This document shows, in pieces, positions 1 to 49,312 of a DNA stretch of 49,312 nt (positions within the stretch are counted from its first letter, which is position 1; each line of letters opens with the position of its first letter). Under the pieces are notes generated by a model that was not told where the DNA came from, ran no database searches, and saw only the letters and a program-made list of their open reading frames with translations. This stretch comes from a bacterium BRH_c32 (lineage in GTDB: Bacteria; Bacteroidota; Ignavibacteria; Ignavibacteriales; Melioribacteraceae): NCBI GenBank assembly GCA_001516025.1, contig LOEU01000031.1, forward strand, positions 1-49,312. Reading direction: 5' to 3'. The position numbers were made by a program, and so were the translations under genes.

Positions 1-908
1 TCTCTCAACGGATTTTCCGTTGATGCTACTCTTACTGCTGCCGATACATATACTCCTTTCAATCTCCTTGAGTATCTCGGCAATCTTCTTCCATAACTTC
101 TTCCTCCACTCAGCTTTTCATGTTTTACTAATCCGCAGTAGCTCAGGTAATGATTGCTACTCTTAAATCTTTTTCCGTCTATCACTATCGATAATATTGT
201 TACACTGCTTATTGGACCAAGTCCAGGGATACTTTTCAAACTTCTTAGCACCTTGTTCTTTTTTACAATCTTCTCAAACTCTTTTTCATACCTCTTATGC
301 TTTTCCTGATATGATTCTATTTTCTCATCCAGTTGTGATACTATAAATTTATTTACATGACTTGGTTCTATCTCTTCTTTTTTCTTCCATGATTTATTTT
401 CCGCACGATAAAACGCAGACTTCTGATTTAGTAATCTTACTCCTGCTCTTACCTCATCATCATAATAGCTAACCAACTTTCTTAATTCATATAACTCGTT
501 TGTGCTGTGATATACTTCCTTCATCATTCCATTCTTTAGCAACTTGCATAATTTACCAGCATCTATTCTATCTGTTTTAGGTCCATCACTTAACAATCTA
601 TTTCTGTATGGATCACAAATAAATATTTTGTCTGCATAATCGTATAGCTCTACAAATAACCATTGGCTTGTTGTTGTCTCTTCAATTGTCAGTATCTTTT
701 TACCATGAAGATTAGACAAATATAATTTCAGTTCCTTCAGATCTGATGGAACATCAATCACTTTTGGCTCTATATCTTTTTTGCCCATTCTGGCTACTGC
801 CATATTTCTTTCCGACCAATCCAGCGCTATGTAATGGTCGTAACTTTCTGGTGATGTCAAAGAACTATTGTTCTTCTTACTTTTTACAACTATTTTATTC
901 GTAAACAT
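1..908 (-). mobile_element. IS110-family transposase (C-terminus beyond left edge)
   Basis: About 302 codons are open from an ATG at 908 to the window edge, so the truncation is only by the window. The product is an IS110-type DEDD recombinase. The N-terminal RuvC-like domain carries D30 (ALDWSE), E76 (LTIEET) and the D113/D116 pair (TDRIDA). A helical middle section follows, then the transposase_20-type C-terminal domain (SIPGLGP near residue 230, then CGLV...LSGG) that holds the serine of this family. I checked the frame at several points and saw no frameshift, so the enzyme may be active. The start is set by GGAG eight bases upstream of ATG. That ribosome site lies in the arm of a long inverted repeat (913-990), which suggests translational control. 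The catalytic residues and order are diagnostic of the family; activity is inferred. Confidence 0.93.
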
Positions 909-1140
909 TTTTAGGTCTCCTTGCTTTGTTTGAGATGCCATAATTTATTCCGATTCTTCGGAATATGCACCAACTAAGTAAGTGAGACCTTCTTTTCTAA
1001 TTTACCGCAACCAAACCGCCGACTAGAATAGCAATGCAGATTAAAACGACAAAGCCAATGATTAAGCAAACTGTACTTATTTTTCATTGCAAGGCAGTTT
1101 TCAACAATGTTATTTAATATAACTGCTTATAACAATAAAC
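909..1140 (-). ncRNA. Possible IS110 bridge RNA / structured left-end region
   Basis: This gene-free stretch sits immediately upstream of the IS110 transposase, where IS110-group elements encode their bridge RNA. Visible structure: a perfect 6-bp hairpin ATTCCG/CGGAAT at 947-964 nested inside a 7-bp inverted repeat AGGTCTC (913-919) / GAGACCT (984-990). On the transposase strand the 3' arm contains the transposase Shine-Dalgarno sequence. I cannot identify target- and donor-binding loops or the element end, so the boundaries are guesses. It could instead be only a translation-blocking leader. Confidence 0.35.
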
Positions 1141-1146
1141 TTAAAA

Positions 1147-1217
1147 CGGAACAACCAAGCCAAGAATATTTGAAAACCCGAATGCGAAAACGCCGTCGGC
1201 TTGATTGGCTGGTTAGC
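1147..1217. repeat. Imperfect long hairpin, weakly attC-like
   Basis: The arms ACCAAGCCAA (near 1152-1161) and TTGGCTGGTT (near 1204-1213) are complementary apart from a one-base bulge, and the right arm ends in GGTTAGCT, similar to the GTTRRRY core of integron attC sites. It lies between the IS110 left region and the mrr remnant. No integrase or neighbouring cassette site is visible, so an attC identity is only a suggestion. It could also be part of the insertion-sequence end. Confidence 0.25.
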
Positions 1218-1228
1218 TGTAAATTACT

Positions 1229-1522
1229 TTATTCTTCTCCAAAATAATCCAAATCATTTTTTTTTATTTGATAATTTGATACTGTTGAAACAGCCAAATC
1301 ATAGTCAATCATATATTTTGCTAACTGTTCTCCATCAACCAAAACAATTTTCGTTTCGTTTTTAGGAGTATAATCAAGCGCTTCTTTTGAAAAATATGAA
1401 GTTGTTATAAATATTCCTTTCTTGGCTCCTTGACCAGCAAGGGCACCAACAAATTTGTGTAATTCGGGGCGACCAACAACGCCTTCCCTTTTTTTAGCTT
1501 GGACGTAAATAACGTCACGGTT
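1229..1522 (-). pseudogene. C-terminal remnant of an Mrr-type restriction endonuclease
   Basis: The reading frame below an in-frame TAG at 1523-1525 matches the C-terminal Mrr_cat domain: RDVIYVQAK (the Q-x-K half of the nuclease active site), then GRPELHKFVGALAGQ, FITTSYFSKEA, KIVLVDGEQLAKYM and a final DYFGEE before the stop. Mrr-family enzymes cleave methylated DNA and are usually about 300 residues. Only about 97 codons remain, the upstream part of the catalytic domain is missing, and no start codon precedes the fragment, so it is a broken gene. It lies next to an insertion sequence, which is consistent with disruption of an old defence locus. Confidence 0.8.
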
Positions 1523-1766
1523 CTAGTATCAGTAAATCAAAATTTGAAAACAATTCACAACTTGCTATTTGCAATCCTTGAAAGTCTATAAAACCTTTTA
1601 GTTTATAACTCAATCTCTCCTCTATCAGCTGTATTGATGCTTTCTTATAATAAACCACAATTAAAACTTTTTTTTTGTTTTCGTTCAAGCTATTCCATCT
1701 GAAATATATTACTTGACTATTATGCCTACGTTTATTATCATTGCATTGGTTGCTTGCTTGCCGTGC
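1515..1766 (-). pseudogene. Short open frame without start, possibly upstream part of the broken gene
   Basis: This 83-codon frame has no ATG and ends at TGA 1515-1517, just overlapping the start of the Mrr fragment in another frame. Its C-terminus reads ELFSNFDLLILEP, which could be the D-containing strand of a PD-(D/E)xK fold, followed after a frameshift by the Q-x-K strand in the neighbouring frame. I do not recognise the rest. It may be decayed coding sequence or chance; the coding interpretation is weak. Confidence 0.25.
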
Positions 1767-1799
1767 TTATTATGCGAAAGTAGCAAGGATTTTATGAAA

Positions 1800-1829
1800 G
1801 GGCTTAAAGTTTTTTTAAGCCCTTTTTTT
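1800..1829 (+). terminator. Rho-independent terminator
   Basis: A 9-bp stem GGGCTTAAA / TTTAAGCCC with a short T-rich loop is followed by seven Ts on the plus strand. It is well formed for plus-strand transcription, although no intact plus-strand gene lies immediately upstream. It may insulate the minus-strand operon that ends at 1865 from the mobile region. Confidence 0.7.
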
Positions 1830-1864
1830 ATAAAATCAATTTTTTTTTGTAATTAAACCTATCC

Positions 1865-2056
1865 TCACAAGCGCTTAACTAAATGCTTAATCGCCAAGAA
1901 TATACTTGTTTTATCCGGCAGAGGAATTTTTTTAGGAAGTTCATGTAATCTATTTTCCTTTATCATTCGATATATTCCGCGAATAAATAAAAATGGGAGG
2001 AATCCTATCATGAATGAAAATACGAGTATAAAAATTATCCCAAATATTACTTCCAT
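1865..2056 (-). CDS. Small membrane protein of unknown function
   Basis: A 63-residue protein. Residues 3-27 are a strongly hydrophobic segment (IFGIIFILVFSFMIGFLPF) and the remainder is a basic cytoplasmic-looking tail. A strong Shine-Dalgarno GGGAGGAA lies directly upstream of the ATG, which supports expression despite the small size. It follows the TPR/cold-shock-domain gene by 27 bases on the same strand and is probably the last gene of that operon. I do not recognise the family. Confidence 0.7.
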   Translation of the reverse strand: MEVIFGIIFILVFSFMIGFLPFLFIRGIYRMIKENRLHELPKKIPLPDKTSIFLAIKHLVKRL

Positions 2057-2083
2057 ATTTCCTCCCTAATTTGATTTTACTTA

Positions 2084-3466
2084 TTAATTAATTCGTTTAA
2101 CAAAATAAGCTGCAAGAGATTCTTTTTTCTTTACCGGATCGTAATCAGTATCCTCTGCAAATATAACCCGTTCACCTACTTTGAGCTGCGAGGCATTACC
2201 TTTATAACTGCTTGCTCTGAAGAATATCCGGCTATCATTAAATTCAATAAATCCAAACCTTTTCTCGGCGTTATAATCTTTGATAATTCCTTTATTTAAT
2301 TGAGAGTAAGCTAACTCATCTAATTTATTTTTCAACGTATTGACATTAAGATCATCAAGCGCAATATTATGTTTAGCTAATGATTGAGTCAATTTTTCTC
2401 TAAGTTTCCATTTTTCATTTATTCTTATTGCCGCGGCAAGCTTTAATGAAATAAGGGAGTATTCGTGATTTCCCAATTTTTCTAAAGTTTCATAAATGAG
2501 GTAAAAGAGTTCCCATTTGAATTTTAATTCTCCCGATCCTAAAGCAGCATCTAGTGCATATTTTAAGGAAGATTTATAATCCCCGATCAAAAAATAATTC
2601 TCCGCCAATTCTTTCTGAAGGAACCATACTTTTTTGAATTTCACGGATTTCAATAATCCCTCAATTGCTAAATTATATTCTTTCATTTGAGAGTAACATA
2701 GCGCAATTCTTCTAACGCACCATATATCATAATCACGATGATTCAGAATATTATCCGATAATAATTTTTGGGAAAACGAAAGACACTCGGCATAGTTACC
2801 CATCTCAAATAATATTTTGGATCTTTGAGCAAACCATGTTTCATAGTGCGAAGCCAATTCCTTTTGTCTTCCTTTAATAGTACCCATATAAGGTTCTTTA
2901 CTTAAATCCTCAGGATTAATAGAATCGATAATTTCAAGAGCATAGTCCCAATGAGTTTGAACGCTGACTATCAACTTGACGAAATTAAAACAGAGCTCTT
3001 TGACAGTAACATAATGGTATTTATCTTTTATATCCAATATTTGTAATAATAATTTCGTTTTGTTATAAAGAGAATCGATATCGCCGATTATGGCTTCGTC
3101 AATAAAATCTTCAGTTTCATTCGAACTATATTCTTCTTCACCGAAAGAGTTTTTGTTATTCTTTATTTTAAGATAATTGTATAGACATTTTCCATAAAGA
3201 TTTATTATAAAACTATTATTAATATTCCTTAAATCGATCTTAAGATAGTTATCAATAAAATTAATGCCCTTCTCGTACTTCTTGAGATTATAAAATGAAT
3301 TAAGAATGTCAGAAACCAAAAAATCATTCTCTGCTATTTGAGCTGAAGAAAATTTCTTATCTATATCCTTAATGAAAATATCAATTATTTCTGAAAATCT
3401 ATTTTCATTTGACACTTCTGCTTTCTTGTCCTTTATCTGAAACGATATTTCATTAAGAGTCGGCAT
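2084..3466 (-). CDS. TPR-like repeat protein with C-terminal cold-shock (CSD/OB-fold) domain
   Basis: About 460 residues. Most of the chain is helical with degenerate TPR-like pairs (for example LFEMGNYAECLSFSQKLL and CYSQMKEYNLAIEGLLKS). The last 70 residues form a cold-shock-type nucleic-acid-binding domain with RFGFIEF in the RNP1 position, RIFFRAS in the RNP2 position, and a G-E-R-V-x-F strand. An RNA- or ssDNA-linked scaffold role is inferred. The start at 3466 is chosen because AAGGAG lies seven bases upstream; a longer frame reaching 3595 would overlap the preceding zinc-ribbon gene by about 100 bases and lacks a ribosome site. It is co-oriented with a zinc-ribbon protein upstream and a small membrane protein downstream. 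Confidence 0.85.
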   Translation of the reverse strand: MPTLNEISFQIKDKKAEVSNENRFSEIIDIFIKDIDKKFSSAQIAENDFLVSDILNSFYNLKKYEKGINFIDNYLKIDLRNINNSFIINLYGKCLYNYLKIKNNKNSFGEEEYSSNETEDFIDEAIIGDIDSLYNKTKLLLQILDIKDKYHYVTVKELCFNFVKLIVSVQTHWDYALEIIDSINPEDLSKEPYMGTIKGRQKELASHYETWFAQRSKILFEMGNYAECLSFSQKLLSDNILNHRDYDIWCVRRIALCYSQMKEYNLAIEGLLKSVKFKKVWFLQKELAENYFLIGDYKSSLKYALDAALGSGELKFKWELFYLIYETLEKLGNHEYSLISLKLAAAIRINEKWKLREKLTQSLAKHNIALDDLNVNTLKNKLDELAYSQLNKGIIKDYNAEKRFGFIEFNDSRIFFRASSYKGNASQLKVGERVIFAEDTDYDPVKKKESLAAYFVKRIN

Positions 3467-3497
3467 TCTATTCTCCTTTTTAATTTTTATAAGTAAA

Positions 3498-3824
3498 TTA
3501 GTTTTTAAATCTGAGCTCATGGAGTATTTTGATTTTTTCAATATGATGATCCTCCAATTCGAAAGAGGTTTTGATTCTGCCATTAACAGATTCAATAATC
3601 ACAATCTTTTCTCTTCCCTTATTATATCTTAGGATTATCTTTATCTCACTTTGTTCCTCTTCGTTGAAGTCCTCCGGAAAATCAATTCTCTCCTCCTCCA
3701 ATGGATTCCCGTCAAAATCACAGTCTAAATAATTACCATAATCCGAATAACCACAGTTTGAGCAGAAAGGTTGAGTGTCGTTATCGTCATCATAATAAGA
3801 TTTACAATCAGGACAAATTGCCAT
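3498..3824 (-). CDS. Zinc-ribbon protein of unknown function
   Basis: A 108-residue acidic protein. The N-terminus has a C-P-x-C pair at residues 4-7 and a C-x-x-C pair at 21-24 (FCSNCGY), giving a rubredoxin-like zinc knuckle. The C-terminal half is a predicted alpha/beta region (IKIILRYNKGREKIVIIE). A strong GGAGGAAG ribosome site precedes the ATG. It is the first gene of a three-gene minus-strand operon, 31 bases before the TPR/cold-shock gene, so the two may act together. I do not recognise a named family. Confidence 0.8.
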   Translation of the reverse strand: MAICPDCKSYYDDDNDTQPFCSNCGYSDYGNYLDCDFDGNPLEEERIDFPEDFNEEEQSEIKIILRYNKGREKIVIIESVNGRIKTSFELEDHHIEKIKILHELRFKN

Positions 3825-3904
3825 ACTTCCTCCAATAATTATATAAATTTTAATATTTACTGCGAATTAATTCCATTCATATCTACCATATTATGATAGA
3901 TTTA

Positions 3905-4021
3905 TTATTCGGCATCTTTAAGGTCCTCTGTCAACTTTAATTCAAATAAAACGGCTTCGACAGATGATAAAAGTGCACCTATAAATATTAATGCTAATTG
4001 TAATCCGAACTCATTACTCAT
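3905..4021 (-). CDS. 38-residue single-span membrane peptide
   Basis: A short gene with ATG at 4019-4021, a GAGG ribosome site seven bases upstream, and stop at 3905-3907. Residues 5-20 are hydrophobic (FGLQLALIFIGALLSS) and the tail is charged (ELKLTEDLKDAE), a typical single-pass small protein. It lies between the zinc-ribbon operon and a gene-free region and has no recognised family. Support comes only from the ribosome site and amphipathic layout. Confidence 0.45.
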   Translation of the reverse strand: MSNEFGLQLALIFIGALLSSVEAVLFELKLTEDLKDAE

Positions 4022-4518
4022 TTGATACCTCGATTGATTTATTTATTGTTACTTATACAGAGTAGAGGAATTGTAATTTTTCCGGAAAATAAAAGTACAA
4101 TAAGATCGTAGATATATTTTAATGGATATTTATACGGATATGCGTGGATAATATACTGGGATAGATTTTTTCACTTAGCTTCTAGCGGGGGTTTCCTTAT
4201 ACCCAAAATGACACCATAACTGAAAATTTATATTTTACAATAATTTAACTTTTAATCATTCGGATGTGGGTCGGTCAATTTTGAGCGGGAATTGCGATCA
4301 TAGTTTTCAATATACTCATCCAAAAGATGTAGTCCCATTTTCATCCCTATGCACGATTGAACAATTCTTCAATACTTTATATCATATTAATGTAATAAAG
4401 GCACTTGTACATAATAGAACAATTATACTCTGTAATAGAACTAATGAACAAAATCCTATTAATTCAAAGGAACCAGAACGATGCCGAAGAATAAACATAG
4501 AAAAATAAAAGGAGAATT
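4022..4518. other. Gene-poor region upstream of the lipoprotein operon
   Basis: About 500 bases without a convincing gene. An 80-codon plus-strand frame at 4266-4508 has no clear ribosome site and unlikely composition. At 4269-4294 there is a stretch (GGTCGGTCAATTTTGAGC and following) that resembles the repeated terminal motif of IS21-family elements, but only one copy is present. The promoter of the 4519 operon must lie here, yet I see no clear consensus. Confidence 0.4.
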
Positions 4519-4947
4519 ATGAAAAACAAATATTCCATCTTAGCAGCTATTTTGCTGATTGCGGGATCACTAATAACTAGTTGTGATAGTAACGGTGATA
4601 ATGCGAAAGAAAAAGTTACGCAAGCAAATAAGGAAATGGTAGATGCGCAGGCTCAATTTGAGAAAGAATGGCAGCAGTTCAAAAGCAATATTGAAGTGAA
4701 ACAGAACGCTAACCAAAAAAATATTGATGATTTCAAAACAGCGATGGAAACAACCAGTAGGAAATTCAAAGCTAAATATCAAAATGAAGTATTGACGCTG
4801 GAACAAAAAAACATCGAATTACAAAAAAGATTAAATAATTATAAGTATGAAGGAAAAGAAAATTGGGAAAAATTCAAACAAGATTATAATAATGATATTG
4901 ATAGCGTTGGAAATGCGCTCAAAAGTTTATTTGAGAAAAAATATTAA
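4519..4947 (+). CDS. Coiled-coil lipoprotein
   Basis: A 142-residue lipoprotein: the signal peptide has a lipobox ITSC with Cys22, followed by a highly charged, almost purely helical chain rich in K, E, Q and N, which is expected to form a coiled coil. The AAAAGGAG ribosome site sits seven bases upstream. It starts a tightly spaced plus-strand operon (gaps of 18 and 24 bases) with a membrane-anchored protein and a PRC-barrel protein. Similar trios occur among stress- or envelope-related genes in Bacteroidota, which is from general knowledge. The precise function is unknown. Confidence 0.8.
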   Translation: MKNKYSILAAILLIAGSLITSCDSNGDNAKEKVTQANKEMVDAQAQFEKEWQQFKSNIEVKQNANQKNIDDFKTAMETTSRKFKAKYQNEVLTLEQKNIELQKRLNNYKYEGKENWEKFKQDYNNDIDSVGNALKSLFEKKY

Positions 4948-4965
4948 CTAATTTAGGAGATTATT

Positions 4966-5568
4966 ATGACAGAAATTAAAATTGAAAAGAAAAAACTGGC
5001 GTGGCTATGGGTTTTATTAGGTATTATCGTAATTGCACTCCTTGTTTATTTTATGGTATTTTATAATTACGATGAGGGAATGAATGAAACTCACCAAACA
5101 TCTGAACTTATGGATAAGAATGATAAAGACCTCATAGGTGTAAATGAAAATAACAGCACCGTGGCGGCTTATATAAGTTTTGTGGAAAACAACAAAAATA
5201 AGATGAGTCTAGACCATGCATATACAAATGAAGCTCTTTTAAAATTAATCGAAGCTACAAATGCTATGGCAGGTGAAGTAGGATACGAGGTGCAGACTGA
5301 TTTAGAAAAGGTGAAGGGATATGCAGAAATGATTACAAAAGATCCGTTCGAGACTACACATGCGGATAATATTAGAAAGGCAGACGACCTTTTAACCAAT
5401 GCCTTGCAAAACATTCAGAAGGATAAATATCCGGGATTGACGAATGAAATTGCAGAATTGAGAAATGCTTCAGAATCAATTAAACCGGGAGTACTTACTC
5501 TTGATCAGAAAAATGAAGTTAAAAATTTCTTTAGCAAAGCAGCTGACCTGCTCCAAAAAATGAATTAA
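4966..5568 (+). CDS. Membrane-anchored helical protein of unknown function
   Basis: A 200-residue protein with a short basic N-terminus, one transmembrane segment at about residues 11-31 (WLWVLLGIIVIALLVYF), then a soluble helical extracytoplasmic domain with a hypothetical helical-bundle look. It is the middle gene of a three-gene operon and has a GGAG ribosome site. No catalytic motif is visible. Its location beside a lipoprotein and a PRC-barrel protein suggests an envelope role. Confidence 0.75.
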   Translation: MTEIKIEKKKLAWLWVLLGIIVIALLVYFMVFYNYDEGMNETHQTSELMDKNDKDLIGVNENNSTVAAYISFVENNKNKMSLDHAYTNEALLKLIEATNAMAGEVGYEVQTDLEKVKGYAEMITKDPFETTHADNIRKADDLLTNALQNIQKDKYPGLTNEIAELRNASESIKPGVLTLDQKNEVKNFFSKAADLLQKMN

Positions 5569-5592
5569 CAAATTTTATAAGGAATAAAAATT

Positions 5593-6117
5593 ATGTCTGA
5601 TAATAAAAAGAATCTATATTACTTAGAAGAGCTTCCCGATTATAAAGTAGCATCCGATTACCATGATGTGAGGGGGTGGGATGTTATAGATGCTGAGAAT
5701 CGCACAGTTGGAAAAGTAACTAATTTACTGGTTAATAAAGAATTGGAACGTGTTGTATATCTTGATGTTGAGGTAAATAAATCTTTGATAGAATTTGGTT
5801 ATAAGACTTACCAAGTTCCTGCAAGCGAGGGTGTTCATGGATTTATAAACAAAGATGGAGAGGACCACCTTATTATACCAATAGGAATGGCGAGTTTAGA
5901 TATAGAGCAAAAGAGAGTACTCACAAACCAAATAAACTATAATTCTTTTGCCAAAGCAAAACGGTTCAATATTGGTACTGCCTTTGATCGTGATTACGAA
6001 TTTAATCTGTTTCGTCATTATACTAGCAATGATGCAATTGATTTAGCGATTATCGATGAAGAATTTTATAATCGAAAAGAGTTTGATAATACTTCGCATC
6101 GACGCGATACTAAATAA
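5593..6117 (+). CDS. PRC-barrel domain protein
   Basis: A 174-residue soluble protein. Residues 13-110 show the PRC-barrel pattern seen in photosynthetic reaction-centre H subunits and in bacterial stress proteins: DYHDVRGWDVIDAENRTVGKV followed by a strand pair RVVYLDVEV and later HLIIPIGMA. The C-terminal 60 residues are charged and rich in F, Y and R. It is the last gene of the operon, 24 bases after the membrane protein. The fold assignment is good; the ligand or partner is unknown. Confidence 0.8.
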   Translation: MSDNKKNLYYLEELPDYKVASDYHDVRGWDVIDAENRTVGKVTNLLVNKELERVVYLDVEVNKSLIEFGYKTYQVPASEGVHGFINKDGEDHLIIPIGMASLDIEQKRVLTNQINYNSFAKAKRFNIGTAFDRDYEFNLFRHYTSNDAIDLAIIDEEFYNRKEFDNTSHRRDTK

Positions 6118-6278
6118 GATTAGAAAGTTAATTTGTAGAATCGAGAATCTTTATTTGACAATAATATCTGCGTTTTCTAGATATGCGGTGGATGTTTGCT
6201 CGCCTTATTTTCAATTCATGCAATTGTCTTCATTGCATATTTAGTAATTTTATGATGAGGAATATTACTTATATAAAA

Positions 6279-6497
6279 TTAGTTTTTGCCTTCAAGATAA
6301 TCGATATATTCAATGACTTTTTTTTGTTCTTCCTTAGGGAGTAATTCAAACCTATTAATTAATTTATCTGAATTTTTCACTTCATCTTTTGCTTTGTTTT
6401 TCCATCCATAACCGAGAATAAAACGAGAAAATTTATAAGCAATCACTGAACAAATAATAATAAGTACCAAGGCGGTAAAAAAGTTGAGTCCTTCCAT
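6279..6497 (-). CDS. Small membrane protein
   Basis: A 72-residue protein with one transmembrane helix at about residues 6-26 (FFTALVLIIICSVIAYKFS), then a cytoplasmic acidic/basic tail ending in a helix (PKEEQKKVIEYIDYLEGK). GGAG lies nine bases upstream of the ATG. It stands alone between plus-strand genes. No family is recognised. Confidence 0.6.
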   Translation of the reverse strand: MEGLNFFTALVLIIICSVIAYKFSRFILGYGWKNKAKDEVKNSDKLINRFELLPKEEQKKVIEYIDYLEGKN

Positions 6498-6765
6498 TAG
6501 AATGCACTCCTAACTAAATATATTATTATTAATCTAAAGTTCTTTATGACAAAATTCAATTTCCAATTTGTCTTCTAAAAAGATTTTCCAATCTCGCTTA
6601 GACATAAATGAGGTTTTCCATTACTGATTTCATCATATTGGGCTTAATTGCATTTTCTGAAACAAGATCAATATACGACCATATTTACAAATTAAGAATG
6701 TTTCCTCATAGAATTAATCCTTTTCTTTAATTAGTGTGTCTAAATACAAAAAATGGAGAAATACA

Positions 6766-7173
6766 ATGCGTTTGACTATCGGAATTGCCTATTCAGCTTT
6801 CATCATGTTAATGAGTGTTTCTTTGATTAATGCTCAAGGTCGTGATCAAATGAAAGAAGAACTAAAAGAATTGAAAGAGAAACTTTCTCTTATGCCCGAA
6901 CAGGAGACAAAGATTCAAGAGATATTTTCGAAATATCAGGAACTTGCTCAAAAAGAGAGAGCAGCAATCGGCGAAAATAGAACGGATATGATGAAAATGC
7001 GCAGACAAAATAGCAATAAGATGTATGAAGAGATTGAGCTTATTTTAGATGAAAATCAGAAAATGATTTTTGAAGAGTACAAAAAAGATAGAGAAGAAAA
7101 AATGAAGGAACGTATGAATAATTTCAAGGATAATCGTGACGACCGTATGGGCGGCGGCAGAAGAGGACGCTAA
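6766..7173 (+). CDS. Spy/CpxP-like periplasmic helical protein
   Basis: About 135 residues with an N-terminal signal peptide (cleavage near LINAQ) and a long charged helical region containing MPEQETKIQEIF and LILDENQKMIFEEYKK, the L-x(2)-x-Q-x-x-x-F layout seen twice in Spy/LTXXQ-type chaperones and metal-responsive periplasmic proteins. The C-terminus is rich in R, D and G (GGGRRGR). The ATG at 6766 is chosen because GGAG lies eight bases upstream; an upstream GTG would add ten residues without a ribosome site. A role in envelope stress or metal binding is inferred. Confidence 0.7.
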   Translation: MRLTIGIAYSAFIMLMSVSLINAQGRDQMKEELKELKEKLSLMPEQETKIQEIFSKYQELAQKERAAIGENRTDMMKMRRQNSNKMYEEIELILDENQKMIFEEYKKDREEKMKERMNNFKDNRDDRMGGGRRGR

Positions 7174-7175
7174 TA

Positions 7176-7706
7176 TTACCAGAGGTAGCCTTCAATGGAT
7201 TTGGCGCAGGCGGGGCAGTATCCATTACCTTTTATATCCACTTCTTCGATTCCGTTGGATGAATGCATTACGCAATCCCAATCAAGGCAATGCCTCAATC
7301 CATAATTATGACCAAGTTCATGAAGTGCTTCTTTTATAGTGCGTTCGAGCAGTAGTTTATCATTCGATATTCCCGAATAAAATTCTTCGTGCAATCGGCA
7401 TACCGAAACAATAGAGTGCTTTCCATTAAGCTGCGCTTCGCCAAAAATAAAAGTCAACGCTGGTACGAACAGATCCACATCGGTCAGCAAAAGTACTTTT
7501 CCTTCAATATTATCAGTGAGATTAATTACTTCGGCAAGTATTTGTGTCGAATAGTATTGCTTCCTTTCGATGGAAAAAAAATCGTCTATATTGACCTTAA
7601 GATCATTAAGATGAATTTTACAAGAAAATCTTTTAGAAAATTCCGCAACAAGATTTTGCAACAATAGTTGGTTGTAAAATTTAAGCGGTGTAAGATAAAT
7701 ATCCAT
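7176..7706 (-). CDS. amzA: Archaemetzincin-type metalloprotease
   Basis: A 176-residue protein with the complete archaemetzincin signature near the C-terminus: HELGHNYGLRHC (three zinc-binding histidines in HExxHxxGxxH), C-x4-C-V-M with the Met-turn methionine, and a later C-P-A-C pair for the second structural zinc. The N-terminal half is the usual alpha/beta prodomain-like region. It starts inside the stop codon of the sigma-54 response regulator (TAATG), so the two are translationally coupled, and it ends the long operon that begins at 14752. Substrates of archaemetzincins in bacteria are poorly known; the coupling suggests a function linked to the redox/sensor genes. Confidence 0.9.
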   Translation of the reverse strand: MDIYLTPLKFYNQLLLQNLVAEFSKRFSCKIHLNDLKVNIDDFFSIERKQYYSTQILAEVINLTDNIEGKVLLLTDVDLFVPALTFIFGEAQLNGKHSIVSVCRLHEEFYSGISNDKLLLERTIKEALHELGHNYGLRHCLDWDCVMHSSNGIEEVDIKGNGYCPACAKSIEGYLW

Positions 7707-9061
7707 TAATACTCATCTTTACGAAGATCATATTTACTTATTTTATTATATAAAGTAGCTCTATCGATTCCCAAAACCTGTGCGGCTTTTGAAATATTCC
7801 AACTCGTTTCATTTAGTACTTTTTGAATATATTTTTTCTCCATTGCGGCAAGGCTATTATCGCCTTCATCCAATTCAAAAATATTCTTAGATACATGGAA
7901 CGGTAGATCATCCACTTCAATAGTATCTTTTTTCCCGACAACCATTGCCCTTTCTACTGCATTCTCCAATTCTCTTACGTTTCCCCTCCAATCATATTCC
8001 AATAAGAAATCCATCGCTTCTTTGGAAACTTTTTTCTTCTTCTTATTCATAACGGTAGAAAACTTGCCGATAAAGAAATCGACCAAGAGAGGGATATCAT
8101 TTTTTCTTTCGCGCAGTGGAGGAATAACAATTGTGAATACATTCAATCGGTAATAAAGGTCTTCTCTAAATTTGCCTTCTTTGACTAATTCTTCGAGCGG
8201 CTCATTTGTTGCAGTAATTATTCTGAAATCACTTTTAATTAAATCATTACCGCCCACTCTATTAAACTGTTTTGATTCAAGAACCCGCAATAATTCAATC
8301 TGCATTCTAAGGGAAATGGAGCCGATTTCATCTAAGAAGATCGTGCCTCCGTCTGCCATCTCGAACTTACCTTTACGTTTGAATTGAGCACCGGTGAACG
8401 ACCCTTTTTCATGACCGAATAATTCGCTCTCTAAAAGAGATTCGGCGAGTGCTCCGCAATTCACCGTAATAATCGGAGAATATTTTCTATTGCTATTGAT
8501 GTGAATTGCTTTCGCAATTAATTCTTTTCCCGTGCCGCTTTCCCCTCGAATCAAAACTGTTGTATCCGTCTTTGCAACCGAATGAACTAACTCATAAATT
8601 TTCTTCATCTGAAAACTTTCGCCGATCAGATTATCGGGCTTTATCACTTCATCAAGATTTTCTTTCAGGAGTGCGTTCTCGATTTTTAATGATTTTTGCT
8701 GAAGTGCGTTTTTGACAAGATGAGCAAGTTCATCGGGATCAACGGGTTTTGTAACGTAATCATAAGCGCCGTTTTTTAAGGCTGTAATGGCTGTGGGCAC
8801 CGAGGAATAAGCAGTGATTAATATTATGAGAGCATCTTTATCTATCGCTTTAATTTTTATCAGTAAATCCAATCCGCTCATTCCGGGCATTTTCATATCA
8901 ACTAGCAATAGATCAAATTCCCCTTCTGAATATTTCTTGAGTGCTATCTCTCCGTCTTCTGCGGTTTCGACATAATAGTTTTCTTCGTCAAACCAATGAT
9001 AAAGAGATTCTCTAACGATTTTTTCGTCATCAACAATTAATATTCTACTTTTCTTATTCAT
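7706..9061 (-). CDS. Sigma-54-dependent response regulator (NtrC/AtoC type)
   Basis: A 451-residue protein with three domains. The receiver is at 1-125 with acidic pair D11/D12, phosphoacceptor D55 and K105. The AAA+ domain is at about 145-375 with Walker A GESGTGKE at 173-180, a GSFTGA loop at 220-225 for sigma-54 contact, and FLDEIG as Walker B. The Fis-type helix-turn-helix is at the C-terminus (AAQVLGIDRATLYNKI). An AAGGA ribosome site precedes the ATG. It lies 12 bases after the histidine kinase gene and is its cognate partner. A sigma-54 promoter and two dyads upstream of 14752 are its likely targets, so it should activate its own operon. Confidence 0.96.
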   Translation of the reverse strand: MNKKSRILIVDDEKIVRESLYHWFDEENYYVETAEDGEIALKKYSEGEFDLLLVDMKMPGMSGLDLLIKIKAIDKDALIILITAYSSVPTAITALKNGAYDYVTKPVDPDELAHLVKNALQQKSLKIENALLKENLDEVIKPDNLIGESFQMKKIYELVHSVAKTDTTVLIRGESGTGKELIAKAIHINSNRKYSPIITVNCGALAESLLESELFGHEKGSFTGAQFKRKGKFEMADGGTIFLDEIGSISLRMQIELLRVLESKQFNRVGGNDLIKSDFRIITATNEPLEELVKEGKFREDLYYRLNVFTIVIPPLRERKNDIPLLVDFFIGKFSTVMNKKKKKVSKEAMDFLLEYDWRGNVRELENAVERAMVVGKKDTIEVDDLPFHVSKNIFELDEGDNSLAAMEKKYIQKVLNETSWNISKAAQVLGIDRATLYNKISKYDLRKDEY

Positions 9062-9073
9062 AATTCCTTTCCA

Positions 9074-10666
9074 TTAAGCATTTTGCACATGTAGCGGAAG
9101 TACAATTTTAAATGTAGTTCCTTGATTCGATGTATTTTCTATTTCAATTTTTCCATGATGTTTAGTTATAATTCCGTAAACTACCGCAAGCCCTAGCCCC
9201 GTACCGGAAGATGATTCTTTGGTAGAATAAAACGGCTCAAAAATATATGGCAGGTCTTTGTCGGAAATTCCCGAACCTTCATCTATAATTCTAATAACAA
9301 CATTATTACCTTCTTTAGTTAAATTAATTATAATTTTTCCCTTATTAGTCATTGCCTCAATCGAATTAATAAGAAGCGACATAAGTGCCTGCTGAATTTT
9401 ATTTGCATTGCAATGAACTATAATAGGATCATCCTGAAAATCCTTAATTAAAGTAATCCCATTCATTTGGAGATGATGATTAATTACCATCACGCTATTA
9501 TCAATGATTCGTAATAAATTTTCATTTGCAAATTCATCTACTTCGGCATGCGAAAAAATGAGCAGGTCTTTTACTATCTGTCCGCAGCGCGCAGATTCAT
9601 TTGAAATTAATTCCAAGTATTCAATTAGCTCTTCATATTCTTTTTCTACTTGTGTTTTCTTTAGCCGTTTAGCTATTAATTTGCTCAAAGTAAGAATTCC
9701 TGCCAGCGGATTATTGAGTTCATGAGCGACAGTGGCGGAGAGTTTTCCTAGCGATGCTAATTTCTCAATCTGATAAACTTGGTTATAAATATTTTTTAGT
9801 TCTTTAGTTTTTTCATTCACCTTTTCATTAAGAGTTTCGGTCCAAGTTTTTATCTCTTCATAGGCATCGCTGAGTTTATAAGACATTTCATTGAATCTTC
9901 GTGCCACCTGTCCGAGTTCATTGGTGGTATTCATTTCAATCTTATAACTCAAATTTCCATTCCCTACTTCTTCGATACCATCTTTAATTTTCTTTAATGG
10001 TCTATTCACTAAAACCGTAATAAAGAGACCGGAGAAAAATGAGATACAAATTACAATAACGATTGATGCACTGATAATATCATTGGTGGAGTCTTTTATA
10101 ATTTTGTCTAATTTATCTAGCGAAACTCCTACATCGAGAACTCCAAGAATTTGAACGTTCGGAGAATGAGCGTGGCACTCGGCATTAGAGCAATCGGGTT
10201 CATTCCTGATTGGATTGATTAATCCGAGTATTCTCTGATTTTTTTCATTTTTATAAATTCTGATTTTGCTTTGATTCGTTAAACTTTGAAGAGGAACTCT
10301 GCTATTGTGGCATCCGATACATGCTTCCGAATTTAAATCTACCTGCTGATTTATTTCGGGTGGATGAGTGGAATAACTAATTTGACCTAATTTATTATAA
10401 ATACGAATTTCTTCTACTCCGATTTCCGAGCGTACTGTGTTTATAATCTGATGCACGTCCTCGCGTCTATTGAGAAGCATACTATAACGAGTAGATTTTT
10501 TTATTATATCGCTGATATTATATGCACTCTCGAATCGTGATTGGGTTAAATAGCTATCCAGTGATTTTATTATGAAGTAAGTATAAGCAGATAAAATGAA
10601 AACCATGATTAAGGAAATGGAGAGAATAAGCCGGACGCTAAGTCTATTTTGAAGTTTGGTTTTCAT
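9074..10666 (-). CDS. Membrane histidine kinase with periplasmic c-type haem motifs
   Basis: 530 residues: TM1 at about 12-33, periplasmic sensor domain 34-196, TM2 197-220, HAMP 221-273, a coiled coil, a HisKA box with H315 in VAHELNNP, and an HATPase_c domain (DEGSGISDKD, GTGLGLAVV). The sensor domain has CIGCH at 116-120 and C159-x4-C164-H165, so one canonical and one longer haem-attachment motif. Such sensors are known to detect redox state or small ligands through covalent haem; this is inferred here. It is followed by its response regulator. The gene lies about 250 bases downstream of the redox genes and may have an extra promoter in that gap, but I see no consensus. Confidence 0.93.
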   Translation of the reverse strand: MKTKLQNRLSVRLILSISLIMVFILSAYTYFIIKSLDSYLTQSRFESAYNISDIIKKSTRYSMLLNRREDVHQIINTVRSEIGVEEIRIYNKLGQISYSTHPPEINQQVDLNSEACIGCHNSRVPLQSLTNQSKIRIYKNEKNQRILGLINPIRNEPDCSNAECHAHSPNVQILGVLDVGVSLDKLDKIIKDSTNDIISASIVIVICISFFSGLFITVLVNRPLKKIKDGIEEVGNGNLSYKIEMNTTNELGQVARRFNEMSYKLSDAYEEIKTWTETLNEKVNEKTKELKNIYNQVYQIEKLASLGKLSATVAHELNNPLAGILTLSKLIAKRLKKTQVEKEYEELIEYLELISNESARCGQIVKDLLIFSHAEVDEFANENLLRIIDNSVMVINHHLQMNGITLIKDFQDDPIIVHCNANKIQQALMSLLINSIEAMTNKGKIIINLTKEGNNVVIRIIDEGSGISDKDLPYIFEPFYSTKESSSGTGLGLAVVYGIITKHHGKIEIENTSNQGTTFKIVLPLHVQNA

Positions 10667-10914
10667 ATAAATATTTTTTTGTAATACTAAGATAAAAAAT
10701 CTAATTGATACTTTATAACTAATTCCAGATGATGAATTACTTACAATAATTTATAGAGCTTTATTGTATTTGAAATTATTAATATTGCTGTTATTAAATT
10801 AGGTAAATTACTATGGTTTAGCATATATCCGAGAGGCAATGTCATTATAGAATTTGATATTGCACTCATTGATAAGAACTTTATTCGTATTGAATATTTG
10901 CGCTAATATTTATT
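10667..10914. other. Intergenic gap inside the redox/sensor operon
   Basis: About 250 AT-rich bases between the 228-residue motif protein and the histidine kinase. I found no gene, no terminator with a T-run, and no GG-N10-GC sigma-54 element on the minus strand. The sensor genes could therefore be read through from 14752 or use an unrecognised promoter here. Confidence 0.4.
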
Positions 10915-11601
10915 TTAGGAGAATAAAGAGTTTAATAGAGAAACATATTTTTTATTACCCAAAAGTTTATGAAGGTGTTTTGTCATCGCTCCACCATCCA
11001 TCATAGTATCGCCCACCGAAGGAATACCGGTTTTAATATCTTCTATTGACGCAATTGCTTTATTGAGCGATTTATCCCACTCGGTTTTGGATATTTTGGA
11101 ATTAGGAATAGATTGCTTGATATCTCCGATAATTGCAAACCAATTTGAATTAGAAGAAGTACTATTTATTTTATCATATACCATCAAATCAATCGGTGAA
11201 GAGAGAGAAAATTCTCCCCAATCTCCCGAAATACTGATAAATTTTTCTCCTTTGTGAAAATCCTTTCGGCTTTCATTTATATCTACTGAATATTCATAAT
11301 CGAGAAAACATTCAAGGATAGGATTTATACCGAGATAGAAAGTATCTCGGCATAGTTCCTTAACGATTAATGAATTATTTATATAAATAGTATTTTTATC
11401 ATACTTAAGTTCATGCAATTTTTGTGAAATTGTGCTTATAACATTTTTAGAAGAATGCTTCTCAGGAGCGAGATTTATTAAATTCTTCATTGCTTTATCG
11501 AATAAACAGTTTTCGCAATCAAAATTATTATCGCATAATTTATACTCAATAACATTGGATGCCATCCAGATACATTTTAATTTTTCATAACTATTATTCA
11601 T
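10915..11601 (-). CDS. Cys-rich N-terminus protein with C-terminal TMMDGG motif
   Basis: A 228-residue cytoplasmic-looking protein. The N-terminus has C10 (CIWM), then YKLC with C23, C29 and C32, the pattern C-x12-C-x5-C-x2-C that is seen at the N-terminus of GcvH-like proteins and some sensor proteins of anaerobes (from general knowledge). The middle resembles a divergent GcvH-like beta domain but I see no lipoyl lysine context. The C-terminus holds V-G-D-T199-M-M-D-G-G204 followed by a helix. The same T-M-x-D-G-G motif occurs in the two proteins at the start of this operon. It lies 30 bases after nrfD. Function unknown; a redox or metal-binding role is plausible because of the four cysteines. 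Confidence 0.75.
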   Translation of the reverse strand: MNNSYEKLKCIWMASNVIEYKLCDNNFDCENCLFDKAMKNLINLAPEKHSSKNVISTISQKLHELKYDKNTIYINNSLIVKELCRDTFYLGINPILECFLDYEYSVDINESRKDFHKGEKFISISGDWGEFSLSSPIDLMVYDKINSTSSNSNWFAIIGDIKQSIPNSKISKTEWDKSLNKAIASIEDIKTGIPSVGDTMMDGGAMTKHLHKLLGNKKYVSLLNSLFS

Positions 11602-11631
11602 AATATCATGCTCATTCTTTTTTTTAATTTG

Positions 11632-12837
11632 CTATGAATTTAGCACTTCCCGTGCGTTAACGATTTCTGCTTTTTCAGTGTGTTCATTGCGTTCAGAGTG
11701 AGATTCTTCGTCTATAAATACCGTAAAGTATTTTGCGATGAATCTGAATGCAGAAATAGCAAGTACTACAAGCATCATAGTAATACTTATCTCATCGAAA
11801 GATGGGAAATAATTAATCCCTGAAGATGCCACTAATCCTGTTATACTTACGTTTAATCGGTTCAATATCAATCCGCAAATTACAGCAATCGAAATCAAGT
11901 ATAACCACTTTTTATCTTCACGGAATTTTTTCTGACTCAACAGAGCAATTGGTATAAATGTTCCGAGGATAATTTCTAAATAGAAAAGGTAGGTTTCGGT
12001 GGAAGCTACAAATAGATAACCGAGTTTTCCATTAGCGATAAAATCATAAGCTTTTAATAAAAATCCACCTATCAAAGCAATTAATACAACATACGAAGCA
12101 CCTGTTAAGAGATTCATTTTCAAACCGGTATTATTAAATCCATCTTCTTTGCTGAATGCTCGAGCAATAATAAAGGATTCAAAGATTATCATCGCTAAAC
12201 CTGAGGCAATACATGATATATAAAAATGCACAGGAAGCAATGATGAATACCATAATGGATGAAGCTTACCCGGTACTATTAAATATAACGAGCCGAATGA
12301 TGATTGATGAAGCGTTGAAAATAGCACTCCGAGAATCACAACCGGAATTGAAATCATTTTCAAATATTTAATCGGTTTATGGAGATTAAATTTTTCAAGT
12401 ACTACGGGTGCAAATTCAAGAAGCAATACGGTAGTATAACAGATCAAGCACCAAGTAATCTCGAACATTACAGAATGTATATTCCACATTACTAATGGAT
12501 GCCAGAAATGATCCGGTCTTCCCAAATCAACTATAAGAAGACAAACAACCACGGAATAAGAGAGAAATGCAGTTAAGATTGCCGGTCTAACGAATGCTTC
12601 ATATTTATGAATATTGAAAACATGAACTGTGGCAGCGATAGTGAATCCGGCGGCAGCTAATCCAACTCCGATAAAATCAAATCCAATCCATAAACCCCAA
12701 GGCACTTGATCATGCAAATTGGTAGTAGCACCTAATCCTTGAGAGAACCTTAAAAAAGTGGATACCAATCCCACGATAACAACCAATACCGAAAACACTT
12801 TCCAAAAAGTCGGTTTTAAAATTTCCATTAATTTCAT
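11632..12837 (-). CDS. NrfD/HybB-type polytopic membrane subunit
   Basis: A 401-residue protein with eight to ten transmembrane helices from about residue 13 to 370 and a hydrophilic C-terminal tail. The beginning (WKVFSVLVVIVGL...LGATTNLHDQVPWGLWIGFD) and the DLGRPDHFWHP segment are typical of the NrfD/HybB family, the quinone-interacting membrane subunit of many respiratory complexes. The gene starts four bases after the ferredoxin gene ends. No catalytic molybdopterin or hydrogenase large subunit is encoded in the window, so the electron donor or acceptor is unclear. Confidence 0.93.
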   Translation of the reverse strand: MKLMEILKPTFWKVFSVLVVIVGLVSTFLRFSQGLGATTNLHDQVPWGLWIGFDFIGVGLAAAGFTIAATVHVFNIHKYEAFVRPAILTAFLSYSVVVCLLIVDLGRPDHFWHPLVMWNIHSVMFEITWCLICYTTVLLLEFAPVVLEKFNLHKPIKYLKMISIPVVILGVLFSTLHQSSFGSLYLIVPGKLHPLWYSSLLPVHFYISCIASGLAMIIFESFIIARAFSKEDGFNNTGLKMNLLTGASYVVLIALIGGFLLKAYDFIANGKLGYLFVASTETYLFYLEIILGTFIPIALLSQKKFREDKKWLYLISIAVICGLILNRLNVSITGLVASSGINYFPSFDEISITMMLVVLAISAFRFIAKYFTVFIDEESHSERNEHTEKAEIVNAREVLNS

Positions 12838-12840
12838 CTT

Positions 12841-13599
12841 CTAATTCCCATTATTAGTATTTTTTTCTTTAGCCAATTCATTTTTTCTTTTCGTTAACCA
12901 ATACATACCGCCTAAGAAGACACCACCGATTGATACTACGGAAGGAATTTTTTCCATTGCTCGCATTGTAAATTCGGGCATAGCTTCTTTCGGAACATTC
13001 GGAACGAAGCCGAGCTGTTCAAAAGGCACAGGAGAAAGCACGAGAACATGAGTTCCGCCCGCTTCTTCGAGTCCATAAATTTTATCAAAATATTGATCAG
13101 GATTTTCTTTCATTCTTTTCTTAGCAATCACTATAAGCTCTTCCAAATTACCATATAAAGTAGCTTCGGTAGGGCATGCTTCGTAACAAGCAGGTAGTTT
13201 GCCTTCCTTTACTCTCGTATCGCATAAGCTGCATTTGCGGATACTTGGTAATGCTTTTCCCCATTCGTAACGAGGCATTTTATAAGGGCATGCCTGCATA
13301 CAGTATCTGCATCCGATACATTTTTCGGCATCATAGATAACAGCACCTGTTTCACTTTTTTTGATAGCTCCTACTAAGCATACAGATGCACAAGCGGGGT
13401 CATCGCAATGCATACAATTTTTGCGTGTAAATAGATCGCCATATTGTTCTACTACCGTGAACGTATTATCAGAAAGGTGATCCTTTAAAAAATCTTTATT
13501 TGTTTCCGGTAAATTATTTGCCTCTTTACAAGCTTCATAGCAGGATCCGCATCCCACACAAAGCGTTACATCAAAGAGTATCCCATTTCCTTTACGCAT
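12841..13599 (-). CDS. HybA/NrfC-type ferredoxin subunit with C-terminal membrane anchor
   Basis: A 252-residue iron-sulfur protein with four cysteine clusters for up to four [4Fe-4S] centres: CVGCGSCYEAC at 15-25, CMHCDDPACASVC, CIGCRYCMQAC and CSLCDTR...CYEAC. Near the C-terminus is a transmembrane helix (VVSIGGVFLGGMYWL), typical of HybA-type subunits. There is no twin-arginine signal, so the clusters probably face the cytoplasm, unlike classical HybA. It is the electron-transfer partner of the adjacent NrfD-like subunit, with overlapping operon spacing on both sides. Confidence 0.94.
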   Translation of the reverse strand: MRKGNGILFDVTLCVGCGSCYEACKEANNLPETNKDFLKDHLSDNTFTVVEQYGDLFTRKNCMHCDDPACASVCLVGAIKKSETGAVIYDAEKCIGCRYCMQACPYKMPRYEWGKALPSIRKCSLCDTRVKEGKLPACYEACPTEATLYGNLEELIVIAKKRMKENPDQYFDKIYGLEEAGGTHVLVLSPVPFEQLGFVPNVPKEAMPEFTMRAMEKIPSVVSIGGVFLGGMYWLTKRKNELAKEKNTNNGN

Positions 13600-13610
13600 T
13601 TCTTATCCAA

Positions 13611-14441
13611 TTATTCTAATGAGAGAAATTCTTTTTTAAATTCGTTTACTACTTTATTCGCAGGAGCGAAACTATTAGTCCGGACGAAATTATTGTTATA
13701 AGCAGGATTGCTATTTGGAGCGAACTTACTCGAAGGGCTGGAGCCGCTTGCAGGGCTATTCCCGCCGCTTATCGTGGTGCTCCCGCCTATTGGTGAGGAT
13801 TCACTCACAGATGAAACACCACCATCAAACATTGTTTCACCTACTAGTTCAACACTCGCCATATTCGGCTCAAGGAAATTTTTCAATTTTTGTGATTCGC
13901 TGTTAATCCAATCGATTGCTTCATTGCCTGCAAAAAATTGATTTGTTTTCTTATTCATTTCGTTTGAATCTAATTTTATTCCCCACGTTTCATAGGGAGA
14001 AGAAATTTTATTGCCTATAATATTTCTATTAATATTTTTTACTTTACCGCTGATAGGAGATAAAAATTCAACGCTTTCGGTTCCGTAATTTCCGGTAAAT
14101 AGAACGTCTCCTTTATTGATTTTGCTCCCTTCTTCGGCACATTTAGTAATTGATAACGCGCCCAAAGCTGAGTTTACAAATGAATCGATTCCAATCTCAA
14201 TTAATCCTTCTTTATCTTTCTTAAGCCAAGTATGTCCTTTCGATAAGAAAAGATTAGAGGGGAAAGAAACAGCGGCTTGCAAAGCACCGGCTTGTAACTC
14301 ACCTGCTTGCATTGAAGTTGCTCCTTCATAAATTGGAGTTGAGGGTTCAAATGCCGGATGGGTTTTACCCTGAAATTTCAAAACAACAAGATCAATTAAT
14401 AGAATTGAAATAAATCCCGCCAGTACAAAAATTGCGACCAT
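13611..14441 (-). CDS. Membrane-anchored GcvH-like protein without lipoyl lysine, with TMFDGG motif
   Basis: A 276-residue protein. A transmembrane helix spans about 3-22. Residues 65-160 resemble glycine-cleavage H protein (HTWLKKDKEGLIEIGIDSF, ALGALSITKC, SPISGKV), but the lipoylation loop, usually E-S-V-K-A, reads E-S-V-E-F (E125), so lipoate cannot be attached at the usual place. Then comes G-E-T203-M-F-D-G-G208, a Ser/Gly/Pro-rich linker of about 40 residues and a basic/acidic tail. The AAGGA ribosome site supports the start. It is the second gene of the redox operon. A structural or redox-partner role is inferred; the motif repeats in the two other unusual proteins of the cluster. Confidence 0.8.
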   Translation of the reverse strand: MVAIFVLAGFISILLIDLVVLKFQGKTHPAFEPSTPIYEGATSMQAGELQAGALQAAVSFPSNLFLSKGHTWLKKDKEGLIEIGIDSFVNSALGALSITKCAEEGSKINKGDVLFTGNYGTESVEFLSPISGKVKNINRNIIGNKISSPYETWGIKLDSNEMNKKTNQFFAGNEAIDWINSESQKLKNFLEPNMASVELVGETMFDGGVSSVSESSPIGGSTTISGGNSPASGSSPSSKFAPNSNPAYNNNFVRTNSFAPANKVVNEFKKEFLSLE

Positions 14442-14491
14442 AGTATATCCTTTTATGAAAACATTAAATTAATTATTAAAACTGCATTTAC

Positions 14492-14752
14492 TTATTTGAT
14501 CTCTTTTTCATCGATTGAATTATTTTCTGATTTAATTTCAGATTCGTTTACAGATTCACAGTCCTTATGTGGCTTGCCGCCATCGAACATTGTTTCTGTA
14601 GCAAGTCTGACCGTAGGATCGAATCTTGAGGAAACCGGTTTTGGAGCTTTGATTCTCTTTTTTGATGGATCAATCATCGGCTCAAAAACGAAACGAACTA
14701 ATAGATCAACTACTATAAATACAGCTACGAGTGATAATAAGAAAATGACCAT
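14492..14752 (-). CDS. Small membrane protein with TMFDGG motif
   Basis: An 86-residue protein: transmembrane helix at about 2-20, a short basic linker, then T-E-T54-M-F-D-G-G59 and a charged Glu/Ser-rich tail. The ribosome site AGGAGG is strong. It is the first gene after the sigma-54 promoter at 14791-14805 and the second carrier of the shared T-M-x-D-G-G motif. No known family is recognised. Because it has the same anchor-linker-motif layout as the next gene, the two may be assembled in one membrane complex with the NrfD and ferredoxin subunits. Confidence 0.75.
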   Translation of the reverse strand: MVIFLLSLVAVFIVVDLLVRFVFEPMIDPSKKRIKAPKPVSSRFDPTVRLATETMFDGGKPHKDCESVNESEIKSENNSIDEKEIK

Positions 14753-14790
14753 TACAACCTCCTGTGACTTTTAATTGTACTATATATAGA

Positions 14791-14805
14791 GCAATTAGCA
14801 TACCA
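14791..14805 (-). promoter_or_regulatory. Sigma-54 (-24/-12) promoter of the redox/sensor operon
   Basis: On the minus strand the sequence TGGTATGCTAATTGC fits the consensus TGGCACG-N4-TTGC, with the invariant GG and GC exactly ten bases apart. It lies about 40 bases upstream of the first gene's ATG (14752), giving a leader of about 28 bases. The operon encodes a sigma-54 activator, which strengthens the call. Confidence 0.8.
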
Positions 14806-14898
14806 ATGCGAATCGTTGGTTTTTCGGGTTTGTAAGTGATTGTAATACAATGGGTTAGCGAAATGTGTAGAAATCTTATACGATTGGGGACTAAAAAA

Positions 14899-14940
14899 GT
14901 GAGGAATTTCTCAACACCAAAGTGTTGAATTTTTCAGCAC
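14899..14940. promoter_or_regulatory. Two tandem 19-bp dyads, likely activator binding sites
   Basis: Two imperfect palindromes follow the pattern GTGnnGA-N5-TCAnCAC: 14899-14917 (GTGAGGA...TCAACAC) and 14922-14940 (GTGTTGA...TCAGCAC). Their centres are 23 bp apart, about two helical turns, and they lie roughly 120-160 bp upstream of the predicted transcription start, the usual position for NtrC-type enhancers. The inner arms also form a 7-bp hairpin (TCAACAC/GTGTTGA). The cognate regulator is probably the product of 7706-9061. Confidence 0.65.
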
Positions 14941-15063
14941 TGCAGATTATTAATACAGTCGCCTTAGTGGCGAATAAATTTTATTGACAATATAAATTAT
15001 TAAAATTAGTATGTATAGAAGACTAGATTGCTTGGAGTTACGAAATTGGTATCATTTATAAAC

Positions 15064-15630
15064 TTATAATAATTCCCAAGATAGGCTAAAGCCAAGTTTT
15101 AGAATGCCGGTCATCTGCTTATAATAAATTCTTGAGTTGGGATGTGAATAGTTATCAATTGAATAAGCATATACATTATTATTAGTCCAGTAATAAATTA
15201 AATCAATACCGAATTTGGAATCTTTTTGATATCCAACTCCAATTCCTTTATATAACATCTCCTTTTTATAACTTCCGCCACTATTATGATCATTGCCACC
15301 ACTATTGAAGTGATTATTTAATCCGGTTGTGAAATAATAATTTGTCGCTAATATGTTAAGCCTGATAAATGCTCCAATCTCAGAGCCCGAATAATCTTCT
15401 CCGGCTAAAAAGAAACCGGGTCGGATTTCAAGACTAAGCCAATCAATTGGTGTAAATAAAGTTGTTAAATATAAACCATAAGGTGAGAATGAAGTTGAAG
15501 ATTCATTATTCTGTTGACTAAAAAGAATGCCGGGCTCAACTCGAAAGCCAAGTTTTAGGGATTGGGATTTGATACTTGGGTTTAATAAAGTTAATAATAA
15601 TAATGAAGCAATGACAAAATATTTATTCAT
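15064..15630 (-). CDS. Small outer-membrane beta-barrel protein
   Basis: A 188-residue secreted protein with a signal peptide ending near NPSIKSQS, then alternating aromatic/hydrophobic strands (LSLEIRPGFFLAG, NYYFTTGLNNHF, GIGVGYQKDSKFGIDLIYYW) and a C-terminal strand ending in LSWELL, typical of a small beta-barrel of about eight strands. A central SGGNDHNSGG loop is low-complexity. The CGGAG ribosome site is six bases before the ATG. A decayed partial copy of the 3' half lies at 27026-27268. The regulator dyads and sigma-54 promoter downstream belong to the other operon, as they point away from it. Confidence 0.75.
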   Translation of the reverse strand: MNKYFVIASLLLLTLLNPSIKSQSLKLGFRVEPGILFSQQNNESSTSFSPYGLYLTTLFTPIDWLSLEIRPGFFLAGEDYSGSEIGAFIRLNILATNYYFTTGLNNHFNSGGNDHNSGGSYKKEMLYKGIGVGYQKDSKFGIDLIYYWTNNNVYAYSIDNYSHPNSRIYYKQMTGILKLGFSLSWELL

Positions 15631-16064
15631 CTTTATCTCCGGCGAAAATTATATTTTAAATTACTGAACTATTCCCTATTTAGTAAACAATAAGTTAAGC
15701 AACTTTTAATTTAATAATTCTTGTTTCTCTTTCAAATTCCATTTTACAAAATCTATCGGGAGTCTGTAAAATAAATCAAAGAATATTCGATTCGATTCGA
15801 TTACTCCTTAAATCAGAAACGAGACAAAAGACAATCAACAAAATAGAACTTTATACTATTAATTCTATTATCAATTTTTACCCTCTAAAACTATTTTAGA
15901 AACCGGCGCATAAACGTCAAGAGATTAAGGGAGTATTTATTAGATATTTTACTTTGATGTGTTGGTTATTATTTCCTCGCAAGGATTGAAAGGCAAAATG
16001 TTAATGGTAAGTTTTATATATTAGTCATTATGAACATATTAATAACAAAACTGAATAGAATATT
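15631..16064. other. Gene-free intergenic region
   Basis: About 430 AT-rich bases between the divergent barrel gene and the transglycosylase gene. It contains a short tandem ATTCG repeat (about 15788-15806, just under four units) and should contain both promoters, but I found no clear element, RNA gene or reading frame. Confidence 0.4.
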
Positions 16065-17546
16065 TTGAAAACGTGCCCTAAGTGTAATAAAGAATTTTCT
16101 AACGAGGAAAAGTATTGCGGAGAGTGTGGAGTTGAGCTATCTGAATTGAGTGATAACCGAATACCCGTGAAGCCAAAGGTTGAATCTATGGCAAAATGTA
16201 AAAAGCCTTCTCATGACAAACCCTCCTCGGATTCGTATGAAATACCACTTCCTTCGGATGAAACGGATTCAGTTCCTCCGTCTCCTGAGATACCCTCCCA
16301 TATTCTTTTTGATAGATCAATTGCACCGCCTCCACGAAACGCACGATTCAATTCCCTCTTCCTGATTCTATTAATCATAATCATTCTAATTGCTGGCGGG
16401 TATATTGTTTTATTTCATTCGGAGAATAGTAAGCCGGCTAATTCGATAGTTCAAGATACAACTAAAAATAAAATACATCGTGATGAAAAATCACTAAATG
16501 ATGAGAAAGCATCCGCAGAAGGCAAAGCATCAAACAATGGAATCTCTGCACGCGAAGATACAGTACAAAAAAAGAAAGCATTAATCGAAGAAGCAGCATA
16601 TAATAAATATCAATCAAACTATGAAGAGCTCGCTTCAAATTCAGATAAGTGGGATCTCTCAGCAAAACATATATTTGATGAAGAAGGCAATCCGAGAAAC
16701 CTTTATATTGCCCATTTTTTAAATCAACTCGAATCCCCCGATGGCGTAGGAACAGCAGTTTCAAAAAGTGAATTCCTAGAATTGCTTAAAGATTCACGTG
16801 CGAAAATTGTTTATTCCAAGATGTTAATTAAATACGCAACTCCCTTAAATGAATTAATTCAAAAGCAAGAGCACACGGATATCACCAAAGTTTTTTTACA
16901 AGAAAAGCGCGTATTAGCCGGAATAAAATTTCTTCATGATTATAGTGATCTACTTTCAGATGCCGAATCAAAATATAACATACCTCAAAAAGATATCGTT
17001 TCGATATTGATGTGGGAATCGGCACTCGGTAAGTACACAGGTAATTATCAGATTTTCAATGTCTTCTTAGGGCAACTTACGTTAATGGATTATGCACAAG
17101 AATATTCAATCAAGCGACTTATAAATTCGGGTAAAGATAATCCTTTAGATCATCCTGCGGTAAAGGAAAAGCAAACTAGGCGGCTCGATTTTAGAAGAAG
17201 AGATGCAGCGAAAAGTCTAGCTTCGCTGCTTAGAATATGCAAATCCAACGGGCAAGATCCATTGAAGCAGGTCGGCAGTTGGGGCGGAGCTATCGGCTTT
17301 GTTCAATTTATGCCATATAATTTAATTTATGCGGTCGATGGCGATAAGAACGGCGAGATAGATCTATTTGATTTCGATGATGCGATTTATAGTGTCGCAA
17401 ATTATTTAGTGGAAGTGGGAAACTACGGCGATACGGAAAAGAGCAGATACGATGCAATTTTTTCTTATAACCGGAGTCATGAATACGTTAAAGGTGTGAT
17501 AGCTTATGCCGATGCAATATGGGCGAGATACACCGCAGGCGAATAA
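16065..17546 (+). CDS. Zinc-ribbon/transmembrane protein with MltB-like lytic transglycosylase domain
   Basis: 493 residues. Residues 4-21 form a C4 zinc ribbon (CPKC...CGEC), followed by a Pro/Ser-rich linker, a transmembrane helix at about 98-117, a low-complexity periplasmic linker, and a C-terminal MltB-like lysozyme fold. Catalytic Glu318 lies in WESALGKYTG, and the substrate-site motif is GGAIGFVQFMP near residues 407-417, with an EF-hand-like DGDKNGEIDLFD loop. It would cleave peptidoglycan in the periplasm while the ribbon stays cytoplasmic. The start is a TTG, the only possible start because an in-frame stop lies just upstream. Its last codons are duplicated at 19224-19273. The cytoplasmic zinc ribbon fused to a periplasmic muramidase is unusual. 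Confidence 0.85.
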   Translation: MKTCPKCNKEFSNEEKYCGECGVELSELSDNRIPVKPKVESMAKCKKPSHDKPSSDSYEIPLPSDETDSVPPSPEIPSHILFDRSIAPPPRNARFNSLFLILLIIIILIAGGYIVLFHSENSKPANSIVQDTTKNKIHRDEKSLNDEKASAEGKASNNGISAREDTVQKKKALIEEAAYNKYQSNYEELASNSDKWDLSAKHIFDEEGNPRNLYIAHFLNQLESPDGVGTAVSKSEFLELLKDSRAKIVYSKMLIKYATPLNELIQKQEHTDITKVFLQEKRVLAGIKFLHDYSDLLSDAESKYNIPQKDIVSILMWESALGKYTGNYQIFNVFLGQLTLMDYAQEYSIKRLINSGKDNPLDHPAVKEKQTRRLDFRRRDAAKSLASLLRICKSNGQDPLKQVGSWGGAIGFVQFMPYNLIYAVDGDKNGEIDLFDFDDAIYSVANYLVEVGNYGDTEKSRYDAIFSYNRSHEYVKGVIAYADAIWARYTAGE

Positions 17547-17581
17547 AACACTCCGACAATAGAACCAGATTTCATATAACC

Positions 17582-17790
17582 ATTTGGCTGTTTTTAATAT
17601 ACTAAAAAGATTAATATATCAGGCGAAGTCCCCTATTTATTTTCCTCGCATAACCAAAATTTACCATCCAATCGGCATTCTCTCGGAGGCAATATACCTT
17701 AGCTTAATATATTGCAGCAATTGACTTACCAATTATGTGTGCTCATTCTCGCGGTCGATGAATTTGAGAGTGTGAGAACTCCATGTTCAA
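17582..17790 (-). pseudogene. Decayed copy of the 121-residue gene
   Basis: The plus-strand text here aligns base by base with 19311-19510, including the blocks ATCGGCATTCTCT and TTAATATATT. Translated on the minus strand it gives an interrupted version of the 121-residue protein (for example STHN...CCNILS) with several in-frame stops, so it is not functional. It stands convergent to the intact transglycosylase gene, just as the intact 121-residue gene stands convergent to a transglycosylase remnant. Confidence 0.75.
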
Positions 17791-17860
17791 TTTATTCTAT
17801 TGAAAAATTCGATCTATCCTATGATTCACATTTGGATAAATTATTCTAGTGACTCCTCTC

Positions 17861-18997
17861 TCACTGATTTCTCTTCCAGTAATCGGACAGGGCTTTCATC
17901 TTAGTATCCGCATGTTCAAAAAACATAAGATAGGACTCGCAGAAATGACTTACTTTGTTTGGATCGTTAGAATTAATGCGATCCTTTGTACAGCCGCCCC
18001 AGCAGTACTTCAAGTAATCGCATGATTTACATTTCTGAGGTAAAGTTGATTTCATTTTTCCGAATTCATTCTGCCGGTCGGAATTCAACATATCAATAAT
18101 TCTATTCCTATGCAGATTTCCGAGATGCCATGAAGGTTCGACGAAAAAATCGCATGAATAAACATCGCCCGTATGTTCGATAACTACATAATTACCGCAT
18201 TCGGATAAAAGTGTACATTCGGGAGCTGGCATCCCTACATAATTATAAAAAACGGAATCAAAATATCGGATTGATGTCGAAGGGATTTCGCCATCAAAAT
18301 CATTTATCCATAAATCAAATAGTTTGCATAAGAATTCTCCGAATTGTTTCGGCTCCACCGAGTATTTCGCAAGCAAACTAGGATCAGAAATATCTCTCTC
18401 GACGCATGGAATATATTGCTGATAAGTTAATCCGATCGATTTATGAAAATTATAAATCTCCTCGGGATACTTGACCGAATAATCATTAACGACCGTAAGA
18501 GCGTTTACCTCCACACCGTGCTCTAAAAGTCTTTGAGATGTAGAGAGTACTTTTTTCCATGAACCTTTTTGCGATTTAGTTTTTCTATAATGATCGTGGA
18601 TATGTTCAGGTCCGTCTATCGAAAGTCCGATTAAGAAATTATATTCACTTAAGAACTTAGCCCAATCATTATCAATTAAAATTCCGTTAGTTTGGAGACC
18701 ATTGCCAATAGTTTTCCCATCGCCATATTTCTTTTGGAACTCGATAACCTTCTTGAAAAAATCGAGACCCATTAAAGTTGGTTCACCCCCCTGCCAACCG
18801 AAGGTTACATAAGCTCCGCTCTGCTGCATCACCTGTTTGATAGTCTCTTCCAAGGTATCGATGCTCATTCTGTGGCGAGGACTATCTCCGAATAAACTCG
18901 CTTTCTCAAGGTAGAAGCAGTAATCACAATCCAGATTGCAATCGGGTCCCGCAGGCTTTATCAATACACTCGATAGAGGTTTAAAGAACTTACTCAT
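17861..18997 (-). CDS. Anaerobic sulfatase-maturating-type radical SAM/SPASM enzyme
   Basis: A 378-residue enzyme. The radical SAM cluster motif C20-x3-C24-x2-C27 (CNLDCDYC) is followed by the GGEP motif (QGGEP), LSIDGP and, at the C-terminus, the SPASM cysteines (CTLLSEC, VYSCDFFV, CKSCDYLKYCWGGC, FCESY). The C-D-F-F-V and F-C-E-S-Y motifs are those of anSME enzymes that oxidise Cys or Ser of sulfatases to formylglycine. No sulfatase gene lies in the window, so the substrate is elsewhere or different. It lies inside the duplicated segment between the two copies of the transglycosylase/121-residue region. Confidence 0.9.
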   Translation of the reverse strand: MSKFFKPLSSVLIKPAGPDCNLDCDYCFYLEKASLFGDSPRHRMSIDTLEETIKQVMQQSGAYVTFGWQGGEPTLMGLDFFKKVIEFQKKYGDGKTIGNGLQTNGILIDNDWAKFLSEYNFLIGLSIDGPEHIHDHYRKTKSQKGSWKKVLSTSQRLLEHGVEVNALTVVNDYSVKYPEEIYNFHKSIGLTYQQYIPCVERDISDPSLLAKYSVEPKQFGEFLCKLFDLWINDFDGEIPSTSIRYFDSVFYNYVGMPAPECTLLSECGNYVVIEHTGDVYSCDFFVEPSWHLGNLHRNRIIDMLNSDRQNEFGKMKSTLPQKCKSCDYLKYCWGGCTKDRINSNDPNKVSHFCESYLMFFEHADTKMKALSDYWKRNQ

Positions 18998-19223
18998 TTT
19001 ATTTTAATTACCTTCTACCTTCAATTGAATTTATATTAAATCTTATATGTTGATTAATAATATGTAACGCATAAAGTATTACTTATGAGAGCAAAATGTT
19101 TGTTCTTTTCATTTCTTTTTTATTGTAAAGATAAAATTATAAACTTACTATTAGAATATAATTTATCTAAAAAGGTTTTCAAAAAATCGGAATTAAAAAG
19201 TGAATGAATTTAATCTGAAGGAA

Positions 19224-19273
19224 TAATTGCTTATGCCGATGAAATATGGACGAGATACACCGTAGGTGAATAA
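19224..19273 (+). pseudogene. 3' remnant of a second MltB-like transglycosylase gene
   Basis: The last 16-17 codons here (encoding AYADEIWTRYTVGE and stop) match the end of the gene at 16065-17546 (AYADAIWARYTAGE) with the downstream bases also alike. Nothing else of the gene remains. It is convergent with the intact 121-residue gene, mirroring the arrangement at 17546/17582. It is evidence of a duplication. Confidence 0.75.
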
Positions 19274-19310
19274 AGCGTTTCGGCAACCAGACCGATTTTC
19301 TCATTGATAT

Positions 19311-19676
19311 TTAAGCAGTTTTTAATCCAATAAAAAGATTTATATAGCAAGCAAAGTCTCCGATTAATTTCCTGTCATCACCGAGATGCTTTCGCCAATC
19401 GGCATTCTCTTGGGAAGCAAGCATAGCTCGACTTAATATATTACAGCTATCGATAAAAGAATTATGAGTGCTAGTTCTCAGAGATTCAATTTCAATTCTT
19501 TTGTCTCTATCGGCAAAGTACCATTGTGTTCTCATTTCTGAATACCGAACTGCATTTTCAATAAGATTATCTCTTAACTGAGTGCGAGATGTTTTGTTTA
19601 TCTCCATGAAAATATGTTTAGCTTTTTCGTAAGTCACGTTAATTTTAAGAAACCAATTTTTTCCAAATAATTGCAT
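19311..19676 (-). CDS. 121-residue protein of unknown function, partner of the STAND protein
   Basis: A 121-residue mostly helical protein with conserved-looking blocks: ESLRTSTHNSFIDSCNILSR in the middle and WRKHLGDDRKLIGDFACYI near the end. I recall a family of similar short Bacteroidota proteins of unknown function, but cannot name one. Its start overlaps the end of the 1420-residue STAND gene by 32 bases, so the two are co-translated. A decayed copy lies at 17582-17790. The overlap and co-orientation make it a likely effector or regulator partner of the STAND protein. Confidence 0.8.
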   Translation of the reverse strand: MQLFGKNWFLKINVTYEKAKHIFMEINKTSRTQLRDNLIENAVRYSEMRTQWYFADRDKRIEIESLRTSTHNSFIDSCNILSRAMLASQENADWRKHLGDDRKLIGDFACYINLFIGLKTA

Positions 19677-22600
19677 CTAGTACAATTGATTCCAATTTCC
19701 CTTTTTTAATATTATGAATAATTTGTTTTATAGTTATTGCTTTATCAGTTTCGCCATGATACCAAAGAGAATCTGCAGCTAACATTAATTGTTCAGGTGT
19801 GATACTATCTTTACTTTTATTATTATTAAAATCATCATAAAATTGATTAATTTTTTCTTTTGCCTCTAAATTTTTATTATCTAATTCTAGTAAAATAGAT
19901 TCATTAATTATTGATTCATAATAATTATTATTCAAAGCATCATAAAAATGTTCCTGAATTTTCGTCTGACATAATTCATAAATCTTTTTATCGTTTTCAT
20001 AAAATTCAGATTCTTGTAATTCTTGATTCCTTCTTAATTGTAATGAGTGATAGAGAAATTTAGAAGCTTCCATAAACAAACCTAAACCAAAGGACAATTC
20101 TCCCAATTGACTTAAATTTTTTGCGTTATTGGGATCTTTTCTTATTGATTGAATAAATATCCTTCGTGAAGTAATAAGATTTTTATGACGTTTAAATTGC
20201 AACCCAATACTTCCAAGTATTTCAGATTTTCTTGAATCTTTATCATAAAAATAGAGATCCGAACATATTTCAAAAAAACGAGAAGAATCACTATACATTT
20301 CCATTTCTTCGTATTTGAAAGCCAAGTCTTTAATGACTTCATGTAAACTTTCAAAAAGTTTTTCTTTTTTAATTTCGCTTAAATCATCGTAAAGTCGAAT
20401 TACATTTTCGAACGCATTAAAGGCTTCCTTTAATTTGTTTTGATGAAGAAGATATTTCGTATATCGAAAATAACTGATACTAGATTTATCAAGATTTAGA
20501 GCTTTTTGAAATGATTCTTCGGCTTTTTCTGATTCGCCTAATTCGCTAAAAGAAAATCCTTTCTCGAAATAAAATCTTCCAATTTGTTCAATTAAATCGG
20601 GAGATGGATTATCGGAGTTTTTTTGTTCTAATAATAAAATAGCTTCTGAAAAAACTTCCACGGCTTCAGAATATTGTTTAGACCAATTTAAATCAATACC
20701 ATAATCAACGTAATTTTTATAATTCCCCGGTTCAATTAACTTTGCTTGCTTTGAACAATATAATCGCATTGAAAGCAGTTTATTATAGAGCTCCGGCTGC
20801 CTTGATTGTTGAATTCGTTTCATTATTTTTTTAATTGATAAACGGATGTTTGTAAAAAATATTGCTTCATTACAGTTCAATAAAGTTTTGTCGAAATACA
20901 GAACTGCATTTTCATAATTATTTGTTTTAAGTGAGAGTTCTCCTAGACGTAAATAAATTATTGAAGGATCTAATTTTGTATCTTCACCATGTAGATTGTT
21001 ATAAACAGCTAACGCTTTATTATAAATTATTTCTGCCATGCTATAATCATTTTCATAAAAGAAATTATTCGCCAGCTCTACTAAAGTGAAAAAATAATCA
21101 AATGGAAGGCAGGAATATTTATCAGCTATTATTATCGATTTTTCTATACAGTCCAATGAGCTTTTGGTATCCGATTGAAAACTATATAACTTAGCGAGAT
21201 TTAAAAATACTTTTCCTAAATGAAGCGCATTATGTTTATTTTCCTTTAATATTTCAATCGATCTTTTAAAAGAATCCTTAGCTAATTTGAGTAAATTATC
21301 TCTATCCGGTGACCTCATAGATTGTTTTAGATAAAGTTGCCCTAATTCATTTAAAACAATTGAGTTATGTTTTATTTCAAAGCTTTCACCCGATTCTTTT
21401 AAATATTCAATTGCCGAGTTAAAATCTATCGGTTTACTCTTAATTTTAGCTGCCTTGATGGTATATAGATATCTGCCTAATAAATGCAAAGCCATATAAT
21501 AGGAAAGGCTTTTTTTGCTTCTTTCTTTTGTAATAAATTCCAAAAGCATTGTTTCTGCTTTTTTAAAATTGTCAAAATTTCTACGATATTTCGGTAAAAT
21601 TTTTGCTTTATTTATAAGAAAATGGGCGTAATTATTTACGCTATGTCCATGTTCAGGATATTTATCTAATATTTTTTCAAAAACTTCTTCTACTTTTGTG
21701 TCTATTTCAATTCTTTCTGTATAACTACTATACCATTCGGTCTTGGATTGTAAAAAATTAGCATAGGAATTTTTTAACTGCATCTCTATTCTCTGATATT
21801 GAGGATTATTTGCAACATCCTTCAATTCACTAAATTTTAGCAAAGCCGAATTAAATTGTTCTTCTGCATTATCAAAATATTCTTTAGATTTTTTAGGGTC
21901 ACGAACCCATTCAAACTTGGCAAGTTGTTTTAGAAATAATGCATAAGCATTAATTGAAGGAATGTGTTCAGAATCTATTTCTAAGGTCTTCTTAAATTCA
22001 TTATCAGCTTCCTTAAACATTCCTATTTCTTTATAGAATAATGCCAGAGTTTGTCTTGTAATTATATCATTTTCATCAATTTTCAATGCACTATTAATTA
22101 ATTCGATTACCTTATTTTTCCAGAAATTAAATTCTTCAGAATTATTTTTATGAAGATAAATGATATGTTTAGTTATAAATCCGGAATATGCAGTTAGATC
22201 AATTTTTTCTGTTCTCACACCCAATTTATCAAAAGCGAGTTCATAATATTTTTGAACTTTAGTATTTTTATATTTTTTCCTTGCCCTTGCCGCATGTTCA
22301 ATGCACAGTAAATAGAGTTGATTCCGAAGTGATTCAATGAGTAAATTATCTAATGATGATTCTTTACCTTTATTAATAAATATATCTATTGCTTTTGCCA
22401 ATTTATCAGGTGAGAATTTTGCTAAATCTCGGCAGTAATTAATATCTGCAATTTCCTTAAATCCATTATTTAGATGATCTTCGAGTGCAGTTATTATCTT
22501 CTCTTTTAGTGTATTAAATTGAGTGTCTTTGATAAGAATAAAATAATCAACCGTGGAACGAAATCTATTTTCGATAAGTGATGAATTTTCTATGGCTTGA

Positions 22601-23907
22601 AGAATAGCCGTTTTAAAATGATTTTCAATTGTATATTCAAATAAATTAAGATTTTTCTCCTTATTTCCTGTGGATATACAAAAGGTTGAAATAAATTTAT
22701 TAATCAATGCATAATTATTATTATCGCCAGTCAGAACTTTATCAATGAAATTAAAAAAATCGGAAGTAAATTTAGCAGAAGTATTTGAAAGCAGTAAGAA
22801 AATGAATGGAAAAAGTAGATCTTTATTTCCATAGTATTTGGAAATATTTTTCCATAGATAATTTAAGTAACCGGTAGGTATTGAATTAAAAAAATCGTCT
22901 AATTCTAGTTTCTCATTTTCTTGTCTTTTTATATCCTCAAATACTAAACGAATATAAAATGGATTCCCTTCGCTTTTAGAGATTAACTTATTAATTAAAT
23001 TGAGAGAAAGATTTTCAGTAGAATTGATTTTATAGCTTTTGATATAATTATCGATGATTTTTCTAAGAGTTGATTCATTATTATTTACTTCAATTTTTTG
23101 ATAAAGACTTGAGGGAAAAGAAGCGAATTCGCTACGGCTAAATACGTTCCCTATCTCATCATCACGAATTGTAATAAATACATTAAAAGGTCCTACGATA
23201 TTTTCATTATATTCTTTATTTCCTCTTACAATAGTAAATAATTCTAGTAATTTTTTAGATACATCATTTACATTTTCTAATCCACGCCAAAGAGCATCGA
23301 TAACTAGTAAAGTAGATTTATTATCATAATCACTTATTTTTTTAATCCAGCTATTATCATGCAAGAAATTTTCGGGGTTAATAAAAACAATTTTCTTAAA
23401 TTGATTTGATTCATCTGATAATAGTTTCGAAATATTCCATAATAAAAAAGTGCTTTTGCCTGCGCCGGCTTTACCTATTAAAAAGTATATACAGAAATTC
23501 GATGAGAGATTAATTTTTTGTTTTTCTTCAAAATAAATTTCATTCTCGTATATGTAATTCCAATCTTTATTATAGGTCGGATGCAGAGGGGTTTCTAAAA
23601 AAGATGAATTGGCAATATTATTTAAGTCGCTTAAATTATTTATAACAGATACAGAGGATAAGCTATGATTTTCAATTTTAAAATTATCCGGAATGGATTT
23701 ATCTTCTTCCTTTTTTTTGCTTGGTAAATATTTAAGGACTGTAACTAATGCTGCAAGAAAAATAGTTAGATCAATAATTATTTTAACAAGATTACTGACT
23801 ATAACAAAATTAAAAAATGCCTGATATATAATGAAAACTAAAAGAAGAATAAAAAAAATTATTAGAAATCTTTTATTTGTAAGGAAATGCCATGCTAACT
23901 TTTTCAC
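19645..23907 (-). CDS. Membrane-anchored STAND NTPase with C-terminal TPR array
   Basis: 1420 residues starting with GTG. Two transmembrane helices lie at about 14-34 and 36-57, followed by a P-loop NTPase domain: Walker A GKAGAGKST at 145-153, Walker B LLVIDALW at 200-207, and a sensor-like ITIRDDE near 245. A helical region follows and then, from roughly residue 560 onwards, many TPR repeats. The architecture is typical of STAND NTPases, which sense a ligand through the repeat region and signal by oligomerisation; several such proteins serve in phage defence. No toxic effector domain is visible, so signalling may go through the membrane or the overlapping 121-residue protein. The gene is AT-rich like its neighbours. 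Confidence 0.85.
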   Translation of the reverse strand: MKKLAWHFLTNKRFLIIFFILLLVFIIYQAFFNFVIVSNLVKIIIDLTIFLAALVTVLKYLPSKKKEEDKSIPDNFKIENHSLSSVSVINNLSDLNNIANSSFLETPLHPTYNKDWNYIYENEIYFEEKQKINLSSNFCIYFLIGKAGAGKSTFLLWNISKLLSDESNQFKKIVFINPENFLHDNSWIKKISDYDNKSTLLVIDALWRGLENVNDVSKKLLELFTIVRGNKEYNENIVGPFNVFITIRDDEIGNVFSRSEFASFPSSLYQKIEVNNNESTLRKIIDNYIKSYKINSTENLSLNLINKLISKSEGNPFYIRLVFEDIKRQENEKLELDDFFNSIPTGYLNYLWKNISKYYGNKDLLFPFIFLLLSNTSAKFTSDFFNFIDKVLTGDNNNYALINKFISTFCISTGNKEKNLNLFEYTIENHFKTAILQAIENSSLIENRFRSTVDYFILIKDTQFNTLKEKIITALEDHLNNGFKEIADINYCRDLAKFSPDKLAKAIDIFINKGKESSLDNLLIESLRNQLYLLCIEHAARARKKYKNTKVQKYYELAFDKLGVRTEKIDLTAYSGFITKHIIYLHKNNSEEFNFWKNKVIELINSALKIDENDIITRQTLALFYKEIGMFKEADNEFKKTLEIDSEHIPSINAYALFLKQLAKFEWVRDPKKSKEYFDNAEEQFNSALLKFSELKDVANNPQYQRIEMQLKNSYANFLQSKTEWYSSYTERIEIDTKVEEVFEKILDKYPEHGHSVNNYAHFLINKAKILPKYRRNFDNFKKAETMLLEFITKERSKKSLSYYMALHLLGRYLYTIKAAKIKSKPIDFNSAIEYLKESGESFEIKHNSIVLNELGQLYLKQSMRSPDRDNLLKLAKDSFKRSIEILKENKHNALHLGKVFLNLAKLYSFQSDTKSSLDCIEKSIIIADKYSCLPFDYFFTLVELANNFFYENDYSMAEIIYNKALAVYNNLHGEDTKLDPSIIYLRLGELSLKTNNYENAVLYFDKTLLNCNEAIFFTNIRLSIKKIMKRIQQSRQPELYNKLLSMRLYCSKQAKLIEPGNYKNYVDYGIDLNWSKQYSEAVEVFSEAILLLEQKNSDNPSPDLIEQIGRFYFEKGFSFSELGESEKAEESFQKALNLDKSSISYFRYTKYLLHQNKLKEAFNAFENVIRLYDDLSEIKKEKLFESLHEVIKDLAFKYEEMEMYSDSSRFFEICSDLYFYDKDSRKSEILGSIGLQFKRHKNLITSRRIFIQSIRKDPNNAKNLSQLGELSFGLGLFMEASKFLYHSLQLRRNQELQESEFYENDKKIYELCQTKIQEHFYDALNNNYYESIINESILLELDNKNLEAKEKINQFYDDFNNNKSKDSITPEQLMLAADSLWYHGETDKAITIKQIIHNIKKGKLESIVLDAIIWKKLVS

Positions 23908-24118
23908 TTAAGCATATACTCATTAGACTTAATAAATTACAAATTAGATTTTTTTACGAATATAAGCAATTACAAAATGTTCCACTAGGAAAGGAAGAGG
24001 ATCAAGATTCATTTCAATCCATAATTATCTCCCATGGGTAAATGAAAAAACAATAATTAAACTTTTATTTTCTTTGATTTGTCTAATTATCAAATGACCA
24101 TCAATAAATGAGAGAAAA

Positions 24119-25681
24119 ATGAAAAACCCGTCAATCCACAAAACATTAATCTTATCCTTATTTTTTTTATTTGCGAATGATTACATATATGGACAAAGTT
24201 TAAAGTATATGATTGCAGGAACGGGTCAGATCAATTCATATAACAATTCAGGAATCATATCCGCTCCAGCAATCGGGCAACCATATTATGGTCAAAACTC
24301 CAATTATCCCGGGCATATCCCCAGCTACAAAGATAATGGAGACGGGACAATCACAGATAATGTAACCGGTTTGATCTGGGAAAAAACTACCGACAAAAAT
24401 GGAGACGGAATAATTAATTATTACGATAAATATACTTATTCGGAAGCACTTGCCGGTGCTTCTTCTAGCCGAACCGGCGGATATACAGATTGGCGCTTGC
24501 CTTCCATTAAAGAAATTTACTCTTTGATAATGTATTATGGTGCCGAATCCAATCCTACGGCAACCACTCAAGGTAATTCAGTTCCATTTATTGATACCGA
24601 CTATTTTTCTTTTGGTTATGGTGATATTAGCTCAAGTTTACATGGAGCCTCATCCAATGAACGACTTATAGATGCTCAATATGCCACCTCCACAATTTAT
24701 GTTTCCACTACAATGAACGGTTCTCCTACAATGTTTGGTGTGAACTTTGCCGATGGACGCATTAAAGGTTATCCGTCTAATAATCAAAAAAAATATTATG
24801 TTCTCTATGTTCGTGGCAATTCAGAATATGGTAAGAATAATTTCCAAGACAATGGCAATGGAACGATTACTGATAATGCAAGCGGACTTATGTGGATGCA
24901 AAATGATAATGGATTCGCCATTTTATGGGAGGATGCCCTAAGCTATGCCGAGAATTTTTCGTTTGCCGGATTTACAGATTGGAGATTGCCCGATGTTAAA
25001 GAATTGCAAAGCATTCTCGATTATTCTCGCTCACCTTCGACAACAAATTCCGCAGCAATTAATCCGATATTTAATTGTACTCAAATTACAAATGAAGCCG
25101 GAGTAAAAGATTATCCGTTCTATATGAGCAGTACAACTTTCAGTTCGCAAACTCCAACAGATGGAAAAAATGCATGCTATGTTTCATTTGGAAGAGCTAT
25201 GGGCTACATGAGTTCATTTGGAGGGTGGATTGATGTACATGGTGCGGGAGCTCAAAGAAGCGATCCAAAAACAGGCAACCCGGCTGATTATCCATTTGGA
25301 CATGGGCCGCAGGGTGATGCAATTCGTATTTATAATTATGTTCGTTTAGTTCGTAACATAAATGCAGCAACAACTATAAAAAAAGATGAATATGGTTCAT
25401 CAACTGTTCCGGATGGTTTCATACTTCATCAGAATTATCCGAACCCGTTTAATCCAGTTACTGTAATTGGATATAGTTTACCCAAAGAAGATCAAGTTAC
25501 TCTAAAAGTATTAGATTCTTTGGGGAGAGAAATTACCACATTAGTGAATGAATTCAAGCATCCCGGTATTTATTCAATTCAATTTTCATCTAAGGAATTA
25601 AATATGACATCAGGAGTATATTTTTATCAATTGAGAGCCGGTGATATAATAAATACAAAAAAAATGATTTTAACTAAATGA
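24119..25681 (+). CDS. Secreted protein with two DUF1566 domains and T9SS sorting domain
   Basis: A 520-residue secreted protein. After a signal peptide (to about residue 25) come two DUF1566 (Lcl-type C-terminal) domains, around 70-235 and 240-385, each with a TGLIWEK/SGLMWMQ opening, EDAL/SEAL...A segment and TDWRLP box. The C-terminal 85 residues form a T9SS-type sorting domain with the QNYPNPFNP motif, GREITTLV and a final KKMILTK. It should be secreted by type IX secretion and attached to the cell surface. It overlaps the downstream metallophosphatase by 4 bases (ATGA), so the two cargo proteins are made together. Confidence 0.85.
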   Translation: MKNPSIHKTLILSLFFLFANDYIYGQSLKYMIAGTGQINSYNNSGIISAPAIGQPYYGQNSNYPGHIPSYKDNGDGTITDNVTGLIWEKTTDKNGDGIINYYDKYTYSEALAGASSSRTGGYTDWRLPSIKEIYSLIMYYGAESNPTATTQGNSVPFIDTDYFSFGYGDISSSLHGASSNERLIDAQYATSTIYVSTTMNGSPTMFGVNFADGRIKGYPSNNQKKYYVLYVRGNSEYGKNNFQDNGNGTITDNASGLMWMQNDNGFAILWEDALSYAENFSFAGFTDWRLPDVKELQSILDYSRSPSTTNSAAINPIFNCTQITNEAGVKDYPFYMSSTTFSSQTPTDGKNACYVSFGRAMGYMSSFGGWIDVHGAGAQRSDPKTGNPADYPFGHGPQGDAIRIYNYVRLVRNINAATTIKKDEYGSSTVPDGFILHQNYPNPFNPVTVIGYSLPKEDQVTLKVLDSLGREITTLVNEFKHPGIYSIQFSSKELNMTSGVYFYQLRAGDIINTKKMILTK

Positions 25682-26979
25682 GAGAAAAATTTATCATATA
25701 TATTCTATTCTGTTTATTTGCAGTTGTAAACACAACTTTATTTTCTCAGAATATTATTCCAAAAGAATCTCTTAGCACTCCATGGCGATTTGTTGTAATC
25801 GGAGATACTCATGTACCGCAGTCAGATACCGTCAAAGAAATGATACCTTTCATTCTTGAAGACGAAGTCGATCTAATATTGGTTTGTGGAGACCTTGTTG
25901 ATGCAGGTAAATTAACTAAAGCATCTGAATTGGAATCACAATTACATGAGTGGGTATCCATCTTTTCATCTTTCTATGATAGAGGCATAGGAGTTTATCC
26001 GGTTCGTGGAAACCATGAAGACGATGCTACTGATGATATTTCAGTCTGGAATAAAATTTTTACCGGTACTAAAGAACTTCCTCAAAACGGTCCATCAGGC
26101 GAAGTAAATCTCACTTATTCTTTTATCAAGAACAATGCTAAGTTTATTGGACTTGATAACTATGCTAATATTCATAAAGTAAATCAGGAGTGGTTGAACG
26201 GGCAACTTGCTTCCAATAGCTCCACTCATCTATTTGTTTTTGGGCATGAGGCAGCCTTCAAAGTGTTTCATTCCGATTGTCTAGATGATTATCCGGAAGA
26301 TAGAAATACTTTCTGGAAGAGTATGACTGATGCCGGAGTGAGAACTTATTTTTGCGGACATGATCATTTTTATGATGTAAGCCGAATAGATGATAACGAC
26401 GGCAACTTCAATAATGATATTTATCAGGTACTTGTTGGTGGTGGTGGTGGATGGCTTATGTCCAAGTATAATTTTAATGGATTTAATTCGCCTTACAATC
26501 AGATTGGAGTATTTCATGAGAAACAACATGGATATGCTCTTGTAGAAATAAGCGGAACAAACAACAATGATTGTGATGTAACTATTACATGGAAAGAAAG
26601 AACATTTGATATTGAAAGTTCTTCTTATAAATATTTGGCAACAAAAGATATACTTAAATATACAGCCGAAGCTAAGACTAAGACTAGTATCGAAAATATC
26701 GAAAAGCCGGTTCCCAATAAGCTTTTTCTTGAACAGAATTATCCTAATCCATTTAATCCACAAACAACAATAAGCTTTCAACTTTCAGAGGACGGCTTCG
26801 TGCAGCTAAAAATCTTTGACATGCTCGGACGAGAAATTGCCATTTTAGTAAACGAATTTAAATCTTCCGGTTATTATGAAGTAAATTTTGACGGCAGTAA
26901 TTTAAGTAGTGGAATTTATTTTGTACAATTGAGTAGTATGAATTTTATTGATACAATAAAGATGTTGTTGTTAAAATAG
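25678..26979 (+). CDS. Secreted calcineurin-like metallophosphatase with T9SS sorting domain
   Basis: A 433-residue secreted enzyme. A signal peptide is followed by a metallophosphatase domain with all the metal-ligand motifs: GDTH, CGDLVDAG, RGNHED, GHEAA and GHDH, which together coordinate two divalent metals for phosphoester hydrolysis. The C-terminus has the QNYPNPFNP motif, GREIAILV and KMLLLK typical of type IX secretion substrates. The ATG lies in the stop codon overlap of the upstream DUF1566 gene. The substrate is not predictable. Confidence 0.88.
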   Translation: MREKFIIYILFCLFAVVNTTLFSQNIIPKESLSTPWRFVVIGDTHVPQSDTVKEMIPFILEDEVDLILVCGDLVDAGKLTKASELESQLHEWVSIFSSFYDRGIGVYPVRGNHEDDATDDISVWNKIFTGTKELPQNGPSGEVNLTYSFIKNNAKFIGLDNYANIHKVNQEWLNGQLASNSSTHLFVFGHEAAFKVFHSDCLDDYPEDRNTFWKSMTDAGVRTYFCGHDHFYDVSRIDDNDGNFNNDIYQVLVGGGGGWLMSKYNFNGFNSPYNQIGVFHEKQHGYALVEISGTNNNDCDVTITWKERTFDIESSSYKYLATKDILKYTAEAKTKTSIENIEKPVPNKLFLEQNYPNPFNPQTTISFQLSEDGFVQLKIFDMLGREIAILVNEFKSSGYYEVNFDGSNLSSGIYFVQLSSMNFIDTIKMLLLK

Positions 26980-27025
26980 GTTCGATCCTTTTAGCATTTA
27001 ATCATATCATAAGTGAATAACTGAT

Positions 27026-27268
27026 TGTATGGAAGACGTGGTTGCTTTGAGTTACGAATTAGGTAGCATTTATACCAAATTTGGAATCTTTTTGATATCC
27101 ACCTCCAATTCCTTGATATAACATATTCTTTTTATAACTTCCGCCACTATTATGATCATTGCCACCACTATTAGAGTGATTATTTAATCCGGTTATGAAA
27201 TAATACTTTGTCGTTGGTTCATTTAATAACCAATTAAGATTTTGATACTTAATTTTACTATTTTTCAT
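27026..27268 (-). pseudogene. Decayed partial copy of the 15064-15630 barrel gene
   Basis: Bases 27068-27213 match the 3' half of the barrel gene at roughly 90% identity, including the SGGNDHNSGG and YKK...LY.GIG.GYQKDSKFGI coding blocks; flanking text at 27026-27060 (GTTACGAA...) also matches the 3' flank 15014-15060. About 150 bases between these blocks are missing. An open frame of 69 codons exists but has no signal peptide, so it is probably not a functional protein. Confidence 0.75.
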
Positions 27269-27443
27269 TAGAGTCCCTTATGAGTTTTTTGTTATTCGAA
27301 TATAACATTTAAAGATTCATTGGAGTCTCTTCTATTTTTTTCATAAATTTTTTTCAACTGAAAATGAATATATACTATGCTAAACCAATTCAGAATAATA
27401 AGATATAAATTATGTTGAAAAATATGAAATTGTTTGCTTCATT

Positions 27444-28031
27444 GTGATTATGTTTGACACATTACGATCACATATTAACCGCAAGATCAAACTATCAGAA
27501 TCTGAATTCGCGCTAGTTACTACTTTCTTTATTCCTAAGAAATTGAGAAAAAAACAATACCTTTTGCAGGCGGGAGATGTGTGTAAATATTTAGCGTTTG
27601 TTTCTAAAGGATGTCTCCGTAGTTATTCCGTGAACGATAAAGGTGAAGAACATATTGTACAATTTGCAATCGAAGATTGGTGGATGACAGATCTAAAAAG
27701 TTTCTTAACAAATGAGCCCGCTACCTATAATATAGATGCACTAGAAGACACCGAATTATTTCTAATTGACAAAGAATCTCAGGATAAGTTATATAGTGTC
27801 ATGCCGAAGATTGAACATTATTTTAGAATACTTTTAGAAGGCAATAACACAGCCGCTCAAAAAAGAATCTCCGACTTCATAAGCGCGTCCGCTGAAGAGC
27901 GTTACTTAAATTTTCTTAAAACATATCCGGAACTAGTTCAACGTGTTCCGCAAAGCCAAGTTGCTTCTTACCTTGGTATTAAACCTCAATCGCTCAGCCG
28001 TATCCGCAAAGAGCTTTCCGAAAAAAAATAG
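27444..28031 (+). CDS. Crp/Fnr-family transcription regulator
   Basis: A 195-residue regulator with an N-terminal cyclic-nucleotide-binding-type jelly roll (about 25-115; KKLRKKQYLLQAGDVCKYLAFVSKGCLRSY) and a C-terminal helix-turn-helix with the recognition helix in VPQSQVASYLGIKPQSLSRIRKEL. It lacks the cysteines of oxygen-sensing FNR and looks like the common Bacteroidota subtype that sits near small stress or redox genes. It is followed at 178 bases by the co-oriented YceI and pirin genes, a frequent association. Confidence 0.9.
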   Translation: MIMFDTLRSHINRKIKLSESEFALVTTFFIPKKLRKKQYLLQAGDVCKYLAFVSKGCLRSYSVNDKGEEHIVQFAIEDWWMTDLKSFLTNEPATYNIDALEDTELFLIDKESQDKLYSVMPKIEHYFRILLEGNNTAAQKRISDFISASAEERYLNFLKTYPELVQRVPQSQVASYLGIKPQSLSRIRKELSEKK

Positions 28032-28208
28032 CAATCCGTTAACATAGGTTAATGTGTTTTCTTACCTTATGTGAATGCATCATGCATGCATGAATATGTA
28101 TTTTTATGGTATAAAAATTAGATAGTTGATGAAATAGATTTTATGGAAATGACTATCGGAATTTGAGGGATAAGAAATTAATCAATAACAAAGAAAAGGA
28201 AAAACATA

Positions 28209-28742
28209 ATGGCAATAACAAAATGGATACTCGACCCCGCTCATAGCGAAATGCAATTCAAGGTAAAACACATGATGATCACAAATGTAAAAGGCGAATT
28301 CAGAAATTTTACCGCAGAAATGAATTCAGATGGCAAAGATTTTATCGCAGATTCGATTAAAGTCAACATCAAAACCTCTTCAATCTTTACAAACTCAGAA
28401 GACCGCGACACTCACTTGAAGAGCGCCGATTTTTTTGATGTCGAGAAATATGAGGAGATGTCTTTTACCGGAACATCAATGGAAAAGATTGATGAAGACA
28501 ACTATAAATTAAAAGGTAATCTCACAATTAAAGGAATAAGTAAAGAAGTTGAACTTGACGCTGAATTTGGTGGTATTAATAAAGATCCTTGGGGAAATGA
28601 AAAAGCGGGATTTTCTCTTACGGGGAAAATAAATAGGAAGGATTGGGGACTGACCTGGAACGCAGCATTAGAAACCGGTGGAGTATTGGTAAGTGATGAA
28701 GTCAAGCTAAGCGCAGAAACTCAGTTTGTGAAGCAAGTATAG
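28209..28742 (+). CDS. YceI-family protein
   Basis: A 177-residue YceI/lipocalin-like protein: DPAHSEMQFKVKHMMI at the N-terminus, DGKDFIADSIKVNIKTSS, DRDTHLKSADFFDVEKYEEMSF and KGISKEVELDAEF in the middle, all characteristic of the polyisoprenoid-binding YceI fold. There is no signal peptide, so it is a cytoplasmic member. The ribosome site AAGGA lies upstream. It is 67 bases ahead of the pirin gene and probably co-transcribed. Confidence 0.93.
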   Translation: MAITKWILDPAHSEMQFKVKHMMITNVKGEFRNFTAEMNSDGKDFIADSIKVNIKTSSIFTNSEDRDTHLKSADFFDVEKYEEMSFTGTSMEKIDEDNYKLKGNLTIKGISKEVELDAEFGGINKDPWGNEKAGFSLTGKINRKDWGLTWNAALETGGVLVSDEVKLSAETQFVKQV

Positions 28743-28808
28743 TTGAGTAATTTAACAGGGTTGTCCATAGTTAATAATGACATCGTTAAAAATTGAACAG
28801 GAATAAAA

Positions 28809-29525
28809 ATGAAAAACAGAGTATTACACAAGGCAGAGACACGCGGTTACGCAGATCACGGATGGCTCAAAAGTTATCATACATTCAGTTTCGCTAATTA
28901 TTATAATCCGGATCGGGTACATTTCGGTGCTCTGCGAGTATTGAATGATGATTCTGTAGAAGCAGGGATGGGTTTTGGTACTCATCCGCACGATAATATG
29001 GAAATAGTTTCCATTCCGCTTGAAGGGGATTTGGAACATAAAGACAGCATGGGGAATGTTAGTGTAATAAAACATGGAGATGTTCAGGTTATGAGCGCGG
29101 GTTCGGGCATAACTCATAGCGAATACAATAGGAACAAAGATAAGCTCACAAAATTTTTACAGATATGGGTTTTTCCAAACAAAAAAGATGTCACACCTCG
29201 ATATGATCAATTAACTTTAAACGTTGAAGACCGCCATAATAAACTTCAGCAAATTCTTTCTCCAAACGCAGATGATGAAGGAGTTTGGATTCATCAGAAC
29301 GCATGGTTCCATTTAGGGAATTTTGATAAGGGAGTTAGTGCTGAATACACTATTAAAGCAAAAACAAATGGTGTTTATGTTTTTGTTTTCAAAGGTGATG
29401 TTACAATCGATAATCAGCAATTAAATACACGCGATGGATTTGGAGTTTGGGATACGGATAAGATTCAGATACAAGCCGATAGTGATTCTGAATTTTTACT
29501 AATGGAAATACCCATGGCAATGTAA
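28809..29525 (+). CDS. Pirin-family protein
   Basis: A 238-residue two-cupin pirin (YhaK-like): HSFANYYNPDRVHFG-type start, the metal-ligand block GFGTHPHDNMEIVSIPLEGDLEH-KD, and the GSGITHSEYN block with the second-cupin ligands. Pirins bind iron and can act as redox sensors or quercetinases. It follows the YceI gene and a Crp-family regulator, a common stress-type cluster. A strong terminator lies downstream at 29681. Confidence 0.93.
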   Translation: MKNRVLHKAETRGYADHGWLKSYHTFSFANYYNPDRVHFGALRVLNDDSVEAGMGFGTHPHDNMEIVSIPLEGDLEHKDSMGNVSVIKHGDVQVMSAGSGITHSEYNRNKDKLTKFLQIWVFPNKKDVTPRYDQLTLNVEDRHNKLQQILSPNADDEGVWIHQNAWFHLGNFDKGVSAEYTIKAKTNGVYVFVFKGDVTIDNQQLNTRDGFGVWDTDKIQIQADSDSEFLLMEIPMAM

Positions 29526-29680
29526 ATCAAACAAGTAAATTTCAAGAATGATGGAATGGAATTAATAGGAGCATTAAACAGGGGTGCATAGACTTGTTTT
29601 AATTCATGAAAAATAACATGGTTTGTCGATTTAGCCACAATTTAAAGCACAATCTCGGACATGTTGAGAGGGTTTAAAAG
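29526..29680. other. Short intergenic region before terminator
   Basis: No gene is seen between the pirin stop and the terminator. The 3' end of the pirin message is probably here. Confidence 0.4.
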
Positions 29681-29716
29681 AAAAAAGCCTCAAAACGGGA
29701 TGTTTTGAGGCTTTTT
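29681..29716. terminator. Bidirectional terminator between pirin gene and tRNA-Thr
   Basis: A perfect 10-bp stem GCCTCAAAAC / GTTTTGAGGC with a 5-base loop, preceded by six As and followed by five Ts, so it works in both directions. It ends the pirin operon on the plus strand and the tRNA transcript on the minus strand. Confidence 0.85.
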
Positions 29717-29720
29717 ATTG

Positions 29721-29793
29721 AGCTGGCTATGGGACTCGAACCCGCGACCTGCTGATTACAAATCAGCTGCTCTACCAACTGAGCTAAGCCAGC
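29721..29793 (-). tRNA. tRNA-Thr (anticodon TGT)
   Basis: 73 bases fold as a cloverleaf: acceptor GCTGGCT/AGCCAGC, D-arm GCTC/GAGC, anticodon stem GCTGA/TCAGC around loop TTTGTAA with anticodon TGT at its centre, and T-loop TTCGAGT. CCA is not encoded. The T-arm has only three strong G-C pairs (GGG/CCC) with weaker outer pairs. The plus-strand gene order around it is unremarkable. Confidence 0.94.
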
Positions 29794-30085
29794 ATTAAAA
29801 ATTTAGACTGCTAATTTAGTCTTTTTATTTATTCATAGCAAGTGCAATTTATCATTTTTAAAATAAAAAAGGCGAGCTGAGAATGTAAAAAATGAGGGCG
29901 CAATTCATTTAAACACGTGGTCTCAACCCACCTAAACTTGTTACTCTAATATAATAATAATTTATTTAAAGTCAAATCCACTTCTGCATGACCTAAAGTG
30001 CAATTGGTCTTATATAATTTTACTCTATCCTATACTCATAATACTTAATCCCGAAGGATTAATACGAAAGTAATTTTTATTTTTC

Positions 30086-31405
30086 TCAAACGCTACCATC
30101 ACCAATCTTTTTATTAGGTTTCTTTCTAACCAAAACTTTGTCCACTCTTTTTCCATCCATATCCACAATTTCAAAATCATAATTCAGAAGTTCTATTTTA
30201 TCGCCCGATTTAGGAATGCGTTTAAGGTAATACATCAACATTCCGCCAAGAGTTGTATAGTCATCACTTTCAGGCAATGAATGCAATTCTAATTTCTCTT
30301 TCAGTTCTTCAATAATAATCGCACCATCAATCAATAGAGATCCGTCTTCACGCGAAATAATTTCGGGCTCTTCAAATTGCGATTTATCAGGCAGATAACC
30401 AAATATATTTTCAATCAGATCATGCAATGTTATCAAGCCTTGAAGAGTCCCATATTCGTCCACTACAATTGCATAATGACTTTTGGTTTGCTTAAAGCGT
30501 TCAAGCAGACGAAGCGTGGAAAGATTATCGGGTATATATAACGGCTCTTCTAAAATTTTTCTAATATCAAATTCATCACCGCTTAATAAAAGTTTTACGA
30601 AATCTTTCACGGTTACTACACCATGAACTTTATCGGTCGATCCTTCGCAAACAACAAATCGAGAGAAGCTGCTTGTAGTAATTATTTTTTTTACTGTTTC
30701 GAGTTTATCATTAATATCGATCCAAACCAAGTCCTGCCTATTTGTCATTATTGCATAAGCTTTCCTATCGCCGAACTTAAAAATATTTTTCAGTAGATCT
30801 GATTCCTCTTTCTCGAAAGTTCCGAACTTAGTACCCTGCTCGATAAGAAGCTTTAATTCCTCTTCGGTTACGGGCGGCTCTAAATTTTCTTTGATGCGAA
30901 AAAGTTTTAATAATAATTTTGTTGATCCGCTTAAAATAGAAACTACGGGCAGAGCGAATCTGAATAGTCCGTTCATAAACGGGGCTAAAATGGATGTAAT
31001 CTTTTCGGGATTATTAAATGCAATCGCCTTTGGTACTAATTCTCCAATTATTAAAGATAGATAAGTGATAATCGAGATTGTTAATGCGAGCGAGATTTCG
31101 CCGGCAAATTTTTTGAGTATCGCAAATTGAGAAAAAAAAGGTTCTATATCTTTAGCAAGAGTAATACCGCCGAAAGCACCGGCAATAATACCGATCAATG
31201 TAATTCCTACCTGAACAGTAGAAAGAAATTTTTCGGGTTCATCCATTAATTTCAGCGATATGCAGGCACCTTTATTGCCCATCTTTGCCATCTGCTGTAA
31301 CTTAATTTTAGTCGATGATACCAATGCTATTTCGCTCATTGCGAATAAACCATTGATCGCAATCAGCAGAAGAATTATTACAATATTTAATATGGTCGAA
31401 TCCAT
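30086..31405 (-). CDS. CNNM/CorC-family membrane protein with CBS pair
   Basis: A 439-residue protein: four transmembrane helices of the CNNM/DUF21 domain (about 1-185; NGLFAMSEIALVSS), a CBS pair at about 205-325 (the RFVVCEGSTDKVHGVV and HYAIVVDEYGTLQGLI strands), and a C-terminal CorC/HlyC domain with GGMLMYYLKRIP. Relatives export or regulate divalent cations such as Mg or Co. It stands alone on the minus strand after the tRNA. Confidence 0.94.
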   Translation of the reverse strand: MDSTILNIVIILLLIAINGLFAMSEIALVSSTKIKLQQMAKMGNKGACISLKLMDEPEKFLSTVQVGITLIGIIAGAFGGITLAKDIEPFFSQFAILKKFAGEISLALTISIITYLSLIIGELVPKAIAFNNPEKITSILAPFMNGLFRFALPVVSILSGSTKLLLKLFRIKENLEPPVTEEELKLLIEQGTKFGTFEKEESDLLKNIFKFGDRKAYAIMTNRQDLVWIDINDKLETVKKIITTSSFSRFVVCEGSTDKVHGVVTVKDFVKLLLSGDEFDIRKILEEPLYIPDNLSTLRLLERFKQTKSHYAIVVDEYGTLQGLITLHDLIENIFGYLPDKSQFEEPEIISREDGSLLIDGAIIIEELKEKLELHSLPESDDYTTLGGMLMYYLKRIPKSGDKIELLNYDFEIVDMDGKRVDKVLVRKKPNKKIGDGSV

Positions 31406-31602
31406 TGCCCTTTTTTCTTAATTGACTAACATATATAAAAGTAATAAAAATTTCTTATTGTTTTTTATACACAGTTCACCACTTCTACAAAATTCGCAAA
31501 ACTTCGCATAAATATACTTATTGCTTTATTTATAGCTTGACTTAAATTATACAATAAGTTTATTTAGCGAGTGTCAATTAAATAATGTAGGAGTATTTAA
31601 AA

Positions 31603-32538
31603 ATGGAAATGGAAATATTCTCAACCGGAACTCACTTATCCAAGAACGGGATAACGAAAACTTATACCGAAACGGACTTGGATAATATTGTAAGAAGCTA
31701 TAATCCCGAATACCACGAAGCACCAATAACCATCGGTCATCCTTCCGATAATACACCTGCATATGGGTGGGTGCAATCACTAAAGCGCAACGGAGAAAAA
31801 TTGATAGCGACCGTAAGCGAGCTACTCCCTGAATTTAAGGAAATGTTAGAAAAGAAACTTTTTAAAAAGCGTTCGATCTCATTATATCCGGATGGTTCGC
31901 TGCGTCATATCGGCTTTCTCGGTGCGCTCCCACCCTCTGTCAAAGGGTTAAAGAACCTCTCGTTTCAGGATGATGAAGCAGATGAGCTACTAACTTCACT
32001 CCTCGAGGAGACAGTAACAGAATCAACGGAAGGTATGGGGCATGAGGAATCAGTAACCGAAGCACCACAGTTACAGGCTAATACATCACTCAATGATGAT
32101 CAAGAGGTTGAATTTGGAAATGATTCATCTACTGCCTCTTCTGGTTTGGAAGGCGTGGAATCAGAGAATGATTCAATACCTCCGGCGCACAAAACTCTTG
32201 ATCGAGATATAATTTCCACTCTTTTAGATAGCAAAATTTCTGAAGGAAGATTCACACCTGCAATGAAGAGAACCTTCTTTGCTTTTATTGAATCCCCCGA
32301 TAGTGCCGATCAAATATTTGAATTTATCAATTCAATACCCGTGATAGTTCATCTTGATGAAGTAATAAAAAAATCAGTACAAAACTATTCCGATCACTTT
32401 TCGGGCTGCGATGATTATGAAATCGATAGCCATTCCGAATCGATCTACAAAAAACTAAAATCAATTCAGCATCAATCGGGAATCTCGTTTGAAGCTGCAA
32501 TCAATCAATTAATTAAATCCAATAGGAGAGCTTTATGA
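31603..32538 (+). CDS. Phage capsid protease/scaffold (Mu gpI-like)
   Basis: A 311-residue protein whose first 130 residues match the Mu-I-like head maturation protease: ITIGHPSDNTPAYGWV, LIATVSELLPEF, KKRSISLYPDGSLRHIGFLGALPPSVKGL. The remaining 180 residues are acidic and helical, as expected of a scaffold. It begins the capsid block and overlaps the capsid gene by ATGA. The GTAGGAGT ribosome site is 10 bases upstream; an ATG two codons later is possible. It cleaves scaffold/capsid during head maturation in related phages. Confidence 0.9.
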   Translation: MEMEIFSTGTHLSKNGITKTYTETDLDNIVRSYNPEYHEAPITIGHPSDNTPAYGWVQSLKRNGEKLIATVSELLPEFKEMLEKKLFKKRSISLYPDGSLRHIGFLGALPPSVKGLKNLSFQDDEADELLTSLLEETVTESTEGMGHEESVTEAPQLQANTSLNDDQEVEFGNDSSTASSGLEGVESENDSIPPAHKTLDRDIISTLLDSKISEGRFTPAMKRTFFAFIESPDSADQIFEFINSIPVIVHLDEVIKKSVQNYSDHFSGCDDYEIDSHSESIYKKLKSIQHQSGISFEAAINQLIKSNRRAL

Positions 32539-33458
32539 GCACACTGGCAAAACGCAGAATAATCGATCCCGTACTAACGGAATTAGCAAGGGGCTATTCA
32601 AATAATTCATTAGTAGGAACAAATCTTTTTCCGATAGTGGAAGTGGAGAAAGAGGGGGGCAAAATTCCGCAATTCACAAAAGAGGCATTCAAAATCTATA
32701 ATACCGAGCGGGCAATAAGAGCAAGAAGCAATCGAATATCGCCGGAGATTTATACTTCAATCGATTTTGTAATGGCAGAGCATGATCTTGAGTATCCGAT
32801 GGATTACCGAGAAGTGGAAGAAAACATCACTCCATTAAAACTTCATGCGACTAATGTAGTATCGGAGGGGATTTCAATCCGTTTAGAAAAACTTATTGCG
32901 GATATTGCGCAGAATCTATCTACTTATCCAACAGGTAACAAAGTAACATTAAGCGCAGGCAGCAAGTTCGATGAAGACGCTTCAAATCCTTTTTTAGTAA
33001 TCGATACTGCAATAGAGGCAGTGCGCTCTAAAATAGGAAAGCGTCCTAATCTTTGCTTAATGGGTGCGGCTACTTTCAAGTCATTAAAAAATCATCCTAA
33101 AGTTCACGATAGAATAAAATATTCGGAACGCTCGGTCGTATCATCGGAGATGCTGGCTCAATTATTCGGATTTGATCGCGTACTCATAGGCGATTCGGTT
33201 TATTCATCCGATGCAGGGGTCTTCACTGATATCTGGGGCGATAATTTAATTGCAGCTTATGTACCTCAGCTAAAGGATCAGGTTGACCGCACTTATTACG
33301 AACCGGCATTTGCATATACACTTCGTAAAAAAGGTTATCCCGTAATCGATTCATACGAGGAATCGGGCAAAGTATTAATTCTTCGCAATACCGATATTTT
33401 TATTCCGAAGGTAGTGGGAAGCGAAGCGGCTTATTTAATCAATGATACAAATACTTAG
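32535..33458 (+). CDS. Phage major capsid protein
   Basis: A 307-residue HK97-fold type capsid protein of the E-like/P22-like class. Supporting features are its position after the protease, its length, the N-terminal ALARRRI...LARGYSNNSLVGTNLFP type start and the basic segment RAIRARSNRISPE, which are typical of these families. It is translationally coupled (ATGA) to the protease gene and is followed by decoration-like genes. The exact structural subfamily cannot be fixed from sequence alone. Confidence 0.85.
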   Translation: MSTLAKRRIIDPVLTELARGYSNNSLVGTNLFPIVEVEKEGGKIPQFTKEAFKIYNTERAIRARSNRISPEIYTSIDFVMAEHDLEYPMDYREVEENITPLKLHATNVVSEGISIRLEKLIADIAQNLSTYPTGNKVTLSAGSKFDEDASNPFLVIDTAIEAVRSKIGKRPNLCLMGAATFKSLKNHPKVHDRIKYSERSVVSSEMLAQLFGFDRVLIGDSVYSSDAGVFTDIWGDNLIAAYVPQLKDQVDRTYYEPAFAYTLRKKGYPVIDSYEESGKVLILRNTDIFIPKVVGSEAAYLINDTNT

Positions 33459-33466
33459 AGGATGAT

Positions 33467-33742
33467 ATGGCTAAATATATCTTAAAAAATACATCGCTTT
33501 TTATTGGAATTGATTACTATCCCGAAGGGAGCATTCTTAATCTGAGCGAGCGTGAAGCAGAGAGAATTAATAATTCTATTTCTGCGGGTTACTTAGAGAT
33601 TATTTCGGAAGAGAAACCGAGAACTAAAGAACTCGAAAATCACGAAATCAAGAATCCGGAAATCGATAATTCCGAGTTTGAAATTCCGGTGAGAGCACAA
33701 CGCCCAAAAAGAAGTTCATCGAAAAAAGAGAAAACGAGATGA
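33467..33742 (+). CDS. Small phage structural protein, unknown
   Basis: A 91-residue protein starting with a beta-strand-rich segment (KYILKNTSLFIGIDYYPEGSILNLSE) and ending in a basic tail (RAQRPKRSSSKKEKTR). It is 8 bases after the capsid gene and overlaps the next gene by ATGA. Its position suggests a head-completion, decoration or scaffold-related protein. The basic tail could bind DNA. Confidence 0.6.
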   Translation: MAKYILKNTSLFIGIDYYPEGSILNLSEREAERINNSISAGYLEIISEEKPRTKELENHEIKNPEIDNSEFEIPVRAQRPKRSSSKKEKTR

Positions 33743-34080
33743 TAACCGAACAGCCTGTATTAATAACATCAATTAAAACCAACGTTCAGCTATACAAAAA
33801 TCGGATAGTCTCATTTACCGGAATTCATTCGGCGATTAATCCGCTTGGAGTTTGCGCCGCAGATACTAAAGCCAATTCTTATTCACCAATTATCACACAT
33901 GGGATTGCGTTAGTCGAAGCGGGAGAAGCAATTTTTGCAGGGGAGGATATAGGCCCGGATTCACAGGGACGAGCAGTCCCCTCCCCTTTATTTCAATACT
34001 ATCTCGGCAGAGCACTCGATGGTGCTCTCTATTCAGGAGCTTTAATAAGAGTAATACTAAACGTACCAAAATCACAATAA
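33739..34080 (+). CDS. DUF2190-like capsid decoration protein
   Basis: A 113-residue protein with the DUF2190 pattern: GVCAADTKANSYSPIITHGIALVEAGEAIFAGEDIGPDSQGRAV. Such proteins are capsid cement proteins in several tailed phages. It is paralogous to the next gene (residue-level matches such as GIAL.. and GD.. blocks). It starts in an ATGA overlap. Confidence 0.8.
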   Translation: MITEQPVLITSIKTNVQLYKNRIVSFTGIHSAINPLGVCAADTKANSYSPIITHGIALVEAGEAIFAGEDIGPDSQGRAVPSPLFQYYLGRALDGALYSGALIRVILNVPKSQ

Positions 34081-34094
34081 AAAATGGAGGAACT

Positions 34095-34433
34095 ATGTTC
34101 ACCGAACTTCCGGGAATTATCGTCAATCATAAAGTAACATCCGCATTCAATAAAGGGACATTCGTAAACTTTGCAGGGGATGCACCCCCTAATAATGTTA
34201 AAGGTCTTGGAGTTGTAAATGCAGATTCATCATCAACTGAAACTGCTCCGGTAGTAATTGCAGGGATTGCATTGATTACCACAGGTGGGTCATTCGCAAT
34301 AGGCGATCCATTAATAAGCGATATGTTGGGCAGAGCCGTTGCACAAGGCGCAGTCGATAGCAAACATATTATGGGTTTCGCGTTGGATCAATCAACTGCT
34401 ACTAATCAGACCATTAGAATTCTTTTGAGGTAG
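34095..34433 (+). CDS. Second DUF2190-like capsid decoration protein
   Basis: A 112-residue protein: GLGVVNADSSSTETAPVVIAGIALITTGGSFAIGDPLISDMLGRAVAQ, the same fold pattern as the preceding gene, with clear but distant identity. Two paralogous decoration proteins in tandem suggests a capsid with two cement layers or one duplication event. A GGAGG ribosome site precedes the ATG. Confidence 0.82.
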   Translation: MFTELPGIIVNHKVTSAFNKGTFVNFAGDAPPNNVKGLGVVNADSSSTETAPVVIAGIALITTGGSFAIGDPLISDMLGRAVAQGAVDSKHIMGFALDQSTATNQTIRILLR

Positions 34434-34435
34434 CT

Positions 34436-34783
34436 ATGGCAAAGAAGGTGAAGATCGAACTCAAAAAAGTAAAGGTGCCGGCTAAACCGGCACCTAATAC
34501 TAAAGTTAATTTTATCGACAAAACCAGATTCAAAATCTATCAAGAAAAAGAGGAGAAGAAAAAAGAGATGTGGGAGACAATTAAATCATATTTAACCGGA
34601 ATGATACTTAGATGGATTGCAAAGATTGGCGGAGGAATCCTTCTAACAATCGGAATATCACAAAACTCTTGGGAAGAGATCATCACAGCGATAATCTCAA
34701 TCATTGCGGGAGTTGTTACATCAATCATTCAGCATAAAAAAGCTCTCTTAAGCGATCCATCTGATATATCAAATCTTTATTAA
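34436..34783 (+). CDS. Putative holin or membrane-anchored phage protein
   Basis: A 115-residue protein: the first 40 residues are basic (Lys- and Pro-rich), followed by two transmembrane helices at about 50-70 and 80-97 (LRWIAKIGGGILLTIGIS, IITAIISIIAGVVTSII). It lies just before a putative endolysin gene, the usual place of a holin. It could also be a tape-end or spanin-like protein. Confidence 0.6.
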   Translation: MAKKVKIELKKVKVPAKPAPNTKVNFIDKTRFKIYQEKEEKKKEMWETIKSYLTGMILRWIAKIGGGILLTIGISQNSWEEIITAIISIIAGVVTSIIQHKKALLSDPSDISNLY

Positions 34784-34792
34784 GAGTCTGAT

Positions 34793-35098
34793 ATGATTCT
34801 AAAAGAGGGAGTAAGAACATTAGGTGTATCTCGTGAGCTTATAATTGCTTTTATAATTGTTAATGAAGTCTTTCGTTATTTTGATTATCAGTTTGTAGTT
34901 ACGTCTATTACTGATTCCAAGCATTCATATAAGTCGCTCCATTATTCGGGGAATGCTTTTGATCTAAGGACGAGGCATATAAAAGATAGCAAGATTATTG
35001 AAACGATTGTAAATGTTATAAAGGAGCGACTCGGAAAAGATTATGATGTCGTCCTTGAACCGGATCACATTCATATCGAGTACCAACCGGTTTTTTGA
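34793..35098 (+). CDS. Peptidase M15-like endolysin (D-Ala-D-Ala carboxypeptidase fold)
   Basis: A 101-residue protein with the M15-type zinc motifs: H-Y-S-G-N-A-F-D-L-R (H-x6-D) and, near the C-terminus, PDHIHIEY (H-x-H). This is the LAS fold used by phage endolysins and peptidoglycan carboxypeptidases. It follows the putative holin. It is one of the smallest M15 enzymes and may be secreted by holin. Confidence 0.8.
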   Translation: MILKEGVRTLGVSRELIIAFIIVNEVFRYFDYQFVVTSITDSKHSYKSLHYSGNAFDLRTRHIKDSKIIETIVNVIKERLGKDYDVVLEPDHIHIEYQPVF

Positions 35099-35100
35099 TG

Positions 35101-35115
35101 CCGAATTACATTCGG
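35101..35115. repeat. Short hairpin after the endolysin gene
   Basis: CCGAAT-TAC-ATTCGG forms a 6-bp stem just past the endolysin stop. There is no T-run, so it may be a weak terminator or mRNA 3' end stem. The following 280 bases to 35392 hold no gene that I can see. Confidence 0.4.
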
Positions 35116-35392
35116 TAATCGACTAGTGTTCAGAGAGTATTTTGCAATTAATTAGCACACATATTATTCGCGGAATTGAAGCTGTATTTTTATCTACGCT
35201 TCTCTTCCGCTAATTTATTTCACTTATATATCGATGCTTATATTTTATTTTAGGTATAGCTTCTTAGATATCATATAATGAATACTAAGGGGTGAGGAAA
35301 CAAGTTAAATCCTTTTCAGAGTATCTTAATCCCTGTTTCAATTATTTCTGCTTGAGTATGCATATATCATTCAATTATTTTATCAAAATTAT

Positions 35393-36025
35393 TCAACGTT
35401 TATTAGTCTGTACATAAGCCGGTAGTTTTATATAGTGCCGATAGCGAGCAATGAGCGTTTCAAAATATTCATTATCCTCTGGCGGAATATTGTATTTCCA
35501 TCTGTTCTCTTTTAATGAATAATTCTTAGCTCTCCAAATCCCCTTGCGATCTTTATAATAAAACTTAATCCAATTAGCTCCCGGAGTACTCGAAACCAAA
35601 AAGATATTCCCTTCATCGATAATCCGATAAAAATATAAACCAAACTTTACTACACTCTCCTTCATTATAAGAAAAGAAAGATCATCGATCCACTTTCTAT
35701 TCTGTGGACGAGTGAAATGCCAAAGAAGATGCTTGCAAGAACGCCTTAGATCATACTTTGGGTAGATGCCCGCTCGTCTTGCTCCATCACGGCAAGTGCA
35801 ATAAAGCAGATCGGGGACGATGAGATAGCCATCGCGCTTAATATATCCCCCCTTCACCTTCGGCACAGCCGGCATCAGCGGAGGATAGTAAAATGGGTTC
35901 TCCTCTTTTACGAACCGATCCTCTCTCGGAATCTGTATAAGCTCCAACGAATCGAATTCATCAAATATTTTGTATTTGAATTTCTTCGGATATCCATTAT
36001 AATCTAATTCGGGAAATGGTTTCAT
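35393..36025 (-). CDS. Unknown protein with SWIM-like CxC...CxH motif
   Basis: A 210-residue protein with a C-T-C at about residue 79-81 and a C-K-H at about 98-100 in the block YCTCRDGARRAG...RRSCKHLLWHF, which is the C-x-C-x(n)-C-x-H pattern of a SWIM zinc finger. The C-terminal region is rich in Tyr, Trp and basic residues. The start is 2 bases after the repressor stop on the same strand, so it is co-transcribed with the phage repressor. It could be an antirepressor- or superinfection-related protein. Confidence 0.65.
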   Translation of the reverse strand: MKPFPELDYNGYPKKFKYKIFDEFDSLELIQIPREDRFVKEENPFYYPPLMPAVPKVKGGYIKRDGYLIVPDLLYCTCRDGARRAGIYPKYDLRRSCKHLLWHFTRPQNRKWIDDLSFLIMKESVVKFGLYFYRIIDEGNIFLVSSTPGANWIKFYYKDRKGIWRAKNYSLKENRWKYNIPPEDNEYFETLIARYRHYIKLPAYVQTNKR

Positions 36026-36027
36026 CT

Positions 36028-36690
36028 TTAATATAAATCAGTTCTTCTAAATTTTTTAATTGCAACCACGGGGTACATTAATACTCTGCTCCTCTCTTTG
36101 AATATCGGAGGGAAGCTTGGGTTATAACTCATAAGTGCAATGCGATCCGGCTCATCCTGATTAACGGTCAATAGTTTCACCGCACCGAAATTCGATTCCG
36201 AATCCCACCTGCAAACAACCAGATCGCCATCATCCGGTACGGAATAGAGATCGATCAGAACTAAGTCTCTCGGCTTTAGAACGGGTTTCATCGATTCTCC
36301 ATTGAATTTATCCACACGGAAGAAAACATACCGATCACGATTAAAATCGAATCCTTCCCATTCACCTATATTTTCCAATTCAGAGATTTCGCCGTCGCGA
36401 GCTGCGGGAACTGTGCCCATAACTCTGAAACCATTTTCGGGATTCTCTCTGTATGACTCAATTTCATCGAGGGGGATATAATGTTCTCCCCCGCTTAAAA
36501 GCCAGCTTATATCGCATCCGAGAGCCTTCAAACGCCCTAATATTGCACCGCCGGGATAACTTTTACCATCGAGATAGCTCTGAAGTGCCTGCGGCTTCAT
36601 TCCGAGTTGACGTGCGAGTTCAGCATTGCTCCTGAAATTCCTCTCGGCAAAGTCCCTTAATTTTTTTGCTACTTCATTTTTCGATAACAT
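36028..36690 (-). CDS. Phage LexA/CI-like repressor (HTH plus S24 peptidase)
   Basis: About 220 residues. The N-terminal HTH is SNAELARQLGMKPQALQSYL (about 20-40); the C-terminal S24 domain has the catalytic Ser in NGESMKP and Lys in GAVKLL, so it should self-cleave under RecA-type induction. A longer frame to 36819 would run through the divergent promoter/operator; the ATG at 36690 is preferred and has a GGAA-type ribosome site. The divergent gene at 36841 and dyad 36781-36798 form the usual lysogeny switch. Confidence 0.9.
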   Translation of the reverse strand: MLSKNEVAKKLRDFAERNFRSNAELARQLGMKPQALQSYLDGKSYPGGAILGRLKALGCDISWLLSGGEHYIPLDEIESYRENPENGFRVMGTVPAARDGEISELENIGEWEGFDFNRDRYVFFRVDKFNGESMKPVLKPRDLVLIDLYSVPDDGDLVVCRWDSESNFGAVKLLTVNQDEPDRIALMSYNPSFPPIFKERSRVLMYPVVAIKKFRRTDLY

Positions 36691-36743
36691 AAATTTCCGT
36701 AACGTATTGCCATAATGTAATAATATTATTTTTGCGAAGTGAA

Positions 36744-36775
36744 TTGACAAATATAAATCAATTACATTATCTTTG
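36744..36775 (+). promoter_or_regulatory. Bacteroidota-type promoter (TTGA / TAnnTTTG) for the phage early gene
   Basis: TTGA near 36744 and TATCTTTG at 36768-36775 are separated by 20 bases, in the range of the Bacteroidota housekeeping consensus (TTTG-N19-TAnnTTTG). It points to the plus-strand ribbon-helix-helix gene at 36841. Confidence 0.6.
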
Positions 36776-36780
36776 CACTT

Positions 36781-36798
36781 AGTAAACATTTGTTCACT
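36781..36798. promoter_or_regulatory. Candidate repressor operator dyad
   Basis: AGTAAACA-TT-TGTTCACT is an 8-bp dyad (seven of eight pairs match) located just downstream of the TAnnTTTG element, overlapping the predicted transcription start of the phage early gene. It would be the natural operator for the divergently encoded LexA-like repressor. Confidence 0.55.
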
Positions 36799-36840
36799 AT
36801 AACTTAATAAATCAGTCAAGAATAATCAAGTGTGAATGGA

Positions 36841-37041
36841 ATGGGAATAATTAAAAAATATGTTTATACGTCCAAAACTCTTAGAATTCCGCCTGAACTG
36901 CACGAGAAGATCAAAGGAATCTCGGAAATCGAAGGTCGTTCGATCTATAAAGTAGTTTTAAGATTCTTGATGAAGGACGTCAAGGATTACTATGAAAAAA
37001 GATCCGTATCGGGAACTTACGACTCTTCGAGCGAGAATTAG
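36841..37041 (+). CDS. Ribbon-helix-helix-like small regulator
   Basis: A 66-residue protein beginning MGIIKKYVYTSK (ATG at 36841; a GTG at 36832 would add three residues). The strand TSKTLRIPPE followed by helices (ELHEKIKGISEIEGRSIYKVVLRFLM) resembles an Arc/MetJ-type ribbon-helix-helix. It lies just after the phage switch, so it could be a Cro-like early regulator. Confidence 0.55.
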   Translation: MGIIKKYVYTSKTLRIPPELHEKIKGISEIEGRSIYKVVLRFLMKDVKDYYEKRSVSGTYDSSSEN

Positions 37042-37121
37042 ACTTAAAGGAATGCTTTGAAGAGAGAACACGGATCTGCAGACTATACTAATTATGGAAA
37101 TATTGGACATAAAGGAATATT

Positions 37122-37730
37122 ATGAAAAATGAACCGGTAATAACGAACAATTTTGAGAGGCTATTCCCTCGGCGGTTTTTCGAGGAATTTAAGCCTGATT
37201 CGAAGAATTTGAATCCCAAATTTACCGGCTTCCCCTGCAATACCGATCGAATTAAGTTGGAGAATTTCCCTTTAACCAAGCAGAACCGGATCAATTACAT
37301 TTCGGCACTTCGTTATTCGCTTAATCCGGATAAATTATTTATTATTGATAAGATTCACAAAGATCAAGCAATACATCTGGCTGTATCGATTATTAAACTT
37401 CTGTCGCCGATCGAAATCTCCCCCATTCAAAAATTTGAAGTGGAAAGGGAGATTCTTTCACGTATTAAACTTGAGCCCGCTAATCTGAGTCTTAAAAATT
37501 ACTATAATTCGAGAATCTGGTATTTTCGCAATAGAAGGGTTTTATACTTAAACGCGACAACATCAGACGATATTTTCATTTTTGATTATGTAAGAAAATT
37601 CGATAACTTTGTAATTGAATTTTTAAATCGCCCTCGAATAAAAATTCTGCTTCAATCTTTGATTTTAGAGAAGAAGAATTTAATCCTATTAAAGGATAAT
37701 TTAGTGCAATATCCTAATTATTTTAATTAA
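37122..37730 (+). CDS. Unknown 202-residue protein in phage island
   Basis: A 202-residue protein rich in I, L, N, F and K with no recognised domain; it begins PVITNNFERLFPRRFFEEF and ends with LVQYPNYFN. A ribosome site (AAAGGA) precedes the ATG. It lies after the ribbon-helix-helix gene in the early-like plus-strand part of the phage island. It is possibly a replication or host-takeover protein, but nothing in the sequence shows this. Confidence 0.55.
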   Translation: MKNEPVITNNFERLFPRRFFEEFKPDSKNLNPKFTGFPCNTDRIKLENFPLTKQNRINYISALRYSLNPDKLFIIDKIHKDQAIHLAVSIIKLLSPIEISPIQKFEVEREILSRIKLEPANLSLKNYYNSRIWYFRNRRVLYLNATTSDDIFIFDYVRKFDNFVIEFLNRPRIKILLQSLILEKKNLILLKDNLVQYPNYFN

Positions 37731-37790
37731 TACAATATTACGATTAACAAACAATTAAACATTTAGAATGGAATTCGAAAATGGTTTATC

Positions 37791-39371
37791 ATGGATGATT
37801 TGGAACTTAGTTACTTCCAAGTAATTAAAAGGACATTAATCACTTATATAATCTTTTTAATAGTAACTTTTATTTCATTTAAGGTAGCATTTTTCCATCC
37901 CGAGATTGCTTCTTTTTGGATAAGCAGTTCTATTGCATTGGCTTTTTCTTATACCATAGGGAAGAAGTTTTGGGGTGCTATATTAATAGCAGTTTTCCTT
38001 GCAAAAATTACTGTCATTTTTTTCAATGCTTCTGATTTATTAAATTATTCTTTCATCGCCCTTTTCCAAATCGTCTTCATTTATTTAATTCTTTTTTTAA
38101 CTACAAAACTAAATGCTACCCCGGAGCAGATTAATGATTTAAAATCATTTTTTAAGTATCTATTAATCACCGCAGTTTTATTATCCGGGCTCGGTTCTCA
38201 AGTATTTATTCTTTTTTATAGTCCCACTAATTCGGGAGGAGGAGAAAATATAGGCGCATACTGGCTTTTTAGTAATGCCTTCGCAAACCTCACTATCACT
38301 ATATCCCTAACTCTTTATATGAAGGATATCAGAGATAAGAATTTCTTTTCAATTTCGAAATATATCGAGACCTTAATATTTTTTATGGTTGCCATATTTA
38401 TCACGGCACTTAACTATTCGGGAGATATGAAGGATGCGGGTGAGATACTTTTATTATTCGCTGGACAGATTCCGCTCGGCATTTATTCATCCCTGCGTCT
38501 CGGTTTTAAGAATACATTATCATTCTTATTTATATCTTCTATTATTGCGCTCTATTATTCAAATGGCGGATATGGTCCTTTTGCTCATTTAGAAATGTCG
38601 GATAATACGATTCAGCTATTTATTTATCTTTTCTTTTATTCCATTCCGTTTGCGCTTCTTAGTTTGATGATAGAAGCGATGGGGAAGATAGATAAACAGA
38701 AATCGGAATTCTTAGCCTCTGTAAGTCACGAAATCCGCAGCCCTATTCATACAATTACAAGTTTTCTTGGACTTCTAAAGGAAACGGCAGACGAAGAAAA
38801 TAATCCGGAAATGAAAGATTCTATCCGTGCAATAGATGCCTCAACAAAGCGACTACTCAGAACCGTTAATCTTCTTCTTGATATGACTAAAATCCAGATG
38901 AAGACTATTCAAATTTATAAAGAAGAGATCGATCTCGAAGTGCTCATACGTCAAATAGTAAAATACGAGCATCAGCCTCAGGCAGAAAGTAAAGGGTTAG
39001 AGCTTACCTTAAATATCGAATCGGAAAATAATTTGATTAATTCTGACGAATACATTGTTACTCAATTATTAAATAATCTTCTTAGTAATGCGGTCAAATA
39101 TACCAAAGTCGGGAAAATAGATGTTACACTTTCAAACAATTCCGAAGGAATTCCGCGTGTTCTGATTACCGATACAGGTATCGGTATGAGTAAAGAATTT
39201 ATAGATGGCTTGTTTAAGCCATTCAAAAGAGAAGCGCAAGTTTATACTAAAAAATATGAAGGCACCGGACTCGGAATGGCTCTAGTAAAAAGTTACTGCG
39301 AATTAATCGGTGCAAAATTAAATGTAACCTCTTATATCGGTAAAGGGACTACTTTTGCAATCGATTTTTAG
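37791..39371 (+). CDS. Histidine kinase with MASE1-type membrane sensor
   Basis: 526 residues with about eight transmembrane helices (13-290) of the MASE1 type (SFWISSSIALAFSYTIGKKFWGA), then HisKA with H313 in SVSHEIRSPIH, and HATPase_c with N-box LLNNLLSNAVKY, DTGIGMS and the GTGLGMALVK G2 box. There is no receiver domain. No response regulator is encoded nearby, so it is an orphan kinase. Confidence 0.9.
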   Translation: MDDLELSYFQVIKRTLITYIIFLIVTFISFKVAFFHPEIASFWISSSIALAFSYTIGKKFWGAILIAVFLAKITVIFFNASDLLNYSFIALFQIVFIYLILFLTTKLNATPEQINDLKSFFKYLLITAVLLSGLGSQVFILFYSPTNSGGGENIGAYWLFSNAFANLTITISLTLYMKDIRDKNFFSISKYIETLIFFMVAIFITALNYSGDMKDAGEILLLFAGQIPLGIYSSLRLGFKNTLSFLFISSIIALYYSNGGYGPFAHLEMSDNTIQLFIYLFFYSIPFALLSLMIEAMGKIDKQKSEFLASVSHEIRSPIHTITSFLGLLKETADEENNPEMKDSIRAIDASTKRLLRTVNLLLDMTKIQMKTIQIYKEEIDLEVLIRQIVKYEHQPQAESKGLELTLNIESENNLINSDEYIVTQLLNNLLSNAVKYTKVGKIDVTLSNNSEGIPRVLITDTGIGMSKEFIDGLFKPFKREAQVYTKKYEGTGLGMALVKSYCELIGAKLNVTSYIGKGTTFAIDF

Positions 39372-39385
39372 AATAGGAACAACTT

Positions 39386-41599
39386 TTAGAACTTATATCC
39401 CGCATTGATATATACAAGTAACTGCCTTCCGCCATTTGTAAAAATATTTTTATCGCCATTAGCCACAACAAGCTCTATCGGACCTACAATCGATAAGAAC
39501 TGAACCCCTATGCCCGCGCCTATTATCGGCTTATTAGTAGTTTTGTTGAATACCGGATTGGAGGTAAGGCGATAATCGAACGCAGCATTAAAAATCAATT
39601 TAAGGAAAATATCTTTTTTAAATCTATATCGATATTCTGTTCTGCCGGTAATAAATTTTACGCCCGCCAATTGATAATAATCGAGACCGATAAATTCATC
39701 GGTATTATTAAAATAGAAAATTTTATAATCGGGTAAGTCCTCCCACGAATCGCGATACGAACTGGCAAAACGTAATGTATGGCGGTCATTGATCGTTTGG
39801 TATAAATCTCCTTTGAGTGTAACCTTTGAATAATTGATTGCCGAGGCATACGCTTTATTACTGATTTCGGAATCTATCGAGATGCGGACTCCGGTCGTAG
39901 GAAGAAGCGGATCATCAATGGAATCATACTTAAGCGATATATCGAATCGCCTTAATTTATCGCTATAAGAGGGGAAGAGTTCCGAGATTGCCGAGTATGA
40001 AATTTCGGGCGAAGTATTTATATATTCAAAATTATACGCACCCTCCAAAGCCCAATTATTATCGAAACTTATACCAAGACCCCCGCCGAATAGAGTCGAT
40101 CGATCGCTATATCTGGCATTAATCCTTCCTTTATCATCATATACATCCATCGGTATATCTTTATAAGCAACTTGAAGGAATGGATAAATCGGGAAATTAA
40201 GAGAGCGCGAAGGATAGAACCCCTTTGCCGAAAACTTGAATAAGCCAGCGAATTGAAGCTCCAATTCCGTACGAACTCCCGAGACGAAAAATGATGTGGT
40301 TTTTAATTTTAATGCGCCGACTAATTTATAATAATCGTCATATTTCAAGCCCAGATATAACTGCTCCATCGATTTTTCGTTAATATCTATTATGAGATCG
40401 ACATAGATATCATCAACCGGAATAATTTCATAATTAATCTTATCAAAATATCCGAGACCATAAGCAGTGGTAATTTTTCTCTCTATAATTTTTGTATCGA
40501 AGAGCTGCCCTTCTTTAATATTGAGAAGATTATTAATAAAAGCGAAATCGAGCGATTTATTTCCGCGTATGATTACGTTGCGGACCGTATAATCTCTCAT
40601 CTTTTCTTTGCGCAAATTTTTAAGTGAATCGTTGCTATAAAATTTATTGCCGATTCGATTTTTGATTTCGAGAAGCTGCGGTATATCAGAGCGGGCTGCT
40701 ACTTCCCCCCTTTCTATTAATTCCGAAATGCTCGTTTTATCAAAATCCATCAATGAATATCCGCTTACATCCTGTTCGATTTCTAAATCGGCAATATCTC
40801 TATTATCGGAGAATTTTTCATAACGAGGGATATCTGTTGTCCTATCCAAGATATCAAGGAAAGAATTATAATCATCATACGATTTTCTTGGGAGAGAAAG
40901 ACTGAGACCGATGACGATATCCGAGCCCATCTTCTTAACAATATCGGTAGGGAAATTATTGAGCACACCGCCATCTATGAGCAAATATTGATCTAAGGGC
41001 TCGGGAGCGAATACCGTTGGGATTGACATAGATGCGCGCAGAGCTTTCGATAGAGATCCATTTTCCATTATTACTTCCTTACCCGTAATTAAGTCAACGG
41101 CAACGCACTTAAATGGAATCGGGAGCAGATCAAAATTCTTCTTAAATTCATACCTGTACGTTAGCGAAGAAAAAAGGAGTGAGATTTTTTGTCCATAGAT
41201 TAATCCGGTTGGAATTCTTGGAGTAAAGCCGACAAGGTCTAAATTAAGCTGGTATCTGCCGGTGAGTTCCTTTTCAAAATATGGCAATTCGGCACGTTCG
41301 GGCGAATCATTAAATAAATCTATCCAGTCAATTGAAGTGGCGAGACTTTCCATTTGGGCGGGTGAATAACCGATAGAATAAAGACCTCCTACAATTGCGC
41401 CCATACTAGTACCCGTAACGTAATCGAGAGGGATACCGAGCGAATCGATTATTTTGAGTGCGCCGATATGAGCAAATCCTAGTGCTCCGCCTCCGCTAAG
41501 AGCAATACCGATCTTAGGACGATTGATATCAATACTCCCCTGTGCAAAAAGGGAGATAGAGGTTACACAAAGAAAAAGGAGACGTACTAAATATTTCAT
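39386..41599 (-). CDS. Patatin-like phospholipase with POTRA and outer-membrane barrel (PlpD-type, type Vd)
   Basis: A 737-residue secreted protein: signal peptide 1-20, patatin domain 30-235 with the oxyanion GGGALG motif, nucleophile S65 in GTSMG, and catalytic Asp in IDGGVLNNFP. One POTRA (about 330-405) and an Omp85/BamA-type barrel (410-737) follow. Such proteins self-translocate a lipase domain or act as intracellular/periplasmic lipase carriers. It is convergent with the MASE1 kinase and on the same strand as the S9 peptidase upstream, with no tight coupling. Confidence 0.94.
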   Translation of the reverse strand: MKYLVRLLFLCVTSISLFAQGSIDINRPKIGIALSGGGALGFAHIGALKIIDSLGIPLDYVTGTSMGAIVGGLYSIGYSPAQMESLATSIDWIDLFNDSPERAELPYFEKELTGRYQLNLDLVGFTPRIPTGLIYGQKISLLFSSLTYRYEFKKNFDLLPIPFKCVAVDLITGKEVIMENGSLSKALRASMSIPTVFAPEPLDQYLLIDGGVLNNFPTDIVKKMGSDIVIGLSLSLPRKSYDDYNSFLDILDRTTDIPRYEKFSDNRDIADLEIEQDVSGYSLMDFDKTSISELIERGEVAARSDIPQLLEIKNRIGNKFYSNDSLKNLRKEKMRDYTVRNVIIRGNKSLDFAFINNLLNIKEGQLFDTKIIERKITTAYGLGYFDKINYEIIPVDDIYVDLIIDINEKSMEQLYLGLKYDDYYKLVGALKLKTTSFFVSGVRTELELQFAGLFKFSAKGFYPSRSLNFPIYPFLQVAYKDIPMDVYDDKGRINARYSDRSTLFGGGLGISFDNNWALEGAYNFEYINTSPEISYSAISELFPSYSDKLRRFDISLKYDSIDDPLLPTTGVRISIDSEISNKAYASAINYSKVTLKGDLYQTINDRHTLRFASSYRDSWEDLPDYKIFYFNNTDEFIGLDYYQLAGVKFITGRTEYRYRFKKDIFLKLIFNAAFDYRLTSNPVFNKTTNKPIIGAGIGVQFLSIVGPIELVVANGDKNIFTNGGRQLLVYINAGYKF

Positions 41600-41681
41600 T
41601 CTGCCCTACACTAATAAATAATTATCAAATAAATATACCGACAAAAATAAGAACTAATCTCACTATTCGCCTCTTATACAT

Positions 41682-41710
41682 AAAAAAAGCAGTAAGGTGA
41701 ACCTTACTGC
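41682..41710 (-). terminator. Terminator downstream of the S9 peptidase gene
   Basis: GCAGTAAGG-loop-CCTTACTGC, a 9-bp stem followed on the minus strand by a run of seven Ts. It ends the S9 peptidase/short ORF transcript. Confidence 0.8.
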
Positions 41711-41782
41711 TCATTTATACATCATCACAACACTTGCAAAATCTGCTATCTTATTATTGAACGAGATACTATCTCTTCATTA

Positions 41783-41875
41783 CTACTGCTTGCAAATAGT
41801 GCAATCATATTCTTCCTCATATTTTTGTACATGCGTGCCGAGGCATATCCGGAGTGCGCCGCACAGTCGTTTCAC
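41783..41875 (-). CDS. 30-residue CxxC-type mini-ORF translationally coupled to the S9 gene
   Basis: GTG at 41873-41875 overlaps the TGA stop of the S9 gene by two bases plus context. The ORF encodes 30 residues with C-x5-C at the start (LCGALRIC) and C-x2-C at the end (DCTICKQ) around an acidic middle, which looks like a zinc or iron knuckle. It ends 73 bases before the terminator stem, so it is within the transcript. It is small and could be chance, but the cysteine pattern and overlap are suggestive. Confidence 0.4.
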   Translation of the reverse strand: MKRLCGALRICLGTHVQKYEEEYDCTICKQ

Positions 41876-43923
41876 TTCAAATAATTATTACGCACCATAT
41901 CTTTGCTATCCCATGGAGCAGGATCACCGCCTAGATATTTATGGAACCATTCCAAGTGAGCATTATAATAAAGCGGCATCGAACGGAGACCGCTGGGCCA
42001 GTGACCATCATTCTTAAATACTATCAAGCGGCTATCAATACCTTTGCGCTGCAAAGCCGTAAAATATCTTAGACTATGGTTATAAGTAACGCGGTAATCT
42101 TTTTCACCCGTGATAATCAAAGTCGGAGTAGAGAAATTTGCTGTATATTCACTCGGCGACATTGTAAGATAATCTTTCTTTCCCAAATCCCAATCGGCAA
42201 ACCAAAGCTCTTCGGTATCTTCTTTAAACTGCTGCAAATCATAAAGACCCATCATCGAGGCGAGGCATTTATAGCGCTTAGTTTTTGCCTGCAAGATATT
42301 CATAAAATATCCACCATAAGACCAACCCATTGCGCCGATCCTATCTGTATCCACATAAGGGAGAGTCTCGATATAATCGGTTACTTTCATTACGTCTTCA
42401 TAAACTTTGCCATCCCAATCTTTCGATATAGCGGCGGTAAAATCCTGACCGTAACCCGTAGAGCCGTGAGGGTTAGGGAAAACTACTATATAACCTGCCC
42501 CTGGATATACCTGCCAATCGGCTCTGAACGAATCCATCCATTGCATCTGGGGTCCGCCATGAACATTTATTACTACCGGATATTTTTTTGCCGAGTCGAA
42601 TCCGTGTGGCTTAACTATGAATACATGCACCGGAGTTCCGTCTGCACCTTTCACCCATGCCTGCTCTGCGGGACGGACATCAACGGTCTCCGTAAATTCT
42701 TTATTATATTCGGTGATATCTTTCATCTTCTTCGAAGCGAAATCATATCGCGCCATTTCAACCGGTTTATGAGTGAATGAATATGTAAATACAGCGAAAT
42801 CATTTTTCGGCGAAACTTCAAAACCAAATATCGGAATATTCTCAATGAGTTTTTCGATCTTCGAATCGCTCATACTTACTTTATAAAGCGGCTGATAACC
42901 CTTTTCCTGAACAGTGAAATAGATCGATTTAGAATCGCTTGACCAACTGAAGTCATTTACCCAGTTATCGATCGATTCGGTGAGGATTTTATGCTCGCCC
43001 GATTGACGGTTATAAATTGCTAAGCGAACTCGATCAGATTCATAAGTCGGGATTAACTGAGTTAAGTATGCTATATATTTTCCATCGAGTGAATATTTCG
43101 GATTATTATCCGAGCCCTCGTTTTTTGATGTAATATTTTTTAGTCCCGTGCCATCGGTATTGGTAATCCATATATCAAGATTAGTTGAAGATGCTGGATT
43201 CTTTACTCGTTTGGAATCAAAAGCGATCTCTTTTCCATCAGGCGAGATAACGTAGTTGCTGCTTCCGCCCGGTGCAAAAGCAGGTGAATCAAATTCACCC
43301 GGAGTTAAGTCTTTCACTTCATTTGATTTGGTATCATAAACTAGGACGTGAGTATATTGCCCCGTGGCATATTCAGTCCAATGCCTTACGAATAAACTAT
43401 CTGCGAGATATGCTTGTATAGCACCCTTTTCGATTCCGTTTGAAATTTTTTCGTTGCAATCAGGATCAGTTCCGCATTCGGGATAGATCGCTGCGCCGAA
43501 AATTATTTTTGTGCCGTCATTAGACATCTTAGGCGATGAAACTCCGGAGACATATTTTGTGATTTGAACTGGCTCGCCGCCGTCTAATGGCATATAGTAA
43601 ACCTGATCTGCTCCGCTTCGGTTTGAATTAAAATAGAAACCTTTGCTATCGTTACCCCAGAAAGGGGAATAATTTGCGGCAGTATTAGTCATCTGCTTTA
43701 ATCCGCTTCCGTCCGAATTTATTAAATAGATATTGGTTTTACTTTTTGTGGTTTTAAGATCGGAAGTGGAAACCGTGAAAGCGATTTTGCTTCCATCGGG
43801 CGAAAGCGAAGGTCCGCCTACATTTTTTATTTTATAAAGATCTTCGATTGTAAATGCTTTCTTCTGCGGCAATATTACCGAGAAGGCAATAATTGTAAAA
43901 AGAATGAATAGATTTTTTTTCAC
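41872..43923 (-). CDS. S9-family prolyl oligopeptidase-like secreted peptidase
   Basis: A 683-residue secreted enzyme: signal peptide (to about residue 20), a beta-propeller with repeated PD40/WD-type motifs (NSDGSGLKQM...SPFWGNDSKGFYF), and the C-terminal alpha/beta-hydrolase with nucleophile Ser in GWSYGGY, Asp in GEKDYRV and His in NDGHWP. Relatives are acylaminoacyl- or dipeptidyl peptidases. The upstream region contains two tandem TGTAAA...TTTACA dyads. Confidence 0.94.
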   Translation of the reverse strand: MKKNLFILFTIIAFSVILPQKKAFTIEDLYKIKNVGGPSLSPDGSKIAFTVSTSDLKTTKSKTNIYLINSDGSGLKQMTNTAANYSPFWGNDSKGFYFNSNRSGADQVYYMPLDGGEPVQITKYVSGVSSPKMSNDGTKIIFGAAIYPECGTDPDCNEKISNGIEKGAIQAYLADSLFVRHWTEYATGQYTHVLVYDTKSNEVKDLTPGEFDSPAFAPGGSSNYVISPDGKEIAFDSKRVKNPASSTNLDIWITNTDGTGLKNITSKNEGSDNNPKYSLDGKYIAYLTQLIPTYESDRVRLAIYNRQSGEHKILTESIDNWVNDFSWSSDSKSIYFTVQEKGYQPLYKVSMSDSKIEKLIENIPIFGFEVSPKNDFAVFTYSFTHKPVEMARYDFASKKMKDITEYNKEFTETVDVRPAEQAWVKGADGTPVHVFIVKPHGFDSAKKYPVVINVHGGPQMQWMDSFRADWQVYPGAGYIVVFPNPHGSTGYGQDFTAAISKDWDGKVYEDVMKVTDYIETLPYVDTDRIGAMGWSYGGYFMNILQAKTKRYKCLASMMGLYDLQQFKEDTEELWFADWDLGKKDYLTMSPSEYTANFSTPTLIITGEKDYRVTYNHSLRYFTALQRKGIDSRLIVFKNDGHWPSGLRSMPLYYNAHLEWFHKYLGGDPAPWDSKDMVRNNYLK

Positions 43924-43988
43924 TTGAACACCCCAATTAATTTCATCATTAAAATAAGTTAAATGGTGGTAGAAATTCCAATAACTAT

Positions 43989-44024
43989 TGTAAATTTTCT
44001 TTACATACGTAAAGTTTCTTTACA
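43989..44024. promoter_or_regulatory. Two tandem dyads TGTAAA-N5-TTTACA
   Basis: 43989-44005 (TGTAAA...TTTACA) and 44008-44024 (CGTAAA...TTTACA) are both spaced by five bases and centred 19 bp apart, about two helical turns. They lie between the S9 peptidase gene (divergent side) and thrC, so a repressor or activator may control the peptidase. The regulator is unknown. Confidence 0.5.
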
Positions 44025-44056
44025 ATTATGAATGATATAGAAATAATAGTCTGCCG

Positions 44057-45361
44057 CTACTTTGAGAGAAGGTGTTCTTTTAAGTCGGGATAATTGCTTG
44101 ATAAGGAGATTGCTTTTTTCTCTTTCAATAGACATTCCGCTAATCGCTTTGGTATTGTTACTTCTTCTCCGATTGCCTCTTCTACTACGTCTTTGAATTT
44201 TGCCGGATGCGCCGTCTCTAATATTATACCGGTATAATTTTTAATCTCATTCGCTTCAATAAAACTGCGCAGACCCAAATACCCCACCGCACCATGCGGA
44301 TCGATAACGTAATTATTATTTTTATAAATCTCCGCAATCGCTTCTTTTGTTTTTGCATCACTAAATGATTCAGAATAAATATCGCTCCTGATTGCATTAA
44401 TATCATTATCATAAAGCTCGGCGATACGAACAAGATTACTCGGGTTACCCACATCCATCGCATTCGATATAGTTTGAATTGATGCTCTCGGAATAAATTC
44501 ACCGCTTGAAATATATTCAGCAAAAACCGAATTGCTATTAAGTGAGGAGATGAATTTTGTTATCGGAAGTCCCATTCGTTTTGCAATTAATCCGGCAGTT
44601 AGATTACCAAGATTGCCCGATGGAACGGAGATATAATTATTTTTTTTCTTATCCGGAATCTGTCGATACATTTCGAAATAATAAAATATCTGAGGAATCA
44701 GTCGTGCGATATTTATAGAGTTGGCGGAGGAAAGATTTTTCTCTTTGAGATCGATATCGGTCATAGCCGCTTTAACTAAACGCTGGCAGTCATCAAACGT
44801 TCCATCTATCTCGATTGCCGTGATATTTTTATCCAAAGTAGTTAATTGCTTTTCTTGAATTCCGCTCACCTTTCCTTTTGGATAAAGAATTGAGACATTA
44901 ATCCCTGGAGTATCATAGAATCCATAAGCAACGGCACTGCCGGTATCGCCCGATGTAGCAACGAGTATATTTAATTCTTTGTTACTGCCCGCAACGAAAT
45001 GTCCCATGGTTCGAGCCATAAACCGTGCACCGAAATCTTTGAAGGCGAGAGTAGTTCCGTGAAATAATTCCAAAACCGAATACTCGGGGCTACGGAGTGG
45101 AACTAGCGGTGCAGGGAAATTAATTGCGTCATTGATTATACTTCTTAGAATTTTCGGCTCGATATCATTACCGATAAATTTTTCTGCAATATGAAAAGCA
45201 ATCTCGGCGAAAGAATATTTTTCTATATCTCTGATAAAATCTTTTTCGAGGGTGGATATTTCCGTTGGCATATAAAGTCCGCCATCTTCTGCCAGTCCGT
45301 TCATCACCGCCGTTTCAAATGAAAATAATTCCGAGTGATTATTTGTCGAATAAAATTTCAT
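44057..45361 (-). CDS. thrC: Threonine synthase
   Basis: 434 residues. The PLP lysine K108 is in the TLAFKDFGARF motif, followed by SGDTGSAVAYGF and SANSINIARLIPQ, characteristic of threonine synthase, which converts O-phosphohomoserine to threonine. It is the last gene of the lysC-asd-thrB-thrC series and overlaps thrB by ATGA. Confidence 0.97.
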   Translation of the reverse strand: MKFYSTNNHSELFSFETAVMNGLAEDGGLYMPTEISTLEKDFIRDIEKYSFAEIAFHIAEKFIGNDIEPKILRSIINDAINFPAPLVPLRSPEYSVLELFHGTTLAFKDFGARFMARTMGHFVAGSNKELNILVATSGDTGSAVAYGFYDTPGINVSILYPKGKVSGIQEKQLTTLDKNITAIEIDGTFDDCQRLVKAAMTDIDLKEKNLSSANSINIARLIPQIFYYFEMYRQIPDKKKNNYISVPSGNLGNLTAGLIAKRMGLPITKFISSLNSNSVFAEYISSGEFIPRASIQTISNAMDVGNPSNLVRIAELYDNDINAIRSDIYSESFSDAKTKEAIAEIYKNNNYVIDPHGAVGYLGLRSFIEANEIKNYTGIILETAHPAKFKDVVEEAIGEEVTIPKRLAECLLKEKKAISLSSNYPDLKEHLLSK

Positions 45362-46326
45362 CTACTAACCTTTCTATAATTTTTTATATCCTCAATCTCT
45401 TCGGGTCCTTTATCATTTATTTTAGAGGTATAAGATTTATTTTTTATTCCGAAATCGAAAACCGCTAGCGACATTGCTTGTGTTATTACTTCCGCTTTTT
45501 GGGGAGAATCTGAAAATGCGAACATCGTAGGACCCGAGCCGGAGATATTACAGTTTAGAGCCCCATTCTTGAAAGCTGCTTCGCGCACTAAATCATAACA
45601 AGGAATTAGTTTTGCTCGTTTCGGTTCTGCAAATACATCCTTAATAGAGTTAGAAATAATTTTATAATTTTTTGTAATTAATCCCGCAATTAAAAAAGAT
45701 GCATTAGCTGCTTGCTCTACACCTTTACCGAGAGGAATTTTTTTTGGTAAAATTTTCCGTGCCTCACTTGTCTTAATTTCGATATCGGGATATACCAATG
45801 AGCAATACATTTTTTTGGGATATTCGATTTGAAGCACTTCAATAGGAGAACTGCCGCGGGCAATTACAAATCCGCCATATAAACAGGGAGCAACATTATC
45901 GGCATGAAAACTTCCGCTTGATAAAATCTCACCGGCTAGCGCATGAAGTAATAATTCTTTTTTTGAAAGCCATAAATCAAGAAGTTTATTCGCCGCAAAT
46001 ACTGCCGCCACGGCACTTGCACCGCTCGAACCTAATCCGCTTCCGATTCCAATCTTCTTATGAATCTTTAATTCTAATCCGACATTAATTTTATATTTAT
46101 CTAATATTGATTGAATAGCAACGGATGCAATATTAAGCATAGGATCATAAGGAAGCTTCCCACCGTCTCCTGTAATTTTTTTGATAACTATACCCGAAGA
46201 TTTTTTCTTCGATCGAGAAAGTTCAATGATATCGCTGATGACATCAAGCGGAAACCCCATGATATCGAAACCCGGTCCGACATTGGAAACAGTCGCCGGC
46301 GCAGATATTATAATTTTATTTTTCAT
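45358..46326 (-). CDS. thrB: Homoserine kinase
   Basis: A 322-residue GHMP-fold kinase: APATVSNVGPGFDIMGF at the N-terminus, the ATP-binding loop GIGSGLGSSGASAVAA at about residue 92-108, and the third GHMP motif NCNISGSGPTMFAF. It phosphorylates homoserine. It is 4-bp overlapped by thrC, so the pair is translationally coupled. Confidence 0.96.
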   Translation of the reverse strand: MKNKIIISAPATVSNVGPGFDIMGFPLDVISDIIELSRSKKKSSGIVIKKITGDGGKLPYDPMLNIASVAIQSILDKYKINVGLELKIHKKIGIGSGLGSSGASAVAAVFAANKLLDLWLSKKELLLHALAGEILSSGSFHADNVAPCLYGGFVIARGSSPIEVLQIEYPKKMYCSLVYPDIEIKTSEARKILPKKIPLGKGVEQAANASFLIAGLITKNYKIISNSIKDVFAEPKRAKLIPCYDLVREAAFKNGALNCNISGSGPTMFAFSDSPQKAEVITQAMSLAVFDFGIKNKSYTSKINDKGPEEIEDIKNYRKVSR

Positions 46327-46575
46327 TTATAAAAATATCCTCTTAAACATTTCTCTTTGGTAACGAACAATAAAAAGTTAGCATTATTAACCAAAATTCA
46401 TTTAAATACTCACATAAAATTCAATTTATTGATGGCGAACGATTAATAGCAAATATTAAGTTATAATGTTAGCCGTCATTTCTCTTCATTATTTCATGGT
46501 ATTTTCATTTATCAAAATTTCTTTTTGCATACATAATTGCACCAATCGATAAAAAATCTTTACGCTTTTAATATT
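46327..46575. other. Gap between asd and thrB
   Basis: About 250 AT-rich bases without gene or RNA structure that I can recognise. thrB may have its own promoter here. Confidence 0.4.
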
Positions 46576-47610
46576 TTAAAAATATCCTTCGGCATGCATA
46601 AGTTCGGCAATTAAAATAGTTCCGCCCACTGCTCCGCGGATCGTATTATGAGATAGAATTACGAACTTATAATCGAATAAAGAGCATTCTCGTAAGCGTC
46701 CGATAGCCACTCCCATTCCCCTCTCCAGATTGCGATGAATTTTTGCCTGTGGATATTTATCTTCTTCATAATAATGGATAGGGCTGATCGGAGCAGAAGG
46801 AAGATTTAATTCCTGCGGCTTAGACCTAAACTCTCGCCACACTTTTTTAATCTCTTCAATAGTTGGCTTAGTCTTGAGCTTAACTTGAACACATTCTGTA
46901 TGTCCATCAATCACGGGGACACGATTGCATTGAGCCGAGATTCTGAAATCAGCAAGTTCGATTCGATCATTATTAAATTTCCCAAGAATCTTCGCTGGCT
47001 CTGTTTCTAATTTTTCCTCCTCACCGAAGATAAATGGAACAACATTATCAAGAATATCCATCGAAGAGATACCGGGATAACCGGCGCCTGAAACCGCCTG
47101 CATCGTTACAACATTCACCGACTCTAATCCGAAATTATCATGCAGGGGTTTTAGTGACATCGCAAGTCCGATCGTTGAACAGTTGGGATTTGTAACTATT
47201 CCTCCTTTATATTTTTGTGAGCGAAGCAGCGATAAATGATCATAATTAATTTCGGGAATAAGAAGAGGGACATCCGGATCGAAACGATGATTACGTGCAT
47301 TAGAAATAATAAAATAACCCGCTTCGGCGAATTGAGTTTCTATCTCCCCCGCCACCGAAGCATCTAATCCCGAAAAAATAATTTTTGAATGAAAATCCGG
47401 GACGCATTCTTTTACAATTAGATTACCGATGTTTTCGGGCAATGGAGTTTGCATAATCCAATTAACTGCATTGGAATATTTTTTACCTGCTGATTTTTCG
47501 GAGGCACCTAGTTCAGCCAATTCAAAATAGGGATGACTTGATAATAGCTCAATGAAACGCTGCCCCACGCTTCCTGTGGCACCAAGTATTCCCACCGATA
47601 TTTTTTTCAT
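46576..47610 (-). CDS. asd: Aspartate-semialdehyde dehydrogenase (archaeal/fungal-type length)
   Basis: A 344-residue dehydrogenase: Rossmann start GATGSVGQRF at about 10-19, catalytic Cys144 in NPNCSTIG, and the RVPVIDGHTECV motif. It reduces aspartyl phosphate to the semialdehyde. It lies 18 bases downstream of lysC and has a GAGGAG ribosome site. Confidence 0.95.
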   Translation of the reverse strand: MKKISVGILGATGSVGQRFIELLSSHPYFELAELGASEKSAGKKYSNAVNWIMQTPLPENIGNLIVKECVPDFHSKIIFSGLDASVAGEIETQFAEAGYFIISNARNHRFDPDVPLLIPEINYDHLSLLRSQKYKGGIVTNPNCSTIGLAMSLKPLHDNFGLESVNVVTMQAVSGAGYPGISSMDILDNVVPFIFGEEEKLETEPAKILGKFNNDRIELADFRISAQCNRVPVIDGHTECVQVKLKTKPTIEEIKKVWREFRSKPQELNLPSAPISPIHYYEEDKYPQAKIHRNLERGMGVAIGRLRECSLFDYKFVILSHNTIRGAVGGTILIAELMHAEGYF

Positions 47611-47628
47611 ACACTCCTCATTATAAGA

Positions 47629-49056
47629 TTACTGTCTTTTTAAGATTTTTGAATGTATTGCGTTGAGTGCTTTCGATAGATCATCTTTATTTATCACCAA
47701 AGATATATTTAATTCGGACGACCCCTGCGCAATCGCATTAATATTGATTGCGTTATCACCGAGAGCCATAAAAATTTTCCCTGCAATACCCGGAGAATGC
47801 CTCATCTTCTCTCCTACAACCGCGATAATCGAAAGATTATCTTCTACCGAAATCTCACCGATTATCTTATCGAGAAGTTCTAGTCGAAATTCATTCTTAA
47901 GTATTGCTTTACTTTTTTCACCATGTTCGGGCAGTACGGCGAGACAGATGCTATGCTCCGATGAAGCTTGTGTGATAAGTATAATGTTAATTTTATGCAA
48001 TGCCAGTGCGGTGAATAAGCGTGATGCTATTCCCGAGACTCCGATCATGCCGCTCCCCTGCACACGGATAAGAGAGACATTATCGATCGAAGAAATCCCC
48101 TTAATAAAAAATTCCTCTGAATCATTTGATATATCACTTGCCGAATCAGTGGTTTGCTCTCGACTTTTCTCGACAATCGTTGTACCCGCTGCCTCAGGAT
48201 TGAAAGTATTCTTAATAATTATTTTAATTTTCTTATCGAGTGCGGGCAGCATCGTAGGAGGATATATTACCTTCGCCCCGAAATGCGAAAGCTCCATCGC
48301 CTCTTCATAAGTAACCGATTTAAGAGAGAATGCATCGGCTACTTTTCTCGGATCGGCGGTTAAGATACCATCGACATCCGTCCATATTTCGATAGCATCG
48401 GCATCGATAGACGCACCGATTATTGCAGCGGTATAGTCCGATCCGCCTCTTCCCAAAGTTGTAATTTCGTTTTCTTCGGTCGATGAAATAAATCCGGTTA
48501 CTATCTGAATCATTTTATGCTTCTTAAAATATGCTTTGATATTTCTGTTAGTCAATTTGAAATTTACACGAGCTTTACCGAAATCGTTATCGGTTTTTAT
48601 GATTTGCGAGGCATTAAGATATTCGCAATCAATTCCTCGATTGATCATCGATTCGGTTATAATAGTGCAAGATAGCCTTTCGCCAAAGCTGACAATATAA
48701 TCGAGCGATTTTGCAGTGAGCTCTTTTACTAAAAAAACTCCATGAAGAATTTCCGAAAGTTCATCGAATAATGATTCGGCTTTATATTGCAATATGCTAA
48801 TATCGCGTCCATAATTGAGCTCGTTAATTGCTTCAAAGTGGAGCTGCGTTAATGTCTTCAGTTTCGATTTATAAGCTGCATTACGTTTGAGTGCTAGATT
48901 TCCGATATCTATAAGGCTATCAGTTACGGATTGAAATGCAGAGAATACGACAGATATATTTTCATTATTCTCAATTCTTGTTTGGAGAATGGAGATCACG
49001 GAATTAATTCTCTCGGCATTAGCTACGCTCGATCCGCCGAATTTCATTACGATCAT
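47629..49056 (-). CDS. lysC: Aspartate kinase
   Basis: A 475-residue monofunctional aspartokinase: KFGGSSVA at 5-12, the FGERLSCTI and TLGRGGSDYTA nucleotide-binding motifs, and two C-terminal ACT domains (about 320-475, with SIDNVSLIRVQGSGMIGV) that usually mediate feedback inhibition by threonine or lysine. AAGGA lies six bases before the ATG. Its upstream region is the decamer array. No homoserine dehydrogenase is fused or adjacent. Confidence 0.96.
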   Translation of the reverse strand: MIVMKFGGSSVANAERINSVISILQTRIENNENISVVFSAFQSVTDSLIDIGNLALKRNAAYKSKLKTLTQLHFEAINELNYGRDISILQYKAESLFDELSEILHGVFLVKELTAKSLDYIVSFGERLSCTIITESMINRGIDCEYLNASQIIKTDNDFGKARVNFKLTNRNIKAYFKKHKMIQIVTGFISSTEENEITTLGRGGSDYTAAIIGASIDADAIEIWTDVDGILTADPRKVADAFSLKSVTYEEAMELSHFGAKVIYPPTMLPALDKKIKIIIKNTFNPEAAGTTIVEKSREQTTDSASDISNDSEEFFIKGISSIDNVSLIRVQGSGMIGVSGIASRLFTALALHKINIILITQASSEHSICLAVLPEHGEKSKAILKNEFRLELLDKIIGEISVEDNLSIIAVVGEKMRHSPGIAGKIFMALGDNAININAIAQGSSELNISLVINKDDLSKALNAIHSKILKRQ

Positions 49057-49110
49057 AAAGAATCCTTATACGTTGTAATTGAAAAGCCAATATGAAACAA
49101 AAAACAGAAA

Positions 49111-49312
49111 TAGGCAAGAAAGTGCGAGCGGGTGCAGATGTGTGCCAATTAGTGCGACGACGGACGAGTGGGGGAAGGCGAGTGCCGGAAAGTGCGATTG
49201 GGTATAATCCGGTGCAGATAAGTGCAGCCGAAAGCAAGCGGGTGCAACAGTGAGCAATTCCGTGCAACCCTGAGCAGGTGAGTGCAGTTGTGAGCAGGTC
49301 GGTGCAGCCCGG
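49111..49312. repeat. In-register degenerate 10-bp repeat array
   Basis: At least 20 consecutive units of exactly 10 bp, with no insertion or deletion, from about 49111 to the window edge. Over the 19 complete units 49121-49310, position 2 is G in 18, position 3 is T in 13 and A in 4, position 4 is G in 17, position 5 is C in 17, position 6 is A in 13, and position 7 is purine in all 19; positions 1 and 8-10 vary freely. Units include AGTGCAGCCG, TGAGCAGGTG and GGTGCAGATA. From 49241 to 49305 GTGC and GAGC cores alternate, giving a 20-bp superperiod. The array is richer in G and C than its surroundings. It lies directly upstream of lysC, but nothing links it to lysC function. Confidence 0.85.

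Follow-up and report, generated by a model that had tools for sequence, protein, structure and literature searches.

Intergenic arrays of a degenerate 10-bp unit in a Melioribacteraceae genome: a putative lattice of spaced binding sites

Introduction

What keeps a short core and an exact 10-bp step constant in a stretch of DNA whose remaining letters are almost free? The question is raised by one end of a contig of 49,312 nucleotides from bacterium BRH_c32 (Bacteroidota, Ignavibacteriales, Melioribacteraceae). The window is this entire contig (LOEU01000031.1, here C31); the source genome comprises 43 contigs and 3.49 Mb. A first-pass annotation, made from the letters alone, had pointed to an indel-free run of twenty or more units with a conserved NGWGCAR core, and had suggested either selection for a spaced binding site or an unusual generating mechanism.

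Short intergenic arrays, as far as the reports compared below describe them, repeat the whole unit, whereas here constancy is confined to the step and to seven positions out of ten. With about 180 units at four places that have little other sequence in common, what has been copied becomes separable from what is constrained, and whether such genome-specific arrays are selected or merely copied can be tested by comparing the change in core and spacer between strains. If the arrays are read by a protein, they would be a chromosome-bound lattice of a new type; if they are not, they would show how far copying alone can mimic a binding site. Arrays that are likely kept as protein-read sites would constitute a little-known chromosome element.

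Position of the array and its surroundings

The array, named J, occupies positions 49111..49312 of the plus strand and is built of RGTGCRRNNN units, as delimited by segmentation, periodicity and an overlap between contigs. Segmentation yields 20 units inside the window, with every step equal to 10 bp, in agreement with the earlier count. The last 38 bases of the window (49275..49312, plus strand) are identical to C1:1-38 (100% identity over query positions 165-202, E 6.9e-13), and the start of contig C1 is their sole exact match among the matches listed. This single 38-bp overlap suggests that C31 and C1 adjoin within J. What is likely the same array extends to C1:406, giving about 57 units in total, so that the expected continuation beyond the window was found. 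An assembly artefact or chimera might be suspected from the location of J at a contig end, since repeats break assemblies; the overlap of the two contig ends, and arrays lying deep in C1 (23.4-25.6 kb) and C36 (54.6 kb) between intact neighbours, leave this explanation with a probability close to nil.

On the window side, the first gene beyond J is lysC (47629..49056, minus strand), an ORF for an aspartate kinase with ACT domains (Pfam AA_kinase and ACT_9) whose 5' end is directed towards J. The two are separated by about 55 bp (49057..49110, minus strand), which presumably contain the lysC 5' region. This gene appears to head a minus-strand lysC-asd-thrB-thrC operon, in which lysC was assigned by Pfam and the other three genes were named by eye. 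On the C1 side, a hairpin with a T-run, also recognised by eye, lies on the opposite strand directly past J (C1:407-432), and the stop codon at C1:475 belongs to a gene whose product carries CBM9 and type IX secretion-tail domains. J is antisense to both flanking genes, and one of its strands is rich in G (.38, vs.19 for C).

No Rfam family matched positions 47000-49312 at E values up to 1, and RNA folding of the window part of J gave nothing beyond shuffled sequences. A coding role was rejected: several reading frames of the pyrimidine-rich strand are open, as its composition predicts, and a 10-bp period shifts the frame at each unit. Tandem Repeats Finder called only 49271-49299 in this region.

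Further arrays in the same genome

The first-pass annotation had named the absence of further arrays as an argument against its own reading. A pattern search of the genome returned three more, of 12-88 units and all intergenic, which brings the number to four and the units to about 180; the control, consisting of the pattern read backwards, gave no match in this genome. Two of them have their G-rich strand on minus and lie on C1, namely A24 (~23.43-24.31 kb) and A25 (~25.28-25.57 kb). The third, A36 (C36 ~54.61-54.73 kb), has 12 units and fills the gap between convergent CN_hydrolase- and ArsC-family genes. A24 and A25 are separated by a minus-strand gene (C1:24570-25199; L040 12570-13199) which encodes a nucleotidyltransferase domain and a MarR-like domain just below the Pfam cut-off, as though it had been inserted into one array; A24 and A25 may be pieces of a single array. 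The Pfam matches of seven neighbouring proteins show no gene common to the arrays and no candidate binder.

When 521 kb of the genome were scanned for autocorrelation at periods of 5-60 bp, J, A24 and A25 stood out, each at multiples of 10, and A36 went undetected. The scan gave one other equally strong signal, of period 45 (L353), and five weaker ones, apparently within genes. Separately, a prophage-like region of C19, recognised by eye (L090, C19:20000-34000), holds runs of four and three units with 10-bp steps at ~4951-4985 and ~8979-9003, one of which sits between a repressor-like gene and the genes that follow it. These runs could be operator-like sites or chance. A short run on C4 was dismissed, as it lies within a coding T9SS-type tail.

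A conserved core, a nearly free spacer and a fixed step

Among 167 pooled units, positions 1-7 are R.86, G.78, T.79, G.86, C.92, R.82 and R.96. The GTGC positions are individually conserved in 78-92% of the units and carry 0.99-1.48 bit each, and positions 8-10 are nearly free, with 0.04-0.17 bit. The division into core and free positions proposed earlier therefore stands, although RGTGCRR followed by a nearly free 3-base spacer is a better description than NGWGCAR, and the pooled units, like those of the window, combine a constant core with a free spacer and a constant length. Only two irregular steps, of 11 and 9 bp, occur among the 167 units; both are in A24, at a distance of about 70 bp from each other. 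Exact GTGC is present in 12 of the 20 window units (counted by eye), and several of these units are poor, such as 49161-49180 and 49201.

The periodicity itself is well above expectation. Lag-10 identity of 49111-49312 is 0.51, vs 0.28 (sd 0.03) after shuffling (z 7.5), and the highest value in 20,000 mononucleotide shuffles was 0.41. When 202-base windows were taken across the contig, the top four all overlapped the array end (0.43-0.50), followed by 0.39. Free positions have a GC content of.30-.32 in A24, A25 and A36, near that of a genome sample (.35), and of.55 in J; a core that stays fixed while the free positions approach genomic GC in three arrays argues for a spaced binding lattice. 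In A24, 79 of 86 units are distinct.

The earlier idea that all cores face the same side of the helix is only weakly borne out. B-DNA has about 10.5 bp per turn, and an exact step of 10.0 bp drifts over 57-88 units. Predicted curvature is average, J, A24 and A25 falling at the 35th-44th percentile of genome windows (wedge model), and phased curved DNA was discarded as an explanation for these three arrays. They also hold no G4 motif, defined as four G-tracts of three or more.

Relatives, phylum and viruses

Relatives of lysC were found in 22 of 28 genomes of the family, the present one included. One of 26 other lysC-upstream loci had no usable motif, and no array was seen in the remaining 25, some of which have short upstream DNA. 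What precedes lysC in four of the 22 scanned loci (L382, L383, L384 and L389) is a threonine-rich, leader-like small ORF, whose stop lies 64-82 bp ahead of the KFGG motif near the lysC start. None of these four loci matched Rfam, and from its sequence the ORF is perhaps a threonine attenuator. In L396, what looked like a 10-bp period upstream of lysC proved to be a run of N.

The array could be a remnant of such a leader, as it holds the same position and the leader-like ORF of L383 contains a GTGCACGTG stretch. No threonine-rich ORF was found in the own locus, where the array takes this place (49057-49312) instead; three more arrays with this motif are situated next to other genes, and 10 bp is not a multiple of the codon. 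Such an origin is very improbable.

The own genome has four arrays, and a pattern search of 38 genomes including it found none in the 37 relatives, where G024 gave one single match. Nor were any found in the 394 other genomes of the phylum (395 with the own one, overlapping in part with the 38), two of which gave one single match each. Both patterns are strict, and the one used on the 38 genomes misses the own A36, so that equally degenerate short arrays escape detection. Inspection of 307 kb from twenty relatives, in which two stretches are N and one partly so, revealed nothing of this kind. One relative, G006 (L361), holds arrays of period 21 and period 6 at ~12451 and ~6661.

In viral contigs, four consecutive RGTGCRRNNN units were matched by 28 stretches, 18 of them plain repeats (neighbour spacer identity of 0.75 or more). 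The reversed pattern matched 28 stretches and a scrambled one 22, which indicates no viral enrichment. A blastn search of the array against phages and plasmids gave no match. Scanning genome contigs for the core returned at least 116 stretches, many of them from GC-rich genomes; the 80 loci examined among these were mostly 5- or 10-bp repeats with similar spacers. Only one genome, the Acidobacteria MAG SJ725, had many loci among the matches listed.

Decamer arrays in Acidobacteria

A five-unit pattern matched SJ725 426 times, and its control not once. The unit is GGTGCG[AG][AG]C[AG], with 201 of 204 steps equal to 10 bp in the 19 arrays above threshold; a lower threshold yields at least 31 arrays in 23 loci. 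When 58 relatives of SJ725 were searched with the pattern, G418 gave 16 matches, G417 one and the other 56 none. G418 has ten arrays in ten regions, with 58 units and no irregular step. The core shared with SJ725 may be a coincidence, because the search was made with that core.

Synteny with SJ725 was found for three G418 regions, which provide five comparable array sites. Both species carry an array at two of them, L324/L416 (at the same TAG stop) and L327/L420. SJ725 alone has one at a second site in L324 and in L328, and G418 alone in L419; L328 and L419 are different sites. In nine units of the shared arrays, differences fall on 4 of 54 letters at positions 1-6 and on 16 of 36 at positions 7-10 (Fisher p 6e-5); the first pair (L324/L416) was compared only as far as a one-base gap. 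This contrast between core and spacer counts in favour of a lattice, but could reflect a reshuffling of unit types with an invariant core. Both the absence of an array from one species at three of five sites and the gap in one shared array speak against a maintained lattice.

SJ725 also carries arrays of other periods (L317-L335, L096, L101, L121), namely 7 (GGGATCA), 8 (AGAACCCN), 9 (CGCAGATGR) and 15 (GTGCTTCGAACCCCC), which shows that degenerate arrays can dispense with a helical period. Of five motifs known from other intergenic arrays, two were found among the loci examined, and these occur in SJ725 loci only. A G4 motif is present in 21 of the 41 SJ725 and G418 arrays. In the L324 region of SJ725, the segment 2985-3809 between two opposite arrays aligns (75%) inverted relative to its flanks in G418 (L416 3062-3883), as if the inverted arrays had served an inversion.

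Gene calls, which are crude here, put a sense-oriented stop codon near the beginning of 24 of the 41 arrays, which start between -45 and +75 bp of it. Seventeen are near a sense stop only, 5 near an antisense stop only (p.017), 7 near both and 12 near neither, and several begin right at the stop codon (TAGGTGCGG). In L328 (~2823-3070), the gene end with its stop, GGTGACACCC, reappears among the array units as GGTGACACAC; it looks as though the gene's terminal sequence had been copied into the array.

The sense orientation of these 24 arrays is one of several features that would suit an element of transcription, either a series of regularly spaced sites at which RNA polymerase pauses or, on the pyrimidine-rich strand, an extended region for Rho loading. 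The pause logo, as given in the available text of the reports on it, has G at -10, a pyrimidine at -1 and G at +1, that is, two G 10 nt apart (PMC10268239, PMC5423485). The 10-bp period matches the spacing of -10 and +1, C would stand at -1 in 92% of the units and a purine at +1 in 82%, and the G/C skew of J is of the required kind. Positions +1 and -10 hold G in only 26% of own-genome units, however, J is antisense to both neighbours, the hairpin and T-run at C1:407-432 already seem to form the terminator of the upstream gene, and the window part of J shows no fold beyond shuffles. The logo (PMC10268239, PMC5423485) fits SJ725 better than the own genome; as an account of the arrays as a whole, a role in pausing or Rho loading is possible but improbable.

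Growth of the arrays

Sharing of 12-, 14- and 17-mers between different arrays of the own genome does not exceed what the motif predicts, with A24-A25 as a borderline pair, in which 11 of 200 simulations reached the observed sharing at k 14 and 9 of 200 at k 17. The idea that the four arrays were copied from one another was set aside, as nothing clear remained beyond the motif. Within arrays, spacer identity at lag 1 is.21-.28 in the four longer segments, vs.28-.32 in shuffled order, and.39 vs.37 in A36; in A24, neighbouring spacers are less alike than in random order. Since neighbouring spacers are unlike, recent unit-by-unit slippage does not explain the common core. Spacers are alike at lag 4 in J (p.05) and A25 (p.008) and at lag 5 in A36 (p.015), all uncorrected.

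Copying has nevertheless occurred at a larger scale. J contains two in-register duplications, a block of 20 units at lag 24 and one of 6 units at lag 39; A24 has a block of 8 units at lag 13, and A25 one of 8 units at lag 7, all lags being counted in units. The copies are 85-91% identical; the search considered only in-register blocks of at least 5 units, a restriction that conceals indels. Together with the unlike neighbours, these blocks make recent growth look like block copying rather than single-unit copying. Among 42 unit pairs of the duplicated blocks, differences affect 15 of 168 core letters, 13 of 126 purine sites and 19 of 126 free sites. The core is not significantly slower than the free sites (Fisher p 0.14), and these counts suit weak selection and no selection alike.

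The step is the other quantity that may be constrained. If about 300 substitutions are assumed, with indel ratios from.03 to.09, 9-27 irregular steps would be expected and 2 are seen (P.006 to 7e-10 across these ratios). With 118 assumed substitutions, P runs from.31 to.002 and is not significant at the lowest ratio.

These observations bear on a rival account in which the arrays are a functionless or selfish intergenic repeat, a block-duplicated decamer bound by no protein whose core stays constant only as the pairing region of the copying. In its favour are the in-register blocks of 6-20 units (lags 7, 13, 24 and 39) in three arrays, the failure to find an array elsewhere in the phylum, the three of five Acidobacteria sites occupied in one species only, a gene end recurring as array units in SJ725 and arrays of quite different unit and period in that genome. 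It accounts less easily for the small trace of single-unit copying between unlike neighbours and, under the assumed ratios, for the scarcity of irregular steps; copying of big blocks carries broken cores along and could hardly preserve a core. Because the presence of arrays varies from one species to another, and because recent copies show no clear slowing of change in the core, copying alone is nearly as likely as a binding lattice.

A putative lattice of spaced binding sites

The binding lattice is put forward as the tentatively preferred reading, held at somewhat less than even probability: the arrays would be a spaced lattice of RGTGCRR sites kept for a putative DNA-binding protein and grown by block duplication. 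The protein would line up on the array with one subunit per 10 bp and would read duplex DNA, not RNA, because J is antisense to both neighbours and A36 lies between convergent genes. Selection would remove insertions and deletions, in-place copying of whole-unit blocks would lengthen the arrays while preserving the register, and the free letters would drift to the base composition of the genome. Binding, duplex reading and selection against indels are all inferred from the arrays themselves. Candidate roles for the lattice include gene insulation, nucleoid organisation and regulation of the lysC operon.

Selection for a spaced site, as first proposed, is favoured only moderately: the additional arrays speak for it, and the lack of arrays in relatives and the core/free comparison in duplicated blocks speak against it. 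A broader version, in which the decamer lattice would be a new class of intergenic chromosomal element, read by a protein polymer that takes up one RGTGCRR site for each 10 bp exactly along as much as 0.9 kb, having arisen separately with the same core in at least two phyla and being anchored at gene ends, is unlikely.

Comparison with known systems

A search of titles and abstracts found no publication on decamer arrays with a free spacer, although one may still be in print. Some familiar classes can be set apart from the present arrays. Plasmid centromeres of the ParR/parC type consist of short iterons, with one site per plasmid beside parM/parR. They resemble the present arrays in having short direct repeats at a constant step, those of parC being read by a protein that lines up along the DNA; a centromere of this type was rejected in view of four loci with unrelated neighbours, the seven neighbouring proteins matching other Pfam families. 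CRISPR arrays have repeats of over 20 bp and spacers of about 30 bp, and are ruled out by units of 7+3 bp. An ordinary tandem repeat, or minisatellite, was likewise rejected, as similarity over the whole unit is absent, positions 8-10 being near-free and neighbouring spacers unlike; signs of unit copying, as in minisatellites, do exist in the form of the in-register blocks at lags of 7, 13, 24 and 39 units.

The decamers of SJ725 and G418 share the core, the 10-bp step, the occurrence at many loci and, where gene calls permit a judgement, a mostly intergenic position. They differ in belonging to another phylum, in their shorter arrays and in a spacer that is not free, positions 7, 8 and 10 being mainly A/G and position 9 being C.

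Heptamer arrays offer the other comparison. GGGNATC arrays are described, in the available text of the report, from Xanthomonas and Nostoc, with G-tracts that form quadruplexes (PMC4692102). According to that text (PMC4692102), they are similarly intergenic, G-rich on one strand and located near ORF ends. Of the 41 SJ725 and G418 arrays, 24 likewise begin near a stop codon in sense orientation. GGGNATC arrays differ in their 7-bp unit and in the quadruplex-forming tracts, J, A24 and A25 having no G4 motif. Direct repeats of the heptamer TAACTGA are intergenic in Beggiatoaceae, Cyanobacteria and some Bacteroidetes (PMC4679880). As far as the available text goes, these arrays are likewise genome-specific, present at several intergenic loci and of unproven function; in the Bacteroidetes cases close relatives lack them at the corresponding locus, and in some strains the repeats coincide with contig ends (PMC4679880). 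The own genome presents the same picture, with four intergenic arrays and none in the 37 relatives, where degenerate ones could be missed. The TAACTGA unit is an exact 7 bp without a spacer (PMC4679880), as opposed to a 10-bp step with a free 3-bp spacer here, and the own arrays stand apart from both heptamer types because in the heptamers the whole unit is repeated. The closest known kind is that of genome-specific intergenic repeat arrays such as TAACTGA and GGGNATC.
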